Below, one piece after another: positions 1 to 64,000 of a stretch of 64,000 bases of DNA. A model generated the notes under the pieces. It searched no databases. It saw only the letters and a program-made list of their open reading frames with translations, and had not been told where the DNA came from. Position 1 is the stretch's first letter. Each line of letters starts with the position of its first letter. Made by a program: the position numbers and the translations under genes. The stretch comes from Acidihalobacter prosperus (GTDB taxonomy: Bacteria > Pseudomonadota > Gammaproteobacteria > DSM-5130 > Acidihalobacteraceae), in contig NZ_JQSG02000006.1 in the NCBI RefSeq assembly GCF_000754095.2, positions 604,939-668,938 on the forward strand. The letters run 5' to 3'.

Positions 1-507
1 GGCGCGATGATGCGCGAGCCGGGGCTTGAGGTGCTGGCGCGCTGCATGGCGCAGGTGGATCGGCGTCCCGGCGAGGCGGTCAGCGTGGCGCTGCTGGATC
101 TGGACGATTTCAAGCGCATCAACGACGAAGAGGGCCACCAGGCGGGCGACCGGGTGCTGCGCGGCGTGGCGGCCGAAGTGCGCGGGCACATTCGGCGGGG
201 CGATTATCTGGTGCGCCTGGGCGGCGAGGAATTCCTGATCGTGTTTCCGGGTATGCGCGCGGAGGCGGCGTATGCGCTGTCGGACGGTCTGCGTGAACGG
301 ATACCGGCGGTGACGGACGGATTGAGCCGGCGCCCGGTGACCGCGAGCATCGGGCTGGTGCAATACCGCGGCGGCGAGACGGCGGGCCAGTTGCTCGGTC
401 GTGCGGACGTGCTGATGTATGCCGCCAAGACCGGCGGCAAGAACCGCGTCTGCCGCGATGGCGATGTGGGCGATGGCCTGTCCGGGCAGACTGAACCCAT
501 CCTCTGA
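1..507 (+). CDS. Diguanylate cyclase (GGDEF domain), 5' end outside window
   Basis: This is the C-terminal part of a GGDEF enzyme that makes cyclic-di-GMP from two GTP. The reading frame is open to the first base, and the usual start of the domain (an LTG..NRR-type segment) would lie just upstream, so the gene begins outside the window. The visible part holds the LDLDDFKRINDEEGHQAGD substrate helix, the catalytic GGEEF loop and, five residues before it, an RRGD motif that matches the RxxD inhibitory site for product feedback. The sensor region is not visible. The stop at 505-507 is followed by a possible promoter for the next gene. The domain call is secure; the full architecture is unknown. 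Confidence 0.9.
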   Translation, partial: GAMMREPGLEVLARCMAQVDRRPGEAVSVALLDLDDFKRINDEEGHQAGDRVLRGVAAEVRGHIRRGDYLVRLGGEEFLIVFPGMRAEAAYALSDGLRERIPAVTDGLSRRPVTASIGLVQYRGGETAGQLLGRADVLMYAAKTGGKNRVCRDGDVGDGLSGQTEPIL

Positions 508-520
508 TGAGGGGTATACT
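492..520 (+). promoter_or_regulatory. Weak candidate promoter for the interrupted sensor gene
   Basis: TATACT at 515-520 resembles a sigma70 -10 box. The hexamer 17 bases upstream (CTGAAC) matches the -35 consensus at only three positions. It sits in the short gap between the GGDEF gene and the following broken gene, so it is plausible by position only. Confidence 0.25.
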
Positions 521-558
521 GCCGCAAACGGTTGCCGTGACACGATCATGGACGGAGT

Positions 559-884
559 GTGTCGGTGCGGGGCGCCGATCGGAATGCGGGCGGGGGTGCA
601 GTGGCGCAAATGAAGGATGCATCAGGAGAACTGACCCGACTGATTCAGGCGCTGGAACCTCTGCTGTTGACGGCGGCCGACAAGCGCTCGCTGCTGCAAG
701 GCATGCTGGAGGCGGCGACCCGCTTCCCGGGTATCGACGGCGGGTGGTACGGCTGCGCCGACAGTGACGGCCGGCTCCAGCCCGCTCTCACGGCCGGGAC
801 CGATGCGGCGGATGAGGGGGCGCCGCATGAGCGTGCCGGGCGCGGGAAGCGGCTGCCACCTTTCGCTTGCGAGTGGCCGAGGCC
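559..884 (+). pseudogene. N-terminal fragment of GAF-LOV-PAS-GGDEF-EAL gene cut by an insertion sequence
   Basis: A short reading frame encodes the first half of a GAF-type sensor domain (helix LTRLIQALEPLL, then ATRFPGIDGGWYGCADSDG). It runs into the left end of the insertion sequence at 885 and stops inside it at 912. The second half of the same GAF domain resumes on the other side of the element (GPLAVVSDWATDP, from about 2486). Possible starts are GTG 559, with GGAG just before it, GTG 601 or ATG 610. The last residues before the element read poorly as GAF in this frame. The third frame gives a more GAF-like helix (TFRLRVAEA) from about 861, so a small extra frameshift near 831-860 is possible. 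The fragment is unlikely to be functional. Confidence 0.65.
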
Positions 885-894
885 GTGTCAAAAC
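885..894. repeat. Left terminal inverted repeat of the insertion sequence
   Basis: GTGTCAAAAC is the exact reverse complement of the right end at 2471-2480. Matching beyond these ten bases is poor. Confidence 0.75.
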
Positions 895-980
895 CGCCGA
901 TCTGGGTCTTAAGCTAATCAGCTGGCCCCTTCAGTAGAAACCTGTGGTGCTGAATAAAGAAGGGATTGGCGCGCCGGGTT

Positions 981-2414
981 TCACCCAGCCTGGATGGCCT
1001 GGATCAGGTTTTGCGTTCCCATCAGGTTCATCATGCGCTTGAGGTTGTAGGCCAATACATGCAGGCTCATCTCGGTACTCACATGTTCCAGGGTTCGGGT
1101 CAGGAAGTGCGTGTGGCCCATCCATGATTTAATCGTTCCGAATGGATGCTCGACCGTTTGTCTTCGGATGCGCATGCTCTGCGGCGCCTGATCCAGACGT
1201 CTTTGCATGGCTTCGAGGACATCCTGATGCTCCCAACGACTGACCCGTCGATAATCACCGGGCGTGCATTGGGATTTAATGTCGCACCGTGGGCAATGTG
1301 AGCTCCAGTAACGATGGATCTTCAGGCCACCTTCTGTGCTGACATAACGCCAGATCAAACGTTGTCCGGCAGGACAGCGATATTCATTGTTGGTCGCATC
1401 ATAGATAAAGTCCGCCTTGTCGAAGCGGCCATCAGCTCGGGCGCCCGACGTCGTGGTCTTCGGCACGATGGCGGTAATGCCCGCCTCATGACAGGCCAGG
1501 ATCTGTTCGCTTTTGTAATACCCCCGATCCGCAATGACTGTCAGATCCGTTTCACCCGTGGCCGTTCGAGCGTGTTCTGCCATCGTTGTGAGCTGGTCAC
1601 GATCACTGCCGTGCGAGGTCACCGCATGGGCGACAATCAGGTGATGTTGCGCATCAACCGCAGTCTGGACGTTATAACCAACGATCCCTGCGCCACGGCT
1701 CTTCATGGAACGTGCATCCGGATCGGTCTGTGAGAGTTGGCCATCTGGACTCGCATTGAGTTCGGTCTCGATGGCCTGCAGCTGCTTCATCTGTGACTTG
1801 AGCGCTAAGATCTTGTCCTGAAGACGCCCTGACTGGGCCCGGGCCACCTCATCTTCCTGACGATCGGCCGTGTCCAGATCCACCAGATAACGCTGGATGC
1901 TCTTGTCGATCTCTTCCATTCGACGCTTGAGCTTAGCCTTCGTGAAGTTCCGGTCCCGGTTGTTCACCGCCTTAAACTTGCTCCCGTCGATGGCCACCAG
2001 GGCTTCGGAGAACAAACCCAGCTGACGGCACAGATACACAAACTGGCGACAGACATTACCGATGGCCTGTCCATGTTCCTGGCGAAAGCGGGCAATGGTC
2101 TTGTGATCCGGCATCAGGCGACCGGTCAGCCACATCAGCTCGACGTTGCGCTGGGCCTCACGCTCAAGACGACGCGAGGATTGCACCCGGTTGAGATACC
2201 CATAGATGTAAAGCTTGAGAAGAACGGCCGGATGGTAACCGGGACGTCCCGTAGACGCCGGCTCAACCCCGGCAAATCCCAGCGCACCCAGATCCAGTTC
2301 ATCGACAAAGACATCAACCACACGAACCGGGTTGGCATCGCTGACATAATCATCAAGGACTTCTGGAAACAAGACGCTTTGCGTACGGCTCTGACCTTCA
2401 ATAAAACGCTTCAT
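981..2414 (-). CDS. IS1182 family transposase
   Basis: A 477-residue DDE transposase that catalyses movement of the surrounding element. The N-terminal helical region (FVDELDLGALGF, then GRPGYHPAVLLKLYIYGYLN) is typical of the IS1182/IS5 superfamily. The three catalytic acids can be placed: Asp in VAIDGSKFKAVNN, Asp in VIADRGYYKSEQI, and Glu in VEHPFGTIKSWMG. A coiled-coil-like stretch (KLKRRMEEIDKSIQRY) and four cysteines in a late segment (CPAGQ...CPRCDIKSQC) are also visible. Length is normal and no stop or frameshift is present, so the enzyme looks intact. It is read opposite to the gene it interrupts. Confidence 0.93.
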   Translation of the reverse strand: MKRFIEGQSRTQSVLFPEVLDDYVSDANPVRVVDVFVDELDLGALGFAGVEPASTGRPGYHPAVLLKLYIYGYLNRVQSSRRLEREAQRNVELMWLTGRLMPDHKTIARFRQEHGQAIGNVCRQFVYLCRQLGLFSEALVAIDGSKFKAVNNRDRNFTKAKLKRRMEEIDKSIQRYLVDLDTADRQEDEVARAQSGRLQDKILALKSQMKQLQAIETELNASPDGQLSQTDPDARSMKSRGAGIVGYNVQTAVDAQHHLIVAHAVTSHGSDRDQLTTMAEHARTATGETDLTVIADRGYYKSEQILACHEAGITAIVPKTTTSGARADGRFDKADFIYDATNNEYRCPAGQRLIWRYVSTEGGLKIHRYWSSHCPRCDIKSQCTPGDYRRVSRWEHQDVLEAMQRRLDQAPQSMRIRRQTVEHPFGTIKSWMGHTHFLTRTLEHVSTEMSLHVLAYNLKRMMNLMGTQNLIQAIQAG

Positions 2415-2461
2415 CCCGCCCCCAGAAATCTGCCTTCAAACTTAGATCAAATGGGACTCTC

Positions 2462-5400
2462 TTGGTTCACGTTTTGACACACCCTGGGCCGCTTGCCGTC
2501 GTGAGCGACTGGGCGACGGACCCCCGGGCGGAGGCGTGGCGCGAGGTCTACCCCGAGTGGGCGTCGGCCGCAATTTTTCCCCTGTCCGGGGATGCGGATC
2601 CGCAGGACTGTCTCGTGTTCCATAGCCGCCGGGTGGGTGTGTTCGCGGATTGCGACGTGCCCGTTTGGACGCATTTCGCACGCCTGCTCGCGCTTGCCCT
2701 CCAGCGCTGCCGCGGCCAAGCGTCGGAGCAGGCCTATGCGTGCCTGCTCGACGCCATCGTCCGTTCGCATGAGACCTTCGACCCGGGTGCCGATGAGGCC
2801 GCAATTGCCGATCGTTTCGTCGGCATCCTGCACGAGTCGTCGCTGTTCCCCTTCGTCTGGGTCGGGCGCAAGCAGCCGAACGGGGCGCTGGAGGTGTTGG
2901 CCAGTCGAGGCGTGAGTCCGGAAATCAAGGCGATCTATCTCGATGCGCACCGTGCGGCTCAGGCGGCCGGCATGCCGATGCTGATCGACCGCGTCATGGA
3001 GAGCGGCGAATCGCAATGGCGCGAGGACTACCAGCAGGAGGGAATTCTCGATAACCCGGGGATGCGGGAGTGGCGTGAGCAGGTCGATGCCTATGGCCTG
3101 CGTCTGGTGGCCATGAGCCCGATCCCCGTAGGCGGCTCGATCTGGGGCGTACTGGCGACCAATAGCTTCGCGCGCGTGGTCGACTTCGAACGACTGCTGC
3201 CGGTGCTGGAGCGCGGTGCGCGCACACTGGGTCTCGCGATCGAGCGTCAGGCCCGCGAACGCGAGCTGCGCGATGCCCTGGCCGATCTGCATCTGGAATC
3301 CCGTGCGATCGAGGCGGCGCAGCAGGGCATTTCCATTGCGGACATGCGCCAGCCGGAGCAGCCGCTTATCTACGTCAACCCGGCCTTCACGCGCATCACG
3401 GGCTATACCGCGGCAGAGGTCCTCGGGCGTAATTGCCGCATGTTGCAGGACGATACCGCGGACGCCGCCGTGCGCGCGCTGCTGCGCGACGCGATCGAGG
3501 CTCGTCGGCCCGCGACGGTGGTGCTGCAGAACCGGCACAAGGATGGCCATCACTTCTGGAACGAGATATCCCTGTCACCCGTGGTGTCGGACGAGGGCGA
3601 GCTGACTCATTACATCGGCCTGCAGACGGACGTGTCCGACCGCATGCGGGAGGAAATCTATCGCCGGCAGATGACCAGCGTGGTCGAAAACATGCAGGAG
3701 GGCGTCGTGTTCACCGATGCCGGTCTGCGCATGCTCAACGTCAATCCGGCCTTCGTCCGCATCACCGGCCATGACCGCGACGAAGTACTCGGGCAGACCC
3801 TGGAACTGCTGCGTTCCGACCGCCACGACCAGGACGGCTACGGCGAAATGCGCGAAGCACTCGAAACCGTCGGCTGCTGGCAGGGCGAACTCTGGAACCG
3901 CCGCCGCAACGGCGAGGCCTACCCTGGACAGCTGAGCATCAGCGCGGTACGCAATGACCAGGGCACGGTTCTGCACTATGTCGGCGTGTTCACCGACATC
4001 ACCGCGCTCAAGGAGCGCGAGATGGCGTTGCAGCAGGCCGCGACGCGCGATTTCCTCACCGGCCTGCCGAACCGCTTCGCCCTCGATCAGCGTCTGGAGG
4101 CCTGTCTGCCCCGCGCACTGCGCCAGCAGACCCTGTTGGCCATCGGGCTGCTCGACCTGGACGGTTTCAAGGCGGTCAACGATACCTACGGGCACGACGT
4201 CGGCGATCTGCTGCTGCGTCAGCTTGCGGATCGGCTGCGCCGGGTGTTGCGCAGCTCCGATTTTCTCGCGCGGCTGGGCGGCGACGAATTCGTGTTGTTG
4301 ATGGAGGATATTCGTCGCTGGGCCGATGTCGAGCAACTGCTGGAGCGCATCGGCAGCGTGTTCGATGCGCCGTTCCATGTGGGGCAGCACGAGGTGGACA
4401 TGAAGGCAAGCCTCGGCCTCACCCTTTATCCGCTGGACGACTCCAAGCCGCGCGATCTGATGCGGCATGCCGATCACGCGCTTTATGCCGCCAAGGGACG
4501 GGACCGGGTGCGCGGGCTGTTCTATACGCTGTACGCCTACAATCCTGCCGTCCACGATGCGGCCGAACCCCTGCCGGAGGCCGGCCAGATGCCGCAACCG
4601 CTCAAGCGGCTGGCGCCGCAGGATCTGACGGTGTACTACCAGCCCGTGATCGAATTGCCGGCGCGTAGCATGAGCGGCGTCGAGGCGCTGGCGCGGCTGC
4701 ATCATCGCCAGGGCACGAGGGGACCGGACGATTTTCTCGCCCAACTGGCCCCGGTGGATGTGCGCAGGACCAGTTTCGTGGTGCTCGATCAGGCGCTGGC
4801 CCAGTTGCGTCGTTGGGAGGGTGCGGGGCTGTCGCTCGGCGTTTCCGTCAATTTCGAGCCTCTGGACCTGCTGGCGCCGAGCACGGCGCTGGCGATCCAG
4901 TCGCGCCTGGAGGCGCACGATATAGACCCCGCGCGTCTGACCATCGAAATCATCGACAGCGGCCGACTTTTCGCCGATCCGGCGATGCGCGAGCGCCTGC
5001 AGACGCTCAAGGCGCTCGGTATCGGCCTCGCCCTCGATGATCTTGGCAGCGCCTATGCCAGCCTGGAGCGATTGAGGAGCCTGCCGTTCGACAGCCTCAA
5101 GCTCGATCGCGGTTTCGGTATCGGCCTTGATCGACGTCCCGCCGATCTGCGTTTTCTGCTGGGCCTCGTCGATCTGGCGCAGAGTCTTGGCGTATCGCTG
5201 GTGGTGGAGGGTGTCGACTCGCCCGAGACGTTGGCGGCGGTGCAGACCCTGGGCGTCCATCGCGTGCAGGGCTACTTCCTCTCGCCTCCCCTGAGCGGCG
5301 AGGAGCTGGCATCGCATCGGCCGGCATTCGATGCCACGACTGCGGGCGATCCGTTGATGCCCGCCTACGCGGGTCATTTGCTCTGGGCGCGCGGTCTGCG

Positions 5401-5632
5401 CGGCCGGTTGCAGACAGGTACCGTCACGAGCGCGGGCGACGAATCGCCTTTGCGCGCCGTGGCGCCGCGGTTGCCCGGATTGGGCGCGCTGCTGGATCGT
5501 TATCCGCCGATACTGACCGATGCGGTGGCTTCCCGGCTGCCGGCGGATGCGGCCGTATTGCTGGCCGATGCCGTGGAGCGTGAAATCCAGCGGGTGCTGG
5601 AAGGCGTTTACGAGGCGGCCGCAGCGGGTTGA
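2462..5632 (+). CDS. GAF-LOV-PAS-GGDEF-EAL c-di-GMP protein, 5' truncated by IS insertion
   Basis: This is the larger part of the interrupted sensor. The open frame starts at a TTG inside the end of the element, so any product is a fusion start and expression is uncertain. In this numbering the parts are: the rest of the first GAF (1-85), a second GAF (about 95-270), a LOV-type PAS (about 285-395), a PAS (about 400-520), GGDEF (GGDEF at 606-610 with RSSD inhibitory site at 597-600) and EAL (EAL at 741-743), then a 120-residue C-terminal helical tail. The LOV assignment rests on GRNCRMLQ with flavin-reactive Cys325, plus NRHKDGHHFWNE and YIGLQTDV. In the EAL domain most metal and catalytic residues are present (VN, EI, DD, LKLD, VEG, QGY). 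The loop normally DDFGTGYSS reads DDLGSAYAS (859-867), which may weaken phosphodiesterase activity. This was probably a light- and ligand-sensing c-di-GMP switch. Confidence 0.85.
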   Translation: MVHVLTHPGPLAVVSDWATDPRAEAWREVYPEWASAAIFPLSGDADPQDCLVFHSRRVGVFADCDVPVWTHFARLLALALQRCRGQASEQAYACLLDAIVRSHETFDPGADEAAIADRFVGILHESSLFPFVWVGRKQPNGALEVLASRGVSPEIKAIYLDAHRAAQAAGMPMLIDRVMESGESQWREDYQQEGILDNPGMREWREQVDAYGLRLVAMSPIPVGGSIWGVLATNSFARVVDFERLLPVLERGARTLGLAIERQARERELRDALADLHLESRAIEAAQQGISIADMRQPEQPLIYVNPAFTRITGYTAAEVLGRNCRMLQDDTADAAVRALLRDAIEARRPATVVLQNRHKDGHHFWNEISLSPVVSDEGELTHYIGLQTDVSDRMREEIYRRQMTSVVENMQEGVVFTDAGLRMLNVNPAFVRITGHDRDEVLGQTLELLRSDRHDQDGYGEMREALETVGCWQGELWNRRRNGEAYPGQLSISAVRNDQGTVLHYVGVFTDITALKEREMALQQAATRDFLTGLPNRFALDQRLEACLPRALRQQTLLAIGLLDLDGFKAVNDTYGHDVGDLLLRQLADRLRRVLRSSDFLARLGGDEFVLLMEDIRRWADVEQLLERIGSVFDAPFHVGQHEVDMKASLGLTLYPLDDSKPRDLMRHADHALYAAKGRDRVRGLFYTLYAYNPAVHDAAEPLPEAGQMPQPLKRLAPQDLTVYYQPVIELPARSMSGVEALARLHHRQGTRGPDDFLAQLAPVDVRRTSFVVLDQALAQLRRWEGAGLSLGVSVNFEPLDLLAPSTALAIQSRLEAHDIDPARLTIEIIDSGRLFADPAMRERLQTLKALGIGLALDDLGSAYASLERLRSLPFDSLKLDRGFGIGLDRRPADLRFLLGLVDLAQSLGVSLVVEGVDSPETLAAVQTLGVHRVQGYFLSPPLSGEELASHRPAFDATTAGDPLMPAYAGHLLWARGLRGRLQTGTVTSAGDESPLRAVAPRLPGLGALLDRYPPILTDAVASRLPADAAVLLADAVEREIQRVLEGVYEAAAAG
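2471..2480. repeat. Right terminal inverted repeat of the insertion sequence
   Basis: GTTTTGACAC, the exact complement of the left end at 885-894. It lies within the first codons of the downstream open frame. Confidence 0.75.
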
Positions 5633-5714
5633 GCGGGGAGTGCGCGCGCCGGGATTCCGGTACGCGCGCAGGTGGCGTATCCTGCCCGCCCCAGTCGAAA
5701 GATCGGCATGCCCC

Positions 5715-6911
5715 GTGAGCCAACCTCCTGCCCTCGAAACCGCCCCGGTCGCCCGCAATCAGGGCATCAGCCCGGCCCTCGTACTGACCATGGCCGTCGC
5801 AACCGGCGTCACGGTCGCCAACATCTACTATGCGCAGCCGCTGCTCGACACCTTGGCCAAGGCCTTCGGCGTGCCGATTCATACCGCGGGTCTGATCGTC
5901 ACCGTCACCCAGCTGGGTTATGCCGCCGGCCTGATGCTGCTGGTGCCGCTCGGCGATCTGGTCGAGCGACGCGGGCTGGTGGTGACGGTCACGCTGTTGA
6001 CCAGCATCGCCCTGATCTGCGCCGCCCTGGCGCCGAACATCGAGCTGTTCTTCGCCGCCTCGCTGGCGATCGGCGTCACCTCCGTGGTGGTGCAGATTCT
6101 CGTGCCCTTCGCCGCCCATCTGGCCGCCGATCACGCGCGCGGTCGCGTGGTCGGCAGGGTGATGAGCGGGCTATTGCTTGGCATCCTGCTGGCGCGCACG
6201 GTCTCCGGGCTGATGTCCGACGCCTTCGGCTGGCGCAGCATGTTCTGGGTCGCCGCCGGTGCGATGCTGATCCAGGCCGCGGTGCTCGCGCGCGTGTTGC
6301 CGCGGGATCCGGGCAAGGCGCGAGTGTCCTATCCGGCATTGCTGCGTTCGGTCCTGCACCTGCTGCGCGACGAGCCGGTGCTGCGCCGGCGCATCGTCTA
6401 CGGCCTCTGCGTCTTCGCGAGCTTCAGCGCCCTGTGGACCGCCTTGCCCTTCCTGCTGGCAGCGCCGCCCTACGGTTACAGCCTGGCGCGCATCGGTGCC
6501 TTCGGCCTGCTCGGAGTGGCCGGCGCGATGGCCGCCTCGTTCGCCGGGCATCTGCACGATCGCGGCCACGCCCGCATCGCCACCGGCGGCTTCATCGCGC
6601 TGGTGATGCTGGCTTTCCTGCTGATGGGTGCGTTTCCGCATGCCCTGCTCGCGTTGGTGGTCGGCGTCGTGGTGCTCGATCTTGGCGTGCAGGGGACGCA
6701 GATTCTCAATCAGAGCGCGATCTACCAGCTCGATGCGGCCGCGCGCAGCCGCCTGACCACCGCCTACATGACCTGCTATTTCGCCGGCGGCGCCGCCGGA
6801 TCCGCCGGCGCGGCCTACGCCTACAGCCTGGCCGGCTGGGTTGGCGTGTCTGCGGTTGGCGCAGCGGCGCCGCTGCTCGCGCTGCTGTTCTGGTTCAGCG
6901 AGCGGCGCTAG
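5715..6911 (+). CDS. MFS transporter
   Basis: A 398-residue major facilitator of the AraJ/YnfM-like group (COG2814), predicted to export small molecules across the inner membrane using the proton gradient. The early NIYYAQPLLDTLA segment is characteristic of this group. About twelve hydrophobic helices can be traced, with the loop motif GDLVERRG after helix 2. The GTG at 5715 gives a normal length and begins the SQPPALETAP peptide. A start further upstream would run back into the end of the sensor gene. The ribosome binding site is weak. The gene lies 36 bases before a LysE-type exporter on the same strand, so the two may be cotranscribed. Substrate unknown. Confidence 0.85.
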   Translation: MSQPPALETAPVARNQGISPALVLTMAVATGVTVANIYYAQPLLDTLAKAFGVPIHTAGLIVTVTQLGYAAGLMLLVPLGDLVERRGLVVTVTLLTSIALICAALAPNIELFFAASLAIGVTSVVVQILVPFAAHLAADHARGRVVGRVMSGLLLGILLARTVSGLMSDAFGWRSMFWVAAGAMLIQAAVLARVLPRDPGKARVSYPALLRSVLHLLRDEPVLRRRIVYGLCVFASFSALWTALPFLLAAPPYGYSLARIGAFGLLGVAGAMAASFAGHLHDRGHARIATGGFIALVMLAFLLMGAFPHALLALVVGVVVLDLGVQGTQILNQSAIYQLDAAARSRLTTAYMTCYFAGGAAGSAGAAYAYSLAGWVGVSAVGAAAPLLALLFWFSERR

Positions 6912-6947
6912 GATGCGCGCTCGTTCCTTGCCGTTGCGAGGTGGTGC

Positions 6948-7583
6948 ATGAGCCTGCAGCTTTGGTCGATCTACGCCCTGACGGTATTCGTGCTCAGCAT
7001 GATTCCGGGTCCCTGCATGTTGCTCGCCGCGACGCACGGCATGCAGCATGGCGTGCGGCGGACGCTGGCCACCACGTTCGGCGCCATCAGTGCGCTGATC
7101 CTGATGATGCTGGCGTCCGCCACGGGGCTCGGTGCCTTGCTGGCCACCTCCGAACCGGCATTCGAAACGCTCAAATGGATCGGGGCGGCCTATCTGGTCT
7201 ATCTCGGCATCAAGACCTGGCGGACGGGCGCAAGCGAGTTGGCGCTGACGCCCGATATCGCCCGCGTCGCCGGGCGCAGGCCCTTGCACCGGCTGTTCGG
7301 CCAGGGATTCTGGGTCGCCGCCAGCAACCCCAAGGCCATCGTCTTTTTCGGTGCCCTGTTCCCGCAGTTCATCGATCCCGCGCGGCCGCAGCCGGTGCAA
7401 TATGCGCTGCTCTGCGGCACCTTCGTGACCTTCGAGGTCGCATGGCAGGTGGCCTACGCCTTCGGCGGCACCCGACTTGCGTCGTGGTTCGGTCGCGCGG
7501 ATCGCGGACGGGCGCTCAACCGGCTCAGTGGCGGGCTGTTCATCGGTCTGGGGCTGCTGCTGTCGATGGCCCAGCGTGGCTGA
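6948..7583 (+). CDS. LysE/RhtB family amino-acid or metabolite exporter
   Basis: A 211-residue inner-membrane protein with the family N-terminus LSMIPGPCMLLAATHGMQHG and five to six hydrophobic helices. A second family landmark, GFWVAASNPKAIVFFGALFPQF, lies near residue 125. Members export lysine, threonine, homoserine or related compounds; the substrate cannot be read from the sequence. An AGG-type site lies a few bases before ATG 6948. It follows the MFS gene closely and ends 6 bases from the stop of the convergent aldehyde dehydrogenase. Confidence 0.88.
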   Translation: MSLQLWSIYALTVFVLSMIPGPCMLLAATHGMQHGVRRTLATTFGAISALILMMLASATGLGALLATSEPAFETLKWIGAAYLVYLGIKTWRTGASELALTPDIARVAGRRPLHRLFGQGFWVAASNPKAIVFFGALFPQFIDPARPQPVQYALLCGTFVTFEVAWQVAYAFGGTRLASWFGRADRGRALNRLSGGLFIGLGLLLSMAQRG

Positions 7584-7589
7584 GCGCCG

Positions 7590-8966
7590 TCAGTCCGGCG
7601 CCTCCACCCAGACGGCGTGGATGTTGACGAATTCGCGGATGCCGTAGATCGACAGCTCGCGGCCGTAGCCCGAATGGCGGATGCCGCCGAAGGGCATGCG
7701 TGGATCGGACTTCGACATGCTGTTGACGAAGGCGGCGCCAGATTCGATCTGCTGCGCCGCGATGCGTTCGCCGCGCGCCAGATCCCGTGTCCACACGGCA
7801 CCGGAAAGCCCGAACTCGGTGGCGTTGGCCACGCGGATGGCCTCGACTTCGTCGCGCACGCGGATCAGTGTGGCGACCGGTCCGAACAGTTCTTCCGACC
7901 AGGCCGCCATGCCCGCCTCCACGCCCGCAAGCACGGTGGGCGGGTAAAACGCACCGAGGCCTGCGGGCACCTCGCCGCCGGTCAGAATGCGCGCGCCGGC
8001 GAGTGCGCTGCGGCGTACCTGATCGGCCAGTTCGTCGCGCAGGTCCACTCGCGCCAGCGGGCCGATCTGGGTCTTGGCATCCAGGGGATCGCCCATGCTC
8101 AGGCTGCTCGCGGCGTCGACGAAACGGCGCTCGAAGGCGTCGTACACCTCGTCGACCACGATGAAGCGCTTGGCGGCGATGCAGCTTTGGCCGCTGTTCT
8201 GGAAGCGGGCGGTGATGCCGACCTCGACGGCGCGTGCCAGATCGGCATCCTCAAGCACGATGAAGGGGTCGGAACCGCCAAGCTCCAGTACGCATTTTTT
8301 CAGCGCGCGCCCGGCCTCGGCGGCTACCGCACGGCCGGCGCGCACGCTGGAGGTGATGCTGACGGCGGCGATGCGCGGGTCGTGAATCGCCGCGGTGGTT
8401 TCGGGAATGTCGACCAGCAGGCTGCGGAACAGATGTTCCGGAAAACCCGCCTCGCGGAACAGCGCTTCGATCGCGAGGCTGCAGCCGAACACGTTGGGGG
8501 CATGCTTGAGTACGGCCCCGTTGCCGGCCATCAGCGCAGGCGCCGCGAAGCGCAGTACCTGCCAGAAGGGGTAGTTCCAGGGCATGATGGCGAGCACGAC
8601 GCCCAGGGGGCGGAAATTGACGTAGCTGCGATAGGCCTCCGTTTCGATCGGATCGGGCGCCAGAAAGGCCTCGGCCTGGTCGGCGTAGAAGCGGCAGACC
8701 CAGGCGCATTTCTCGATCTCGGCAATGCCTTGCGCATACAGCTTGCCCATCTCGCGGCTCATCAGCGCGGCGAATTCGGCTTTGCCGGCCAGCAGGTGGT
8801 CGGACAGCGCGTGCATGTGGCGCGCGCGTTCGCTCATCGGCATGGCCGCCCACTCGCGTTGGGCCGCCACGGCGCGATTGAGGGCGTCGTCGATCTGCGC
8901 GCCGGACATGGCGTCGTGGGTCGCGACCGTCTCGCCGGTCGCGGGGTTGATGCTGCGAAATGGCAT
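7590..8966 (-). CDS. NAD(P)-dependent aldehyde dehydrogenase, succinate-semialdehyde type
   Basis: A 458-residue soluble enzyme that oxidises an aldehyde to the acid with NAD(P). MPFRSINPATGE at the N-terminus and the MPWNYPFWQV, ELGGSDPFIV (general-base Glu) and FQNSGQSCIAAKRF (catalytic Cys) motifs are clear. C-terminal PFGGIRHSGYGRELSIYGIREF completes the fold. The usual SVRAGR segment is preceded by ITS rather than a TG pair, a minor deviation. A start at ATG 8966 is supported by GAGGAAA just upstream and by family length. The gene lies 26 bases after the acetolactate-synthase gene and is probably the last in a four-gene minus-strand operon. The substrate (succinate semialdehyde, glyceraldehyde or another) is not determined. 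Confidence 0.9.
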   Translation of the reverse strand: MPFRSINPATGETVATHDAMSGAQIDDALNRAVAAQREWAAMPMSERARHMHALSDHLLAGKAEFAALMSREMGKLYAQGIAEIEKCAWVCRFYADQAEAFLAPDPIETEAYRSYVNFRPLGVVLAIMPWNYPFWQVLRFAAPALMAGNGAVLKHAPNVFGCSLAIEALFREAGFPEHLFRSLLVDIPETTAAIHDPRIAAVSITSSVRAGRAVAAEAGRALKKCVLELGGSDPFIVLEDADLARAVEVGITARFQNSGQSCIAAKRFIVVDEVYDAFERRFVDAASSLSMGDPLDAKTQIGPLARVDLRDELADQVRRSALAGARILTGGEVPAGLGAFYPPTVLAGVEAGMAAWSEELFGPVATLIRVRDEVEAIRVANATEFGLSGAVWTRDLARGERIAAQQIESGAAFVNSMSKSDPRMPFGGIRHSGYGRELSIYGIREFVNIHAVWVEAPD

Positions 8967-8992
8967 AGGATTTCCTCGTTTTGCGAGCCGCC

Positions 8993-10654
8993 TCAGACGA
9001 GGCAGGTCTTCGCGGTCAGTTCGTCGGTCAGCACGCGGGCGTTTTCGCTGTAGTCGACCGGCACCTCGATCAACTGTACCCCGCCCAGCGCGAAACAGCG
9101 CTCGATCAGCGGCGCCAGGGCATTGCCGTCGGCGACGCGGTGTCCGCCGGCGCCATAGCTTTCGGCATAGCGGACGAAGTCGGGGTTGCCGAATTGCAGT
9201 CCCCAGTCGGCGTGCCCGCAAACGGCCTGCTTCCAGCGGATCATGCCGAAGGCATCGTCGCGCAGCACTAGTATCACGAGATCGATGCCGAGTCTAACCG
9301 CGGTTTCGAGTTCCTGGCTGTTCATCATGAAACCACCGTCGCCGCACACAGAAAGCACGCGCTGGCAGGGGTTGAGCAGGGCGGCGAGGATGGCCGACGG
9401 CAGTCCTGCGCCCATGGTGGCCAGGGCGTTGTCGAGCAGCAGCCCGTTGGAGTGATCGGTGAGGTAATTGCGCGCGAACCAGATCTTGTACATGCCGTTG
9501 TCGAGGGTGACGAGTCCGTCCGCGGGAATGGCGCGACGCACGTCGGCGACGATGCGCTGCGGCGCCAGCGGAAAGCGCGCGTCGTCGTTGAGGTCGCTGA
9601 TATGTGCGAGCACTTCCTCGCGCATGCGCAGGAAATAATCGAACTCGTGCCTGGGCGAGGGTTGTATGCGTTCGGCCAGGTGCTCGAAGGTGGCGGCGAT
9701 GTCGCCGATCAGTTCCAGCTGCGGGAAATAGACCTCGTCGACGATGGCGCTGCTGTAATTGACATGGATGGCGCGCGCGCCGCCCGGCGTCATCAGGAAC
9801 GGCGGTTTTTCCACCACGTCGTGGCCGACGTTGATCACCAGATCGGCGCGCTCGATCGCGCAGTGCACGTAATCGCCCGCCGAGAGCGCGGCGGTACCGA
9901 TATAGCGCGGGTGGTGCTCGCCGATGATGCCCTTGCCGAGCTGGGTGTTGAAATACGGGATGCCGGTCTTGTCCACGAAACGCCGCAGCGGCTCGATGAT
10001 GCGTTTGCGGTTGGCTCCGGCGCCGATCAGCAGCAGCGGGCGGCGAGCCTCGGCGATCATTTCAAGGGCCCAGTCGAGTGCCTGCGGATCCGGCGCGGGT
10101 CGGCGCGGTACGGCGATGTCGAACAGGTGCGCCTCGCCTACGATTTCGCCCGCGATGTCTTCAGGTAGTTCCAGCAGCACGGCGCCGGGGCGTTCCTCCT
10201 GGGCCACGCGAAAGGCCTCGCGCACCAGTGCGGGTATGGCGTGGGCCGAGACGATCTGGCGCGCGGACTTGGTGATCGGGCGCATCATTTCGACCACGTC
10301 GATGATCTGGAAGCGCCCCTGCTTGCTCTTGCGGATGGGTTTCTGGCCGCTGATCATCAGCATTGGCATGGCGCCGAGCTGCCCGTAGGCGGCCGCGGTC
10401 ACCAGATTGGTGGCGCCGGGGCCTAGCGTTGCGAGACAGACGCCGGCCCTGCCGGTGAGGCGGCCATAGGTGGCGGCCATGAAGCCGGCAGCCTGTTCAT
10501 GGCGGGTGACGATCAGCCGGATGGACGAACGCCTGAGCGCTTCGATCAGATCGAGATTTTCCTCGCCCGGTACGCCGAAGATGTATTCCACGCCCTCGTG
10601 TTCGAGCGCGCGCACGAGCAGTTCGGCGGCCTTGATGTCATGAAATCGTTGCAT
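8993..10654 (-). CDS. alsS: Acetolactate synthase, catabolic AlsS-like
   Basis: A 553-residue thiamine diphosphate enzyme expected to condense two pyruvates to 2-acetolactate and CO2. The N-terminus reads GVEYIFGVPGEENLDLIEAL, with the cofactor-activating Glu in TRHEQAAGFMA. The C-terminal cofactor motif is GDGGFMMNSQELETAVRLG. FGVPGEENLD and the absence of any neighbouring small regulatory subunit (ilvN/ilvH) fit the single-subunit catabolic group rather than the biosynthetic IlvB. The neighbours are an FMN/Fe-S oxidoreductase upstream and an aldehyde dehydrogenase downstream, and no acetolactate decarboxylase gene is present. A different pyruvate- or 2-oxoacid-using reaction is therefore possible. 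The symbol is by similarity only. Confidence 0.82.
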   Translation of the reverse strand: MQRFHDIKAAELLVRALEHEGVEYIFGVPGEENLDLIEALRRSSIRLIVTRHEQAAGFMAATYGRLTGRAGVCLATLGPGATNLVTAAAYGQLGAMPMLMISGQKPIRKSKQGRFQIIDVVEMMRPITKSARQIVSAHAIPALVREAFRVAQEERPGAVLLELPEDIAGEIVGEAHLFDIAVPRRPAPDPQALDWALEMIAEARRPLLLIGAGANRKRIIEPLRRFVDKTGIPYFNTQLGKGIIGEHHPRYIGTAALSAGDYVHCAIERADLVINVGHDVVEKPPFLMTPGGARAIHVNYSSAIVDEVYFPQLELIGDIAATFEHLAERIQPSPRHEFDYFLRMREEVLAHISDLNDDARFPLAPQRIVADVRRAIPADGLVTLDNGMYKIWFARNYLTDHSNGLLLDNALATMGAGLPSAILAALLNPCQRVLSVCGDGGFMMNSQELETAVRLGIDLVILVLRDDAFGMIRWKQAVCGHADWGLQFGNPDFVRYAESYGAGGHRVADGNALAPLIERCFALGGVQLIEVPVDYSENARVLTDELTAKTCLV

Positions 10655-10696
10655 GGATACCCCGTGGGTCAGGCGAAAATGGAGGGACGCGTCGCG

Positions 10697-12187
10697 TCAC
10701 CGCGGCGTGCCGGCCGAGGTGGCGAGGGATACCGGCGTGGGTGTGCCGCCGACGAGCAGGCAGTGCCTGCGTTCCAGCGCCCGCGGATGGGCGGCGCCGC
10801 AGCTGTGCGCGATCATGGCCAGTCCCGCGCGCATTTCCGCGACGTAATTGGCCACGCGCACGGCCTTTTCCTGTGGGTTGAGGCCGCGCTGCAGGCGCTC
10901 GCTGTGGGTGGTGATGCCGGTGGGGCAGGTGTTGCGGTTGCAACGCAACGCCTGTATGCAGCCGAGCGCGAACATGAATCCGCGGGCGCTGGCGACGAAA
11001 TCGGCGCCGGCGCAAAAGGCCCAGGCCATCTCCACCGGCGTGATCAGCTTGCCCGAGGCGATCACGCGCACACGTTCGCGCAACCCGGCGTGGTCGAGGG
11101 CGTCGATCACCGCCGGCAGGGCGCAGCGAATGGGCAGTCCCATGGCGTCGATCAGGGCGAGCGGTGCTGCGCCCGAGCCGCCTTCGGCACCGTCCACAGT
11201 GATGAAGTCGGGCGCGGCGGCCGGGCCGCGGGCGCGGATTTCCCGGCACAGTTCGTCCACCCATGCCGGATCGCCGATGACGCATTTGATGCCAGTGGGC
11301 TTGCCGGTCAGAGTCCGCACGCGGGCGATGTAATCGAGCAGCTCCGCGGTATTGCCGGCTTCCGGGTGGCGGTTGGGGGAAATCGAGTCGGTGCCCGCAG
11401 CGATGCCGCGGATACGGGCGATTTCCGGCGTTACCTTGGCCGCCGGCAGGATGCCGCCCTTGCCGGGTTTGGCGCCCTGGCTGAGTTTGATCTCGAACAT
11501 GCGCACCTGTTCGTGTGCGGCGATCTCGCGCAGTCGCGCCTCGCTCAGCGACCCGTCCGCCTCGCGCACGCCGTATTTGGCCGTGCCGATCTGGAACACG
11601 AGGTCGCAGCCGCCTTCTAAGTGGTGCGGGGAAAGTCCGCCTTCGCCGGTATTCAGCCAGCAGCCTGCGAGCGCCGCGCCGCGCGACAGTGCGCGGACCG
11701 CCGGCGCGGAAATGGCGCCGTAACTCATGCCCGAGATGTTGAGCAGCGACGGCGCGGCGTAGGGCTGCGGGCAGTCCGCGCCGATCAACAACGGCGCGGC
11801 GGGGCGCGCGCCGGCCTCCTGTACCGGAAAGGGGGCATTGACGAACAGCAGGGTGCCGCTCTGCTGCAGCGGCTGCGTCGATCCGAAGGCCACCGTGTTG
11901 TTGCCGCCCTGGGCCGAGCGATAGACCCATTCCCGTTCGGCGCGGTTGAACGGCAGTTCTTCCCGATCCAGCGCGAAGAAGTACTGACGGAAGAATTCGC
12001 CCAGCTTGGTGAACAGCGTGCGGAAACGGCCGAGTACCGGGAAATTGTGGCGGATGGCATTGCCGGTCTGCGACAGGTCTATCACGAACAGCACGACCAC
12101 CGCGAGCGCACCGAGTCCGACCACCAGGATGAAGCTGGTGGCGAGTATGTCAGGGGTGCGGCGGATGATATCGATCAGGGGATCCAT
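10697..12187 (-). CDS. FMN-binding glutamate synthase family protein, membrane anchored
   Basis: A 496-residue protein with one N-terminal membrane helix (about 18-38), then a glutamate-synthase central-type FMN barrel (COG0069). Visible motifs are SGMSYGAISAPAVRALSRGA, GEGGLSPHH, the flavin-site IKLSQGAKPGKGG and DGAEGGSGAAPL. A cysteine cluster CIQALRCNRNTC fits the 3Fe-4S site of GltB. The glutaminase domain of true GltB is missing, so this is one of the stand-alone GltB-like oxidoreductases whose substrate is usually unknown. It lies between a c-di-GMP enzyme (91 bases upstream) and the acetolactate synthase (42 bases downstream), all on the minus strand. Confidence 0.87.
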   Translation of the reverse strand: MDPLIDIIRRTPDILATSFILVVGLGALAVVVLFVIDLSQTGNAIRHNFPVLGRFRTLFTKLGEFFRQYFFALDREELPFNRAEREWVYRSAQGGNNTVAFGSTQPLQQSGTLLFVNAPFPVQEAGARPAAPLLIGADCPQPYAAPSLLNISGMSYGAISAPAVRALSRGAALAGCWLNTGEGGLSPHHLEGGCDLVFQIGTAKYGVREADGSLSEARLREIAAHEQVRMFEIKLSQGAKPGKGGILPAAKVTPEIARIRGIAAGTDSISPNRHPEAGNTAELLDYIARVRTLTGKPTGIKCVIGDPAWVDELCREIRARGPAAAPDFITVDGAEGGSGAAPLALIDAMGLPIRCALPAVIDALDHAGLRERVRVIASGKLITPVEMAWAFCAGADFVASARGFMFALGCIQALRCNRNTCPTGITTHSERLQRGLNPQEKAVRVANYVAEMRAGLAMIAHSCGAAHPRALERRHCLLVGGTPTPVSLATSAGTPR

Positions 12188-12278
12188 GGGCGCCGGTCCT
12201 CGCGGTGGGGGCGGAGACGGCGGCCGGACAAGCCGGCATCGCCATCCAATCGACTGATGTGTAAATCAATTCTGTCGA

Positions 12279-14969
12279 TTAGAGGCTGGAGCCGGCGTTT
12301 GGTTCGTTCGGGCGCGGGAGATATTGGGGGAATTTGAGTTCGTGCGCGGGCAGGGGCCGGCTGAAATAGTAGCCCTGATACAGATCGCAGCGGTGTTCGC
12401 GCAGGAATTCGAGCTGGTCGACGGTTTCCACGCCTTCGGCCACCACGCGGATCTTGAGGTTGTGCGCCATGGCGATGATCGCCTTGACCAGGCTTTCGTC
12501 GTCGTGATCGTTGACCAGATCGCGCACGAAGGACTGATCGATCTTGAGCTTGTCGACCGGAAAGCGCTTGAGGTAACTGAGACTCGAATAACCGGTGCCG
12601 AAGTCGTCGAGCGAAAATTCCACGCCCATGTCCTTGAGCGATTGCAGCATGCGGATGGACGAGTCGAGATTTTCCATGATCACGCTTTCGGTGATCTCCA
12701 TGCCGAGTCGACGAGGGTCGATGCCGGTCCGCTTGATGATATGCGTGAAGCGCTGGACCAGATCGCCTTGGCGAAACTGGCGTGGCGATAGATTGATCAC
12801 GATGCGCCCATGGAAGCTGCCGCTCCTGTCCCACTCGCGGATTTGCCGACAGGCGGTTTCGAGCACCCATTCGCCGATCGGCAGAATCAGCGACGAGTCC
12901 TCCGCGACCGGGATGAAGCGCGCCGGCGAAACGGCGCCCATGACCGGATGGGTCCAGCGCAACAGCGCCTCGACGGCGACGACTTCGCCGCTTGCCAGCG
13001 ACACGATGGGCTGGTAATGCAGCGCCAGCTCGTTGCGCTCCAGGGCCCGGCGGAGATTGTTTTCCAGCATTAGCCGGTCGGCGGCCTTGGCATCCATTTC
13101 GGGCGAATAGAAACGATAGTTGTTGCGGCCGAGGGCCTTGGCCTGATACATCGCGGTATCGCTGTTTTTCAGCAGGGCGGTGACGTTGTGGCCGTCTTCC
13201 GGATAGATCGCGATGCCGAGGCTTGCGCCGCTGTGCAGCTCATGGCCCTCGATGAAATAGGGCAGGGTGAGGGTCTGGATGATTTTCTGCACGGCCGTCG
13301 CCGCATCGTCGGGGTGTTCGACGCGGGACAGGATGACGATGAACTCGTCGCCCCCCTGGCGCGCCACCGTGTCTTCCTGGCGCAGGCATTCCTTCAGGCG
13401 CCCGCTCACGGCGCGCAGCAGCGAGTCGCCGATGGTGTGCCCCAGCGAATCGTTGATGGTTTTGAAGTCGTTGAGATCGATGTAGATCACGGCAAAGCGC
13501 TCGTGGCGCCGATAGTGCGACTGGATCGCCTGCTTGATGCGGTCTTCGAGCAGGGTGCGGTTGGGCAGGCCGGTGAGTGGATCGTGCGATGCGATGTGCA
13601 GGATGCGGGCTTCGGCTTCCTTGCGGCGAGTGATGTCCTGGATGGCCAGGATGAACTTTTGTTGCCCGCCCAGCACCATGTCGCTGATACGGACCTCGGT
13701 TGGCAGGCGTTTGCCGTTGCGGTGCGCTATGGCGAGTTCGAAGGCGGTCGGCGGGGCGTGCAGATCCTGTCGGGCGGTAAAGTGTTCGATGCGCTCGCGG
13801 TATTTGGCGTGGTCGTCCGCGTCGATCAGGTCCAGCATGTTGCTGCCCAGCAGTGCACCGGGTGCGTAGCCGAACAGCTGCTCGGCCATCGGGTTGAGCG
13901 ATTCGACGGTGCCGTTGGCCGCAAGGGTGACCAGTCCTTCGTCGATATTGTCGAGAATGGTGCGGGTACGGGTTTCGCTGTCGCGCAGCCGCTCGCTGGC
14001 GTGACGTGCCTCGCGTTCGGAAATGGCGAGCTTGCGGACCAGCGGGTTGACCAGCCAGTACAGCAGTAGCAGGCCGGCGGCGAGGAAGAACAGCAGCATG
14101 TAGCTGACCTCGCGCACCTGTTCGTAGATGGGCGCGTACAGCTCGTCGGTATCGACCTTGAGTACCATGCCGAGGCCGAGTTGGGCGAGCGGCGTATAGG
14201 CCGCGACCACCTCGTGACCGCGGTAGTCGCGGGTGGTGACCAGCCCGCTCTTGCCTTCGAAGGCGTAGGCCATGGGCAGCGGCTGCCCGTTTTGCACGGG
14301 CGGGACGTCGCGGTAGATGCGTCGGCTGAGCGCGGCCGGAAAGCACTGCATGCCGCTGCTGGCGTTGCCGCAGACGACCAATTCGCCGGTGCGCCCCAGC
14401 GCTTCGGTATCGCGCAGCATGTGGGTCAGCTCGGGCAGGCGGGATTCGGTCAGGACGTAGCCCACCAGCCGATGGCGACCGTCCAGCATCGGGCGCTCTT
14501 GCGCGAGCACGAAGCCGCCGTCGCTCCACAACAGTTGTGCGGTGGTTTCCAGCTTGAGCGGCACGCTCAAACCTGGGTGGACCGCGGCGATGCCGGCCGC
14601 GGCGATGGTGTGCCGGTCAGGCAGGCTGAAGCGGATCAGCGAAAAACCCGTGGGCAGCAGGGTGTCGGCGGCCAGTTGGACGGCCTTGATGGCGGCGGCG
14701 TCATGCGGGTCGGCGTCGAGCTGCTTGAGCTGGGCGATGATGAACGGGCGGGTGGCCACCAGCTGACTGGCCTCCAGCCGTTGCTGGATCTTGGCATTGA
14801 ACAGCCGCACGCGGCTTTCCAGGGACAGCTGGAGGCTGCGGTTGACGATGCGTTCCGCTTGGTGCTCCATGACCAGGAAAATGGAGAGGCTGGCCACCAG
14901 CGTCAGGGTGACGAGGATCAGGCTCGCAATCACGCTGATACGGCGTTCGCGCCGTTTACGGGGATGCAT
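12279..14969 (-). CDS. Membrane sensor with PAS, GGDEF and EAL domains
   Basis: An 896-residue bifunctional-type c-di-GMP protein. A membrane helix (about 13-34) and a second (about 290-312) enclose a periplasmic sensor region with a Cache-like look (GFVLAQERPMLDGRHRLVGYVL). The PAS (about 340-455) follows, then GGDEF (GGDEF at 539-543) and EAL (EAL at 667-669). The EAL domain keeps VNLSPRQF, MEITES, DDFGTGYSS, KIDQSF, AEGVE and QGYYFSRP, so phosphodiesterase activity is expected. No RxxD is placed before GGDEF (RQEDTVARQGGDEF reads RQED, which could serve as one). The start codon ATG 14969 is followed by a basic segment typical before a first helix. It is the first gene of a four-gene minus-strand run. 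Confidence 0.9.
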   Translation of the reverse strand: MHPRKRRERRISVIASLILVTLTLVASLSIFLVMEHQAERIVNRSLQLSLESRVRLFNAKIQQRLEASQLVATRPFIIAQLKQLDADPHDAAAIKAVQLAADTLLPTGFSLIRFSLPDRHTIAAAGIAAVHPGLSVPLKLETTAQLLWSDGGFVLAQERPMLDGRHRLVGYVLTESRLPELTHMLRDTEALGRTGELVVCGNASSGMQCFPAALSRRIYRDVPPVQNGQPLPMAYAFEGKSGLVTTRDYRGHEVVAAYTPLAQLGLGMVLKVDTDELYAPIYEQVREVSYMLLFFLAAGLLLLYWLVNPLVRKLAISEREARHASERLRDSETRTRTILDNIDEGLVTLAANGTVESLNPMAEQLFGYAPGALLGSNMLDLIDADDHAKYRERIEHFTARQDLHAPPTAFELAIAHRNGKRLPTEVRISDMVLGGQQKFILAIQDITRRKEAEARILHIASHDPLTGLPNRTLLEDRIKQAIQSHYRRHERFAVIYIDLNDFKTINDSLGHTIGDSLLRAVSGRLKECLRQEDTVARQGGDEFIVILSRVEHPDDAATAVQKIIQTLTLPYFIEGHELHSGASLGIAIYPEDGHNVTALLKNSDTAMYQAKALGRNNYRFYSPEMDAKAADRLMLENNLRRALERNELALHYQPIVSLASGEVVAVEALLRWTHPVMGAVSPARFIPVAEDSSLILPIGEWVLETACRQIREWDRSGSFHGRIVINLSPRQFRQGDLVQRFTHIIKRTGIDPRRLGMEITESVIMENLDSSIRMLQSLKDMGVEFSLDDFGTGYSSLSYLKRFPVDKLKIDQSFVRDLVNDHDDESLVKAIIAMAHNLKIRVVAEGVETVDQLEFLREHRCDLYQGYYFSRPLPAHELKFPQYLPRPNEPNAGSSL

Positions 14970-15060
14970 CCGAAGGGCGGCCTCTACAAATAGGGCGGTC
15001 TAACGGAAAGGTTGGTTTGACTTATTGACTGACTATAGCAGGTGTCGGGAAAACCACGGA

Positions 15061-15921
15061 TCAATCCTGATTCCCGGGCGCGGGGGCGGTAAATCGCCCG
15101 TTCTGGTAGTCGTCGAAGGCCTGGCGCAGCTCGGTCGCCGTATTCATCACGAAGGGCCCGCGCCAGGCGATGGGCTCCTTCAGGGGGGCGCCGGCCAGAT
15201 AGAGAAAGCGTGCGCCCTCGCCGTCGGCCTCGACCGCCAGCGGACCCTCGCCGGTGATGACCGCAAGCTGGCCGCGGCGCGCGCGCGTGCCGACGACGTC
15301 CTGCAATTCGCCATCGAGCACCAGCAGAAAGCTGGCATGGCCGTGCAGTTCCGCGCGGGTGAAGCGGCCCTCGGCCGCAAGCTCGACGTCGAGGTAGGCG
15401 ACCTCGGTCAGGGTTTCGGCCGCTCCGCGCGTGCCGCCGTGGGCGCCCGCGATGACGCGCACGCGCGCGGCGCCGTCGGTCATTTCGGGTATGCGCTCCG
15501 GCCCGATGTCCTGATAGCGCGGCGCGCTCATCTTGAGACTGGCCGGGAGATTGACCCAGAGCTGGTAACCCCACATCAGTCCGGATTCCATTTCCGGCAT
15601 CTCGCTGTGGATGATGCCGCGACCGGCCGTCATCCATTGGACCGAGCCGGGCGTGAGCAGGCCTTCCATGCCGGTCGAGTCGCGGTGCCGCATGCGTCCA
15701 TGGATCATGTAGGTCACGGTTTCGAAGCCCCGATGGGGGTGCGGCGGGAAGCCGGCGATGTAGTCGTCCGCGCGGTCGGTGCGGAATTCGTCCAGCAGCA
15801 GGAAGGGGTCGAGCGCTTCCAGTCCCGGGCGGGCGATATAGCGCTTGAGACGCACGCCCGCACCGTCGCTGGCATCCATCCCCTCGAGTATCCGTGCGAA
15901 ATGGCGATGTTGAGCTGACAT
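15061..15921 (-). CDS. Pirin family protein
   Basis: A 286-residue bicupin. The N-terminal cupin keeps the metal-binding residues PHPHRGFETVTYMIHG (two His) and GIIHSEMP (His and Glu). Bacterial pirins include quercetinase-like enzymes and redox sensors; the substrate here is unknown. The ATG at 15921 has GGAGG five bases upstream and gives the usual pirin start (FARILEGM...GAGVRLKRYI). The gene is 54 bases after the Old Yellow Enzyme gene on the same strand, with an ArsR-type regulator ahead of both. That suggests a small stress operon for electrophiles or aromatic compounds (inference). Confidence 0.9.
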   Translation of the reverse strand: MSAQHRHFARILEGMDASDGAGVRLKRYIARPGLEALDPFLLLDEFRTDRADDYIAGFPPHPHRGFETVTYMIHGRMRHRDSTGMEGLLTPGSVQWMTAGRGIIHSEMPEMESGLMWGYQLWVNLPASLKMSAPRYQDIGPERIPEMTDGAARVRVIAGAHGGTRGAAETLTEVAYLDVELAAEGRFTRAELHGHASFLLVLDGELQDVVGTRARRGQLAVITGEGPLAVEADGEGARFLYLAGAPLKEPIAWRGPFVMNTATELRQAFDDYQNGRFTAPAPGNQD

Positions 15922-15975
15922 GAAGGCCTCCCCGGGCGGACGGGCCGAAACCCGCCCGCCGCGTGACATGGTTGC

Positions 15976-17070
15976 TTAGGCGGTTTCGTAGGTCGGGTAA
16001 TCGATATAGCCCTTTTCACCGCCGACATAGAAGGTGGCCTGGTCCGGCTCGGTCAGCGGTGCGCCAGCCGCAAAGCGCGCGGGCAGATCCGGGTTGCTGA
16101 TGAAGAGACGGCCGTAGGCGACCAGATCGGCGTGCCCGTTTTCAATGACCGCGTTGCCCTTCGCCTGATCGAAGCCGTTGTTGATCATCAGCGTGCCGCG
16201 GTAGCGCGGGCGATAGTGTTCGGCCACGCGAGGGATCATGTTGGGGATGTCGTCCACCGGGGCGAAGGGTTCCATCAGATGCAGATAGGCAAGCGCATAG
16301 TCGTTGAGACGGTCGACGACGTAGTCGAACTGTGCCCGGTTGTCGCTGCCGGCGCCGATGTTGAACAGGCCGCTGGGCGACAGGCGGATGCCGACCCGGT
16401 CGGCACCCCAGATGGCCGCCACCGCATCCACTACCTCGAACACGATGCGCGCGCGATTTTCGATGCTGCCGCCGTAGGCGTCGCTGCGCTGGTTGCTGGT
16501 GTCGATCAGGAACTGGTTGAGCAGATAGCCGTTCGCCGCGTGCACCTCGACGCCGTCGAAGCCGGCCTCAAGCGCGCATCGCGCGGCGTGCGCGTAATCG
16601 TCGACGATGCCTTTGATTTCCTCGGTCCCGAGTGCGCGTGGGGTCACCGTCGGTTTCTGGCTGAAATCGGGTGCGTACAGCGTGGTTTCGGGATTGATCG
16701 CGGAGGGTGCCACCGGCGGTTCGCCGCCATGGAAATCCGGCAACGAGATGCGCCCGACGTGCCAGAGCTGGCAGAACATATGCCCGCCGGCCGCGTGCAC
16801 GGACTCGGTGACGCGGCGCCAGCCGGCCACCTGGGCGTCCGAGTAGATGCCGGGGGTGTTGGGATAGCCGACGCCCTGCGGCGATATCTGGCTCGCCTCG
16901 CTGATGATCAGGCCGGCGCCGGCGCGCTGGGTGTAGTAGGTGGCATGCAGCGCGGTGGGGGCAAGCTCGGGATTGGCCGCGCGGTTGCGCGTCAGCGGCG
17001 ACATGGCGACGCGGTTGGGTAGCGCGTAACGGCCGAGTTTGACGGGTTTGAGCAAGGCTTGTTCGGACAT
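15976..17070 (-). CDS. nemA: Old Yellow Enzyme family alkene reductase (NemA-like)
   Basis: A 364-residue FMN barrel enzyme that reduces activated C=C bonds or nitro groups with NAD(P)H. Motifs are MSPLTRNRA near the N-terminus, CQLWHVGRIS, HAANGYLLNQFLIDTSNQRSD (the substrate-binding His/Asn pair and the following Tyr) and GRLFISNPDLPAR in the phosphate-binding region. The ATG at 17070 has AAGGAG upstream and gives a normal length. An 8+8 palindrome sits about 80 bases upstream of the start. Position behind an arsR-type regulator and before pirin suggests induction by reactive electrophiles, as for NemA in enterobacteria, although the regulator there is of another family (NemR, TetR type). 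Confidence 0.9.
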   Translation of the reverse strand: MSEQALLKPVKLGRYALPNRVAMSPLTRNRAANPELAPTALHATYYTQRAGAGLIISEASQISPQGVGYPNTPGIYSDAQVAGWRRVTESVHAAGGHMFCQLWHVGRISLPDFHGGEPPVAPSAINPETTLYAPDFSQKPTVTPRALGTEEIKGIVDDYAHAARCALEAGFDGVEVHAANGYLLNQFLIDTSNQRSDAYGGSIENRARIVFEVVDAVAAIWGADRVGIRLSPSGLFNIGAGSDNRAQFDYVVDRLNDYALAYLHLMEPFAPVDDIPNMIPRVAEHYRPRYRGTLMINNGFDQAKGNAVIENGHADLVAYGRLFISNPDLPARFAAGAPLTEPDQATFYVGGEKGYIDYPTYETA

Positions 17071-17149
17071 TTTTTCTCCTTCGAATGACAGTGGAAGTCG
17101 GGTGTCATGCCTGGTGTCGGCATGCCCCCGGTCTGGGTTTTCAATTCGC

Positions 17150-17171
17150 AATATCTAGGAACATAGATATT
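17150..17171. promoter_or_regulatory. Palindrome, probable operator ahead of the Old Yellow Enzyme gene
   Basis: A perfect 8-base inverted repeat AATATCTA-N6-TAGATATT in an AT-rich spot between the arsR-type gene and the Old Yellow Enzyme gene, 80 bases before the latter's start. Length and symmetry fit a winged-helix dimer site. A second palindrome lies ahead of the regulator itself. Confidence 0.55.
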
Positions 17172-17205
17172 GGGGTCCGGTTGCCAACGCGGGGCGGGTT
17201 GAGGT

Positions 17206-17511
17206 TCAGAGTTGCGACTGGAAGAAGTTCCCTAGGGCGTGCAGGGTTGATTCGTTGCGGCGGTAGTAGGTCCAGGCTCCCACGCGCCGCGCCTCGACCA
17301 GGCCCGCACGCTGCAGCAGACTGAGATAGCTCGAAACGGTGGACTGCGATAAACCGAGCTTTTCCTGGATGGCGCCCACGCAGACGCCGTATTCGTGCAC
17401 GCGGCTCATGGCCTCGTGCCCGGCAAAATGGCGGTCCGGCTCCTTGAGCAGTTCGAGAATCTGCAAGCGGGAGGCATTGGACAGCGCCTTGAAGATGATC
17501 ACGTGATCCAT
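17206..17511 (-). CDS. ArsR/SmtB family winged-helix regulator
   Basis: A 101-residue dimeric repressor-type protein. N-terminal MDHVIIFKALSNASRLQILELLKE is the family start. The recognition region GAIQEKLGLSQSTVSSYLSLLQRAGLVEARRVGAWTYYRR is well kept. Cysteine is limited to a single residue in GVCVGAI just before the DNA-binding helix, so the CxC metal site of ArsR itself is absent and the signal may be an electrophile or oxidant rather than a metal (inference). It precedes the Old Yellow Enzyme and pirin genes and is flanked by two palindromes, one before each of the first two genes, consistent with self-regulation and control of the operon. Confidence 0.9.
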   Translation of the reverse strand: MDHVIIFKALSNASRLQILELLKEPDRHFAGHEAMSRVHEYGVCVGAIQEKLGLSQSTVSSYLSLLQRAGLVEARRVGAWTYYRRNESTLHALGNFFQSQL

Positions 17512-17535
17512 GTGGCGAGCATAGCATGGTTACCT

Positions 17536-17555
17536 CGGCATATCGAAATATGCCG
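17536..17555. promoter_or_regulatory. Palindrome upstream of the arsR-type gene, probable autoregulatory operator
   Basis: A perfect inverted repeat CGGCATAT-N4-ATATGCCG, 25 bases upstream of the regulator's start codon. It shares an ATAT core with the second palindrome at 17150-17171. Confidence 0.55.
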
Positions 17556-17632
17556 AAATGTAGTCGATGGTGGCGTTGATCGGCCCGGCTGTGTGTTGGA
17601 TCATCGGGCGCACGACCACAGCGGGAGCAGGC

Positions 17633-18280
17633 ATGACCGAAGCGGTAGTGATCATGGCGCTGGCGCTCATTCTGGCTGGCTTGGCCTCGTTGTGGCGCGG
17701 CTGGCATCACCTCGCCGCGCGTCACCCGTTGCGTGCCGGCGGTCACGGCGGCGTGGGGCTGGTCCTGGTCGCCGCGGCGGGCCTGGCCGGATTCGCGGCG
17801 CTGGACCTGGCGGGCTACCAGCGCCTGACGGTCGAGCGGCCGGTGGCGGTGATCCGCTTTGCGGCGGCGGGCCCCGTCGAGTTCGTCGCCGAGCTCGTCA
17901 CGCCGGCCGGGCGCGCAAGCTACCGCTTGAAAGGACAGGACTGGCAGCTGGATGCGCGCGTGCTCAAGTGGCGGGCCTGGGCCGCGCTGCTCGGTTTCGA
18001 GCCGCTCTATCAGTTGCGGAGGCTGTCCGGCCGCTATGCCTCGGTGGCGGCCGCGCGCCGCGACCCGCACACGGTCTACGCACTGGCGCGCGACCGTGGC
18101 CTGGACGTGTGGCGCTGGTCGCGGCGGCTGCACCTGCCATTTGTCGACGCGATGTACGGCAGCTCGGTGTATCTGCCGATGGCGGCCGGTGCCGAGTATC
18201 GTGTCAGCCTCGGCGCCACGGGGCTGATCGCGCGGCCGGCGAACGCAGCCGCGAGACAGGCGGTCGATGCATGGCGCTGA
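17633..18280 (+). CDS. Conserved membrane protein of unknown function
   Basis: A 215-residue protein I do not recognise. Two hydrophobic helices are seen (about 3-18 and 40-62). They are followed by a soluble domain that alternates short beta-like stretches (RPVAVIRFAAAGPVEFVAELVTPAGRASYRLKGQDWQLDARVLKWRAW) and ends with a compact segment SSVYLPMAAGAEYRVSLGATGLIARP. No transport or catalytic motif is visible. ATG 17633 with GGGAG upstream was chosen over an earlier ATG because it places the first helix at the N-terminus. It is divergent from the arsR-type gene and its stop is 4 bases from the stop of the convergent oxygenase gene. Confidence 0.7.
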   Translation: MTEAVVIMALALILAGLASLWRGWHHLAARHPLRAGGHGGVGLVLVAAAGLAGFAALDLAGYQRLTVERPVAVIRFAAAGPVEFVAELVTPAGRASYRLKGQDWQLDARVLKWRAWAALLGFEPLYQLRRLSGRYASVAAARRDPHTVYALARDRGLDVWRWSRRLHLPFVDAMYGSSVYLPMAAGAEYRVSLGATGLIARPANAAARQAVDAWR

Positions 18281-18284
18281 GGCG

Positions 18285-19082
18285 TCATATCCACAGCGCG
18301 CGCGGCCCGAAATAGGCCATGTCCTTGGCGCGCCGCGCGAGGTCTGCGAGCAGGCTCGCGGAGGGGTCGGTGCAGTAGGTCATGCTGACGAGCACGCGAC
18401 GTTCGCCCCGTGCCAGTGGCGTCACGCGGTGTCGCACGCGACAACCCTCGAAAATCACCAGCGTGTTGGGCGGCGTGGGCACGCGTTCGACGGATTCGCC
18501 GCGCCGAGCTTCTAGCCATGCCGACGACACGCCGCCGCGGTCATTGCCGCGATTTTCGATAGACAGCAGCACAGTGAAATGCCGCCCGCGGTAGAAATCG
18601 TGGTCGTAGTGCCAGCCGATATGATCACCGGAGCGCTCATAGAGCAATACGGAGCAAGCGCTCTGATCGCCCACGGGGACCGGCATCAGCGACGCGCCGA
18701 CGATCCGCGAACACAGCGCCTGCAGTTCCTCGGAAAGATAGAGTCCGATCACCGCCGGCGCCACCTCGAGCAGGGTGTCGTAGGAAAGGGTGCCGCCGCG
18801 CTTGTGTCCGGGGATCAGGCTGCGATCCGCGGCATGGCCGGCCAGGCAAGCTTCCCGCAGCGCGTACAGGGATTCCGGCGGCAGGCAGTCATGCAGACGG
18901 GCGAGATGGGTGGAGAAAGCGGGCGTATCGGCCGGTAGCGACAGCGAATGGCCGGCCTGCCAGTCGCGGATCGCGGGCAAGGCCGCCGCCAGCCGCCCCA
19001 GACGGGTCTGCTGGCGGGAAAAGCGCAGCATGGCATAGGCGAGACCTAGGGTGGCGAGGGCGAAGCCGAAAGTCAGAAACAT
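18285..19082 (-). CDS. 2OG-Fe(II) oxygenase, membrane anchored
   Basis: A 265-residue protein with one N-terminal hydrophobic helix (about 3-20), followed by a cupin-like oxygenase domain of the prolyl-hydroxylase type. The iron site is GWHYDHDFY (His-X-Asp) and the distal His in RVRHRVTPL; the Arg in GERRVLVSMTY would bind 2-oxoglutarate. Such enzymes hydroxylate proteins, lipids or small molecules. The membrane anchor suggests a substrate at the membrane. An in-frame ATG 13 codons upstream is also possible; ATG 19082 has CGGAG before it. The gene is divergent from the flavoprotein gene at 19179, with 96 bases between. Confidence 0.8.
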   Translation of the reverse strand: MFLTFGFALATLGLAYAMLRFSRQQTRLGRLAAALPAIRDWQAGHSLSLPADTPAFSTHLARLHDCLPPESLYALREACLAGHAADRSLIPGHKRGGTLSYDTLLEVAPAVIGLYLSEELQALCSRIVGASLMPVPVGDQSACSVLLYERSGDHIGWHYDHDFYRGRHFTVLLSIENRGNDRGGVSSAWLEARRGESVERVPTPPNTLVIFEGCRVRHRVTPLARGERRVLVSMTYCTDPSASLLADLARRAKDMAYFGPRALWI

Positions 19083-19178
19083 GGCATACTCCGGGCGCTG
19101 CGAAGGGGCGGAAGCGATCATCGGGATGACCAAGTTACCGGAAGCGTTTGACAGCCGGATAACCGTGCGGAGGGCTGC

Positions 19179-20375
19179 GTGCGTTTCGACGTCATCGTGA
19201 TTGGCGCCGGCGCGGCGGGCATGTTGTGCGCAGCGGAGGCCGGCGCGCGTGGCCGTCGGGTGCTGCTGATCGACCATGCCGCGCGGATCGGCGAACGCAT
19301 CCGGGTGTCCGGCGGCGGTCGCTGCAATTTCACCAACCGCGAGGTGGCACCCGGCCATTATCTATCGCGCAATCCGCATTTCGTGCGTTCCGCGCTCGCG
19401 CGGTTCACTCCCTGGGACTTCATCGCGCGTGTCGAGCGACAGGGCATCGCCTACCACGAGCGCGATCACGGTCAGCTGTTCTGCGACGATTCGGCGCAGG
19501 CGATCATCGACCTGCTGCGGCAGGACTGCGACGGCGCCGGCGTGCGTTGGGCGCAGCCCTGCAAGGTGCATGCGGTTCGCGGGCTCGACGGCAGCGGGGT
19601 GGAGCGTTTCGAGGTCGACACCGATCAGGGACGTTTCCGCGGCATGTCCCTGGTGGTCGCGACCGGCGGACTGGCCGTGCCCAAGATGGGCGCCACGCCC
19701 TTCGGTTACCGTCTGGCGGAGCAGTTCGGCCTGCCGGTGGTGCCGCCGATGGCGGCGCTGGTGCCGCTCGTGCTGCCGCCCGATCTGCTGGCCGCGCTCA
19801 AGCCGCTGTCCGGTGTATCGGTCGAGGCCATGACGCGGGTGCCGCCATCCTCGCCCGCATTTCAGGAGAGCGTGCTGCTGACCCATCGCGGGCTTTCGGG
19901 GCCGGCCATCCTGCAGGCTTCGAGCTACTGGCAGTTCGGCGGCGCTCGGGGGCCGGTGCGCATCGATCTGCTGCCCGGCGAGGATGGCGCGCGCTGGCTG
20001 GCCGGACAGCAGCGCTCGCGGGCGTTGCTGTCCACTCTGCTGTCGGAGCGTCTGCCGCGACGCTTCGCGCAGGCCTGGTGCACGCTCGCGGGGGGCGATC
20101 GACCGCTCGACACCTATGCCCGTCGCGATCTTGAAGCCCTCGGCGAGCGACTCAACACTTGGTCGCTGACGCCCTCCGGAACGCTGGGCTACGCGAAGGC
20201 GGAAGTGACGCTTGGCGGCGTGGATACCGATGCGCTGTCTTCCAGAACCCTGGAGGCGCGCGAAGTGCCGGGGCTTTATTTCGTCGGCGAGGTGGTGGAT
20301 GTGACCGGCTGGCTGGGCGGCTACAATTTTCAGTGGGCCTGGTCCTCGGGCTGGGTGGCCGGGCAGTTCGCCTGA
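19179..20375 (+). CDS. HI0933/BaiN-type NAD(P)/FAD-dependent oxidoreductase
   Basis: A 398-residue flavoprotein. The N-terminal Rossmann motif is VIVIGAGAAGMLCAAEAGARG, followed by the family signature RIRVSGGGRCNFTN. The C-terminal end, GLYFVGEVVDVTGWLGGYNFQWAWSSGWVAGQ, is also a hallmark. Members include E. coli YhiN (RdsA) and BaiN; the reaction is not well defined in most. GTG 19179 is preceded by GGAGG at a good distance and begins the protein directly before the Rossmann strand. Confidence 0.9.
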   Translation: MRFDVIVIGAGAAGMLCAAEAGARGRRVLLIDHAARIGERIRVSGGGRCNFTNREVAPGHYLSRNPHFVRSALARFTPWDFIARVERQGIAYHERDHGQLFCDDSAQAIIDLLRQDCDGAGVRWAQPCKVHAVRGLDGSGVERFEVDTDQGRFRGMSLVVATGGLAVPKMGATPFGYRLAEQFGLPVVPPMAALVPLVLPPDLLAALKPLSGVSVEAMTRVPPSSPAFQESVLLTHRGLSGPAILQASSYWQFGGARGPVRIDLLPGEDGARWLAGQQRSRALLSTLLSERLPRRFAQAWCTLAGGDRPLDTYARRDLEALGERLNTWSLTPSGTLGYAKAEVTLGGVDTDALSSRTLEAREVPGLYFVGEVVDVTGWLGGYNFQWAWSSGWVAGQFA

Positions 20376-20496
20376 GTCGCCGGCCCGGCGATTCGAAATA
20401 AACCGCGAATTGGGCCGCCCGTTCGGCTACAATGCGCGCCCTTGTTCCCATTGGCCCGCGTTTCTCGCAATCCGGGCCCTCGCCAGCAGGCCGCCC

Positions 20497-22419
20497 ATGT
20501 CAGCAGTTCCGTCCCCGCGTTTCGCCGATCTGGCGCTCGCGCCCGCCATCCTCAAGGCCGTCGAAGAGATCGGCTACGAGTCGCCCTCGCCGATTCAGGC
20601 GCAAAGCATCCCGCCGTTGCTGGAAGGCCGCGATCTGCTCGGCATGGCCCAGACCGGTACGGGCAAGACGGCGGCCTTCGCGTTGCCGTTGTTGAGCCGC
20701 CTGGATCTCGCGCGGGCGGAGCCGCAGATTCTGGTGCTGACGCCCACGCGCGAACTGGCGATCCAGGTCGCGGAGGCCATGCAGACCTATGCCCGTCACC
20801 TCAAGGGCTTCCACGTACTCCCGGTCTACGGCGGCCAGGGCATGGATACGCAGCTGCGCCAGTTGCGGCGCGGCGCACATGTCATCGTCGGCACGCCTGG
20901 GCGGGTGCAGGATCATCTGCGCCGACGCACGCTTTCGCTCTCCGGCCTGTCCGCGCTGGTGCTGGACGAGGCCGACGAAATGCTGCGCATGGGCTTCATC
21001 GACGACGTCGAGGCGATTCTCACGCATACGCCGACGACACGTCAGGTGGCGCTGTTTTCGGCGACCATGCCGGAGGCGATCCGCCGCGTGGCGCGTACCC
21101 ACCTGCGCGAGCCGGTGGAGATCCGCATCCAGTCGAAAACCACCACCGTGGCGACCATCAACCAGCGCTACTGGCTGGTCAGCGGCGCGCACAAGCTCGA
21201 TGCGCTGACACGCATGCTGGAGGTCGAGGATACCGACGCGCTGATCGTCTTCGTGCGCACGAAAACCGCCACGGCCGAACTGGCCGAGAAGCTGGAGGCG
21301 CGCGGTTATGCTTGCGCCGCGCTCAACGGCGACATGAATCAGCTGCAGCGCGAAAAGACCGTCGAACGCCTGAAGTCGGGCAGCCTCGATATCGTGGTGG
21401 CGACGGATGTGGCCGCGCGCGGACTGGATGTGTCGCGTATCAGCCACGTCATCAATTACGACATTCCCAACGATACAGAAGCCTATGTGCATCGTATCGG
21501 ACGTACCGGACGCGCCGGACGCAAGGGCGAGGCGATCCTGTTCGTGTCGCCGCGCGAACGGCGCATGCTGCGTGCGATCGAGATCGCGACCGGCCAGCCG
21601 ATCTCCCAGATGCAGTTGCCCAGCCACGAAGCCGTCACCGACCGCCGCGTTGCGCAGTTCAAGCAGCGCATTGGCGAGGTGATGGCCTCGCAGGCGCTTT
21701 CACCCTTCGAGAACCTGATCGAATCCTATCAGGCCGAACACGATGTCGGTCCGACCGAGATCGCGGCGGCGCTGGCCTACCTGCTTCAGCGCGAGCGTCC
21801 ATTGTTTGCGCTGCCCCGACCGGTCGCGGACAAACCCGCGCCGCGCAGGAGTGAAGCCGTCTCTGTGGATGCCGGCAATCCGGCACCGCGCAAGCGCACG
21901 TCGAAGCGCGAATCGCAGCCGGAAATGGTGCGCTACCGTCTCGACGTCGGGCGCGAACACGGTGTGCAGCCCAAGCATATCGTTGGCGCGATCGCCAACG
22001 AGGCCGGCGTCGAAAGTCGCCACATCGGCCAGATCAAGCTGTTCGACGATTACAGCACCGTTGAACTGCCGGAAGGCATGCCGAAAGACATTTTCCGCCA
22101 CCTGCAGAAGGTCTGGGTATGCGGACGGCCGTTGCAGATCAGCGAACTGGGTGGAGGCGATGACGCAGGCCTCGCGCCCGTGCGTCGCCGTACCGGTGCG
22201 CCGCGTTCGACTGGGGGCAAGCGGGCAGGCGGCGCCAGGGCGGGAGCCGGCAAGGCGGGGGCTGGCAAGGCGGCGAAGCCGGCTACGCGCCCCAGCGAGC
22301 GGGCGTCCGCCAAACGAGGCAAGTCTGGGCCGGCGACAGGCAAACGCAATGCAGGCATCTCGCCGGCCGCGCCGCGGACGAAGCTGGGTGTGAAGAAACG
22401 ACCCAAGGACGAAGGCTAG
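20497..22419 (+). CDS. deaD: DEAD-box RNA helicase with DbpA-type RNA-binding domain (DeaD/CsdA)
   Basis: A 640-residue ATP-dependent RNA helicase for ribosome assembly and cold-tolerance RNA remodelling. The Q motif (YESPSPIQAQSIP), [20 protein letters not shown] in VLDEADEML, SAT and [11 protein letters not shown] are all present. After the two RecA-like domains comes a helical dimerisation-type region. A DbpA-like RNA-binding domain follows (MVRYRLDVGREHGVQPKHIVGAIANEAGV...VELPEGMPKD). The last 75 residues are a Lys/Arg/Gly/Ala-rich tail. A TACAAT box at 20428-20433 may be a -10, without a good -35. The gene faces a cold-shock protein gene, which fits a cold role. Confidence 0.92.
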   Translation: MSAVPSPRFADLALAPAILKAVEEIGYESPSPIQAQSIPPLLEGRDLLGMAQTGTGKTAAFALPLLSRLDLARAEPQILVLTPTRELAIQVAEAMQTYARHLKGFHVLPVYGGQGMDTQLRQLRRGAHVIVGTPGRVQDHLRRRTLSLSGLSALVLDEADEMLRMGFIDDVEAILTHTPTTRQVALFSATMPEAIRRVARTHLREPVEIRIQSKTTTVATINQRYWLVSGAHKLDALTRMLEVEDTDALIVFVRTKTATAELAEKLEARGYACAALNGDMNQLQREKTVERLKSGSLDIVVATDVAARGLDVSRISHVINYDIPNDTEAYVHRIGRTGRAGRKGEAILFVSPRERRMLRAIEIATGQPISQMQLPSHEAVTDRRVAQFKQRIGEVMASQALSPFENLIESYQAEHDVGPTEIAAALAYLLQRERPLFALPRPVADKPAPRRSEAVSVDAGNPAPRKRTSKRESQPEMVRYRLDVGREHGVQPKHIVGAIANEAGVESRHIGQIKLFDDYSTVELPEGMPKDIFRHLQKVWVCGRPLQISELGGGDDAGLAPVRRRTGAPRSTGGKRAGGARAGAGKAGAGKAAKPATRPSERASAKRGKSGPATGKRNAGISPAAPRTKLGVKKRPKDEG

Positions 22420-22521
22420 GGGGTCGCACACCATCCGCGCTGCGGCGGACCGATAGGGTGGAACGAAAACAAAATACCATCGAACGCGGCGGACGCCGGT
22501 CCAGGGAAGGCAAACTACGGA

Positions 22522-22558
22522 ACCCTGCTATTCGCAGGGTCCCGTCATAATCCGGGAC
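22522..22558. terminator. Two overlapping stem-loops between convergent deaD and csp genes
   Basis: ACCCTGC-N5-GCAGGGT (22522-22540) overlaps GTCCCG-N8-CGGGAC (22539-22558). They lie in the gap between the converging stops and could end transcripts from both sides. No U-tract follows either stem, so Rho-independent termination is not assured. Confidence 0.4.
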
Positions 22559-22570
22559 GTGGGGCCCTGA

Positions 22571-22774
22571 TTACTGTGCGACGACGTTCGCCGCTTGGGG
22601 TCCCTTCGGGCCCTGCTGGAGGTCGAAGGTCACCTTCTGACCTTCCGCCAGGGTCTTGAAGCCCTGGGCCTGGATCGCGCTGAAGTGCACGAAGACGTCA
22701 TCACCACCGTTGTCCTGGGCGATAAAGCCGAAGCCCTTGGACTCGTTGAACCACTTCACAGTACCTGTAGCCAT
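22571..22774 (-). CDS. Cold-shock protein (CspA family)
   Basis: A 67-residue OB-fold protein that binds single-stranded RNA and DNA. The start [34 protein letters not shown] carries both RNA-binding motifs, KGFGFI and VFVHF. An in-frame codon further upstream would add eight residues (ATPGTYQM), but the canonical length supports ATG 22774. The long upstream region (318 bases to the next gene) could hold a temperature-sensitive 5' leader as in cspA. That is inference from family knowledge, not seen directly. Confidence 0.93.
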
Positions 22775-23092
22775 TTGATATGTACCTGGTGTTGCCAAAT
22801 AAAGGATGTTGTTGACTGCAGACGAAGGGGGTTAAGGGTGATGCCGAAGGGACAACCAAAACAACCTTAGCGTTGACTGCAGCGGCTACAGTCTAGCCCA
22901 TGGTTCGGGCGAATGCTAATGGTTTGTGTGAGGGTTTGGCGCCTCTGACAGCGAGCGCTGACGCGGGCTGCAGCCCAATGTATGATAACCGCCTGCCTGC
23001 CTGACGCGTGCTCGCCGGCCTCGCGAACCGGACGCGGGAAACGGCATTCCGCACGACCGCCGCCGAGACGCATTCACCGACCGAGCCTTGTT
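22775..23092. other. Intergenic region between divergent csp and dedA genes
   Basis: About 320 bases with no gene. It should hold the csp promoter and leader on the minus strand and the dedA promoter on the plus strand. An 11-base direct repeat, GTTGACTGCAG, occurs at 22811-22821 and 22872-22882. No convincing -35/-10 pair was found. Confidence 0.4.
22811..22882. repeat. Direct repeat GTTGACTGCAG, two copies 61 bases apart
   Basis: Perfect 11-base copies at 22811-22821 and 22872-22882, upstream of the cold-shock gene. Each contains a TTGACT hexamer on the plus strand and a CTGCAG palindrome. Six helical turns of spacing (about 61 bases) would suit a dimeric binding factor. Confidence 0.35.
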
Positions 23093-23737
23093 TTGACCGC
23101 CCAGTACATACAGCAATATATCGCGGCGCATCAGGCCTTTTTCCATGCCTACGGTTATGCGGCCGTATTCTTTCTGGTGTTGCTGGAGGACTTCGCCCTG
23201 CCGTCGCCGGGGGAACTGGTGCTCATCGGCACGGCGCTGATCGCCTCCCAAGGCGGGCTGCAGATTGCGCCCTTGCTGATGCTCGCCTGGCTGGGTGCGG
23301 TGATCGGCGACAACATCGGGTTCGCCATCGGATACTTCGGCGGCGCGCGCCTGCTGGTGCGTTACGGCAAGCGCGTGGGCCTCACGCACGAGCGGCTCGA
23401 CCGGGTGCATCGGTTTTTCGAGCGTTACGGCGGCGAGGTGGTGCTGGTGGCGCGTTTTTTTCAGGGTGCGCGCCAGCTCAATGGCATCGTCGCTGGCAGC
23501 GCCGGCATGCCGTGGCGGCGCTTTCTGGTCTACAACGCCATTGGCGCGGCGCTCTGGGTCGGTGCCTGGGGATATGGCGTCTATGCACTCGGCAAGCGGT
23601 TTTTCGACTATCTGCCGCTGATCGAGCGTTTTTCCTTCTATCTGGGCCTGACGGCGATCGTGCTGCTGCTGGCCGGCGCGCTCTGGTGGGGTTGGCGACG
23701 TGTGCGCCGCAAGGCGATTTGTGATGGCAATGACTGA
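23093..23737 (+). CDS. DedA family membrane protein
   Basis: A 214-residue inner-membrane protein of the DedA (SNARE-associated, PF09335) family, linked to undecaprenyl-phosphate or phospholipid recycling and membrane homeostasis. Landmarks are [26 protein letters not shown], the acidic residue in [13 protein letters not shown], and the Arg motif [28 protein letters not shown]. Four to five hydrophobic helices are visible. The start is uncertain: TTG 23093 gives [16 protein letters not shown] and a usual length; a longer open frame upstream has no family-like residues. The end overlaps the recQ start by 14 bases. Confidence 0.85.
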
Positions 23738-25871
23738 GCGGCCGCGCACGCGAGCCGAAGCCCTGTTGCACACGGTCTTCGGCTACGAGCGATTCCGTGG
23801 CGAACAGGCCGATATCGTGGAGCATGTGAGCACTGGCGGCGATGCGCTGGTGCTGATGCCGACGGGGGGCGGCAAGTCGCTGTGCTACCAGATTCCCGCG
23901 TTGCTGCGCGAGGGTGTTGGCGTCGTGGTGTCGCCGCTGATCGCGCTGATGCAGGACCAGGTGGCTGCCCTGCGGCAGAATGGCGTGCGCGCGGCATTCC
24001 TGAATTCGAGCCTCAGCGCCGAGGCATCGCGCGAGGTCGAGTCCCAGCTGATGGCGGGCGAACTGGATCTGCTTTACGTGGCGCCCGAGCGGTTGCTGAT
24101 GCCCCGGACACTGGAGCAGCTGGCCGGAATCCGCGTGGCGCTGTTCGCGATCGACGAAGCCCATTGCGTGTCGCAGTGGGGGCATGACTTCCGCCCCGAA
24201 TACATCCGGTTGTCGATGCTGCATGAGCGATTTCCCGAAATACCCCGGATCGCGCTGACGGCAACGGCGGATGAAGCGACCCGAGAGGAGATCGTCGAGC
24301 GACTCGGTCTCGATGCGGCGCGGGTGTTCGTCAGCGGTTTCGACCGGCCGAACATCCGCTATCGCATTTCGGAAGAGAGCGGGGACGCGCGCCAGCGCCT
24401 GCTGGGATTCATCCGCGAGGAGCATGCCGGCGAGGCCGGTATCGTGTATTGCCTATCGCGCAAGCGTGTGGAAGCGGTGGCCGAGTGGCTGTGCGCGAAG
24501 GGGCTGGACGCGCTGCCCTATCATGCCGGCATGCCGGCCGAGCAGCGGCAGGCGAATCAGTCGCGCTTCCTGCGCGAGGAAGGCGTGATCATGGTTGCCA
24601 CCATCGCCTTCGGCATGGGTATCGACAAGCCGGATGTGCGTTTCGTCGCGCACCTCAACCTGCCGCGCAGTCTCGAAGCCTACTATCAGGAAACCGGTCG
24701 CGCGGGCCGCGACGGCCTGCCGGCCGATGCCTGGATGAGCTATGGCTTGCAGGATGTCATCACCCTGCGGCAGATGCAGGCCGGTTCCGAGGCCGACGAG
24801 ACGCGCAAGCGGCTCGAACGCCACAAGCTCGACGCCATGCTGGGCTTGTGCGAACTGACGGGCTGCCGTCGCGAGGCCCTGCTCCGCTATTTCGGCGATG
24901 TGCTTGAGGCGCCCTGCGGTAATTGCGACAACTGTCTGTCGCCGCCCGAAACCTGGGATGCCACGGTGGCGGCGCAGAAAGCGCTGTCCTGCGTGCACCG
25001 CACCGGGCAGCGATTTGGCGTGAATCATGTGGTCGATGTGCTGCTCGGCCGAGACAGCGAGCGCATGCGCTCGCTGGGGCACGACCGCCTGAGCACCTAC
25101 GGTATCGGCAGCGAGCTGGATACCGCCGGTTGGCGCGGACTGTTTCGTCAGCTGATCGCGCGCGGCCTGCTGACGGTGGACCTGCAGGGACACGGCAGTC
25201 TGCTGCTCACCGAGGCGAGTCGGCCCGTGCTGCGTGGCGAACAGCGCCTGCATCTGCGCGTGCAGCGCGTGACGGCCGCGCGGCGCCCGCGGACGCGTGC
25301 GACGGCGGATGCCGACTTCTCGGACGCGGCAGACGCGAAGCTCTGGGCAGGACTGCGCCAGCTACGCCAGCGCCTGGCCGAATCCCAGGGCGTGCCGGCC
25401 TATGTGATTTTCCATGATGCCACCTTGCGGGAAATGGTCGAGGCGCGGCCGGACACGCTCGCGCAACTGGGCGAGCTGGGTGGCGTCGGCGCACGCAAGC
25501 TCGAGGCCTACGGCAACGATGTTCTGGACGTCGTCCGCGCGCATGCCGACGACGAGGCGCGGCCGGCGCCCAGCGTCGACGAGACCCTGATGCTGTTTCG
25601 CGCGGGCATGACGGCTCCCGCGATTGCCGAGCGCCGTGAGTTGAGCCAGTCCACGATCTACGCCCATCTGGCCGAGGCGGTCGCGCGCGGCGAGATCGAG
25701 CTGGGCGAGGCGGTGGGCCTGGACGAGGCGAGTATCGCGCGGATCCGCGAAGCCTTCTCGACGCACGGCGGCGAACGCATGAAGCCGGTCTACGAGGCGC
25801 TGGAGGGGTGTTACGATTACGGCATCCTGCGTTGCGTGCGTGCCCACATGACCTCGATCAAGCGCGCGTGA
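23724..25871 (+). CDS. recQ: ATP-dependent DNA helicase RecQ
   Basis: A 715-residue 3'-5' DNA helicase for recombination and fork repair. Motifs are [16 protein letters not shown] (Walker A), [26 protein letters not shown] and [12 protein letters not shown]. The zinc site is [17 protein letters not shown]...CGNCDNC. The RQC winged helix and the HRDC domain ([35 protein letters not shown]) follow. The C-terminus adds a helix-turn-helix-like segment, [38 protein letters not shown] 23724 or the ATG two codons later could be used. The gene overlaps the end of dedA and is probably translated with it. Confidence 0.93.
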
Positions 25872-25949
25872 TCTCCGGCGGGAACGCCCTTGTCGCGCGA
25901 TCGTCGTAATCATATCCGAACATGATCGGGCGGGTGCCAGGAGGCGACA

Positions 25950-26528
25950 ATGGACGCGGCTGCACGGTGGGACGGTTTCACCCGGGTGTTGCATTGGGGT
26001 CTGACCTTGTGCGTGACGTTCCAGTTGTTCAGCGGTCTGTGGATATCGACGCCGGGCACGTTGCTGTATTTCCACTGGCATGAGTACATGGGCCTGGCTG
26101 CCGCGGCGGTGATTCTGATGCATTGGATTTGGAGTTTTTCGCACCGGGATCTGGGGCTGCTCTTTCCCTGGCATGCCGCCGGCCTCGCACGGGTCGGCGG
26201 CGAGATGGCCGGCATGCTGCGCGGGCGATTGCCTGCCGCCGGTCCGCAGATCGGCCTGTCCAGTTTCGTGCATGGGCTGGGATTGCTCGCGATGACGGGC
26301 ATGGCGGCAACAGGCGTCTTGTTGTTCATGCTCATTCCCGCGCGGCTTGGCGGACTGGCCGATGGCCCGCACCCGGCGGCGATCACCAGCCTGTCGCTCA
26401 TCCACCGCTATCTTGCCTATCTCGCCTGGACCTATTGGTGCGGCCATGTCGGATTCGCCGTGCTGCATCAGCTGCGCGGTGCCCGCGTTTTCGGCGGGAT
26501 CTACCTGGGGCGGGCGGAGCGCCCTTGA
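25950..26528 (+). CDS. Cytochrome b561-type membrane cytochrome
   Basis: A 192-residue diheme-type membrane protein. Four helices carry histidines in expected places: RVLHWGLTLCVTFQLFSG in helix 1, HWHEYMGLAAAAVILMHWIW in helix 2, FVHGLGLLAMTGMAATGVLLF in helix 3 and HRYLAYLAWTYWCGHVGFAVLHQL in helix 4. Such proteins pass electrons from quinol or superoxide to periplasmic partners; the partner here is unknown. ATG 25950 has AGGAGGCG just upstream. The stop is 11 bases from the stop of pelG, which comes from the other strand. Confidence 0.85.
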   Translation: MDAAARWDGFTRVLHWGLTLCVTFQLFSGLWISTPGTLLYFHWHEYMGLAAAAVILMHWIWSFSHRDLGLLFPWHAAGLARVGGEMAGMLRGRLPAAGPQIGLSSFVHGLGLLAMTGMAATGVLLFMLIPARLGGLADGPHPAAITSLSLIHRYLAYLAWTYWCGHVGFAVLHQLRGARVFGGIYLGRAERP

Positions 26529-26539
26529 GTCGGTCAGGG

Positions 26540-27913
26540 TCAGCGGAGCATGAAGGTCTCGTAGTTCAGCCGGTCCAGCGTGCGGTCGGTGACCGTCAGG
26601 GCGACGAGCGCGGTGAGCAGCATCGCGGCGGCGAAGCCATAGCCGTAGAAGTAGGGGCCGAGCATCAGGCTGACGGCAGTGAACAGGGCGTTGGAGCCGA
26701 ACATCAGCAGCGCGACCAGGGCCGCGGCCCGGGTACGGTCAAGGTAAAACAGGATGTTCAGACCTGCCATCACGAGCAGCTGCAGCATGACGCCCAGCGA
26801 ATCGAGCAGCAGCAGAGGTTCGAACAGCGGGGAGATGCCGAGCAGCCGCAGGATGTGGCCGCCGAAGACGATGAGCAGCAGCAGCGTCATGCCCTGCACC
26901 TTGAGTATTCCGAACAGACCTTCGCGGGCGGCGATGACCATTTGCGTTCGCTGATCGCGGATTGCGGACAAGGCACCACCGTTGCGGACCGCGTTGTAGT
27001 AGCGGTCGTAGGCGTGCACGAAGTCGACCTCCATGCGCAGCAGGAATACCGCCATGCCGGGGATGATGGTGAAGTAGGCAAGGAAAATCGGGGTGTCGTA
27101 GATGGCGGAGGCATGCAGGGTGCCGATCACGGTGCTGCCGGTGCCCGGCCATAGCCAGAACATGATTTTGTCTATCCACACGCCGAGGTTGAAGAACAGG
27201 CCCGCGGGGAACAGCCAGGCGTGCAGCCGGCCGGGCTGGAAGAAATCGAATTCGACGAAACGGGTGGGGGGATACTCGCGCCAGATCAGCGCGAACATGC
27301 CGACTGCCAGCAGAATCTGTCCCAGGACGAAGCCTGCGAGCAGGCCTTCCAGTCCCCAGGGCCGCAGCCACAGCCCGCTGGCCACCGCGCTGCCGTAGCC
27401 CAGTGCATACAGCGTCAGCACGGCGGTGTATTGCTTGAGTCCCGACAGCAGCACGGTCAGCACCCAGATGACGCATAGCAGCAGGCCGCCCAGGATCATC
27501 AGCAGCCGGTAGGCGGCGGAGGTGCCCGGCAGCAGCCACAGGCTGGCGGCGATGGCGAGCACGAAGGCGGGCAGCAGGGCGATGAACAGCAGGCCGATCA
27601 GGTTGGGTACGACCCGTCGCGGCTCCTGTGCGAACAGGCGATCCGCCACATAGCGGGTGAACAGCAGCTGCAGTCCGCCGGTGTAGATCAGGCTCAGGGC
27701 GATCAGCCAGGTCACGCTGACCTGGAACTGCGTGATCAGGCCGGGCGGGATGACGACCCCGAGGCTCATGAAGCCGAGAATCAGGATGGCGAGAATCGAA
27801 AGCACCCAGGGGCCGGAGCCGATGACGCCGGCATAGGCGTAGGCGCGCAACAGTCCGAGGTAGGTCTCGCTGTCCGCGAGACGGCGCAGTTCGAAGCCAA
27901 TGCCGGCCATCAA
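26540..27913 (-). CDS. pelG: PelG, Pel polysaccharide inner-membrane transporter
   Basis: A 457-residue integral membrane protein with about twelve helices, of the polysaccharide-transporter/Wzx-like fold. It moves the growing Pel polymer across the inner membrane in complex with PelD, PelE and PelF. The N-terminus MAGIGFELRRLADSETYLGLLRAYAYAGVIGSGPWVLSI is typical of PelG. Length equals the P. aeruginosa protein (456). Its start overlaps the pelF stop by four bases, indicating translational coupling. It is the last gene of the operon and ends close to the convergent cytochrome gene. Confidence 0.93.
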   Translation of the reverse strand: MMAGIGFELRRLADSETYLGLLRAYAYAGVIGSGPWVLSILAILILGFMSLGVVIPPGLITQFQVSVTWLIALSLIYTGGLQLLFTRYVADRLFAQEPRRVVPNLIGLLFIALLPAFVLAIAASLWLLPGTSAAYRLLMILGGLLLCVIWVLTVLLSGLKQYTAVLTLYALGYGSAVASGLWLRPWGLEGLLAGFVLGQILLAVGMFALIWREYPPTRFVEFDFFQPGRLHAWLFPAGLFFNLGVWIDKIMFWLWPGTGSTVIGTLHASAIYDTPIFLAYFTIIPGMAVFLLRMEVDFVHAYDRYYNAVRNGGALSAIRDQRTQMVIAAREGLFGILKVQGMTLLLLIVFGGHILRLLGISPLFEPLLLLDSLGVMLQLLVMAGLNILFYLDRTRAAALVALLMFGSNALFTAVSLMLGPYFYGYGFAAAMLLTALVALTVTDRTLDRLNYETFMLR

Positions 27914-29412
27914 TCGTCTCCCATGCGTTCGCGGAACAGCGCGTCGAAGCGTTCGATCATCTGGGTCTTGTCGTAATAGCGTTCGGCGCGCGCCACCGCC
28001 GCGCGCGCCGCCGCGGCATAGGCCGCGGGATCGTCCAGCAGTGCCTGGCAGGCCGCCGCCATGGCCTCGGGGTCGGCCAATCCGACAATGCGGCCGGCCG
28101 TGCCGAGCGGCGGGTTTTCGTCCGGTCGACCGTGGACGAGCTCGGGGCAGGCGCCCACCTCCGTCGCCACCAGCGGCAGGCCGGCTGCGAAGCCCTCGAT
28201 GGCGGCCAGCGGCAGGCCCTCGCTGATCGAACTCAGGACCAGCAGCCCAACCTGGGGCAGCACGTCCTCCAGGTAGCGAAATCCGAGGAAGCGCAGGTGA
28301 TTGCCGAGATCGAGTACGTCCGCGAGCTCACGGCATTCGGCGGTGTATTCAGGATCCTCGTCCTGTGGCCCCACGATCCAGGCCTCGATGTCGGGCCGAC
28401 GGTCGCAGAGGATGCGGGTTGCCCGGATGAAGGTCTTGATGTCCTTGATCGGCACGACCCGCCCGAGCAGACAGATGACGGGAGGAGGCGGCGCGCCCGG
28501 CGCGCGACGCAGACGGGACAGGCGTTCGACGTCGATGCCGTTGGGGACGACGCGGCAGCGCGAGGCATCGGCACCGTCCCTGACCTGCTGGGCGGATGCC
28601 GCATTGAACAGGCTGATGATCGGATCGGCGCTACGGTAGGCCTGCCGTCCCAGCACCTCGAAGAATCGGACCCACAACTCGCGCAGGTAGCTGATCTCGG
28701 TCGGATCGCGCTGCAGGATGTTGCGGCTGTCGTGGATCCATTCGGCCTTCATGAGATCGATGCGGCGTTCCTTGGTGTAGATGCCATGTTCCATGAGGAC
28801 GAAAGGGCGCTCCTGCCGTTGTGCCGCCAGGGTGCCGAGGAATCCGGCATAGCCGGTGGACGGGCTGAAGAACAGCCGTGAGGGCGGCAGGGCGGCTGCG
28901 GTCCTCGCGAGTATCCACAGCGGCGCATGCAGGTTGCGCACGCTCCAGAAATAATCGACGAAGGAGGGTTCTGCGGCCACATTCTCGTATTGTTCGGTGA
29001 TGTAGTCCCAGGCGGCTTCGCTGTAGAGGAAGGCTCGTTCGCCGAATGCGCCGTCATCGTCGAGATAGGCCTCCGGCGACAGCGCCTGGCCGTCGGTCGT
29101 GCGCAGCCGTTCGTGCAGGGCTGCCATCTGTTCGCGGGCGTGTGCGGGTAGCCGCGGCGGCTTGATCGGATTGCGGCCCTCTGCGTCCGGGTTGAACAGA
29201 AAATGGGTTTCGAGGTGTACGAGATTGGACGGCAAGGTGTAGAGAATGTCGCCGTAATCCTGTCGACGCGAGCCAAGAAACACCGCTGCGAAGCGCAGGT
29301 GGGGCAGACTGCCGATCAGCGCGTGCACCCAGCTCGATACGCCGCCCTTGATGTAAGGGTAGGTGCCCTCGAGCAGCAGTGTGACGTCGATTTCCGGCTG
29401 CGCACGGCTCAT
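27910..29412 (-). CDS. pelF: PelF, Pel polysaccharide glycosyltransferase
   Basis: A 500-residue cytosolic GT4-type transferase that polymerises UDP-linked N-acetylhexosamines into Pel. LLEGTYPYIKGGVSSWVHALIGSLP near the N-terminus is the donor-domain loop of the family. The retaining-transferase motif SEGLPLAAIEGFAAGLPLVATEVG holds the E-X7-E pair. CLLGRVVPIKDIKTFI begins the C-terminal Rossmann domain. Length is close to the P. aeruginosa protein (507). It overlaps pelE upstream and pelG downstream by four bases each. Confidence 0.95.
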   Translation of the reverse strand: MSRAQPEIDVTLLLEGTYPYIKGGVSSWVHALIGSLPHLRFAAVFLGSRRQDYGDILYTLPSNLVHLETHFLFNPDAEGRNPIKPPRLPAHAREQMAALHERLRTTDGQALSPEAYLDDDGAFGERAFLYSEAAWDYITEQYENVAAEPSFVDYFWSVRNLHAPLWILARTAAALPPSRLFFSPSTGYAGFLGTLAAQRQERPFVLMEHGIYTKERRIDLMKAEWIHDSRNILQRDPTEISYLRELWVRFFEVLGRQAYRSADPIISLFNAASAQQVRDGADASRCRVVPNGIDVERLSRLRRAPGAPPPPVICLLGRVVPIKDIKTFIRATRILCDRRPDIEAWIVGPQDEDPEYTAECRELADVLDLGNHLRFLGFRYLEDVLPQVGLLVLSSISEGLPLAAIEGFAAGLPLVATEVGACPELVHGRPDENPPLGTAGRIVGLADPEAMAAACQALLDDPAAYAAAARAAVARAERYYDKTQMIERFDALFRERMGDD

Positions 29413-30380
29413 GTCTTCGATCTCCAGCGCTCGGCGATCCGGCCTACCACCGGTAACTCGGTGAACAGGGAATTGCGTGCGAAAAGCGCCCGAATGGCGG
29501 CGTAATCGCGATTTCTCCAGGCGATTTCGGCCAGATAGGGCAGCACGCGCCCGGGTGGCGCGCCTGCTTCGAGCGCGCGCGCGTACGTCGCGGCCGTCCG
29601 TTCGGCTCGCGGCGATCGCTGCAGCAGGCGCCCTTCGATGCGCAGTAGGCGCGGCGTGTCGCCCAGGTTTTCCCGCGCGGCTTCTAGATGGCGCTGGCAG
29701 GCGGCCTGGTGATGCCTCGACATGCCTTCCCGTGCGAGTCCCATGTAAAGCAGTTCCTGGTGCAGTTCCGCGAGTTCGAGGCGCAGCGGCCCGGATGCGT
29801 GATCGGGGGTTTGCGGCAATACGCCTTCGAGGCGCCGGATCATACGGGTGATGTCCGACTCGCGCTGGTCGATCAGGGCGTGGGCGAGCAGGCGAAGATG
29901 TTCGTCGGGGTGGCGCAGGGCTTCGCGCAGCAGTTCGGTGGTGTTGGCGCTGCGCTGGTTTTCGATCGCCATCAACGCGCGCGCGCCCTGGGCGGAGCCT
30001 GGATCGAGATTGCGCAGACGGGCGATCGCCCCGCCGACGCCGAAATGACTCGGTTCACTAGGGATTTCGGGGGCGAACGCCGGCGAACTGATGTAGTTTG
30101 GCTGTTGCGGTGCGCGCGATTTTTCCAGCCGGGGCAGCACGACCAGCATCACGAGCAGCAGCAGCGGACCCAAAATCGGGATCAGGGTGCCCATGGCCGT
30201 CAAGGTGGCGTAATCGATGACGGGGTGTCCACGCAGGCGCGCGGGAATCAGGCGTCTTGCCGGCAGGGCGATCAGCAGGCTCAGCAAGGTGTTGATGAGC
30301 AGCAGGCCGAGTACCAGCGGTCCCGCCGTGGATCCGCTGGGCGTCAGCCAGTCGTGCAGCGACAGCAGTGAGGCATTCAT
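29409..30380 (-). CDS. pelE: PelE, Pel inner-membrane protein with helical repeats
   Basis: A 323-residue protein with two N-terminal hydrophobic helices (about 18-42 and 60-85), followed by a TPR-like helical cytoplasmic region (AIENQRSANTTELLREALRHPDEHLRLLAHALIDQRE). PelE bridges PelD and PelF in the synthase complex. Sequence conservation is low in this family, and the call leans on topology, length (329 in P. aeruginosa) and its place between pelD and pelF. ATG 30380 overlaps the pelD stop (ATGA). A much longer open frame extends upstream but only as the antisense-like continuation inside pelD. Confidence 0.85.
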   Translation of the reverse strand: MNASLLSLHDWLTPSGSTAGPLVLGLLLINTLLSLLIALPARRLIPARLRGHPVIDYATLTAMGTLIPILGPLLLLVMLVVLPRLEKSRAPQQPNYISSPAFAPEIPSEPSHFGVGGAIARLRNLDPGSAQGARALMAIENQRSANTTELLREALRHPDEHLRLLAHALIDQRESDITRMIRRLEGVLPQTPDHASGPLRLELAELHQELLYMGLAREGMSRHHQAACQRHLEAARENLGDTPRLLRIEGRLLQRSPRAERTAATYARALEAGAPPGRVLPYLAEIAWRNRDYAAIRALFARNSLFTELPVVGRIAERWRSKT

Positions 30381-31702
30381 GCGGTCGGATCCTGCCCCAG
30401 GACGGCTTGCAGGACCGTATCGGGATCGATGGTCTCGATGGGGTGAACCTCGGCGACCCAGCCGGCGTCGCTCAGCGAGAGTCCGAATTGATCCTGCGAC
30501 AGCGCGTCCACGCGGGCCACGAAACCGTGTGCGCCCGCCGAGCCACTCAGCGGCAGCAGGGCCAGCAGGCTGGGAGCATCCTCCGCTAGCGGGTGCTGCC
30601 AGTACTGGTCCAGCCCTCGCCGCATCGACAGGATCAGCAGCAGCAGCTCGGTATTCGGTTGCGCGGCCTTCGGACGGAAAAGTACCAGCGTCGATTGCGC
30701 ACCGACCCGGGCACGCAGGTGGCATATCTTGTACAGCTCGTGCGCGAAGGTGGCGGGACAGCGTGGATGGCGTTTCAGCAAGCCGCCGGCATCCCGCTGG
30801 GCGGCTGCCTCGTCGGCGAAATATTCGAGGATGGCGGTTGCCGTCAGCAGATTTTCCTCGTCGAGGGCCAGCAAGGGCATGTCGCTGACCACCAGCAGGC
30901 CGATGCGGGAACCGTCCGCGGTGATGATCGGTATCACCAGCCGGTATTCGCCCGCCAGCCCGTCGACGATCTGGTCGACGCTGAAGTAGGCGGCTTCCTC
31001 GCGTTCGAGCGCGAGCACGACCAAGGGATCGTCGGCATTGAACGCACCGTCCTGCCCAATCCGCGCAAGCGGAGGGGCGCTCAGTTGCCCGCCCTCGAAG
31101 GCGTAGAGCGAGGCGGACTCGATGCGGCAGTAGTGCGCCAGCAGTTGGAGCAGGGCTTGGCCGGCTTCGGGCGTGAGGTGCGAGCCGTTGTGTTGCAGTT
31201 CCGTGCGCACGGCTTCGAGTGCCCCGCGCAGGCTGACCGGCCGGGTGATCAGGGTTTCCTCCAGCCGATCGTGCGAGATGCGCGTGACGTAGAAGGCGCG
31301 GGTCAGTGATTCCAGGCGGTTCTCGCTGTAATAGAGGCGCGCCTCGGCCTGGCCCAGACGGCCGTGCCAGAGTGTGGCGTACTGACCGCCGATCAGGCTG
31401 ACGAGCATGCCGCCGACGATCTGGGGCAAGGCCATGGCCTGATTGCCGAGGCCGAGTTCCGGCAGCCACAGGCCGCCGACGGCCAGGATGCCGCTGGCGG
31501 CCAGCGCCGGACCGATGCCGTAACGCAGGCCGATGAGCAACGGCGCCAGCCACAGCCAGGGAAAGCCGCCGATATCGAAGGGTGCGTTCGGGCTCAGGAG
31601 GTGGCCCAGCCACAGTGCCGCGAGCGGCAGCAGCAGAATTTCCGCGATGGGTCCCGGGCCGAGCCGGCCCAGGCGCGCGGTGTGGCGGCGGCGCAGATTC
31701 AT
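30377..31702 (-). CDS. pelD: PelD, c-di-GMP receptor of the Pel synthase
   Basis: A 441-residue inner-membrane protein. Four N-terminal helices (about 18-110) precede a GAF domain (about 165-310) and a degenerate GGDEF domain lacking the catalytic loop. The RxxD site that binds c-di-GMP is seen as RGLD at 362-365 (LLLLILSMRRGLDQYW), so ligand activation of polymer synthesis should be retained. In P. aeruginosa, PelD is needed for Pel production through this site. ATG 31702 overlaps the pelC stop by four bases. Length is near the usual 455. Confidence 0.94.
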   Translation of the reverse strand: MNLRRRHTARLGRLGPGPIAEILLLPLAALWLGHLLSPNAPFDIGGFPWLWLAPLLIGLRYGIGPALAASGILAVGGLWLPELGLGNQAMALPQIVGGMLVSLIGGQYATLWHGRLGQAEARLYYSENRLESLTRAFYVTRISHDRLEETLITRPVSLRGALEAVRTELQHNGSHLTPEAGQALLQLLAHYCRIESASLYAFEGGQLSAPPLARIGQDGAFNADDPLVVLALEREEAAYFSVDQIVDGLAGEYRLVIPIITADGSRIGLLVVSDMPLLALDEENLLTATAILEYFADEAAAQRDAGGLLKRHPRCPATFAHELYKICHLRARVGAQSTLVLFRPKAAQPNTELLLLILSMRRGLDQYWQHPLAEDAPSLLALLPLSGSAGAHGFVARVDALSQDQFGLSLSDAGWVAEVHPIETIDPDTVLQAVLGQDPTA

Positions 31703-32232
31703 CGCGGCCGCAGACGATCGATGAGCCGGTTGAGGGTCTTCTGCGCAAGCACGGCGATGCCCTCGCGGCTGCCGCCCGTGGCAGCAGCCGTGCCGCTCCA
31801 CAGCGTATGGCCGTTTTCCAGATCCACCAGCCGCAGCGTGAAGCCTACCGCCGGCTGACCGTCCAGCCCGACCTTGTAGCGCCACTCGTCCACGCTGCCG
31901 AGCAGCGCGTAGCGCAGATGTTGAGTGCGGGCCCAGGCCAGCGCGGCCGCCTGTTCTGCCTCGCCATTGTGCAGCGGGAGCGCGGCATTGTCGGATGCCG
32001 GCGGCGGCAGCCGCACCTGGTGCACGCCATGGCTGACCAGCAGCGCCGCGAGCATCTGTTGCGCGCGTGCGCCGGCGTACGGCGTAGCCGTATTGTTCAC
32101 CAGCGCGGGCACGGCCCAGCCGGTATCCGCCACGGTGGTGGGTTTGGGGCTGGTGTAAAGACTGGATGTCGCACAGCCGGAGAGCAGAATCAGGCTGAAG
32201 AGCGTCAAAAGACCGACGATTCTTGGTTTCAT
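31699..32232 (-). CDS. pelC: PelC, outer-membrane lipoprotein of Pel export
   Basis: A 177-residue lipoprotein. The signal peptide MKPRIVGLLTLFSLILLSGC ends in a lipobox with Cys20. The mature part (VPALVNNTATPYAGARAQQMLAALLVSHGVHQVRLP) has the PelC/LpoB-like alpha/beta look. In P. aeruginosa, PelC forms a twelve-membered ring under the PelB pore and guides the cationic polymer. Length is close to the usual 172. It starts 15 bases after the pelB stop and overlaps pelD. Confidence 0.92.
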   Translation of the reverse strand: MKPRIVGLLTLFSLILLSGCATSSLYTSPKPTTVADTGWAVPALVNNTATPYAGARAQQMLAALLVSHGVHQVRLPPPASDNAALPLHNGEAEQAAALAWARTQHLRYALLGSVDEWRYKVGLDGQPAVGFTLRLVDLENGHTLWSGTAAATGGSREGIAVLAQKTLNRLIDRLRPR

Positions 32233-32247
32233 GAGGGCATCCCTTGT

Positions 32248-35060
32248 TCAGTCGATTGGTTTGAAATAGTAGCGGTAGCTCAGGGTCAGCGTTTGCGTGG
32301 TGCTGCCGGTTGCGCCGAGGTTGGTGCCCAGCTGGAGGCTGAGCGCAAGATGGTCGGGGCCGGCCACGGGCAGGGCGACGCCGGCAGTGGCCAGATAACC
32401 GGGCCCGTAATCGCTGTTGGCACACACGTTGGCGCTGGCGAAAGGCCGCAGGAGCGGTGTGTAGTCCTGTTGGTAACGGTCGTTGAAGCCGCCACCGACG
32501 CAGGCCTGCGCGTAGTCGCGTGGAATGAAGAAGCCGACGTCCGGTGTTTCGCCTGCGGGGACCAGCGCCGCGAGCTGGGCGGGCAGCCGTGCGGCGCGAC
32601 GGAAGCGCGCGCCGCTGAGGCTGGCGCTGATGCGCAGGCTGGGGGGCGAGAGCCAGAGTCGGTGCTCGACGTCGAGGCTCAAGGCGGTGATGCCGCCCAG
32701 GTAGCCGCCGCCCTGTGCCCGGTATTCGCCGGTGTGGAAGCTGCCGTACAGGGCGTTGCGGGGGGTCGGTTCGAAGCTGGCGGTCAGCTCCAGCCGATCC
32801 TCCCTGGCGCCGATCTGCAGCGGTACGCTGGCGCTGGGCGTGGCGCCATAGGCGAGGCTGGCAGTAGTCGACAGCCGCCGGCTCCAGCGGTATTCCCAGC
32901 CGGCGCCGGCGGTCAGATAGCCGGCGAGGTTGCGCCCGCCGCCGAGGCTGGCCGAGAAGCTGCCGCGCCGCAGGGTGCGGGTCAGCGCCAGCTGGGCTTG
33001 CCGACTTGCGGTCGGCGGCGGGCCGAGCAGGCTGTTGTCGTAGGCGGATTGCGCACCGAGATCGACGCGGCCGGCGAGCGCAAGCCCGGGCGTCAGCCAA
33101 TGGCGCGTGGCGAGATGCGTGTCGATCAGGCTCAGGCCGCTTGCGCGCATCAGTGCGAGGCCGGTGCCGATGCGGTCGCTGCCGGCCAACGCCAGCGGGC
33201 GGAATGCGGAGAGCGCGTCGTAGGCGTCCGACCGGTCGCGCAGGTCGTCGAAATAGAGCTGCGTGGCCAGCGGCGTCCAACCGAGTGTCGAGGCGGCGTT
33301 GGCGGCATCCTGCACGGGCAGGGCGTCGAGATCGTGGCTCAGCAGGGCCGCGGCGCTCGAGGCATCGTCGGCGCGGAGCGCGAGTGACAGGCGCGCCCAT
33401 GCGGGCAGGGCGTTGCTTGGGCCGTATGCCTGCTGCCGCCACAGCCGCGCGCTGTCGTCGGTATCGAGCTGCAGGGTCCATGCGAGTACCTCGGCGCGTG
33501 CCTGCGCACTGCGAGGCTGGCGCGCAAGCTTCGCGATCCACTTGCGGGCAGGGTCTCCGGGCAGCAGCTGGGTGGCCAGGGATGCGAGCAAGCGGTCCCG
33601 CTGTATGGCGCTGGCGTGAGCGGGGGTGTCGGGGCGAGCGGCGAGGTGCTCGAAGACATGGCGCCGCAGCCGTCGTGCGATTAGCGGATGGCCGGCCTGT
33701 TGCGCCGTGTCCGCGTAGGCCGCGAGCCAGGCCGGATCCCCGGCATGGCGCGACCACTGCCGGTCGAGCAGCGGCAGGGCGTGTTGCGGCTGGCCGATAA
33801 GGGCGTAGCCGGCGGCCATCGGCGACCACAAGGTGGGGTGGTCGCCGGCGCTCGAGGACAGTTTCGGCAGCAGTGCGGAAAGCGTCTGCCTGTCGTGATG
33901 GTCGACGAGCATCCACAGGTCGTCGGCCCATAGCTGGTCGTCGTCGGGACTGATCGCCAGCGCGCGAGCGTAGGCGGCCTGCGCCGCATTCAGCTGGTTG
34001 CGGCTGGCATGCAGCGCCGCGAGTCCTGTCCAGTAGCCGGGGAGCCGTTGCAGTCGATCGATTTCGTTGGCGGGGAGTCCGTCATAGGCTTGCGTCAGCC
34101 AGGCCGGTTTGCCGGCGGCGACGGCGGCGGCCACGGCATTGAGGAAAAGATCGGGCTGATGCGTGCGGCGCCAGCCGACTAGGGCGATGTCGAAGGCCTG
34201 CTTCGGTGCCTGGTGCAGCTGAGTGAGGTAAAGGCGCCGGTAATCGTCGGGCTCTGCGGTGTCGGCGTCGTAGAGCACCCGGCTGGCCTGGGCGGCCACC
34301 CGGTAGTCGCCGAGCAGCCAGGCGAGACCGCTCAGCGTGCGCCAGTAAGCGGTGTCCTGCGGCGTGGCCAGGGGGCGGGCATCCTGCAGGCTGGCGTAGG
34401 CGCCTTGATAATCGCCGCGCAGATAGAGCAGGGTCGAGATCTGCAGCATGACCTTCGGCTCGGGGCCGTAACGGCGGCTGTAGCTTTCGAGTGTGCGCAG
34501 CTCGCGCTCGGGTTCGCCCAGCTCTGGTGGTAGAGCACGGCCTGTTCCCACAGGAAGAAGCGCCGTGGGTGTTTGCGGTCTGCCGCCTGCAGCAGCTGCA
34601 GCGCCCGTGCGTAGTCGCCGAGTTTGAGCAGTTCGCCGATCAGGCCGGACCAGAGACGCTCGTCGTACGGCCGCGCACGCAGCTGGATACGCATGAGCGG
34701 GATCGCGCGTGTCGGATCGTCGAGTCCTTCGGCCAGGCCGAGCGCCTTGCCGAGATATTCGTGACGGTGGGCGTGCGTCACCAGCCAGTAGTAGGCTTCC
34801 AGCGCATCCCGCGCATGGTCGCTTTGTTCCGCTGCGGCGGCCAGCCGTTGGTGCCAGAGGATGCTATGCGGCCGTGCGGCGACGGCGGCGCGCGCCAGCC
34901 GGTAGGCGGATTCGACGTCGCCATTGCCGAGAAAGGCCTGCCAGGCGAGTTGCCAATCCGCGGCATTGTAGGCGGCGGACGGCAGGGGTTGGGCGTGCAG
35001 CGCGGGGGCGCCTAGCGCCAGCGCCAGCGCCAGCGCCAGCGCCAGCGGTGCGCGCCTCAT
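32248..35060 (-). pseudogene. pelB: PelB C-terminal part (signal peptide, TPR, outer-membrane beta-barrel), with a frameshift
   Basis: Two overlapping frames together encode about 937 residues. The first (from ATG 35060) starts with a signal peptide (hydrophobic LA repeats, then PALHAQ) and TPR repeats. It reads as far as RFFLWEQAVLYHQ and then stops making sense near 34521-34530. The second frame carries on without a gap as ELGEPERELRTLESYSRRYGPEPKV and continues through TPRs to a beta-barrel ending in TLSYRYYFKPID (aromatic end typical of outer-membrane porins). One missing base after the codon for Gln in YHQ explains the break. It may be a real mutation or a sequencing error. Joined with the separate upstream gene (327 residues) the total, about 1264, matches PelB of P. 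aeruginosa (1193), which is one protein. PelB forms the export pore for Pel. Confidence 0.85.
35015..35047. repeat. Hexanucleotide tandem repeat (GCGCCA)5 in the pelB signal peptide
   Basis: Five perfect copies of GCGCCA (35015-35044) plus a partial one. On the coding strand they give alternating Leu-Ala in the hydrophobic core of the signal peptide of the second pelB gene. Unit changes would keep frame and change core length by two residues. Confidence 0.85.
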
Positions 35061-36040
35061 GGTCGCGGCTCCGGCAGCCCGACCAGACGGCGCGCATAGC
35101 GGGCGGCCAGATGGGGGCGATCGGCCGCCAGCGCGAGGCGCGTCAGTCGCCGCCAGAGCGAGCGGTCGGGCACGATGTCGGGCAGCAGCGCGCCTGCGAG
35201 ATCGAGTGCTTCGCCCGGTTTGCCGGCGGCAAGATAGGCGTGGATGAGGCCGTCGAAGGCCTGGCGGCGCTCGACGGGAGAGTTCGCGAGCCTGAACCAG
35301 CGGCGTGCGTAGTCAGTGGCCTCCAGCGGTTCGCCCGCCTGCATGCCCAGTTGGAACAGACTGTGCCAGAGGGCGGCTTCGTCGGGTATGTGGCGGGCCT
35401 GGCGCACGGCGAAGCGCAGCGCGGCTTTCGGATCGCCGGAAGCGAGCAGGCTGTTGATGCCGAGATGCAGGGCACGCAGCTTGTCGCCGGGAGTGGTTGC
35501 ACGCACCAGCGCGGCATCGCTGAGTTCGGCGGCGGTTTCATACAGGCCGAACCCCAGGCTTATGTGCGCCTGCACCAGCAGCTCGGAAGTCGAAAGTCGG
35601 TGGGCGGTTTGCAGTACGCCTGCGCGATAGCGTGTGATCGCCTGCTGCCGGGCCGCCGTGCCCGGCTTCGCCGCCAGTAGCGCGGCGCGAAGGATATCCA
35701 GGCGCAGCAGCGCCACGCTTGCCGGCGTGTCGGTCGAGGCTTCCGGCCAGGACTCGAGCGCGCGCCGCGCCAGCGCCAGGTCGCCGACCTGAAGGGCCTT
35801 GCGTGCGAGCAATGTGTGCAGGGCTACGTCGCTGGGGCTGGCGCGGGTCATCAGCGTCAGGTAGATCAACGTCGCCGCGCTGACGTTGTGCCCGTTGGCC
35901 AGTTGGCGATTCAGGTTGGCCTTGGGGAACAGGAACACGAAGGCCGCCAGCGTGCCGATGAGCAGGCCCGCCGAGAACCACGGCGAGGCAAGGCGCTCCC
36001 TAGCGGGCTGGGCAGACGGTAGCGATATCGGCGCTGGCAT
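35057..36040 (-). CDS. pelB: PelB N-terminal part as a separate gene (membrane helix and TPR repeats)
   Basis: A 327-residue protein with one membrane helix (WFSAGLLIGTLAAFVFLFP, about 20-38), then TPR-like repeats (SDVALHTLLARKALQVGDLALARRALESW and later units). This corresponds to the N-terminal anchor and first TPRs of PelB. It ends in its own stop, and the following gene starts with an ATGA overlap and its own signal peptide. That makes this a genuine gene split rather than decay. ATG 36040 lies 41 bases inside the end of pelA; no better start was found downstream. It probably forms an inner-membrane-anchored periplasmic scaffold for PelA and the pore. Confidence 0.82.
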   Translation of the reverse strand: MPAPISLPSAQPARERLASPWFSAGLLIGTLAAFVFLFPKANLNRQLANGHNVSAATLIYLTLMTRASPSDVALHTLLARKALQVGDLALARRALESWPEASTDTPASVALLRLDILRAALLAAKPGTAARQQAITRYRAGVLQTAHRLSTSELLVQAHISLGFGLYETAAELSDAALVRATTPGDKLRALHLGINSLLASGDPKAALRFAVRQARHIPDEAALWHSLFQLGMQAGEPLEATDYARRWFRLANSPVERRQAFDGLIHAYLAAGKPGEALDLAGALLPDIVPDRSLWRRLTRLALAADRPHLAARYARRLVGLPEPRP

Positions 36041-38861
36041 GCGGTATTCGATAGTGCGTGAATTTGCCCTGGCGTTGTCCCTTGGCGGGGCGCCCGTCGA
36101 CCTCGACCTTGCAGCCTGCCGCATGCCCCAGCGTGAACTCCAGCGGCGCGACCACTGCGGCGAGTTTGAGCCTGAGCGAGCCCGTGCCGACGGCAAGCCG
36201 TTCGGTCAGCCCGTTGGCGCTGCGCAGGTAGGGCGTGGCGGGCGGATGGGCGGACAGTACCAGGCGGGCGTCGCCGCCGGGTCCCAGGTGGATGTAGCGG
36301 GCCTTGCCGTGATCGTCGAAGCCGGCGACGTTGCGGCTTGCAGCCATGTCCGGGTAGCCCATGGAAACCGGAATGCGCAGCGTCCGGTCCATGCCGTAAT
36401 TGCGGATCAGGTAGCTGTCGCCGTCGCGCGCGATCGCGGCGTGTTCGAATCCGAGTGCGATATGCGAATAGGTGGACGGGAAGACCGGCGTGGTCTTCTG
36501 CGCGAGTGCCCAGCGATAGACGATGTGCAACGATTCGAGTGCGCAGGCGCGCGCGCCGGAATAGAAGTGATAGTAAATGTCGATGGGGCCGAGCCGGCGG
36601 GGCTTGTCGGTCATCTCGAAGGTCTGGATGACCTTGCGGTAGCCGCAGTAGGGCGGTTGCCAGCCGTTGGTGTAGGTGTCTTCGTTGGCATCGGGTGCGA
36701 AGACCTGGAAATGATCGCCCTTCCAGACGCCGAGCGGCGCGACGTTGGTCAGCGAGGGGCGTGCGCGGTCGATGGTGCTGTTGAGGCCGTTGATGTTCAT
36801 TACGCCGGCGGCGTAGGCCAGCGAGAGCGCTTCGGCATCGGGGTCGGTGTCGCCCGACCATTGCATGATGCGTACGCGCTTGCCGGGCGGCGCGAGCAGG
36901 CGGTTGATGATGTCGATGGAACCGTCGACCTCCATTTTGGGGCTGAACCGGTAGCCGGGTACCGGGAGGTTGTAGCCGTATTTGAGGTTGTCGGTCCGTA
37001 CGTAGCCGCGTTCGTCGCGCGCGTCGTTGCCCTGTTTGCCAAGATGCAGGCCGGCCGAAAGCCCGGGGTCGCGCTCGAGCGCGGACCAGTCGAAGGGGTG
37101 GGAGTAGGTGTGGGAGCCGATTTCGACCCACGGCAGGCTGAATATCTCGCGCGCCACCGGACGCAGGCGGGCGACTTCGGCGGCCGGATAGAGTCCATCG
37201 TCGACGAATTCCGAGGCGATCACGGAGGCCGCGGTGGGGACGCGGTAACGCTTGAGCACCTGATCGAGAATCACCTTCGAGGCCAGCTGGTCGCGGTAGC
37301 GATAATCCCAGGAGCCGGAGGCGAAGCCGTCGCCGTCGATTTCGGCGAACAGGAGGCGCCGGCCGTTCGCGGTGGTGGTGTCGGGTGCCGGCATGGGCGG
37401 CAGGCGCAGCGCGGCCGCGAACAGGCGGAAGGGGTCGATCACCCAGCTGCTCTGCCGCATGTCGCTCGCCAGGCTGCCCTGCGGCAGGGTTTGCACGACG
37501 TAGGGCGAAAGCGCGTATCCGCCCCAGGGCGTGATGGCCACGGCGGTTTCCCGGTGCCCGTCGACCGCGATGTCGAGTAGCGGGCGCCCTTTCGCCAGGC
37601 GCAGCGGCTGAAAATCGGGCGCGTTCGGCAGGGCCGGGCTCTCGAAGCCGACAAAATCAGGGTCCGCGTGCGCGATGCTGGCCTTGAACAGCCCGTTCGG
37701 CGCGGTGCCGGCCTCCAGGCCCAGCGGCGCGAGATGGGGGACATCCATCGGGAAGCCGAATTCTCCCAGAATCAGGACCGGCACGCCGGCCGCCATCTGG
37801 CGGCGCAGCCAGGCGTAGACCTTGCCGGCATTTTTGAGTCTGTCGGCGTTGAACCAGGTGACGATGCCCGCGATCTGCCCGGTCAGCGGGCCCTGCGGCA
37901 GCGGGTCCAGGGTCACGTCGAGCGAATATGTGGCATAGCCCATGTGATTGAGCGGCATGGCCGCATACCAATTGGCGTTGTTGTGCATCATGTCCTCGTG
38001 CCCGGCGTACAGCAGCAGCACCCGGCGTGGCAGCACGCGGATGGCGCCGGTGCCGACGATGTCGAGTGTTGCGTTGGTGACGTAGGGCACGATGCCGTCG
38101 GCCGCGATGCGGCGGGCGTCGCTTTCGGCCTGCTGGTGCTGGTCGGGCGGCAGGTAGTCGATGGCGATGGGGACCAGCCCCTCATGCCGTACGGCCTGGA
38201 GACGCTGCAGCAGCCAGCGGGTGTCTTCCGCCGGCACGTCGACGTACTGCCCCGTGGCCTGATCCCAGCCGCGGTAGAGCGATTCGGCGGCCACGCCGAC
38301 GACACCGTCGTCGCGCAATGCGGGCAGGAGTTCGAAGCCGCGGTTGAGGATCAGCTGGCTGTTGGGGGCCAGCTCGTGGATTGCATGGATAAGCGCGATG
38401 AGCCCCTTGCGGTAGGCGGCCTGCGCGGCGGGTTGGGTGAGCACCTGCTGGTAGCTGTCGAGCGTGTCCAGAAAAAAACCCGTGAAGCCACGCGCGATCA
38501 AGGGCTTGATAACCCGCTCCAGATAGAAGCGGCGGCACTCGGCATGGGCCTGGTCCACGATCCAGCTGTTCCACGGCGCGTCGGTGCCGAGGCGACAGGT
38601 CGTGGGGAGGGCGGTCGCCTCGGGTGAGGACTTGTCCACCTCGCCCAGCGAGAGGTAGGCGAAATAGCGCGTATGGGCAGTATCGCTTTGCCGCGGGTCG
38701 ATGTCCGCGTAGGGCTGCACCACGACCCAGTCGAATGAATGCAGGACGTCGACCGGCGGGTGCTGTCCGTAGAAAAAGGCCACGCTGGGCGGTCCAGCCG
38801 CCCAGGCGGGCAGCAGGCAAAGCAGCCATAGGCCAAGACTTGCGGCAATTCTTGCGGGCAC
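36000..38861 (-). CDS. pelA: PelA, bifunctional Pel hydrolase/deacetylase
   Basis: A 953-residue periplasmic protein with a signal peptide (MPARIAASLGLWLLCLLPAWAA). The N-terminal third is a glycoside-hydrolase barrel (VAFFYGQHPPVDVLHSFDWVVVQPYADIDP, then GFFLDTLDSYQQVL). A Rossmann-like middle region follows. The polysaccharide deacetylase domain has the metal site EIDGDGF (Asp509 and Asp511) and GSHTYSH (His584, His588), matching Asp528/His600/His604 of P. aeruginosa. A beta-rich C-terminal domain ends the protein. PelA trims and deacetylates the polymer to give it positive charge. Length matches the family (948). It is the first gene of the operon; the promoter is expected in the 340-base gap upstream. 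Confidence 0.95.
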   Translation of the reverse strand: MPARIAASLGLWLLCLLPAWAAGPPSVAFFYGQHPPVDVLHSFDWVVVQPYADIDPRQSDTAHTRYFAYLSLGEVDKSSPEATALPTTCRLGTDAPWNSWIVDQAHAECRRFYLERVIKPLIARGFTGFFLDTLDSYQQVLTQPAAQAAYRKGLIALIHAIHELAPNSQLILNRGFELLPALRDDGVVGVAAESLYRGWDQATGQYVDVPAEDTRWLLQRLQAVRHEGLVPIAIDYLPPDQHQQAESDARRIAADGIVPYVTNATLDIVGTGAIRVLPRRVLLLYAGHEDMMHNNANWYAAMPLNHMGYATYSLDVTLDPLPQGPLTGQIAGIVTWFNADRLKNAGKVYAWLRRQMAAGVPVLILGEFGFPMDVPHLAPLGLEAGTAPNGLFKASIAHADPDFVGFESPALPNAPDFQPLRLAKGRPLLDIAVDGHRETAVAITPWGGYALSPYVVQTLPQGSLASDMRQSSWVIDPFRLFAAALRLPPMPAPDTTTANGRRLLFAEIDGDGFASGSWDYRYRDQLASKVILDQVLKRYRVPTAASVIASEFVDDGLYPAAEVARLRPVAREIFSLPWVEIGSHTYSHPFDWSALERDPGLSAGLHLGKQGNDARDERGYVRTDNLKYGYNLPVPGYRFSPKMEVDGSIDIINRLLAPPGKRVRIMQWSGDTDPDAEALSLAYAAGVMNINGLNSTIDRARPSLTNVAPLGVWKGDHFQVFAPDANEDTYTNGWQPPYCGYRKVIQTFEMTDKPRRLGPIDIYYHFYSGARACALESLHIVYRWALAQKTTPVFPSTYSHIALGFEHAAIARDGDSYLIRNYGMDRTLRIPVSMGYPDMAASRNVAGFDDHGKARYIHLGPGGDARLVLSAHPPATPYLRSANGLTERLAVGTGSLRLKLAAVVAPLEFTLGHAAGCKVEVDGRPAKGQRQGKFTHYRIPHASADIATVCPAR

Positions 38862-39201
38862 GTGCGTCGCTCTGGATGTCGGCTCGGTAGCGAGTGTTAT
38901 TGGGCGTTATGGCTTGATTATGAAACAAATGTGAGCCATTTGTGCTAATTATTGACGGCCGTGGCGGCGCATGCGCGGTTTGGCGTGGGCCGTGCTACAA
39001 TGATCCCGTTTGTCGAGACACGATGTTGACCCAGTGTCGCGCGTACCAGCAGTCTCTCGCCCGTTTGGCGAAGCACCAGGCCGGTACCGTCAAACCGGTC
39101 GCGGTCTGCCTTCTGCCAGGGCCATTCCCCGATTACCCGTATTCAGGCCGTCGCCCCGCGACCGGCCATGCCTTGGCGATTTTTCCTTCAAGGAGTGCTT
39201 C
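38862..39201. other. Intergenic region between divergent pelA and rhlE
   Basis: About 340 bases without a supported gene. It must hold the pelA promoter (minus strand) and the rhlE promoter and leader (plus strand). TACAAT at 38996-39001 is a possible -10 for rhlE, with no good -35 at 17 bases. A TTGACG lies at about 38952. If the -10 is right, rhlE has a leader of roughly 190 bases. No clear binding site for a Pel regulator such as FleQ was recognised. Confidence 0.4.
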
Positions 39202-40506
39202 ATGACATTTTCTGATCTCGGCCTGTCGGCCGCCGTGTTGCGTGCCGTCACCGAGCAGGGCTACGAAAGCCCCACCCCCATCCAGGCCCAGGCCATCCCC
39301 GCGGTGCTGCGCGGCAAGGATCTCATGGCCGGCGCGCAGACCGGTACCGGCAAGACTGCCGCCTTCACGCTGCCGCTGCTCGATCGTCTGGCGGCGGCCG
39401 CTCAGGGCGGCCCGCGGCGCGTCCGCGCATTGATTCTCGCGCCGACGCGCGAGTTGGCGGCCCAGGTGCAGGACAGCGTGCGCGTATACGGCGCCCATCT
39501 GCCGCTGCGCAGTCTCGCGGTGTTCGGCGGCGTGGGTATCCAGCCGCAGATCATGGCCTTGCGCCGCGGCGTCGATATCCTGGTGGCGACCCCGGGACGT
39601 CTGCAGGATCATCTCGATCGCGGCAGCGTCGATCTGTCCAAGGTCGAGATCATGGTGCTCGACGAGGCCGATCGCATGCTGGACATGGGGTTCCTGCCCG
39701 CCATCGAGCGCATTCTGCGCAGCGTGCCCGCGAAGCGTCAGACCCTGCTGTTTTCGGCGACGTTTGCTGGCCCGATCCGCCAGCTCGCCGGGCGTTTCCT
39801 GCACGAGCCCGAGGCGATCGAGGTCGCGCGCGCGAATGCCACCACCGAAGCGGTGAGCCAGTCGGTATATCTGGTGGACCACGCACGCAAGCGCGAGCTG
39901 CTGTCGTATCTGATCGGGTCGCGCAACTGGCGCCAGGTGCTGGTGTTTACGCGCACCAAACGCGGCGCCGACCGCCTGGCCGTCAGTCTCGCCAAGGACG
40001 GCCTGACGGCCGCGGCGATCCATGGCGACAAAAGCCAGGGCGCGCGCACCCGTGCGCTCAAGGATTTCAAGCGCCAGTCCGTGCGCGTGCTGGTGGCTAC
40101 CGATGTGGCCGCCCGCGGCCTGGACATAGACCGCCTGCCGCACGTGGTCAACTACGAACTGCCGGATACGCCGGAGGACTATGTGCATCGCATCGGCCGT
40201 ACCGGTCGCGGCGGGGAGCGCGGCGAGGCCTTGTCGTTGGTCTGCGTGGACGAATCGGATCAATTTCGCGCGATCCAGCGTCTCATCAACATGCCGCTGA
40301 CCGTGGATACCGTCGACGGTTTCGAGCCGGAATCGGCCTTCGATCCCAATCGCGCCTCGGGCAAGCCGCCCGCCAAGCGCGGCGCGGGCAACAAGGTCGG
40401 TCGCCGCAGGCCGCCTCAGGGTGGGCAGCCGGTGCGTGGCGAGCGTGGTCGCCCGCAGGCGGCCGGTAGCAAACCCGGCCCGCGCGCGCGCCAGCGCCGG
40501 GCCTGA
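39202..40506 (+). CDS. rhlE: DEAD-box RNA helicase RhlE
   Basis: A 434-residue RNA helicase of the RhlE type. The N-terminus [47 protein letters not shown] in [16 protein letters not shown] in FSATFAG and [13 protein letters not shown] are all present. The C-terminal 65 residues form a basic, Gly/Arg/Lys-rich disordered tail, usual in RhlE and used for RNA contact. AAGGAG at 39190-39195 sets ATG 39202. A second DEAD-box gene (deaD) lies 17 kb away in this window. Confidence 0.93.
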
Positions 40507-40624
40507 TGCCGGAGTCCGCCTCGGCGTTGGCCGGGGCGGACCGTCTGCGGCAGGATAGGCGCTTGCCCGGCCGATGGCGTGTGCGGCCGATCGGGTGCGT
40601 CCCGCGGTTAGAGGTGGCACGGCG

Positions 40625-41701
40625 ATGAAGACCTTTTCCTGTAGTTGCGGCAATCGCCTTTATTTCGAAAATACGCGTTGCCTGACCTGCGGCAAGGTGC
40701 TCGGCTACCTGCCGGATATGGGGATGCTCTCGCCGCTGGTTGCGCTGGGCGACGGCCGTTGGCGCCCCGATCTCGAAGGCCTTCGTGGCCGGCGTTATCG
40801 CCAGTGCCGTCATTATGCGGTCGAGAATGTTTGCAACTGGATGATCGCGGAAACGGACGACGGCGTTTTCTGCCGTGCCTGCCGGCTCAATGAAGCCATT
40901 CCCAATCTGGCCAAGCCCGGCAATCGCCAGGCCTGGCTGCGTATCGAAAAGGCCAAGCGCAGGTTGATCTACACCCTGGACCGGCTCGGCCTTCCGGTGT
41001 TCGGCAAGGCGGCCGATCCCGCGCACGGGCTGGCCTTCGCCTTTCTCGAGGACGTGGACGACAGTCTCGAATTCAACGACGAGGGCGGCAGCGGGCGGAT
41101 TTACACCGGCCACCTCAACGGCACCATCACCATCAATCTCGCGGAGGCCGATCCCAGTACGCGTGAACGCGTCCGCGAGGCGATGAACGAGCAGTACCGC
41201 ACCTTGCTGGGGCATTTCCGCCACGAAAGCGGACACTATTACTGGTACCGTCTGGTCGCGACCAGCGAGTGGCTGGCGCCTTTCAGAGCGCTTTTCGGGG
41301 ATGAGCGCGAGGATTACGCGCGTTCGCTCGCGCGCTACTACGCCGCAGGCCCCCCCAAGGACTGGCCCAGTCGCCACGTCAGCGCCTATGCGGCGGCGCA
41401 TCCCTGGGAGGATTGGGCGGAAACCTGGGCGCATTACCTGCATCTGGTCGATACGCTCGAAATGGCCCGCGACTACGAACTGGCCATTCATGGGCGGCCC
41501 GTGCGCTCCTTGGAGGCGACCCTCGATGCCACCACCGATCTCTACGATCTGCTGGCCGACTGGCACCAGCTGACCCAGACGCTCAATGCGCTCAACCGCA
41601 GCATGGGTCAGCCCGATGCCTACCCCTTTACCCTGACCGGCCAGGCGGTGGAGAAGATTGCCCTGGTACACCGCCTCATCGCGGCGTCAGCCGCCGGCTG
41701 A
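40625..41701 (+). CDS. Putative zinc-binding metallopeptidase with N-terminal zinc ribbon
   Basis: A 358-residue protein of the COG4307 type. Two CxxC-like pairs at the start (CSCGNRLYFENTRCLTCGK) form a zinc ribbon, and a second cysteine group follows (CRHYAVENVCNW...CRACR). The metallopeptidase motif is GHFRHESGHYYW, containing HExxH (HESGH). A later acidic helix WEDWAETWAHYLHLVDTLEMARD probably adds the third ligand. Substrate is unknown. Its end overlaps by 15 bases the end of the convergent Anbu gene. It lies beside the ATP-grasp/alpha-E/transglutaminase group, with which this family is often associated (established for COG4307-type genes only in a general sense). Confidence 0.83.
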   Translation: MKTFSCSCGNRLYFENTRCLTCGKVLGYLPDMGMLSPLVALGDGRWRPDLEGLRGRRYRQCRHYAVENVCNWMIAETDDGVFCRACRLNEAIPNLAKPGNRQAWLRIEKAKRRLIYTLDRLGLPVFGKAADPAHGLAFAFLEDVDDSLEFNDEGGSGRIYTGHLNGTITINLAEADPSTRERVREAMNEQYRTLLGHFRHESGHYYWYRLVATSEWLAPFRALFGDEREDYARSLARYYAAGPPKDWPSRHVSAYAAAHPWEDWAETWAHYLHLVDTLEMARDYELAIHGRPVRSLEATLDATTDLYDLLADWHQLTQTLNALNRSMGQPDAYPFTLTGQAVEKIALVHRLIAASAAG

Positions 41702-42445
41702 AGGCGCCTGCAAGCCGGCTTCCCAGTCGAATTGCGGCAGCGCGTTGATGCCGTCGATCAACACCTTGTTCCAGATCTGTTGGATGTCGATGTACAGCGG
41801 ATCGTCCACGTCGAGCAGCATGCGGTGCCCGAGACTCAGCGTGCCGGCCTCGTAGATTGCGAGTTCGAAGGGGGCGCCCACGGAAACGTTGCTGCGCATG
41901 GTCGAATCAAGCGAAACCAGCGCGCAGCGCGCGGCGTCGCCGAGGCTGGTTTCCGGCCGCACCACGCGGTCGAGGATCGGCTTGCCGTATTTGATTTCGC
42001 CGATCTGCAGATAGGGCTTGGACGGCGGGGCGGCGATGTAGTTGCCTTCCGGGTAGATCAGCAGCAGTTCCTGCGCCTGGCCCTCGATTTGCCCGCCTAG
42101 GATGAAGGTGGTTTCCAGATTGACGCCGCTGCGCTGGCTGCCGCCGGAATGGCGTCGCTGGACCTCGCAGCTGAGATTGCCGACGTAATCCGCAGCCTCG
42201 AACAGATGTGCTACGGTGTTGAGGCTGGTGGGGGCGTCCTGCTCAAGATCGCGTTCGATCAGATTGATCACCGCCTGGGTGGTGGCGAGATTGCCGGCGC
42301 TCAGCAACACGAAGGATCTTGCGCCTGGCATGTCGAATGCATACATCTTGGAGTAGGTATTGATGTGGTCCATGCCGGCATTGGTGCGGCTGTCGGAGGC
42401 CAGAACCATCCCCGAGTTAACCTTGATCGCGAGGCAGTACGTCAT
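41687..42445 (-). CDS. Anbu, proteasome-type peptidase
   Basis: A 252-residue Ntn-hydrolase of the ancestral beta-subunit family. MTYCLAIKVNSGMVLASDSRTNAGMDHINTYSKMYAF has Thr2 as the likely nucleophile after loss of Met1, plus the Asp (SDSRT) and Lys (YSKMY) of the active site. Family members form helical or ring-like assemblies and often have weak or undetected peptidase activity. Anbu genes typically sit next to ATP-grasp, alpha-E and transglutaminase genes, exactly as here, although in this window it is divergent from them (195 bases apart). A symbol is not assigned, since the family name is used in the literature. Confidence 0.88.
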   Translation of the reverse strand: MTYCLAIKVNSGMVLASDSRTNAGMDHINTYSKMYAFDMPGARSFVLLSAGNLATTQAVINLIERDLEQDAPTSLNTVAHLFEAADYVGNLSCEVQRRHSGGSQRSGVNLETTFILGGQIEGQAQELLLIYPEGNYIAAPPSKPYLQIGEIKYGKPILDRVVRPETSLGDAARCALVSLDSTMRSNVSVGAPFELAIYEAGTLSLGHRMLLDVDDPLYIDIQQIWNKVLIDGINALPQFDWEAGLQAPSAGG

Positions 42446-42640
42446 GGCAGGCGCTCTGTTGATATTGGAGTATGGCGGTGACCGGGCAAGTGCTTCTGCG
42501 CACCGTCATGGTGCATCCCATGCCTGCTAGGGTCGCGTGTGCCGTAGCCAATCGAAGACACGTGCCGGACAGGGTGGAATATTGCGGAGGGAATCGCCCG
42601 ATGCAAGTCGCCGGCGCATCATCTCACAAGGAGCTTGTGC

Positions 42641-44095
42641 ATGGCGATTGAATGGCAGCGCTATGTAACCGATGGGCTGTACGACGAACTGATCGAAAAA
42701 CCGGGAAAACCCCGCAACGGCGCCGAGGCGTTGTGCCGCTTCCTCGGCGGGCTTGACGACCGCGAACTGGCCGAACACCGTGCCGCAGCCGAGCTGGCGA
42801 TACGGACCATGGGCATCACCTTCACCGTGTATTCCGAAGAAGACGGCTCCATCGACCGGGCCTGGCCCTTCGATGTCGTGCCGCGCGTGATTCCGCGCGC
42901 CGAATGGGAGCTTATCGAGCGGGGACTCAAGCAGCGCGTGCAGGCGCTGAACCTGTTCATCGACGATCTTTACCACCGTCAGCACATTCTCAAGGACGGC
43001 GTCGTGCCGCGCGAGCTGATCGCCAATTCGCGCGATTTCCGCGAGCAGTGCATTGGCATCAACCCGCCGCTCGGGGTGTGGGCGCACATCTGCGGTTCCG
43101 ATCTGGTCCGCGACAGCGACGGCACGGTCTACGTACTGGAGGACAACCTGCGCGTGCCCTCGGGCGTTTCCTACATGCTCGAGAACCGGCAGGTGATGAA
43201 ACGCGTGTTTCCCGAGCTGTTCGAGGACTCCAGCATCCTGCCGGTGGACGATTACCCTGCCCAGCTTTACGACTGTCTTTCGGCGCTGTCTCGCCGTAGG
43301 GTCAAGCAGCCTGAGGTGGTGGTGCTCACGCCGGGCATTTTCAACTCGGCCTACTTCGAGCACGCCTACCTTGCCCAGCAGATGGGCGCCGAGCTGGTGG
43401 AGGGGTCCGATCTGCTGGTGGGCGAGGACGATTGCGTCTACATGCGCACCATCGAAGGCCTGTCGCGCGTCGACGTGATCTACCGCCGGATCGACGACCA
43501 GTTTCTCGATCCCGAGGTGTTCCGGCCGGATTCTCAGCTGGGCGTGCCGGGGCTGATGCGCGCCTGGCGCAAGGGCAAGGTCGCGCTCGCCAATGCCCCG
43601 GGCTCGGGCGTGGCGGACGACAAGGTGATCTATACCTATGTGCCTGGAATCATCCGCTACTATCTCGATCAGGATCCGATCCTGCCCAACGTGCCTTCGT
43701 ACCTCTGCGTCAACAAGAGCGAGCGCGACCACGTGCTTGCCAATCTGGACAAGCTGGTGGTCAAGCCGGCCAATGAATCCGGCGGCTATGGCATGCTGGT
43801 CGGGCCGGCGGCCAGCCGTAAGGAGCGCGAGGCATTCGCCGAACTGATCCGCAAGCAACCTCGCAATTACATGGCCCAGCCGATGTTGACGCTGTCCACC
43901 GCGCCGACCTTGGTCGACAATCGCGTCGAGCCGCGCCACCTCGATCTGCGGCCCTTCATCCTCTCCGGCAAGAAGACCTACGTCACCACCGGCGGCCTCA
44001 CGCGTGTGGCGCTGCGCAAGGGGTCCACCGTGGTCAATTCGTCGCAGGGTGGCGGCAGCAAGGACACCTGGATCGTCGACACGGAGGGAAGCTGA
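42641..44095 (+). CDS. Circularly permuted ATP-grasp type 2 protein
   Basis: A 484-residue protein of the COG2308 family. Landmarks are YDELIEKPGKPRNG near the start, FIDDLYHRQHILKDGVVP, EDNLRVPSGVSYMLENR and the C-terminal KPANESGGYGMLVGP. ATP-grasp enzymes join a carboxylate to an amine with ATP. For this permuted class a peptide or amino-acid ligase role has been predicted, but no substrate is known. AAGGAG at 42628-42633 sets ATG 42641. The next gene begins 2 bases after its stop, so the two are tightly coupled. Confidence 0.9.
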   Translation: MAIEWQRYVTDGLYDELIEKPGKPRNGAEALCRFLGGLDDRELAEHRAAAELAIRTMGITFTVYSEEDGSIDRAWPFDVVPRVIPRAEWELIERGLKQRVQALNLFIDDLYHRQHILKDGVVPRELIANSRDFREQCIGINPPLGVWAHICGSDLVRDSDGTVYVLEDNLRVPSGVSYMLENRQVMKRVFPELFEDSSILPVDDYPAQLYDCLSALSRRRVKQPEVVVLTPGIFNSAYFEHAYLAQQMGAELVEGSDLLVGEDDCVYMRTIEGLSRVDVIYRRIDDQFLDPEVFRPDSQLGVPGLMRAWRKGKVALANAPGSGVADDKVIYTYVPGIIRYYLDQDPILPNVPSYLCVNKSERDHVLANLDKLVVKPANESGGYGMLVGPAASRKEREAFAELIRKQPRNYMAQPMLTLSTAPTLVDNRVEPRHLDLRPFILSGKKTYVTTGGLTRVALRKGSTVVNSSQGGGSKDTWIVDTEGS

Positions 44096-44097
44096 GG

Positions 44098-45096
44098 ATG
44101 CTGTCGCGGGTTGCGGAACGTATCTACTGGCTGGGCCGTTATCTGGAGCGGGCCGAAAACACGGCGCGGCTGGTCAACGTCAACACGCTGCTGCTGCTCG
44201 ATCTGCCGAGGCGCGTGCCGCTGGGCTGGCAGCCGCTGGTCGACATCACCGGCAGCAGCGAACAGTTCGCGGAACACTACAACGAGGCCTCGGAGCGCAA
44301 TGTCGTCCGTTTCCTGGTGGCGGACGAAAAAAATCCGGGGTCCCTGCTCAGCTCGCTGCATTCCGCGCGGGAGAATGCGCGTACCATCCGGGACGCGCTG
44401 CCGCGCGAGGGCTGGGAGCGCATCAACGACCTCTACCTCAAGGCCAAGGCCGAGCTGCCTTCGGGGCTGGCGCGCAGCCGCCGTTACGACAAACTGGGCG
44501 AAGTGATCGCGGCCGCGCAGCAAGTGACCGGGTTGCTGGCGGGCTCGATGTTGCACGACGAGGGCTACGACTTCCTGCGCATCGGTCGCAATCTCGAACG
44601 CGCCGATATGACCACGCGTATCGTTGACGTGCGCACCGCGCCCGCGCATCCCGACGTGCAGAGCGCGGAGCTAGAGCCGTTCCGGCATGCCCAGTGGCTA
44701 TCCCTGCTGCGTTCCATCTCCGGCTACCAAGCCTATTGGCTCAAGGTGCAGGCGCCGGTGCGCCGGCGCGAGGTGCTCGAGTTCCTGTTCAAGGAGCGCC
44801 AGTTTCCCCGCTCGATCCTGCACGGTATCGGCGAGGCGGCGGCGGCGATCGGCCACTTGCCCCGTAGCGAGGCACTGACCGCGGAGATCGACGCGTTGGC
44901 GGCGCGCATCGGCAAGCGCCGCGTCGGCCGCATGGACGACGATGCGGTGCATGCCTTCGTGGACCTTGTGCAGCTCAAGCTCGGTCGTCTGCACGATGCC
45001 ATCGCGGCCACCTACTTCCAGGCCGTGCCGGCCGAGCGGCGCCCGCGAAGAGGCCGTGGCCGCAAGAAATCCGTAGTCGCACCCACGCAGAACTGA
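44098..45096 (+). CDS. Alpha-E domain protein
   Basis: A 332-residue all-helical protein of the COG2307/PF04168 family. MLSRVAERIYWLGRYLERAENTARLVNVN is the hallmark start, and repeats of the form GRNLERADMTTRIVDVR follow. It has no known catalytic role and always travels with the ATP-grasp protein, probably as its partner. The C-terminus ends in a basic tail (RRPRRGRGRKKS). The gene starts directly after the ATP-grasp stop and is followed after 52 bases by the transglutaminase gene. Confidence 0.9.
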   Translation: MLSRVAERIYWLGRYLERAENTARLVNVNTLLLLDLPRRVPLGWQPLVDITGSSEQFAEHYNEASERNVVRFLVADEKNPGSLLSSLHSARENARTIRDALPREGWERINDLYLKAKAELPSGLARSRRYDKLGEVIAAAQQVTGLLAGSMLHDEGYDFLRIGRNLERADMTTRIVDVRTAPAHPDVQSAELEPFRHAQWLSLLRSISGYQAYWLKVQAPVRRREVLEFLFKERQFPRSILHGIGEAAAAIGHLPRSEALTAEIDALAARIGKRRVGRMDDDAVHAFVDLVQLKLGRLHDAIAATYFQAVPAERRPRRGRGRKKSVVAPTQN

Positions 45097-45148
45097 CCGC
45101 CATCCGGCGCCGTAGTGCGTATGGGCGATTGAAAGGAGTGACCTGACG

Positions 45149-48100
45149 ATGGCCATACGCGTCGCGATTCATCATCACACCGAATACCGTTACGACCGCG
45201 CGGTTGAACTGACCCCGCATGTGATCCGCCTGCGGCCGGCGCCGCACGCCCGCACATCCATCCCGAGCTACTCGCTGAAGATCGAGCCGGCGGATCATTT
45301 CATCAACTGGCAGCAGGATCCCTTCGGCAACTTTCAGGCCAGACTGGTGTTCCCGAAGAAGACGCGTCTGTTGGCCGTGACCGTCGAGCTGGTCGCCGAA
45401 ATGACGGTGATCAACCCCTTCGATTTTTTCCTCGAGGCCTATGCGGAGCGATGGCCTTTCGACTACGCCCACGATCTTGCCAGGGCGCTGGCGCCCTACC
45501 GGGAGCAGACGGAGTCCGGTCCGCTGTTGCGCGAATGGCTGGCGGCGGTGCCGCGCGACCCGATGCCGACGGTCGACTTCCTGGTCGCGCTCAATCGGCG
45601 TCTTCAGGGCGACATCGGTTATCTGGTGCGTATGGAGCCGGGTGTACAGACCTGCGAGCAGACGCTGGGCCTGCGCAGCGGCTCTTGCCGCGATTCGGCG
45701 TGGCTGCTGGTGCAGATCCTGAGGCATCTGGGTCTGGCCGCGCGTTTCGTTTCGGGGTATCTCGTCCAGCTGACGGCCGACGTCAAGGCGCTCGACGGCC
45801 CCTCCGGGCCGGTGCAGGATTTCACCGACCTGCATGCCTGGGCTGAGGTTTACGTGCCCGGCGCCGGCTGGGTCGGCCTGGATCCCACGTCGGGGCTGTT
45901 CGCCGGCGAGGGCCACATCCCGCTTGCCTGCACGCCGACCCCTGAGGATGCGGCGCCGCTGACGGGGGCGACCGATCCTTGCGAGACCGAATTCGCCTAT
46001 CGCAACGAGGTGGTGAGGATCCACGAGGATCCGCGCGTGACCCGCCCGTACAGCGAAGCGCAGTGGCAGCGGGTGATGGACCTCGGGCGGGCGGTGGACA
46101 CCGAGCTCGAGCGCGGCGATGTGCGCCTGACCATGGGCGGCGAGCCGACCTTCGTGTCGGTCGACGACATGGACGATCCGCAGTGGAACACGGCCGCGTT
46201 GGGCGACGACAAGCGACGGCTTGCCGATGCGCTGTTCAAACGTCTGCAGGCGCGCTTCGCGCCGGGTGCGTTGCTGCACCGAGGGCAGGGCAAGTGGTAC
46301 CCGGGCGAACCCTTGCCGCGCTGGGCGCTGACCTGCGTCTGGCGGCGCGATGGCGAGCCCGTGTGGCGAGACCCGCGCTGGCTGGCGGACGAACGCGCGC
46401 CCGGCACGGCGGATCTCGCGCAGGCGGAACGTTTCGCCATCAGCCTGGCGCGTCGCCTTGGCCTCGACGATACCTGCGTGACCGCCGGTTACGAGGACGC
46501 CTTCCATTACCTGCACGCCGAGCAGCGCATGCCCGACAACCTGGACCCGCAGTCGGCGGCGCTGGACGACCCGCTCGCGCGCAAGCGTCTTGCCCGAGTG
46601 CTCTCGCGGGGCTTGTCGCAACCGGTTGGCTACGCCCTGCCGTTGCGCTGGGACGATGTCGCCGCGTGCTGGCGCTCGTCCCGCTGGCGCTTTCGCGCCG
46701 CTGCGATGTATCTGCTGCCCGGCGATTCGCCGATGGGGTTCCGCTTGCCGCTGGATGCGCTGCCCTGGGTCGAACCGGCGCGGCGCGAACCGCCAGCGAC
46801 GCGCGATCCCTTCGAGCCGCGGGCCGATCTGAGAGCGGCGATGGGCGAGGTGGCGCAACGATACGATGCGCCCGACCGCGCGGTGGACGAGTCCGCGCCG
46901 GAACCCGCGGACGCCGACGAGTGGGCGGGTGACGAAACGCCGATCGCCCATACCGCGCTTTGCGTCGAAGTCCGCGATGCCCGTCTGCACGTGTTCCTGC
47001 CGCCGCTGAGCCATGCCGAACATTTCCTGGCGCTGGTGTCGACCGTCGAGGCGGTCGCGGCAGAGCTGTCTCAGGCCGTGATCGTGGAAGGCTACGAGCC
47101 GCCGGAAGATTCCCGCCTGGCCCGTTTCAAGCTGACGCCCGATCCCGGCGTGATCGAGGTCAATGTGCAGCCGACCGCGCGCTGGGATGAACTCGTCGAC
47201 CTGACCACCTCGCTCTATGAGGAAGCCTTCCAGACCCGGCTCGGCACGGAAAAATTCATGCTCGACGGCCGTCATACCGGCACCGGCGGCGGCAATCACG
47301 TCACCCTCGGCGGCGCCACGCCGGCCGACAGCCCGCTGCTGCGCAGGCCGCAGCTGCTGCGCAGTCTGCTGGTATACTGGCAGCATCATCCGGCGCTGTC
47401 CTACCTGTTCTCCGGCTTGTTCATCGGGCCTACCAGTCAGGCGCCGCGCATCGACGAGGCGCGTGACGACAGTCTCTACGAGCTGGAGATCGCCCTGCAG
47501 CAGCTGCCGTCCGGCGAAACCCCGGCGCCCTGGCTGGTGGATCGTCTGCTGCGCAACCTGCTGACCGACATCACCGGCAATACCCATCGCGCGGAATTTT
47601 GTATCGACAAGCTGTTTTCGCCGCAGGGTCCGGCCGGCCGCCTCGGGCTGCTTGAGTTCCGGGGATTTGAGATGCCGCCGCATCCGCGCATGAGCGCGGT
47701 ACAGATGCTCCTGCTGCGCGCCCTGGTCGCCCGCTTCTGGGAACATCCCTACCTGCAGCGGCCGATTCGCTGGGGCACCGGTCTGCACGACCGCTTCATG
47801 CTGCCCCATTTCGTCTGGTCGGATCTGCGTTCGGTGATCGAGGATCTGCAGCGTTGGGGCTTTGAGTTCGACCTGCAGTGGTTCGCGCCGTTTCTGGAAT
47901 TCCGTTTCCCGCATTACGGAACGGTCCAGTGGAACGGTATCGCCATGGAACTGCGGGCCGCCCTCGAACCCTGGCATGTGCTGGGCGAAGAGGTCACGGC
48001 TACCGGCACCGCGCGTTACGTGGATTCCTCCGTCGAGCGCGTGCAGCTGCGGGTGAGCGGGTTGCCGGAGGGGCGTTACCGGGTGGCCTGCAATGGCCGC

Positions 48101-48451
48101 CACGTTCCGCTCACGTCGACCGGCGTGGTCGGAGAATACGTGGCCGGAGTGCGTTTCAAGGCCTGGCAGCCGCCTTCCGGGCTGCATCCGACCATCCCGC
48201 GACAGGGTCCGCTGGTGTTCGATCTGATCGACGATTTCAATGCCCGCGCAGTGGCCGGTTGCACCTACCATGTGGCTCATCCGGGCGGACGCAACTATGA
48301 CGGTTATCCGGTGAACGCCAACGAGGCGGAGTCGCGCCGCATCGCGCGTTTCCGCGCGGAGGGGCATTCGCCGGGTGGCGGCGTGCCGTCGCCGGAACCG
48401 CCCAATCCCTATCTGCCGACCACTCTGGACCTGCGCTATCGCCCGGGCTGA
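45149..48451 (+). CDS. Transglutaminase-like protein fused to DUF2126
   Basis: A 1100-residue protein. The first 290 residues are a bacterial transglutaminase-like N-terminal domain plus the catalytic domain with Cys in RSGSCRDSAWLL, His in DLHAWAEVYVPG and Asp in WVGLDPTSG. The remaining 800 residues are DUF2126 (COG4196), with MGGEPTFVSVDDMDDPQW, GRHTGTGGGNHVTLGG and EFRGFEMPPHPRMSAVQ. The Cys-His-Asp triad suggests peptide-bond cleavage, isopeptide formation or amidation. DUF2126 resembles a glutamine-synthetase or amidoligase-like fold in published predictions. Its neighbours (ATP-grasp, alpha-E, Anbu, metallopeptidase) indicate a shared peptide-modification pathway of unknown substrate. 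Confidence 0.9.
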   Translation: MAIRVAIHHHTEYRYDRAVELTPHVIRLRPAPHARTSIPSYSLKIEPADHFINWQQDPFGNFQARLVFPKKTRLLAVTVELVAEMTVINPFDFFLEAYAERWPFDYAHDLARALAPYREQTESGPLLREWLAAVPRDPMPTVDFLVALNRRLQGDIGYLVRMEPGVQTCEQTLGLRSGSCRDSAWLLVQILRHLGLAARFVSGYLVQLTADVKALDGPSGPVQDFTDLHAWAEVYVPGAGWVGLDPTSGLFAGEGHIPLACTPTPEDAAPLTGATDPCETEFAYRNEVVRIHEDPRVTRPYSEAQWQRVMDLGRAVDTELERGDVRLTMGGEPTFVSVDDMDDPQWNTAALGDDKRRLADALFKRLQARFAPGALLHRGQGKWYPGEPLPRWALTCVWRRDGEPVWRDPRWLADERAPGTADLAQAERFAISLARRLGLDDTCVTAGYEDAFHYLHAEQRMPDNLDPQSAALDDPLARKRLARVLSRGLSQPVGYALPLRWDDVAACWRSSRWRFRAAAMYLLPGDSPMGFRLPLDALPWVEPARREPPATRDPFEPRADLRAAMGEVAQRYDAPDRAVDESAPEPADADEWAGDETPIAHTALCVEVRDARLHVFLPPLSHAEHFLALVSTVEAVAAELSQAVIVEGYEPPEDSRLARFKLTPDPGVIEVNVQPTARWDELVDLTTSLYEEAFQTRLGTEKFMLDGRHTGTGGGNHVTLGGATPADSPLLRRPQLLRSLLVYWQHHPALSYLFSGLFIGPTSQAPRIDEARDDSLYELEIALQQLPSGETPAPWLVDRLLRNLLTDITGNTHRAEFCIDKLFSPQGPAGRLGLLEFRGFEMPPHPRMSAVQMLLLRALVARFWEHPYLQRPIRWGTGLHDRFMLPHFVWSDLRSVIEDLQRWGFEFDLQWFAPFLEFRFPHYGTVQWNGIAMELRAALEPWHVLGEEVTATGTARYVDSSVERVQLRVSGLPEGRYRVACNGRHVPLTSTGVVGEYVAGVRFKAWQPPSGLHPTIPRQGPLVFDLIDDFNARAVAGCTYHVAHPGGRNYDGYPVNANEAESRRIARFRAEGHSPGGGVPSPEPPNPYLPTTLDLRYRPG

Positions 48452-48469
48452 GCGTGACGCCAGAGCCTG

Positions 48470-48883
48470 TCAGTCCTCGTCTTCCTCACCCCAGTCGTCT
48501 TCGTCCTCGTCGGCATCCGTATCCGGCTCGTCGCCGGCGACGACCAGTTCGTCCATGTCGTCTTCCGGCGGTTCCTCGCGGGCCGGCTTTGCCGCCTTTT
48601 CCGAGCTTTCGGCGATCGCCTGAGCGCGGCTGACGCGCGGGCGGAATTCCTTGCGCGCGTCAGCAAAGGCCGCCTTGAGGGCGCCGACGTCGGCTTCGCC
48701 GTCGCTGAGTTCGCGCAGTTTGGCGTCGACGATCTCGCGTTTGTACTCGAGAAAGGCGTTGCGCGAATGGTTGAAGAGATAGACGGTGTCCGGCTTGCCC
48801 GTATTCAGGCGCTGATCCAGCACCACGGGCGTGCTTTTGCTACCCGCCTCCAAGTAACCGCACCATATCGGATTTTCGCTCAT
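48470..48883 (-). CDS. Conserved protein of unknown function with acidic C-terminal tail
   Basis: A 137-residue protein I cannot place in a family. The first 85 residues look folded (NPIWCGYLEAGSKSTPVVLDQRLNTGKPDTVYLFNHSRNAFLEYKREIVDAKLREL). The last 45 are almost only Asp, Glu, Pro and Ala (ADEDEDDWGEEDED at the end), which indicates a disordered, strongly negative tail. No signal peptide or membrane helix is present. It is convergent with the transglutaminase gene (18 bases between stops) and shares a promoter region with the following GGDEF gene. The tail may bind a basic protein or nucleic-acid partner (inference). Confidence 0.72.
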   Translation of the reverse strand: MSENPIWCGYLEAGSKSTPVVLDQRLNTGKPDTVYLFNHSRNAFLEYKREIVDAKLRELSDGEADVGALKAAFADARKEFRPRVSRAQAIAESSEKAAKPAREEPPEDDMDELVVAGDEPDTDADEDEDDWGEEDED

Positions 48884-49204
48884 AGGTTTGACAGCCTGCC
48901 GGTTGACCGCTGGGAAATTTTAAGGGGACCGTCCGGCCATCGTGTGCGGGCATGCCGCATCCACGCGCAGCGCGATGGGGCGGTGGGTCCGTCAGTCGGT
49001 TGGATTCGCCTGCGCCCGCGCGCCCGGTGCCTGCCGGACGGGTCTCGCGCCGCATGATAATCATTGCGGCGTGCGTGTCCATATTTTTGTGCGTGGCGTC
49101 CGCAGCGCTGCGGCGCAAGCGAAGCGCCCGGGTGTGTCATATGCTTGGGTCATGGCGGCGGGCACTTGCTCGCGGCACCTAAGAAAAGGGAATGTCGGCC
49201 ACCC
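48884..49204. other. Intergenic region between divergent genes
   Basis: About 320 bases with the promoters for the acidic-tail protein (minus) and the GGDEF gene (plus). An AT-rich dyad lies at 49048-49071 and is listed separately. No small gene or RNA was recognised. Confidence 0.4.
49048..49071. promoter_or_regulatory. Interrupted palindrome with Fur-box-like core
   Basis: CGCCGCATGAT and ATCATTGCGGCG form a near-perfect inverted repeat with one unpaired T. The core TGATAATCATT resembles half of a Fur 19-mer. It lies 134 bases upstream of the PAS-GGDEF gene. Iron control is only a possibility; a hairpin role is equally possible. Confidence 0.35.
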
Positions 49205-50818
49205 ATGACGCGGCAGGTGACAGGACAACCGCCTGTTCGAGGGCGCGACGCGCCCGAGCGGGACCCGGTCTATTCGTTGGTCGGCGGCTTTGCCGACGGG
49301 CGGCTGGAAGCGGATTTCAGGCGATCCCATCATGGCTGGTTCAATGGACGTCTGATCACGGCTGGTCTACTCGGCGGCATTCTCTACTTTGTCGCCTTGC
49401 TGTACGACCATGCCGTGCTCGGCGACTCGAATGCCTATCACTGGCTGTTCGTCGATCGACTGGCGGTCATGGCCGCGGGACTATGGCTGGCGGCGCGCGC
49501 GCACTATAACGGCAAGCGCGACCGGGCGCTGCCCGTGTTCAGCATGCTGGCGTTCGAGCTCGCCCTCGCGCTGGGTTTTCTGGGCGTGGTTTTCCTGCAC
49601 GGTGGCAGCATCGTCTTCCACACCATGAGCATGCTGGCCATCGTCACCGTTTTCTATATCTTTCTGCCCAACCTGTCGACGGGGCAGCTGTTGATCCCCT
49701 GGGTGTTCAGCGTGGCGTTCCTGGTCATTTTCCGAATCGCGTTCGAGGCGACATCGATCGAACTGACCATTCCGGTGCTGCTGCTGTTGCTGAGCAATCT
49801 GATGGGCACATTCTTCGTGCGCCTGATCAATCGCAGCCAGCGCGGCGAATACGTGACCGTACAGGCTCTGCAGTCGCTCAATGCCGAGCTGCGGCAGGAG
49901 ATCGCGGACCGCAAGCTTGTGGAGGCGCGTCTGCGCGAGAGCGAGGACAACCTGAAACATTTGTTCGAGGTCGCCCCCGTGCCGCTGGTGCTGACGCGGG
50001 ACCGTGATGGCGCGATCCTGCGCATGAATCATGCGGCTTCATTGCTATTGCGCGTGGAGCCGGGGGAGATCAGCGATCTGCGCACGCCGGATTTTTACGT
50101 CGATCTGCGCGAGCGCGAGCAGGTCATCACACGTCTGCGCACGCAGGGGGCGGTGGAAGGCGCGGACGTGCATCTGCGCACCGTCGACGGCAAGACGATC
50201 GAAACCATGCTCACGGCGGTGCGGACCGAGTATGATGGCGAGACGGTCTATTTCGTCGGTCTGGTCGATATCAGCGAGCGCAAGCGGATCGAGCGCGAAC
50301 TTCAGCGTCTGGCACGCACCGATACCCTGACCGGGCTGCATAATCGGCGCAGCTTTTTCGAACTGGCCGAGCGCGAGATATTGCGCGCGCGACGCAAGCG
50401 CGCACCGCTTGCGCTGCTGCTGCTCGATGTGGATGAATTCAAGCAGATCAACGACCGTTTCGGTCATGCCGTCGGCGACAACGCGTTAAACTCGGTCGTC
50501 GAGGCGATCGGCCGCTGTTTGCGCGAATACGATATCGCAGCGCGTATCGGTGGCGAGGAGTTCGCCATCCTGCTGCCCGAGATGAGCGCGGAGTGGGGTG
50601 TCGATGCAGCCGAGCGCGTGCGCGAGGCGGTCGCCGCCACGCCGGTGACGACACCGGACGGGATGATCCATCTGACCGTGAGCATCGGCGTGTCGGCCGT
50701 CGACTGCAATGTCGCGACCATCGACCGTGCGCTCAGTCAGGCAGATGCCGCGCTCTACGAAGCCAAGCGGAGCGGCCGCAACCGCGTGGCCAGCGCCGAT
50801 GATGGCACGCAGGGCTGA
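49205..50818 (+). CDS. Membrane-bound PAS-GGDEF diguanylate cyclase
   Basis: A 537-residue protein. Six hydrophobic helices (about 45-220) form an integral-membrane sensor similar in size to MASE-type domains. A short coiled coil (LNAELRQEIADRKLVEARLRESED) links to a PAS domain (about 250-370). The GGDEF domain follows with GGEEF at 449-453 and REYD at the RxxD inhibitory position, so both activity and product feedback are expected. ATG 49205 was chosen because the open frame upstream has no family-like residues. The kinase-HDOD gene begins 62 bases downstream, so the two may be cotranscribed. Confidence 0.88.
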   Translation: MTRQVTGQPPVRGRDAPERDPVYSLVGGFADGRLEADFRRSHHGWFNGRLITAGLLGGILYFVALLYDHAVLGDSNAYHWLFVDRLAVMAAGLWLAARAHYNGKRDRALPVFSMLAFELALALGFLGVVFLHGGSIVFHTMSMLAIVTVFYIFLPNLSTGQLLIPWVFSVAFLVIFRIAFEATSIELTIPVLLLLLSNLMGTFFVRLINRSQRGEYVTVQALQSLNAELRQEIADRKLVEARLRESEDNLKHLFEVAPVPLVLTRDRDGAILRMNHAASLLLRVEPGEISDLRTPDFYVDLREREQVITRLRTQGAVEGADVHLRTVDGKTIETMLTAVRTEYDGETVYFVGLVDISERKRIERELQRLARTDTLTGLHNRRSFFELAEREILRARRKRAPLALLLLDVDEFKQINDRFGHAVGDNALNSVVEAIGRCLREYDIAARIGGEEFAILLPEMSAEWGVDAAERVREAVAATPVTTPDGMIHLTVSIGVSAVDCNVATIDRALSQADAALYEAKRSGRNRVASADDGTQG

Positions 50819-50880
50819 GGGCGCGCCGGAAACGGCCAATAACGCATGGCAGGGAACGCCTCGCGCAGGGCCGCGCGGCG

Positions 50881-53229
50881 ATGACGCCAAGGGACGAGGT
50901 TTGCGTGGGCACCGTGAGAATACCTTCCAATATCGATCGCTTCGAGGTCAAAGGCGTGCTGGGCAAGGGCGCGCAGGGCGCCGTCTACCAGGCCTACGAT
51001 CCGCGTCTGGAGCGTCTGGTGGCGATCAAGACCGTGCTTGCGGATGCCCTGGGCGATACGCGCGCCGGCGAATGGCTGATGCGCGAGGCGCGCATCGTCG
51101 GCGGCCTCAAACACCCCAATATCGTGCCGCTGTTCGAGGCGGGGAGCTACCCCGAAGGCGTGTTCCTGATTTTCGAATACGTCGAGGGCGCCTCGCTCGC
51201 GGAAAGGTTGCGCGCAGGCCCGTACCGCGCCGATGAGGCGCCGGGCATCATGCTCGACGTGCTCGCGGGCGTGGAGGCGGCGCATGCGGCCGACATCCTG
51301 CACCGCGACATCAAGCCGTCCAATGTGCTGATCGGTGGCGACGGCCGTGCCCGCGTCACCGATTTCGGCATCGCCATGCCGGCGGCGGCGGTGACCGATG
51401 CCAATCTGCAATGGGGTTCGGTGCCGTATCTGACGCCCGAGCAGGTCAAGGGCGACAAGGTGGATGCGCGTTCCGATGTCTTCGCCCTGGGCGTCCTGTT
51501 TTACGAGCTGCTGACCGGCAAGCGGGCTTTTACCGGCGAATCGCAGGAGGCGATCCGCCGCGCCATCGTGCAACGCCGGCTCGATCCGCCATCCCGTGTC
51601 GCCGGCAGCGGCGATGCGCGTCTCGATCAACTGGTGCTGCGCGCGACGGCGCCTGCGCCGGAGGACCGCTACGCCGATGCCGGCGAGTTTCGGCGTGCAC
51701 TCGCGGCCTTCGGCGAGGTGGCATACGAAGCCGGCCGAGGCAGCGGCCTGGATTTCATGCTGCGCCGCATCAAGCGCAAGCCGGATTTTCCCGGCTTCTC
51801 GCGCGCCATTCAGGAAATCAACCGCCTGTCCGCGGAGTCCAGCAACCGTAGCGTGGGACAGCTGGCCAATGTCGTTCTGCAGGACTATGCGACTACCCAG
51901 AAGCTGCTGCGACTGGCCAACTCCAGCTATTACGGCCAGTTTGGCGGCAACATCCGCACGGTCAGCCGGGCGATCATGATCCTCGGTTTCGACAGGGTCC
52001 GCACCGCCGCACTCAGCCTGATCCTGTTCGAGAATCTCAAGGACAGCGGGCAGGATCGGCAGCTGATCGAAGGCCTGGTCGCGGCGCTGCACAGCGCGTT
52101 GATGGCCAAATCCATGGCTGAAAGATACACCAACCTCGATGCCGAGCAGGTCTTCATCTGCGCCCTGATGCATACGGTCGGCAGGCTGCTGGTGATCTAC
52201 TACTTTCCCGAGGAGCATGCGGACATACGGCTGGCGGCCGAGCGGCGGCGCGTGCCGGAAACCGGCGCGGCACGCGAGGTGCTGGGCGTCGACTATGCGC
52301 ATATCGGCAAGGCGGTGCTGAAGGAGTGGAACTTTCCGGCCGGCATGATCCAGACGCTCACGCCGGTCCCTGATGGCGTGGTCAAGAAACCCGGGTCTGA
52401 CGAAGACCGTCTGCGCATGGTCTGCGCCTTCGCCAACGAACTCAGTCAGGAAGTCGCGTCCGGCGGCGAGCGCGATGGCGGCCGACGGCTCGACCGCCTG
52501 GCGGAGCGCTTCCAGCCCGCGCTCACACTCAAGCGGCCACAGATCAACGAATTGATCGAGACTTCGCGCCAGGATCTGCGGGTCTTCGTCGCGGGTACGG
52601 GGATCAGTCTGCCTGCGTGGGCGCTCTCGAAGCGGCAGGTCGCCGCGGAGGCGCCACCGCAGGCGGCAGCCGAAGCGTTCGACGCCCCCACGGCGCTGCA
52701 GATGACCGATGAGCAGCGCCTCGGGCTGCTGATGGCGGGCGTCAACGAGGTGACGGCCAGCCTGGTCGATACATTCAATCTGGCGGAATTGCTGCAGAGC
52801 GTGCTCGAAACCATGTATCGCGGTTCGGGGGCCGAGCATGCGGTATTGTTCCTGCTCGACGCGGGAGGCACACAGGTGACCGCGCGGCTCGTGCTGGGCG
52901 ACCGGGCCGATGCGCTGTTCGGGTTGAAACTGCCGCGTGCTGGCGAACGGCGCGATGTCATCGCGCTGGGGCTTTCGGTGGATAAGGATATCGTGGTGCA
53001 GGAATCGGCCGGAGCGGGACGGCCCGCTGCGCGATATCTGCCCGCCGAACTGGACGGACTGTTGCGCGGCGAACGATTCATGGTGTTGCCGTTGACCGCC
53101 GGTGGACGTCGACTCGGGCTTTTTTATCTCGATCTGCCGGGTGGCGTGACGCTGGGCGAGACGGTGCTGACCGCGCTCAAGACCCTGCGCAACCAGGCGA
53201 TCATGGCCCTGCGCCAGGGCGGTCAGTAG
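50881..53229 (+). CDS. Ser/Thr protein kinase fused to HDOD and GAF domains
   Basis: A 782-residue soluble signalling protein. The N-terminal kinase (about 20-280) has the glycine loop GKGAQGAVYQAYD, the lysine in VAIKT, catalytic HRDIKPSNVL and DFG in VTDFGIAM. The HDOD domain (about 285-530) has LANVVLQDYATTQKLLRLANSSYYG and ICALMHTVGRLLVIYYF. A GAF-type domain closes the protein (about 625-780). HDOD proteins act in regulation of signalling and stress responses without known catalysis. An ATG 50881 start is backed by GGCGATG-type upstream context only; an in-frame start a few codons later is possible. Fusions of a kinase with HDOD-GAF are uncommon. Downstream of a GGDEF gene it may link phosphorylation to c-di-GMP. 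Confidence 0.9.
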   Translation: MTPRDEVCVGTVRIPSNIDRFEVKGVLGKGAQGAVYQAYDPRLERLVAIKTVLADALGDTRAGEWLMREARIVGGLKHPNIVPLFEAGSYPEGVFLIFEYVEGASLAERLRAGPYRADEAPGIMLDVLAGVEAAHAADILHRDIKPSNVLIGGDGRARVTDFGIAMPAAAVTDANLQWGSVPYLTPEQVKGDKVDARSDVFALGVLFYELLTGKRAFTGESQEAIRRAIVQRRLDPPSRVAGSGDARLDQLVLRATAPAPEDRYADAGEFRRALAAFGEVAYEAGRGSGLDFMLRRIKRKPDFPGFSRAIQEINRLSAESSNRSVGQLANVVLQDYATTQKLLRLANSSYYGQFGGNIRTVSRAIMILGFDRVRTAALSLILFENLKDSGQDRQLIEGLVAALHSALMAKSMAERYTNLDAEQVFICALMHTVGRLLVIYYFPEEHADIRLAAERRRVPETGAAREVLGVDYAHIGKAVLKEWNFPAGMIQTLTPVPDGVVKKPGSDEDRLRMVCAFANELSQEVASGGERDGGRRLDRLAERFQPALTLKRPQINELIETSRQDLRVFVAGTGISLPAWALSKRQVAAEAPPQAAAEAFDAPTALQMTDEQRLGLLMAGVNEVTASLVDTFNLAELLQSVLETMYRGSGAEHAVLFLLDAGGTQVTARLVLGDRADALFGLKLPRAGERRDVIALGLSVDKDIVVQESAGAGRPAARYLPAELDGLLRGERFMVLPLTAGGRRLGLFYLDLPGGVTLGETVLTALKTLRNQAIMALRQGGQ

Positions 53230-53337
53230 CCGGCTTGCCCGTCCTGTTCCGTACTGGAGCGCCAGGCGGCTGCCTTGTGCGTGGCGCGTCGTCGGTTCCC
53301 GGGCGGACGCAGGTGCCGACGTCCAGGCCGCTCGTGA

Positions 53338-53364
53338 CGCCAGGCATTCAGGCTGCGCCTGGCG
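53338..53364. terminator. Stem-loop after the kinase gene
   Basis: CGCCAGGC-N11-GCCTGGCG, a perfect 8-base stem, lies 110 bases after the kinase stop and 120 before the S41 protease start. No U-tract follows, so it may only stabilise or punctuate the transcript. Confidence 0.35.
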
Positions 53365-53481
53365 ATGGGAGGCTGTACGTCGAGGCTGCCGCGCCGGCGA
53401 CCGCCGAGGCGGGTGCGATCTGGTAAGCTGCGCTCTGGCGGCCATCCGGCCGCGCTGTCCAATGGCATCAAGAGGGTCGCC

Positions 53482-54774
53482 GTGAAGCCTGCCTCCCCCC
53501 CCCGTCGCATGCGTTTGACCACCCTGCTGCTGGTATTCGTTTTCGGGCTTGTGGCCGGTGTCGCGGTCGACCGGCAGTATCTCGCCGGTCTCATCCCCGC
53601 AGCAGTGGTGCCTTGGCGCGCGGTGCCTGATTTTTTGCTGATGTCGCGGGCCTGGAACCTGATCGACGCGCACTACGTCGACCGCGCCTCGATCAAGCCC
53701 AGGAACATGACCTACGCGGCAATCAGCGGCATGGTGGACTCCCTGGGTGACACCGGCCACAGCACTTTCCTGACGCCGGACATGGTCAAGATGGCCGATT
53801 CGGTCATCAGCGGGCACTTCGCCGGCATCGGCGCCGAGGTCAGGCTCAAGGGGCGGCAGGTCGTGATCGTGACCCCGCTCGACGGCACCCCCGCCCAGCG
53901 CGCGCATCTGCGGCCGGGCGACATCATCCTCAAGGTCGACGGCAAGAGCGTGACCGGCGATCCGCTGGGAGAAGTGGTCGATCATATCCGCGGCCCGGTG
54001 GGTACGCGCGTGGTGCTCGAACTGATGGATCCCGCCGACGGCAAGAAACGCACCGTCACGCTGGTGCGCGCGAAAATCCCGATCCACACCGTGAGCTGGC
54101 ACATGCTGCCGGGTACGGTGGTGGCCGACGTGCGCATCTCGAGCTTCAGCAATGGCACGGCCGAGCAGCTTGCCAAGGCGCTGGCCGCCGCCCGAGAGGC
54201 CGGCGCGCGCGGCATCATCCTGGATCTGCGCAACGATCCCGGCGGGTTGCTTACCGAGGCGATCGACGTGGCCAGCCAGTTCGTGGTCAAGGGCAACGTC
54301 ATGCTGGAGCGCAACGTGCACGGGCGGGTGCGGCCGGTACCGGTGAGCGCGGATGTGCCGAAGACCGCGTTGCCGGTCGTCGTGCTGGTCAACGGTGGCA
54401 CCGCCAGTGCAGCGGAGATCGTCGCCGGCGCGCTCAAGGATGATCGCAGGGCGCCGCTGATCGGCGAAAAGACCTTTGGAACCGGTACCGTGCTGCAGCA
54501 ATTCATGCTGCCCGACGGTGCCGCGCTGCTGCTCGCCGTCGAGGAATGGCTCACGCCGAACGGCCATTCCTTCTGGCACAAGGGCCTGGAGCCGACGGAG
54601 AAGGTTGCGTTGCCGGCGAACGCGACCATGCTGCGTCCCGACGCTATGGCGGGATTGACCGCCAAGGCCCTGCGCGCCTCGCACGACACCCAGCTGCTGG
54701 CCGGCCTGCGCGCGATCGAGGCGCAGATGACGTCGGCAGCGCAGGAGACCGTGGCAGTGCTGGGCAAGCATTGA
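53482..54774 (+). CDS. S41 family carboxy-terminal processing peptidase (CtpA-like)
   Basis: A 430-residue periplasmic serine protease. An N-terminal hydrophobic helix (MRLTTLLLVFVFGLVAGVAV) is an export signal or anchor. A PDZ domain (about 105-195, GIGAEVRLKGRQVVIVTPLDGTPAQRAHLRPGDIILKVDG) is followed by the protease domain. That domain has the catalytic Ser in NGGTASAAEIVAGALKD and the Lys in IGEKTFGTGTV, the Ser-Lys dyad of tail-specific proteases. GTG 53482 has AGAGG before it; ATG nine codons later is also possible. Members remove C-terminal tails of envelope proteins. The glycine riboswitch begins 64 bases after its stop. Confidence 0.88.
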   Translation: MKPASPPRRMRLTTLLLVFVFGLVAGVAVDRQYLAGLIPAAVVPWRAVPDFLLMSRAWNLIDAHYVDRASIKPRNMTYAAISGMVDSLGDTGHSTFLTPDMVKMADSVISGHFAGIGAEVRLKGRQVVIVTPLDGTPAQRAHLRPGDIILKVDGKSVTGDPLGEVVDHIRGPVGTRVVLELMDPADGKKRTVTLVRAKIPIHTVSWHMLPGTVVADVRISSFSNGTAEQLAKALAAAREAGARGIILDLRNDPGGLLTEAIDVASQFVVKGNVMLERNVHGRVRPVPVSADVPKTALPVVVLVNGGTASAAEIVAGALKDDRRAPLIGEKTFGTGTVLQQFMLPDGAALLLAVEEWLTPNGHSFWHKGLEPTEKVALPANATMLRPDAMAGLTAKALRASHDTQLLAGLRAIEAQMTSAAQETVAVLGKH

Positions 54775-54837
54775 CCGGGTGCGCAGCTTCTCTCTCGCGC
54801 GGCTCTCGTTTATAGTTGGCCGCTCGATCGACAAGCC

Positions 54838-55013
54838 CGCTTGGAGAGACCCCGCCGCTGGCGGGGCGCCGAAGGCGCAAACCGCCCGGAAACGCTCAGG
54901 CAAAAGGACACGCGGGCCGATATCGACTCTGGAGAGCGGCGGGTTCGGCCCGCCCACCGAAGGGGAGGGCTCCGCCATGGGGCCTGATCTCTCAGGTCCG
55001 TGGACAGAGGGGC
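54838..55013 (+). promoter_or_regulatory. Tandem glycine riboswitch
   Basis: Two adjacent glycine aptamers lie just ahead of gcvT. The first (about 54838-54914) shows GGAGAG, CGCCGAAGGCGCAA and CTCAGGCAAAAGGACA. The second (about 54927-55013) shows GGAGAG, CACCGAAGGGGAG, CTCTCAGGT and GGACAGAGGGG. The short linker (about 12 bases) and both conserved cores are intact. The family usually turns on glycine-cleavage genes when glycine is plentiful. The terminator hairpin that follows uses the last bases of the second aptamer, giving a simple on/off mechanism. Confidence 0.9.
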
Positions 55014-55052
55014 GGCGACCGGCATCCGGTGGATGTCGCCTGCCGCCTTTTT
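55011..55052 (+). terminator. Intrinsic terminator of the glycine riboswitch
   Basis: GGCGGCGAC (55011-55019) pairs with GTCGCC and GCCGCC (55035-55047, a short bulge between) and is followed by TTTTT (55048-55052). The 5' strand overlaps the end of the second aptamer (GGACAGAGGGG, 55002-55012), so glycine binding should prevent the stem and allow transcription into gcvT. Confidence 0.75.
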
Positions 55053-55068
55053 GATGGGAACCCGAGTG

Positions 55069-56151
55069 ATGACCCGACGTACCGCCCTGCATGACGAACA
55101 CCTCGCCGCCGGCGCCAAGATGGTCGATTTCGCCGGCTGGGACATGCCGCTTCACTACGGCTCCCAGCTTGAAGAACATCATCAGGTGCGCCGCGCAGCC
55201 GGTGTGTTCGACGTCTCGCACATGACCGTACTGGATCTCGCGGGCCCCGGCGCACGCGATTTCCTGCGCCGTCTGCTAGCCAACGACGTCGACCGCCTCA
55301 AGCAGGCCGGCAAGGCCCTGTACAGCTGCATGCTGCAGGCGGATGGCGGGGTCATCGACGATCTGATCACCTATTACCTGGACGACGGGCGTTACCGTAC
55401 CGTGGTCAATGCGGCGACCCGCGACAAGGATCTCACCTGGATCCGCAAGCAGGCCGAGGCCTTCGACGTCGATATCGAGGTGCGCGACGATCTGTCCATG
55501 CTGGCGGTACAGGGGCCGCGCGCCCGTGAACTGGCGGCTGGCGTGCTCGGCGACGCTGGCGCGCGTGCGCTGGCGCTGGGCGTGTTCCAGGCGGCCGAGC
55601 TGGGCGAGCGCTTCGTGGCGCGCACGGGCTATACCGGCGAGGACGGCTTCGAAATCATGCTGCCGAACGACGAGGCTGCCGCCTTCTGGCGCGCCCTGCT
55701 GGCAGCCGGGGTGCGGCCGATCGGCCTGGGCGCACGCGACACGCTACGCCTTGAGGCCGGCATGAATCTCTACGGCACCGACATGGACGAAACCATCAGT
55801 CCGCTGGAATGCGGTCTGGCCTGGACCGTGGCCTGGGAGCCGGCCGAGCGCGATTTCATCGGCCGCGAGGCGCTGGAGCGGCAACGCACGGGCGGTGGCC
55901 TGCGCCGTTTCGTGGGTCTGGTGTTGGAGGACCGCGGCGTGCTGCGCGGTCATCAGCGCGTGATCGCCGACGGCGCCGGCGTGGGCGAAACCACCAGTGG
56001 CACCTTCTCGCCCACCCTCGGGGTTGCCATCGCGCTGGCCCGCGTGCCCGCCGGTACCGGCGGGCGCTGCGAGGTCGAGATCCGCGGCAAGCGCCTGCGC
56101 GCGCGCGTGGTCAAGCCACCGTTCGTGCGCAACGGCCAAAGCTGCTTGTAG
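55069..56151 (+). CDS. gcvT: Aminomethyltransferase, glycine cleavage T protein
   Basis: A 360-residue folate-dependent enzyme that moves the methylene group from the lipoyl arm of GcvH to tetrahydrofolate, releasing ammonia. [35 protein letters not shown], the Asp in [25 protein letters not shown] and [19 protein letters not shown] are the family landmarks. Its ATG is 17 bases after the riboswitch terminator. It is the first gene of the glycine-cleavage operon, followed after 62 bases by gcvH. Confidence 0.95.
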
Positions 56152-56213
56152 CCGCAGCCTGCACCCTACAGCCTTTTTACTTACACGCAAGACAGTCTCG
56201 GGAGACAATCGCA

Positions 56214-56606
56214 ATGAGTCAGCAGACGGCGGAACTGAAATTCACCCAGAGCCACGAATGGGTGCGCGACAATGGGGACGGCAGCTGCACCGTCGGCATC
56301 ACCGACCATGCCCAGGAGCTGTTGGGCGATCTGGTGTTCGTCGAGCCGCCCGAGGCCGGGCGCCAGGTCAGCGCCGGCGATGCCTGCGCCGTGGTGGAGT
56401 CGGTGAAGGCCGCCTCCGACGTGTATGCGCCGCTCGACGGCGAGGTGATCGAGGGCAACGAGGCACTGGCCGACAGCCCCGAGCTGATCAACCAGGATCC
56501 CTATGGGGACGGCTGGCTCTTCCGCCTGCGCCTGCAGGCGGCCGATGGCCTGGCCGGCCTGATGGACGCCGATGCCTACGCCGCCTTCGTGGAAGCCGAG
56601 GGCTGA
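56214..56606 (+). CDS. gcvH: Glycine cleavage system H protein
   Basis: A 130-residue lipoyl carrier. [43 protein letters not shown] is the standard start and ESVKAASD holds the lipoylated Lys65. The protein moves the aminomethyl group from GcvP to GcvT. A GGGAGA site precedes ATG 56214. A longer open frame upstream lies inside the gcvT end in another frame and is not part of the gene. It is followed after 24 bases by gcvPA. Confidence 0.96.
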
Positions 56607-56630
56607 GGCCCCGTCGAGGACAAGCAACCC

Positions 56631-57992
56631 ATGCCGTTTATTCCGCATACCGATGCCGATGTCCGCGATATGCTCGCGGCCATCGGTGTGACCGATATCG
56701 AAGATCTGTTCGACGAAATTCCGGCCGCGCTGCGCGCCAAGGGTCTGGACGGCGTGCCGCCGGCGCTCTCGGAAATGGAAACCCTGCGCCTGATGCGCGA
56801 ACGCGCCGGCCAGGATCGGCCGATGCTCAATTTCATCGGTGCCGGCGCATACGAACACCACATCCCCGCCGCCGTCTGGGAGATCGCCACCCGCGGCGAG
56901 TTCTACAGCGCCTATACGCCTTATCAGGCCGAGGCCTCGCAGGGCACGCTGCAGCTGATCTACGAATACCAGACCATGATGACCGGGCTGACCGGTATGG
57001 AGGTGTCCAACGCCTCTCTGTACGACGGCGCCTCCGCGCTCGCCGAGGCGGTGTTGATGGCGGTGCGCCTGAACCGCCGTGCCAAGACGCGGAAGGTGCT
57101 GGTGCCGGCCAGCCTGAACCCGGCCTGGCGCGCCACCACGCACAACATCGTGCACAACCAGGGCATCGAACTCGTCGATCTGCCTTGCGATCCGGCCAGC
57201 GGGCGCCTCGATCCAGCCGCACTCTCCGCGTATGCGGAGACGGGCGCGGCCACCGCCCTGGTGGTGCCGCAGCCGAATTTCTACGGCGTGTTGGAGGAGG
57301 TCGACGCGTTGAGCGATTGGGCCGCCCGGCATGGCGTGATCATGATCGCGGCCGTCAACCCGATGACCCTGGCGCTGCTCAAGCCGCCGGGCGAATGGGG
57401 GGAGAGTGGCGTCGACATCGTCGTCGGCGATGGCCAGCCGCTGGGCGCGCCGCTGTCATACGGCGGCCCCTACTACGGCTTCATGTGCACGCGTAAGCAG
57501 CATGTGCGGCAGATGCCCGGGCGCATTGTCGGGCGCTCGGTGGATGCCGACGGCAAGCCCGGCTTCGTGCTGACCCTGCAGGCGCGCGAGCAGCACATCC
57601 GACGTTCGAAGGCGACCTCGAACATCTGCACCAACCAGGGACTGGTGGTGACCGCCTCGACCATCCACATGGCGATTCTCGGGCCCGACGGACTGGCGCG
57701 GGTCGCCGGCGCCAGCTACGCCAATACGCATGCCCTGGCGGAGCGTGCCGCCGAAGTCGGCGCGCGTCGGGCGTTTGCGGGCGAGTATTTCCATGAGGTC
57801 GCGCTGCGCCTGCCGCGCAAGGCCGCAGGCGTGTGCGAGGCGATGGCGGCCGACGGTATCCAGGCCGGCTATGACCTCGGCCGCGTCGACCCGGCGCTGA
57901 GCGACGTGATGCTGGTCTGCGCCACCGAAACCAAGACGGCGGACGACATCGACCGCTACATCGACAGCCTCAAGCGTGCCCTCAAGGGCTGA
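56631..57992 (+). CDS. gcvPA: Glycine dehydrogenase subunit 1
   Basis: A 453-residue first subunit of the split P protein that decarboxylates glycine with pyridoxal phosphate. The start [20 protein letters not shown] and the segments [35 protein letters not shown] and [13 protein letters not shown] are family hallmarks. The PLP lysine is on the second subunit, encoded by gcvPB. In this genome the two subunit genes are separated by tpx. It follows gcvH by 24 bases. Confidence 0.95.
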
Positions 57993-58013
57993 CCACCACC
58001 GAAGGAGAAGCAC

Positions 58014-58514
58014 ATGGCCACGATCACCTTGCAAGGCAATCCGATCCACACCACCGGCGAACTGCCCGCGGTCGGTACGCAGGCGCCGGACTTCCATCTG
58101 GTCGACGGCGATCTGAACGACGTCAGCCTGGCCAGTTATGCCGGCAAGAAAAAGCTGCTCAACATCGTGCCCAGCCTGGACACCCCGACCTGCGCGACCT
58201 CGACCCGCAAGTTCAACGAATTTGCGAGGGGCCGCGAGGGCGTGGTGATGCTGATGGTCTCCGCCGATCTGCCGTTCGCGCAGAAGCGTTTTTGCGGCGA
58301 CGAGTCGCTGTCCAACGTGATCCCGGTGTCGCTGATGCGCACGCGCGCCTTCGCCAAGGATTACGGCGTGCTGATCGAGGACGGTCCCCTGGCGGGGATC
58401 ACCGCGCGCGCGGTGGTGGTGATCGACGAAGGCGACCGCGTGATTTACACGCAGCTGGTGCCCGAGATTGCCGACGAGCCGGATTACGACGCCGCCCTGG
58501 CGGCGCTGGCCTGA
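58014..58514 (+). CDS. tpx: Thiol peroxidase Tpx
   Basis: A 166-residue peroxiredoxin that removes hydrogen and lipid hydroperoxides with thioredoxin. Peroxidatic Cys60 lies in [14 protein letters not shown] and the resolving Cys94 in KRFCGDES, at the places of Cys61 and Cys95 of E. coli Tpx. Length and start are standard, with AAGGAGAAG before ATG 58014. Its position inside the gcv operon, between the two P-protein subunit genes, is unusual. It would be cotranscribed under glycine control, perhaps to guard the oxygen-sensitive dihydrolipoyl or folate chemistry (inference). Confidence 0.95.
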
Positions 58515-58517
58515 GCG

Positions 58518-58550
58518 GACGCCGCCGGCACCATGCGTGCCGGCGGCGTC
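58518..58550 (+). terminator. Perfect 14-base stem-loop between tpx and gcvPB
   Basis: GACGCCGCCGGCAC and GTGCCGGCGGCGTC pair perfectly around a 5-base loop, starting 3 bases after the tpx stop. No U-tract follows. It may be a Rho-independent-like pause, a partial terminator or a processing/stability element that sets the level of gcvPB relative to tpx. Confidence 0.55.
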
Positions 58551-58577
58551 ATTCCATTCCTACGAGAGTTTTCGCCC

Positions 58578-60029
58578 ATGTTGATCTTCGAACATGCCCG
58601 CCCGGGGCGCCGCGCACCCGCGCAGGCGCCGCTGCAGACCGCCGACACGGCTGCCCTGCCCGAACGTTTCCGGCGTCGCAGCGCCACGGGGCTGCCCGAG
58701 GTGTCCGAGCTGCAGGCGGTACGCCATTACACCCGGCTGTCGCAGAAGAACTTCTCCATCGACACCCATTTCTACCCGCTGGGTTCGTGCACCATGAAGT
58801 ACAACCCGCGCGGCTCGAACGCGGCGGCGATGCTCGATGGGTTCCTGAGCCTGCATCCGCATACGCCGGACGCGCATGCCCAAGGCATGCTGGCCTGCCT
58901 TTACGAGCTGCAGGAAATGCTCAAGGGCGTGACCGGCATGCGCGGCGTCTCGCTGACGCCGATGGCCGGCGCGCAGGGCGAGTTCGCCGGCGTGGCGATG
59001 ATCCGCGCCTACCATGAGGCCCGCGGCGATCACGCGCGCACCGAAATTCTGGTGCCCGATGCCGCGCACGGGACCAACCCGGCGACCGCGACCATGTGCG
59101 GCTACGGTGTCCGGGAAATTCCGACGGATAGCGAGGGCGATGTCGACATGGAGGCTCTGCGCGCCGCCGTCGATCCCCAGACCGCCGGTATCATGCTGAC
59201 CAATCCCTCGACGCTGGGCGTGTTCGAGCGGCGTATCCACGAGATCGCGGCGATCGTGCACGAGGCCGGCGGCCTGTTGTACTACGACGGCGCCAATCTC
59301 AATGCGATTCTCGGCAAGGTGCGTCCCGGCGACATGGGCTTCGACGTCATCCACATGAATCTGCACAAGACCTTCTCCACCCCGCACGGCGGCGGCGGGC
59401 CGGGTGCGGGTGCGGTCGGCGTCGGCGAACGTCTGCTGCCGTTCATGCCGGTGCCGGTGGTGGCGCGCGAGAGCGGGCAGTACCGCCTGCTGACCGAAGC
59501 CGACATGCCGCAAAGCATCGGGCGGCTGTCCGCCTTCATGGGTAACGTCGGCGTGCTGCTGCGCGCCTACGCCTATATGCGCATGCTGGGACACGAGGGC
59601 ATGCAGCGGGTGGCCGAATACGCAACCCTCAATGCCAACTATCTTGCCGTCAGGCTGCGCGATGCCGGATTTTCGCTGGCCTATCCGCAACGCCGGGCGA
59701 CCCACGAGTTCGTGGTCACGCTCAAGCGCGAGGCCAAGGAGACCGGCGTCACCGCGATGGACTATGCCAAGCGGCTGCTCGATTACGGCTATCATGCCCC
59801 GACCACCTACTTCCCCCTGCTCGTGCCGGAATGTCTGCTGATCGAGCCGACCGAGACCGAAGCCAGGGAGGACCTGGACGGCTTCGTGGAGTCGATGGCC
59901 ACCATCCGCCGGGAATCCATGAGCGAGGCCGACATGGTCAAGGGCGCGCCCTACCGTCTGCCCAACCGCCGTTTCGACGAAGTGCGCGCCGCGCGCGAAC
60001 TCGACTTGCGCTGGCAGCCGTCATCCTGA
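58578..60029 (+). CDS. gcvPB: Glycine dehydrogenase subunit 2
   Basis: A 483-residue second subunit of the glycine decarboxylase. The PLP lysine is Lys264 in [33 protein letters not shown] and [24 protein letters not shown] are family landmarks. Length is normal. ATG 58578 sits 63 bases after tpx; the intervening stretch holds a strong stem-loop. It closes the glycine-cleavage operon. No lipoamide dehydrogenase gene is present nearby. Confidence 0.95.
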
Positions 60030-60068
60030 ATCCGGCGTTCCGCCCCCATTCATCGCCCTGAAACCTTG

Positions 60069-60097
60069 CCCCGTTAGTGTGTGCTCGCACAACGGGG
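60069..60097 (+). terminator. Stem-loop after gcvPB
   Basis: CCCCGTT and AACGGGG form a 7-base outer stem, with an inner TGTGC-TC-GCACA stem and a 4-base bulge. It lies 40 bases after the gcvPB stop and 10 before dgkA. No U-tract follows. Confidence 0.35.
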
Positions 60098-60107
60098 ATG
60101 GGGTTTC

Positions 60108-60467
60108 ATGGCGTCGAGCGGTCACACGGGCTTCAAGCGTATCGTCAAGGCGGCCGGATATTCCTGGCATGGTCTGTGTTCAACGTTCCGTCACGAATCC
60201 GCTTTTCGGCAGGAACTGGCTGTCAGCGCGGTGCTCATGCCGCTGGCGCTGTGGCTGGGCGACGATGCCGTCGCCCGTGCGCTGATGATCGGCAGCGTGT
60301 TCCTGGTGCTCGTGGTCGAATTGCTCAACTCCGCCATCGAGGCCGCGATCGATCGCTTCGGCGGCGAGCGCCATCTGCTGTCCGCGCGCGCCAAGGACAT
60401 GGGGTCGGCGGCGGTGCTGGTCAGCATCCTCAATGCCGTGATCGTGTGGGCGCTGCTGTTGTTCTGA
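60108..60467 (+). CDS. dgkA: Diacylglycerol kinase
   Basis: A 119-residue inner-membrane enzyme that phosphorylates diacylglycerol and recycles lipid made during envelope glucan synthesis. GFKRIVKAAGYSWHGLCSTFRHESAFRQE at the N-terminus and VELLNSAIEAAIDRFGGERH (catalytic Glu) are the signature. Three helices follow. GGGGATGGGG is the likely binding site for ATG 60108. A longer open frame starting at 60081 adds residues not found in the family. Confidence 0.93.
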   Translation: MASSGHTGFKRIVKAAGYSWHGLCSTFRHESAFRQELAVSAVLMPLALWLGDDAVARALMIGSVFLVLVVELLNSAIEAAIDRFGGERHLLSARAKDMGSAAVLVSILNAVIVWALLLF

Positions 60468-60561
60468 CGTCCAGCGGACTTCATCGCATCGTCAAGCCGA
60501 TGAGATCGCCCTGTCATCTTGCCCACCCATAGTGCCCACATCCGGGCGACTGGGGGTGGAC

Positions 60562-61404
60562 ATGGAACGGCTCGACTACCGTGCGATCTTCATTTCCGAT
60601 ATCCATCTGGGGACGGCCGACTGCCGGGCCGACTACCTGCTGGATTTTCTCCGTCACACGCATTGCGACACGCTTTATCTGGTCGGCGACGTGATCGATC
60701 TGTGGGCGATGCGGCGTCAGGTGCACTGGCCGCAAACGCACAGCGAGGTGCTGCGCGCCTTTTTCGATCTGGCCGCCGCGGGCACGCGCGTGGTGTATAT
60801 CCCGGGCAACCACGACGAAGCTCTGCGCAGCCTGGCCGGCAGCACCTACAACGGCATCGAGATACGCCTGGACGACGTTCACGTGACCCGCGACGGGCGA
60901 CGGCTGCGGGTCAGTCATGGCGACGAATTCGATGCCGCGGTGCACTGCGGCCGCGTGGTGCAGGCGATCGGCGACGCCGCCTACAACGTCCTGCTCTGGC
61001 TCAATCGCCAGACCGCGCGGCTGCGCGGGCGTTACGGCAGACCCTATTGGTCTTTGTCTGCCTGGCTCAAGGGCCGCTCTGGCGGCGCTCGCCGTTATGT
61101 GCGACGTTTCATGGGGGCGGCGGCACACGAGGCGGCGCGGCACGCATTCGACGGCTATGTGTGCGGGCATATCCATGTTGCCGGCATCGAGCAGGTGGAC
61201 GGTGTGCTGTACTGCAACGATGGCGACTGGGTCGAGCATTGCACTGCGCTGGTCGAGCGCCGCGACGGCCGCCTGCAGCTTATCCATTGGGCGGACCACA
61301 AGCGGGTGGAGCGTGAGCATGCCGGCGACGAAGTCGTCGACGCCGGCATGCCGCTGCCGGTACCCGAGCTGGTTGCTCAGTGGGCAAGGCACGCCTCCAG
61401 GTGA
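60562..61404 (+). CDS. UDP-2,3-diacylglucosamine diphosphatase-like metallophosphoesterase (LpxH-like)
   Basis: A 280-residue calcineurin-type phosphoesterase. Metal motifs are AIFISDIHLGT (DxH), VGDVIDLW (GD), PGNHDEAL (GNHD) and CGHIHVAG (GHxH). This pattern fits lipid A LpxH-type or related sugar-nucleotide phosphoesterases, slightly longer than canonical LpxH (240). ATG 60562 is preceded by GGGGGTGG. Its last 28 bases overlap the end of znuA from the other strand. It may act with DgkA in envelope lipid turnover (inference). Confidence 0.82.
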   Translation: MERLDYRAIFISDIHLGTADCRADYLLDFLRHTHCDTLYLVGDVIDLWAMRRQVHWPQTHSEVLRAFFDLAAAGTRVVYIPGNHDEALRSLAGSTYNGIEIRLDDVHVTRDGRRLRVSHGDEFDAAVHCGRVVQAIGDAAYNVLLWLNRQTARLRGRYGRPYWSLSAWLKGRSGGARRYVRRFMGAAAHEAARHAFDGYVCGHIHVAGIEQVDGVLYCNDGDWVEHCTALVERRDGRLQLIHWADHKRVEREHAGDEVVDAGMPLPVPELVAQWARHASR

Positions 61405-62336
61405 GCGCCTAGGTTGCGCATCAGTCTGAAATAGAGATCCGGCCCCGGTTTGAGGTCCGCGCCCAGCGGATCGAGCACGCCCACGCGCACGTCGCGCCCA
61501 GCGGTTACCGTGCGTATCAGCGGCGAGGCGAATTCAGGCTCGCGAAACACGCAGCGGACCCCGTAGTGCCGAATGGCTTCGCGGGCGGCTTCGACTCGCC
61601 GCGCCCCAGGCGGCAGCGACGGTTCCACGGTCAGCGCGCCGACGGCGTTCAATCGGTAACGCGCGTCGAAATAGGCGTAGGCGTCATGGAAGACCATGAA
61701 GGGCACGCCCCTGACGGGCGCCAGCGTGCGCTGCAGCGCGTCGTCGAGTCGACGCAGTCGCGCCTCCAGGGCATCGGCATTGGCGCGGTAGCGTGCGGCA
61801 TGGGCCGGGTCGACGGCACTCAGGGTGCGGGCAATCTCCCGTACCATGGCCTCGGCGTTGCGCGGGTCGAGCCAGATGTGCGGATTGATCCCGGCATCCC
61901 CAGCATGCGTGTCCGGGGACTCGTGCGCGTCGTCGTGTTCCTCCTGGGCGACACCGAAACCGACGCGGACGGGGAGCAGGCGGACACCGGGCGCGCGCGC
62001 AAGGGCGACTACCCGTACGCCGCTCGGAAGCTGGGCGAGCGGACGGGCGAGAAAGGTTTCCAGCATGGGACCTACCCAGAAGACCACCTGGGCGCTGCTC
62101 AGCGCGGCCATGTCGGACGGACGCAGGCTGTAGGTATGCGGCGACGCGGCACCCGGTACCAGTAAATGCGGCCTCTCGCCGGTGCCAGCCATGACGCCCG
62201 CGACCAGGGAGTCGATGGGTTTGATACTGGCCACCACGTGCGTCGCGGCCTGACTGGTGGGCGAAAGCAGCCATATCACGAGGCTGATGGCGAACAGAGC
62301 GCGGCGGGTCGGTCGCGCGGAGGCGTGAGAGAACAT
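61377..62336 (-). CDS. znuA: Zinc ABC transporter substrate-binding protein ZnuA
   Basis: A 319-residue periplasmic zinc-binding protein with a signal peptide (RALFAISLVIWLLSPTSQAA). Metal ligands are His in GAASPHTYSL, NPHIWLDPR and VFHDAYAYF. An acidic, His-containing loop EEHDDAHESPDTHAG, typical of zinc-specific members, lies near residue 135. It is divergent from zur, 65 bases apart, with the Zur box in between. It converges with the LpxH-like gene, with a 28-base overlap. Confidence 0.93.
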   Translation of the reverse strand: MFSHASARPTRRALFAISLVIWLLSPTSQAATHVVASIKPIDSLVAGVMAGTGERPHLLVPGAASPHTYSLRPSDMAALSSAQVVFWVGPMLETFLARPLAQLPSGVRVVALARAPGVRLLPVRVGFGVAQEEHDDAHESPDTHAGDAGINPHIWLDPRNAEAMVREIARTLSAVDPAHAARYRANADALEARLRRLDDALQRTLAPVRGVPFMVFHDAYAYFDARYRLNAVGALTVEPSLPPGARRVEAAREAIRHYGVRCVFREPEFASPLIRTVTAGRDVRVGVLDPLGADLKPGPDLYFRLMRNLGAHLEACLAH

Positions 62337-62364
62337 GGAGGGCCTTGTGGGTCTTGGTTGGAGT

Positions 62365-62383
62365 GAAGTTATAATATAACAAA
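62365..62383. promoter_or_regulatory. Zur box between znuA and zur
   Basis: GTTATAATATAAC (62368-62380) is a perfect palindrome at the centre of the gammaproteobacterial Zur consensus GTTATAATATAAC, flanked by AA on both sides. It contains a TATAAT -10 on the plus strand and lies about 30 bases from both start codons, so it should repress znuA and zur-znuC-znuB together when zinc is sufficient. Confidence 0.85.
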
Positions 62384-62401
62384 TCTAGATTGGGGACCGT
62401 C

Positions 62402-62884
62402 ATGAGCGAAACCGCAGAGTCCGGTGCGGCGGTGCGAGGCGAGGCGCTTGGGCGCCGTCTGGCGCAGGCCGAGGCCTTGTGCCGCGAGCGCGGCGTGCGC
62501 TTCACGCCGCTGCGCCGCCGTGTGTTCGAAAGCCTGATTGCGCGTGGGGCGCCTGCCGGCGCCTACGAACTGTTGGCGGATCTGCGTGAAGCCGGGTTCG
62601 CCGACGCGCCGCCGACGGTGTACCGTGCGCTCGACTTTCTGCGCAGTCAGGGGCTCGCCCACCGCGTGCGCAGCACGAACGCCTTTGTGGCCTGCGATCA
62701 CCCCGGAGACACCCACACTCATGGCGGCGTGTTGTTGATCTGCCGGGATTGCGGACATGCCGCCGAGATCGACCATGGCGCGCTCGGCGGCGCGGTGCGG
62801 GAGGTGGCAGCGGCCCACGGTTTCGAGCCGGCGTCGCAGTTGATCGAGGTCAGCGGACGTTGCCGACGGTGCCGGCGCGCGTGA
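62402..62884 (+). CDS. zur: Zinc uptake regulator Zur (Fur family)
   Basis: A 160-residue zinc-responsive repressor. The N-terminal winged helix (RGVRFTPLRRRVFESLIARGAPAGAYELL...PPTVYRALDFL) matches Zur. Two CxxC pairs, CRDC and CRRC, form the structural zinc site, and FVACDHPGDTHTHGG holds regulatory ligands. ATG 62402 gives the usual length. Its start lies 19 bases after the Zur box. The last bases overlap the GTG of znuC (GTGA), so the two are translationally coupled. Confidence 0.93.
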   Translation: MSETAESGAAVRGEALGRRLAQAEALCRERGVRFTPLRRRVFESLIARGAPAGAYELLADLREAGFADAPPTVYRALDFLRSQGLAHRVRSTNAFVACDHPGDTHTHGGVLLICRDCGHAAEIDHGALGGAVREVAAAHGFEPASQLIEVSGRCRRCRRA

Positions 62885-63657
62885 GCATTTCTCAGGAGTT
62901 TTTGATTGGCGCCGCCGGCTTGTGCGTGGATTTCGACGAGCGGCGAGTGCTGGATCGCATTGATCTGACGCTGGGTGAGCGTGAGATCGTTACGCTCATC
63001 GGCCCCAACGGTGCGGGCAAGACGACATTGGTCAGAACCTTGCTCGGGCTGCAAAGGCCGAGTGCCGGACGCCTGTCGCGCCGTCCGGGCCTGCGTCTTG
63101 GCTACATGCCGCAGCGGGTGACCGTGGACGCCGTGATGCCGATGAACGTGGCGCGCTTCCTGCGTCTCGGCGCGCGTCACCGGGCCGCGGTGGCGCGTAC
63201 GGCTGCGAGGCTGGGAGTCGAGGGACTCCTGGGCAGCCCGATCCAGGGACTTTCCGGAGGTGAAATGCAGCGCGTGCTGCTTGCGCGTGCGCTATTGCGC
63301 GATCCGCAACTGCTGGTTTTGGACGAGCCGGCCCAGGGTGTGGATGTCGGCCTGCAGGCCGCATTTTATCGCTTGATCCGCCAGATACGCGACGAACAGG
63401 GCTGCGGCGTGCTCATGGTGTCGCACGACTTGCATCTGGTGATGGCCGCGACCGACCGGGTGATTTGCCTCAACGGTCACGTCTGCTGCACGGGGCGGCC
63501 CGAGGCCGTCAGCCGGGATCCGGCCTACCGCCAGCTGTTCGGCGGCACCGACACGCGCGGTCTGGCCGTGTACGCTCACGATCATGATCACGCCCATGAT
63601 GTCCTCCCGGCCATGGGGGAGGAAGGGGCTATAGATAAGGGGGGCAGCGATGCCTGA
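62881..63657 (+). CDS. znuC: Zinc ABC transporter ATP-binding protein ZnuC
   Basis: A 258-residue ABC ATPase. Walker A GPNGAGKTT (41-49), signature LSGGEMQRVLLARALLRDP, Walker B LLVLDEPAQGVD and the switch His in LMVSHDLH are all present. The C-terminus has a His/Asp-rich patch (HDHDHAHD) that may bind zinc. GTG 62881 overlaps the zur stop, and its own end overlaps the znuB start by eight bases. Confidence 0.94.
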   Translation: MSISQEFLIGAAGLCVDFDERRVLDRIDLTLGEREIVTLIGPNGAGKTTLVRTLLGLQRPSAGRLSRRPGLRLGYMPQRVTVDAVMPMNVARFLRLGARHRAAVARTAARLGVEGLLGSPIQGLSGGEMQRVLLARALLRDPQLLVLDEPAQGVDVGLQAAFYRLIRQIRDEQGCGVLMVSHDLHLVMAATDRVICLNGHVCCTGRPEAVSRDPAYRQLFGGTDTRGLAVYAHDHDHAHDVLPAMGEEGAIDKGGSDA

Positions 63658-64000
63658 ATTCGTCTGGCATGCCTTGCTCGGCGGCATGGGGGTGGCCTGC
63701 GTGGCGGGGCCGCTGGGCTGTTTCGTGGTGTGGCGCCGAATGGCCTATTTCGGCGACACGCTTTCGCACTCGGCATTGCTGGGCGTGGCGCTCGGTTTTC
63801 TGCTGGGCGTGGATTTGCGTATCGGGATTTTGGCGGTCTGTCTGATCGCTGGCTTGATGCTGGTGGCCATGCAGGGGCGCCGGCGCCTGGCGAGCGACAC
63901 GCTGCTCGGCATCATCGCGCATACTGCGCTTTCGCTGGGTATGGTGACCATCGCCTTTCTGCCGTCGCTGCGCATCGACCTGATGGGCTATCTGTTCGGC
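63650..64000 (+). CDS. znuB: Zinc ABC transporter permease ZnuB, 3' end outside window
   Basis: The first 117 residues of the inner-membrane permease of the ZnuB family. Helices VWHALLGGMGVACVAGPLGCFVVWRRMAYFGDTLSHSALLGVALGF and the next two are typical, with the family motif YFGDTLSHSALLG. The gene starts within the end of znuC and runs beyond the last base of the window. Confidence 0.93.
   Translation, partial: MPEFVWHALLGGMGVACVAGPLGCFVVWRRMAYFGDTLSHSALLGVALGFLLGVDLRIGILAVCLIAGLMLVAMQGRRRLASDTLLGIIAHTALSLGMVTIAFLPSLRIDLMGYLFG

Follow-up and report, generated by a model that had tools for sequence, protein, structure and literature searches.

The window, by which we mean the whole stretch of 64,000 nucleotides analysed here, comes from Acidihalobacter prosperus, whose assembly comprises 3,359,675 bases in 8 contigs, and has a G+C content of 65-67%. 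It carries a full pelA-G operon on the minus strand, and the segment 26540-38861, to which a sequence-only reading of this DNA had attached an observation on PelB, is this entire operon, running from 38861 down to 26540 (Table 1). The genes pelC and pelE were assigned by position and character; all matches to pelC families stayed below cut-off in the Pfam and NCBIfam profile searches, and the NCBIfam search gave no family match for pelE and no PelB match. After pelG, a membrane-protein-like open reading frame lies on the opposite strand (25950-26528).

Table 1. Genes and features of the pel operon in the window (positions are those of the window)
Feature	Position	Strand	Description
pelA	36000-38861	-	953 aa; Pfam Glyco_hydro_114, E 1.8e-17; 75% identity with PelA of G002
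pelB-N	35057-36040	-	327 aa; membrane helix (residues 20-37) and TPR helices; overlaps pelA by 41 nt
pelB-C, first in-frame part	34524-35060	-	179 codons; signal-peptide-like start and TPRs; ATGA overlap with the pelB-N stop
Frame break in pelB-C	34522-34525	-	Net two extra bases relative to G002, G003 and G152 (nucleotide alignments)
pelB-C, remainder in another frame	32248-34521	-	TPRs, alpha-rich region and barrel; PF24604, E 1.9e-62; TPR_15, E 2.9e-55
pelC	31699-32232	-	177 aa; lipobox-like LLSGC by eye; assigned by position
pelD	30377-31702	-	441 aa; PelD_GGDEF, E 5.7e-21
pelE	29409-30380	-	323 aa; assigned by position and a collinear frame in G002
pelF	27910-29412	-	NF038011 PelF, 645.5 bits
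pelG	26540-27913	-	PF16933 PelG, E 2.3e-142

The pelB set lies between pelA and pelC, as expected for a Pel exporter, and this position, together with an N-terminal membrane helix, a TPR array, an alpha-rich region and a 16-stranded barrel, is what it shares with PelB of Pseudomonas aeruginosa (1193 aa; PDB 9H80, 5WFT). The PF24604 barrel domain is present above cut-off and preceded by a TPR scaffold (Pfam; AlphaFold2 models), Pfam matches TPRs in both PelB pieces of the window, and the frame of the barrel half matches the P. aeruginosa PelB of PDB 9H80 by sequence (E 5.3e-9). However, whereas P. aeruginosa PelB is one polypeptide, the protein here is interrupted at a point that corresponds to residue ~283 of that polypeptide, and the second part has acquired an export-type start. 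As the sequence-only reading had stated, the frame of pelB-N ends in a stop (read at 327 aa), and an ATG at 35060, in an ATGA overlap, opens the next gene with a signal-peptide-like start behind it. A single polypeptide from the inner to the outer membrane was thus not what we found: there is a stop at 35057, a new start at 35060, and a split that is conserved in relatives.

In its AlphaFold2 model (mean pLDDT 88.8), the last complete helix of PelB-N spans residues 309-320 and is followed by a 7-residue tail. The helix at 20-37 is hydrophobic and predicted to be an inner-membrane helix, and L37 and F38 are nearly invariant in the aligned relatives. The 50 listed Foldseek matches of the PelB-N model were all TPR or similar repeat proteins, with no PelB among them. 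A segment of about 30 alignment columns in PelB-N occurs in the window, G002 and G152, and is absent from the other ten aligned rows. By hydropathy and by eye, the start of pelB-C after the ATGA is basic and leucine-alanine-rich, resembles a Sec signal peptide, and leads into TPRs. Within this signal-peptide region there is a hexamer repeat of 6.5 copies (35008-35047, minus strand) that encodes alternating leucine and alanine, such that a change in copy number would alter the hydrophobic core while keeping the frame. PelB-C of the relative G003 was modelled with a mean pLDDT of 82.9 and low confidence in the first 35 residues; regular helices begin at residue 40, a further helical stretch follows, and 16 strands stand at the end. 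The best PDB match of this model is the PelB of 9H80 (TM 0.80 by target length), though a pTM of 0.43 makes the modelled packing of the long rod as a whole unreliable.

In the window itself, pelB-C as assembled is not one open reading frame, because its frame breaks near 34,52x, which the sequence-only reading had overlooked. It had let the gene from 35060 carry the remaining TPRs and the barrel, but this frame stops at 34332 after 242 aa, and the barrel lies elsewhere, in the frame 34860-32248; no intact reading frame for the barrel half was found in the window genome. The sum of about 1264 residues that had been taken to equal a full PelB was counted across the break (35060-32248 is 2,813 nt, which is no multiple of 3). 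The split and the new start are therefore borne out, but the uninterrupted second gene is not. As a consequence of the break, the full-length outer-membrane half would be missing in the strain as sequenced, unless the sequence is in error.

To place this arrangement among relatives, the PelB barrel was searched in genomes of the family (5), the class (369) and the phylum (398), as well as in the orders of G152 (2 genomes), G210 (57) and G282 (31), all these sets overlapping one another. The barrel was found above cut-off in 57 genomes, of which 45 could be classified by chains of open frames, hydrophobic starts and homology in the DNA between pelA and the barrel, the automatic chain being corrected by eye for G370, G122, G383 and G612. 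One pelB gene is present in 18 of them, two in 13 (the window, G002, G003, G152, G210, G371, G381, G378, G377, G370, G234, G803, G122) and three in 14 (G282, G383, G810, G819, G802, G811, G817, G823, G827, G825, G826, G824, G822, G806). The remaining 12 were left out of the classification, ten of them (G356, G104, G614, G380, G373, G812, G813, G814, G816, G828) on account of cuts at contig ends, pieces or incomplete DNA, G382 because its barrel lies in a 294-aa frame and no pelA was found, and G770 for its odd short PelB. In G770 (L109), a 338-aa frame that matches only the first third of PelA is followed by a PelB of 658 aa, in which TPRs are few and the barrel is complete. The family sample consists of the window genome, two relatives of the same genus and two others, and in profile searches two of these five genomes showed neither a barrel nor PelF above cut-off.

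A two-gene pelB whose second gene is open and whose junction is the same occurs in nine genomes other than the window's (G003, G152, G210, G371, G381, G378, G377, G370 and G234, with G370 counted by its junction only, being absent from the cut-site alignment), in agreement with the earlier claim that the parts of PelB are separately encoded and have export-type starts of their own. A single, uninterrupted pelB lacking the junction start, which would have spoken against that claim, occurs only in more distant lineages (the 18 of 45 mentioned above). Frame breaks inside pelB were seen in two of the 13 two-gene genomes, namely the window and G002, its nearest relative; for this reason, the two closest genomes both lack an intact two-gene pelB.

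The junctions were listed for 19 genomes, and the first junction was readable in 18, since G383 was set aside there (its upstream stop could not be fixed). An ATG or GTG start in a 4-nt overlap was found in 15 of the 18; G381 has a TTG in a 4-nt overlap (or an ATG 3 nt further), and in G371 and G378 the start lies 5-6 nt downstream. At the second junction of the three-gene sets, seven of nine overlap by 4 nt and two by 8 nt. By hydropathy and by eye, the downstream pieces open with a hydrophobic stretch of the signal-peptide type. In G282, G819 and G383, Pfam places the TPR array in the middle piece and assigns the barrel to the last. The first piece gave a marginal TPR match in G282 and no Pfam match in G819. 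A mere sequencing stop as the cause of the split is ruled out, since the homologous junction with overlapping starts recurs in other genomes, and an origin by a single nonsense mutation is unlikely, given that the downstream piece is read in a different frame and has a new hydrophobic start.

To compare the cut sites, 17 fused PelBs were aligned with the joined pieces of 17 split sets, and positions were numbered via G760, which aligns with the 9H80 chain over nearly its full length. In all 17 aligned split sets, the first cut occupies a single homologous position between TPRs, which corresponds to about residue 283 in the P. aeruginosa protein; the second, found in 8 three-piece sets, falls at about residue 734, at the border between the TPR array and the alpha-rich region. 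According to passages of PMC12022489, TPRs 1-19 of P. aeruginosa PelB comprise residues 69-726 and the alpha-rich region begins at 727, which places the second cut near a domain border. At the site of the first cut, 11 of the 17 fused PelBs have 8-10 residues between helices, and the other six have 66-114. G612, which is outside this alignment, has a long linker at cut 1 by eye.

A tree of PelA was calculated by a quick method without bootstrap and rooted at the midpoint; it has 44 rows (G825, one of the 45 classified genomes, with a pelB in three pieces, was dropped for its short PelA), and it was flagged for several long branches and for uneven composition. In this tree, the 26 split rows fall on one side of a branch with an SH-aLRT of 99, which requires one change between fused and split, and the states of one, two and three pieces require four changes. 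The six fused PelBs with 66-114 residues at cut 1 and G612 make up seven of the eight fused rows nearest the split clade (support 94), the eighth, G011, having 10 residues. This one tree of one gene suggests that the long linker would have come first and fission later. G803 (L126) and G122 (L049) stand inside the three-piece group, yet have the middle piece and the barrel in one frame; the fusion in G803 is clean and the internal start region gone, whereas G122 keeps remnants. These two look like re-fusions, or, for G122, possibly an error.

Altogether, a stepwise dismantling of PelB seems a fairly probable course of events. A long linker would have arisen between two TPRs and then given way to a stop that overlaps a start, together with a newly acquired signal peptide; later, the TPR array would also have been severed from the PelC-docking region, leading to three separately exported proteins: an inner-membrane TPR rod, a free periplasmic TPR rod as a platform for PelA, and an outer-membrane pore. 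In such an arrangement, no single membrane-bridging chain would be needed.

Several causes of the interrupted frame of pelB-C in the window were weighed. Compared with G002, where the alignment is clean, and with G003 and G152, where both alignments contain further gaps, the window has a net +2 nt at about 34522-34525, and all three relatives read through in one frame at this position. The two frames of the window overlap by about 530 nt and the net shift matches -1, as would suit a programmed -1 ribosomal frameshift by which the barrel half is reached; however, an XXXYYYZ heptamer is absent between 34860 and 34338, and since G002, G003 and G152 are in one frame at the site, a putative frameshift is not conserved. 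On these two grounds we rejected programmed frameshifting, which we regard as highly improbable. For an error of sequencing or assembly, behind which the two-gene pelB would be intact, we see an even chance. It is favored by the constraint on the gene, because dN/dS between the window and G002 is ~0.26 before the break and ~0.25 after it (pelA, 0.15; pelG, 0.05), rough values given that dS is near saturation (0.92-1.38) and that the part after the break comprises only 525 codons; with a ratio of about 0.25 on either side, pelB-C would have been constrained until recently. Nor are apparent breaks rare in this assembly of eight contigs, where we count 9 in about 175 kb with the pelB rows included (17 in G002 over a similar length). 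Outside pelB, 5 breaks in ~175 kb of the window genome and 6 in ~177 kb of G002 pass a rule of at least 60% identity on both sides, but this rule was chosen after viewing the list, with one antisense shadow removed, and undercounts weakly conserved genes, and some of the passing breaks are probably frame extensions. A rate of 5 per 175 kb amounts to ~0.08 expected breaks in a gene of the size of pelB-C, which speaks against an error. Likewise, a net two-base difference, as seen here, is a less usual outcome of errors in homopolymers.

The alternative, to which we give a little under an even chance, is that the break is a real mutation, so that this strain would have lost a working exporter, with pelB undergoing decay in the genus. 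In favor of this, G002 is short of single bases at three places (L010), all of them in pelB, at the start of pelB-N and in the barrel region of pelB-C, while the other pel genes and the flanking genes are open in this 18-kb stretch; three such shortfalls in ~3.8 kb exceed the G002 rate elsewhere (6 per ~177 kb), and pel is missing in two of the five family genomes. On the other hand, the constraint on both sides of the break in the window argues against decay, the two barrel shortfalls of G002 are at G runs, and the rule behind the break rate was set post hoc and would exclude even the breaks in pelB, whose better side reaches 59.7%. The window break alone is thus compatible with an error, and the three breaks of G002 hint at a decay of pelB.

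Whatever the nature of this break, sequence comparison shows that the split of pelB as such is real and conserved in relatives. We consider it likely that PelB has been cut into separately exported proteins, an inner-membrane PelB-N and an outer-membrane PelB-C, which would dock by non-covalent contacts. This view is grounded in the gene structure, its conservation, the clustering of the split at one branch, the cut between TPRs and the hydrophobic export-type N-termini, from which we infer signal-peptide cleavage, location, docking and function of the pieces. PelB-N retains the membrane helix at the N-terminus as well as the first TPRs, which are proposed to receive Pel, and a seat in the inner membrane with the repeats pointing into the periplasm is therefore expected. 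PelB-C would be exported by its own signal peptide and would bring the remaining TPRs, homologous to those that bind PelA, the PelC-docking region and the outer-membrane barrel. The suggestion of the sequence-only reading, that scaffold and pore could be produced and positioned independently of each other, would be consistent with this topology. The two proteins may be produced by coupled translation at the ATGA overlap and may dock end to end, directly or via PelA, thereby guiding Pel across the periplasm; where pelB is in three pieces, the middle one would yield a TPR protein free in the periplasm.

In P. aeruginosa, PelA requires TPRs 9-14 of PelB, with residues 332-436 named, and the docking site of PelC is formed by the stalk and the last repeats, as stated in passages of PMC12022489 and PMC12141448. 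Both contacts lie beyond the first cut, which predicts that PelB-C should keep them. The same fact, that the PelA- and PelC-binding regions fall in what is PelB-C here, can be turned into the argument that PelB-C and PelC form the exporter, and that PelB-N, which has a membrane helix but lacks a connection to the pore, is a partner of the inner-membrane synthase PelDEFG outside it. We find this unlikely, since the order of the fused PelB is kept: the split loci that we examined have, between pelA and the next pelB piece, an open frame encoding a membrane helix, from which we argue that PelB-N has the same role as the corresponding part of the fused protein. A docked pair of PelB-N and PelB-C remains our preferred reading.

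With respect to the literature, the phrase "pelB fission" was found by text search in PMC7112194 only (Bundalovic-Torma et al. 2020), where the legend of Fig. 5 reports it for aquatic thermophilic species with pelB as separate loci. Judging from this legend and the section text, the separate loci resemble our case and may or may not represent the same split. In Acidithiobacillus thiooxidans, passages of PMC5852609 and PMC7825692 report a pelD deletion that connects Pel with biofilm and describe an epimerase gene after pelG in the pel operons of this species and of A. caldus. In G819, a gene that by eye is sugar-nucleotide epimerase-like (L157, 5876-6835) overlaps the end of pelG and directly follows it, as in the Acidithiobacillus operon, and this gene order suggests that G819 is A. 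caldus. The pelB of G819 is in three pieces, whereas the passages on A. thiooxidans and A. caldus in these two papers do not mention a split pelB. If G819 is A. caldus, split PelB belongs to a group that is reported to make Pel.

Fission itself is therefore already in print, and what is new here is that there are two homologous cut sites at which export signals were acquired, and that pelB can consist of three genes. A TPR scaffold combined with an outer-membrane barrel for polysaccharide export is also known from AlgK/AlgE (alginate), BcsC and PgaA. Scaffold and barrel are fused in BcsC and PgaA, and in alginate export they are separate proteins, the lipoprotein AlgK and the barrel AlgE. The PelB pieces differ from AlgK in that they are homologous to PelB and, by eye, have no lipobox.

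A lineage in which nature has cut the exporter at two domain borders and provided the parts with export-type starts shows where such a machine can come apart, and the split pieces are ready-made material for structural and interaction work. PelB of P. aeruginosa and its homologues are thought to physically bridge both membranes, as put in a passage of PMC12141448. The split makes the need for such a covalent bridge directly testable, and it does so in acidophiles, whose Pel biofilms are of relevance to bioleaching.
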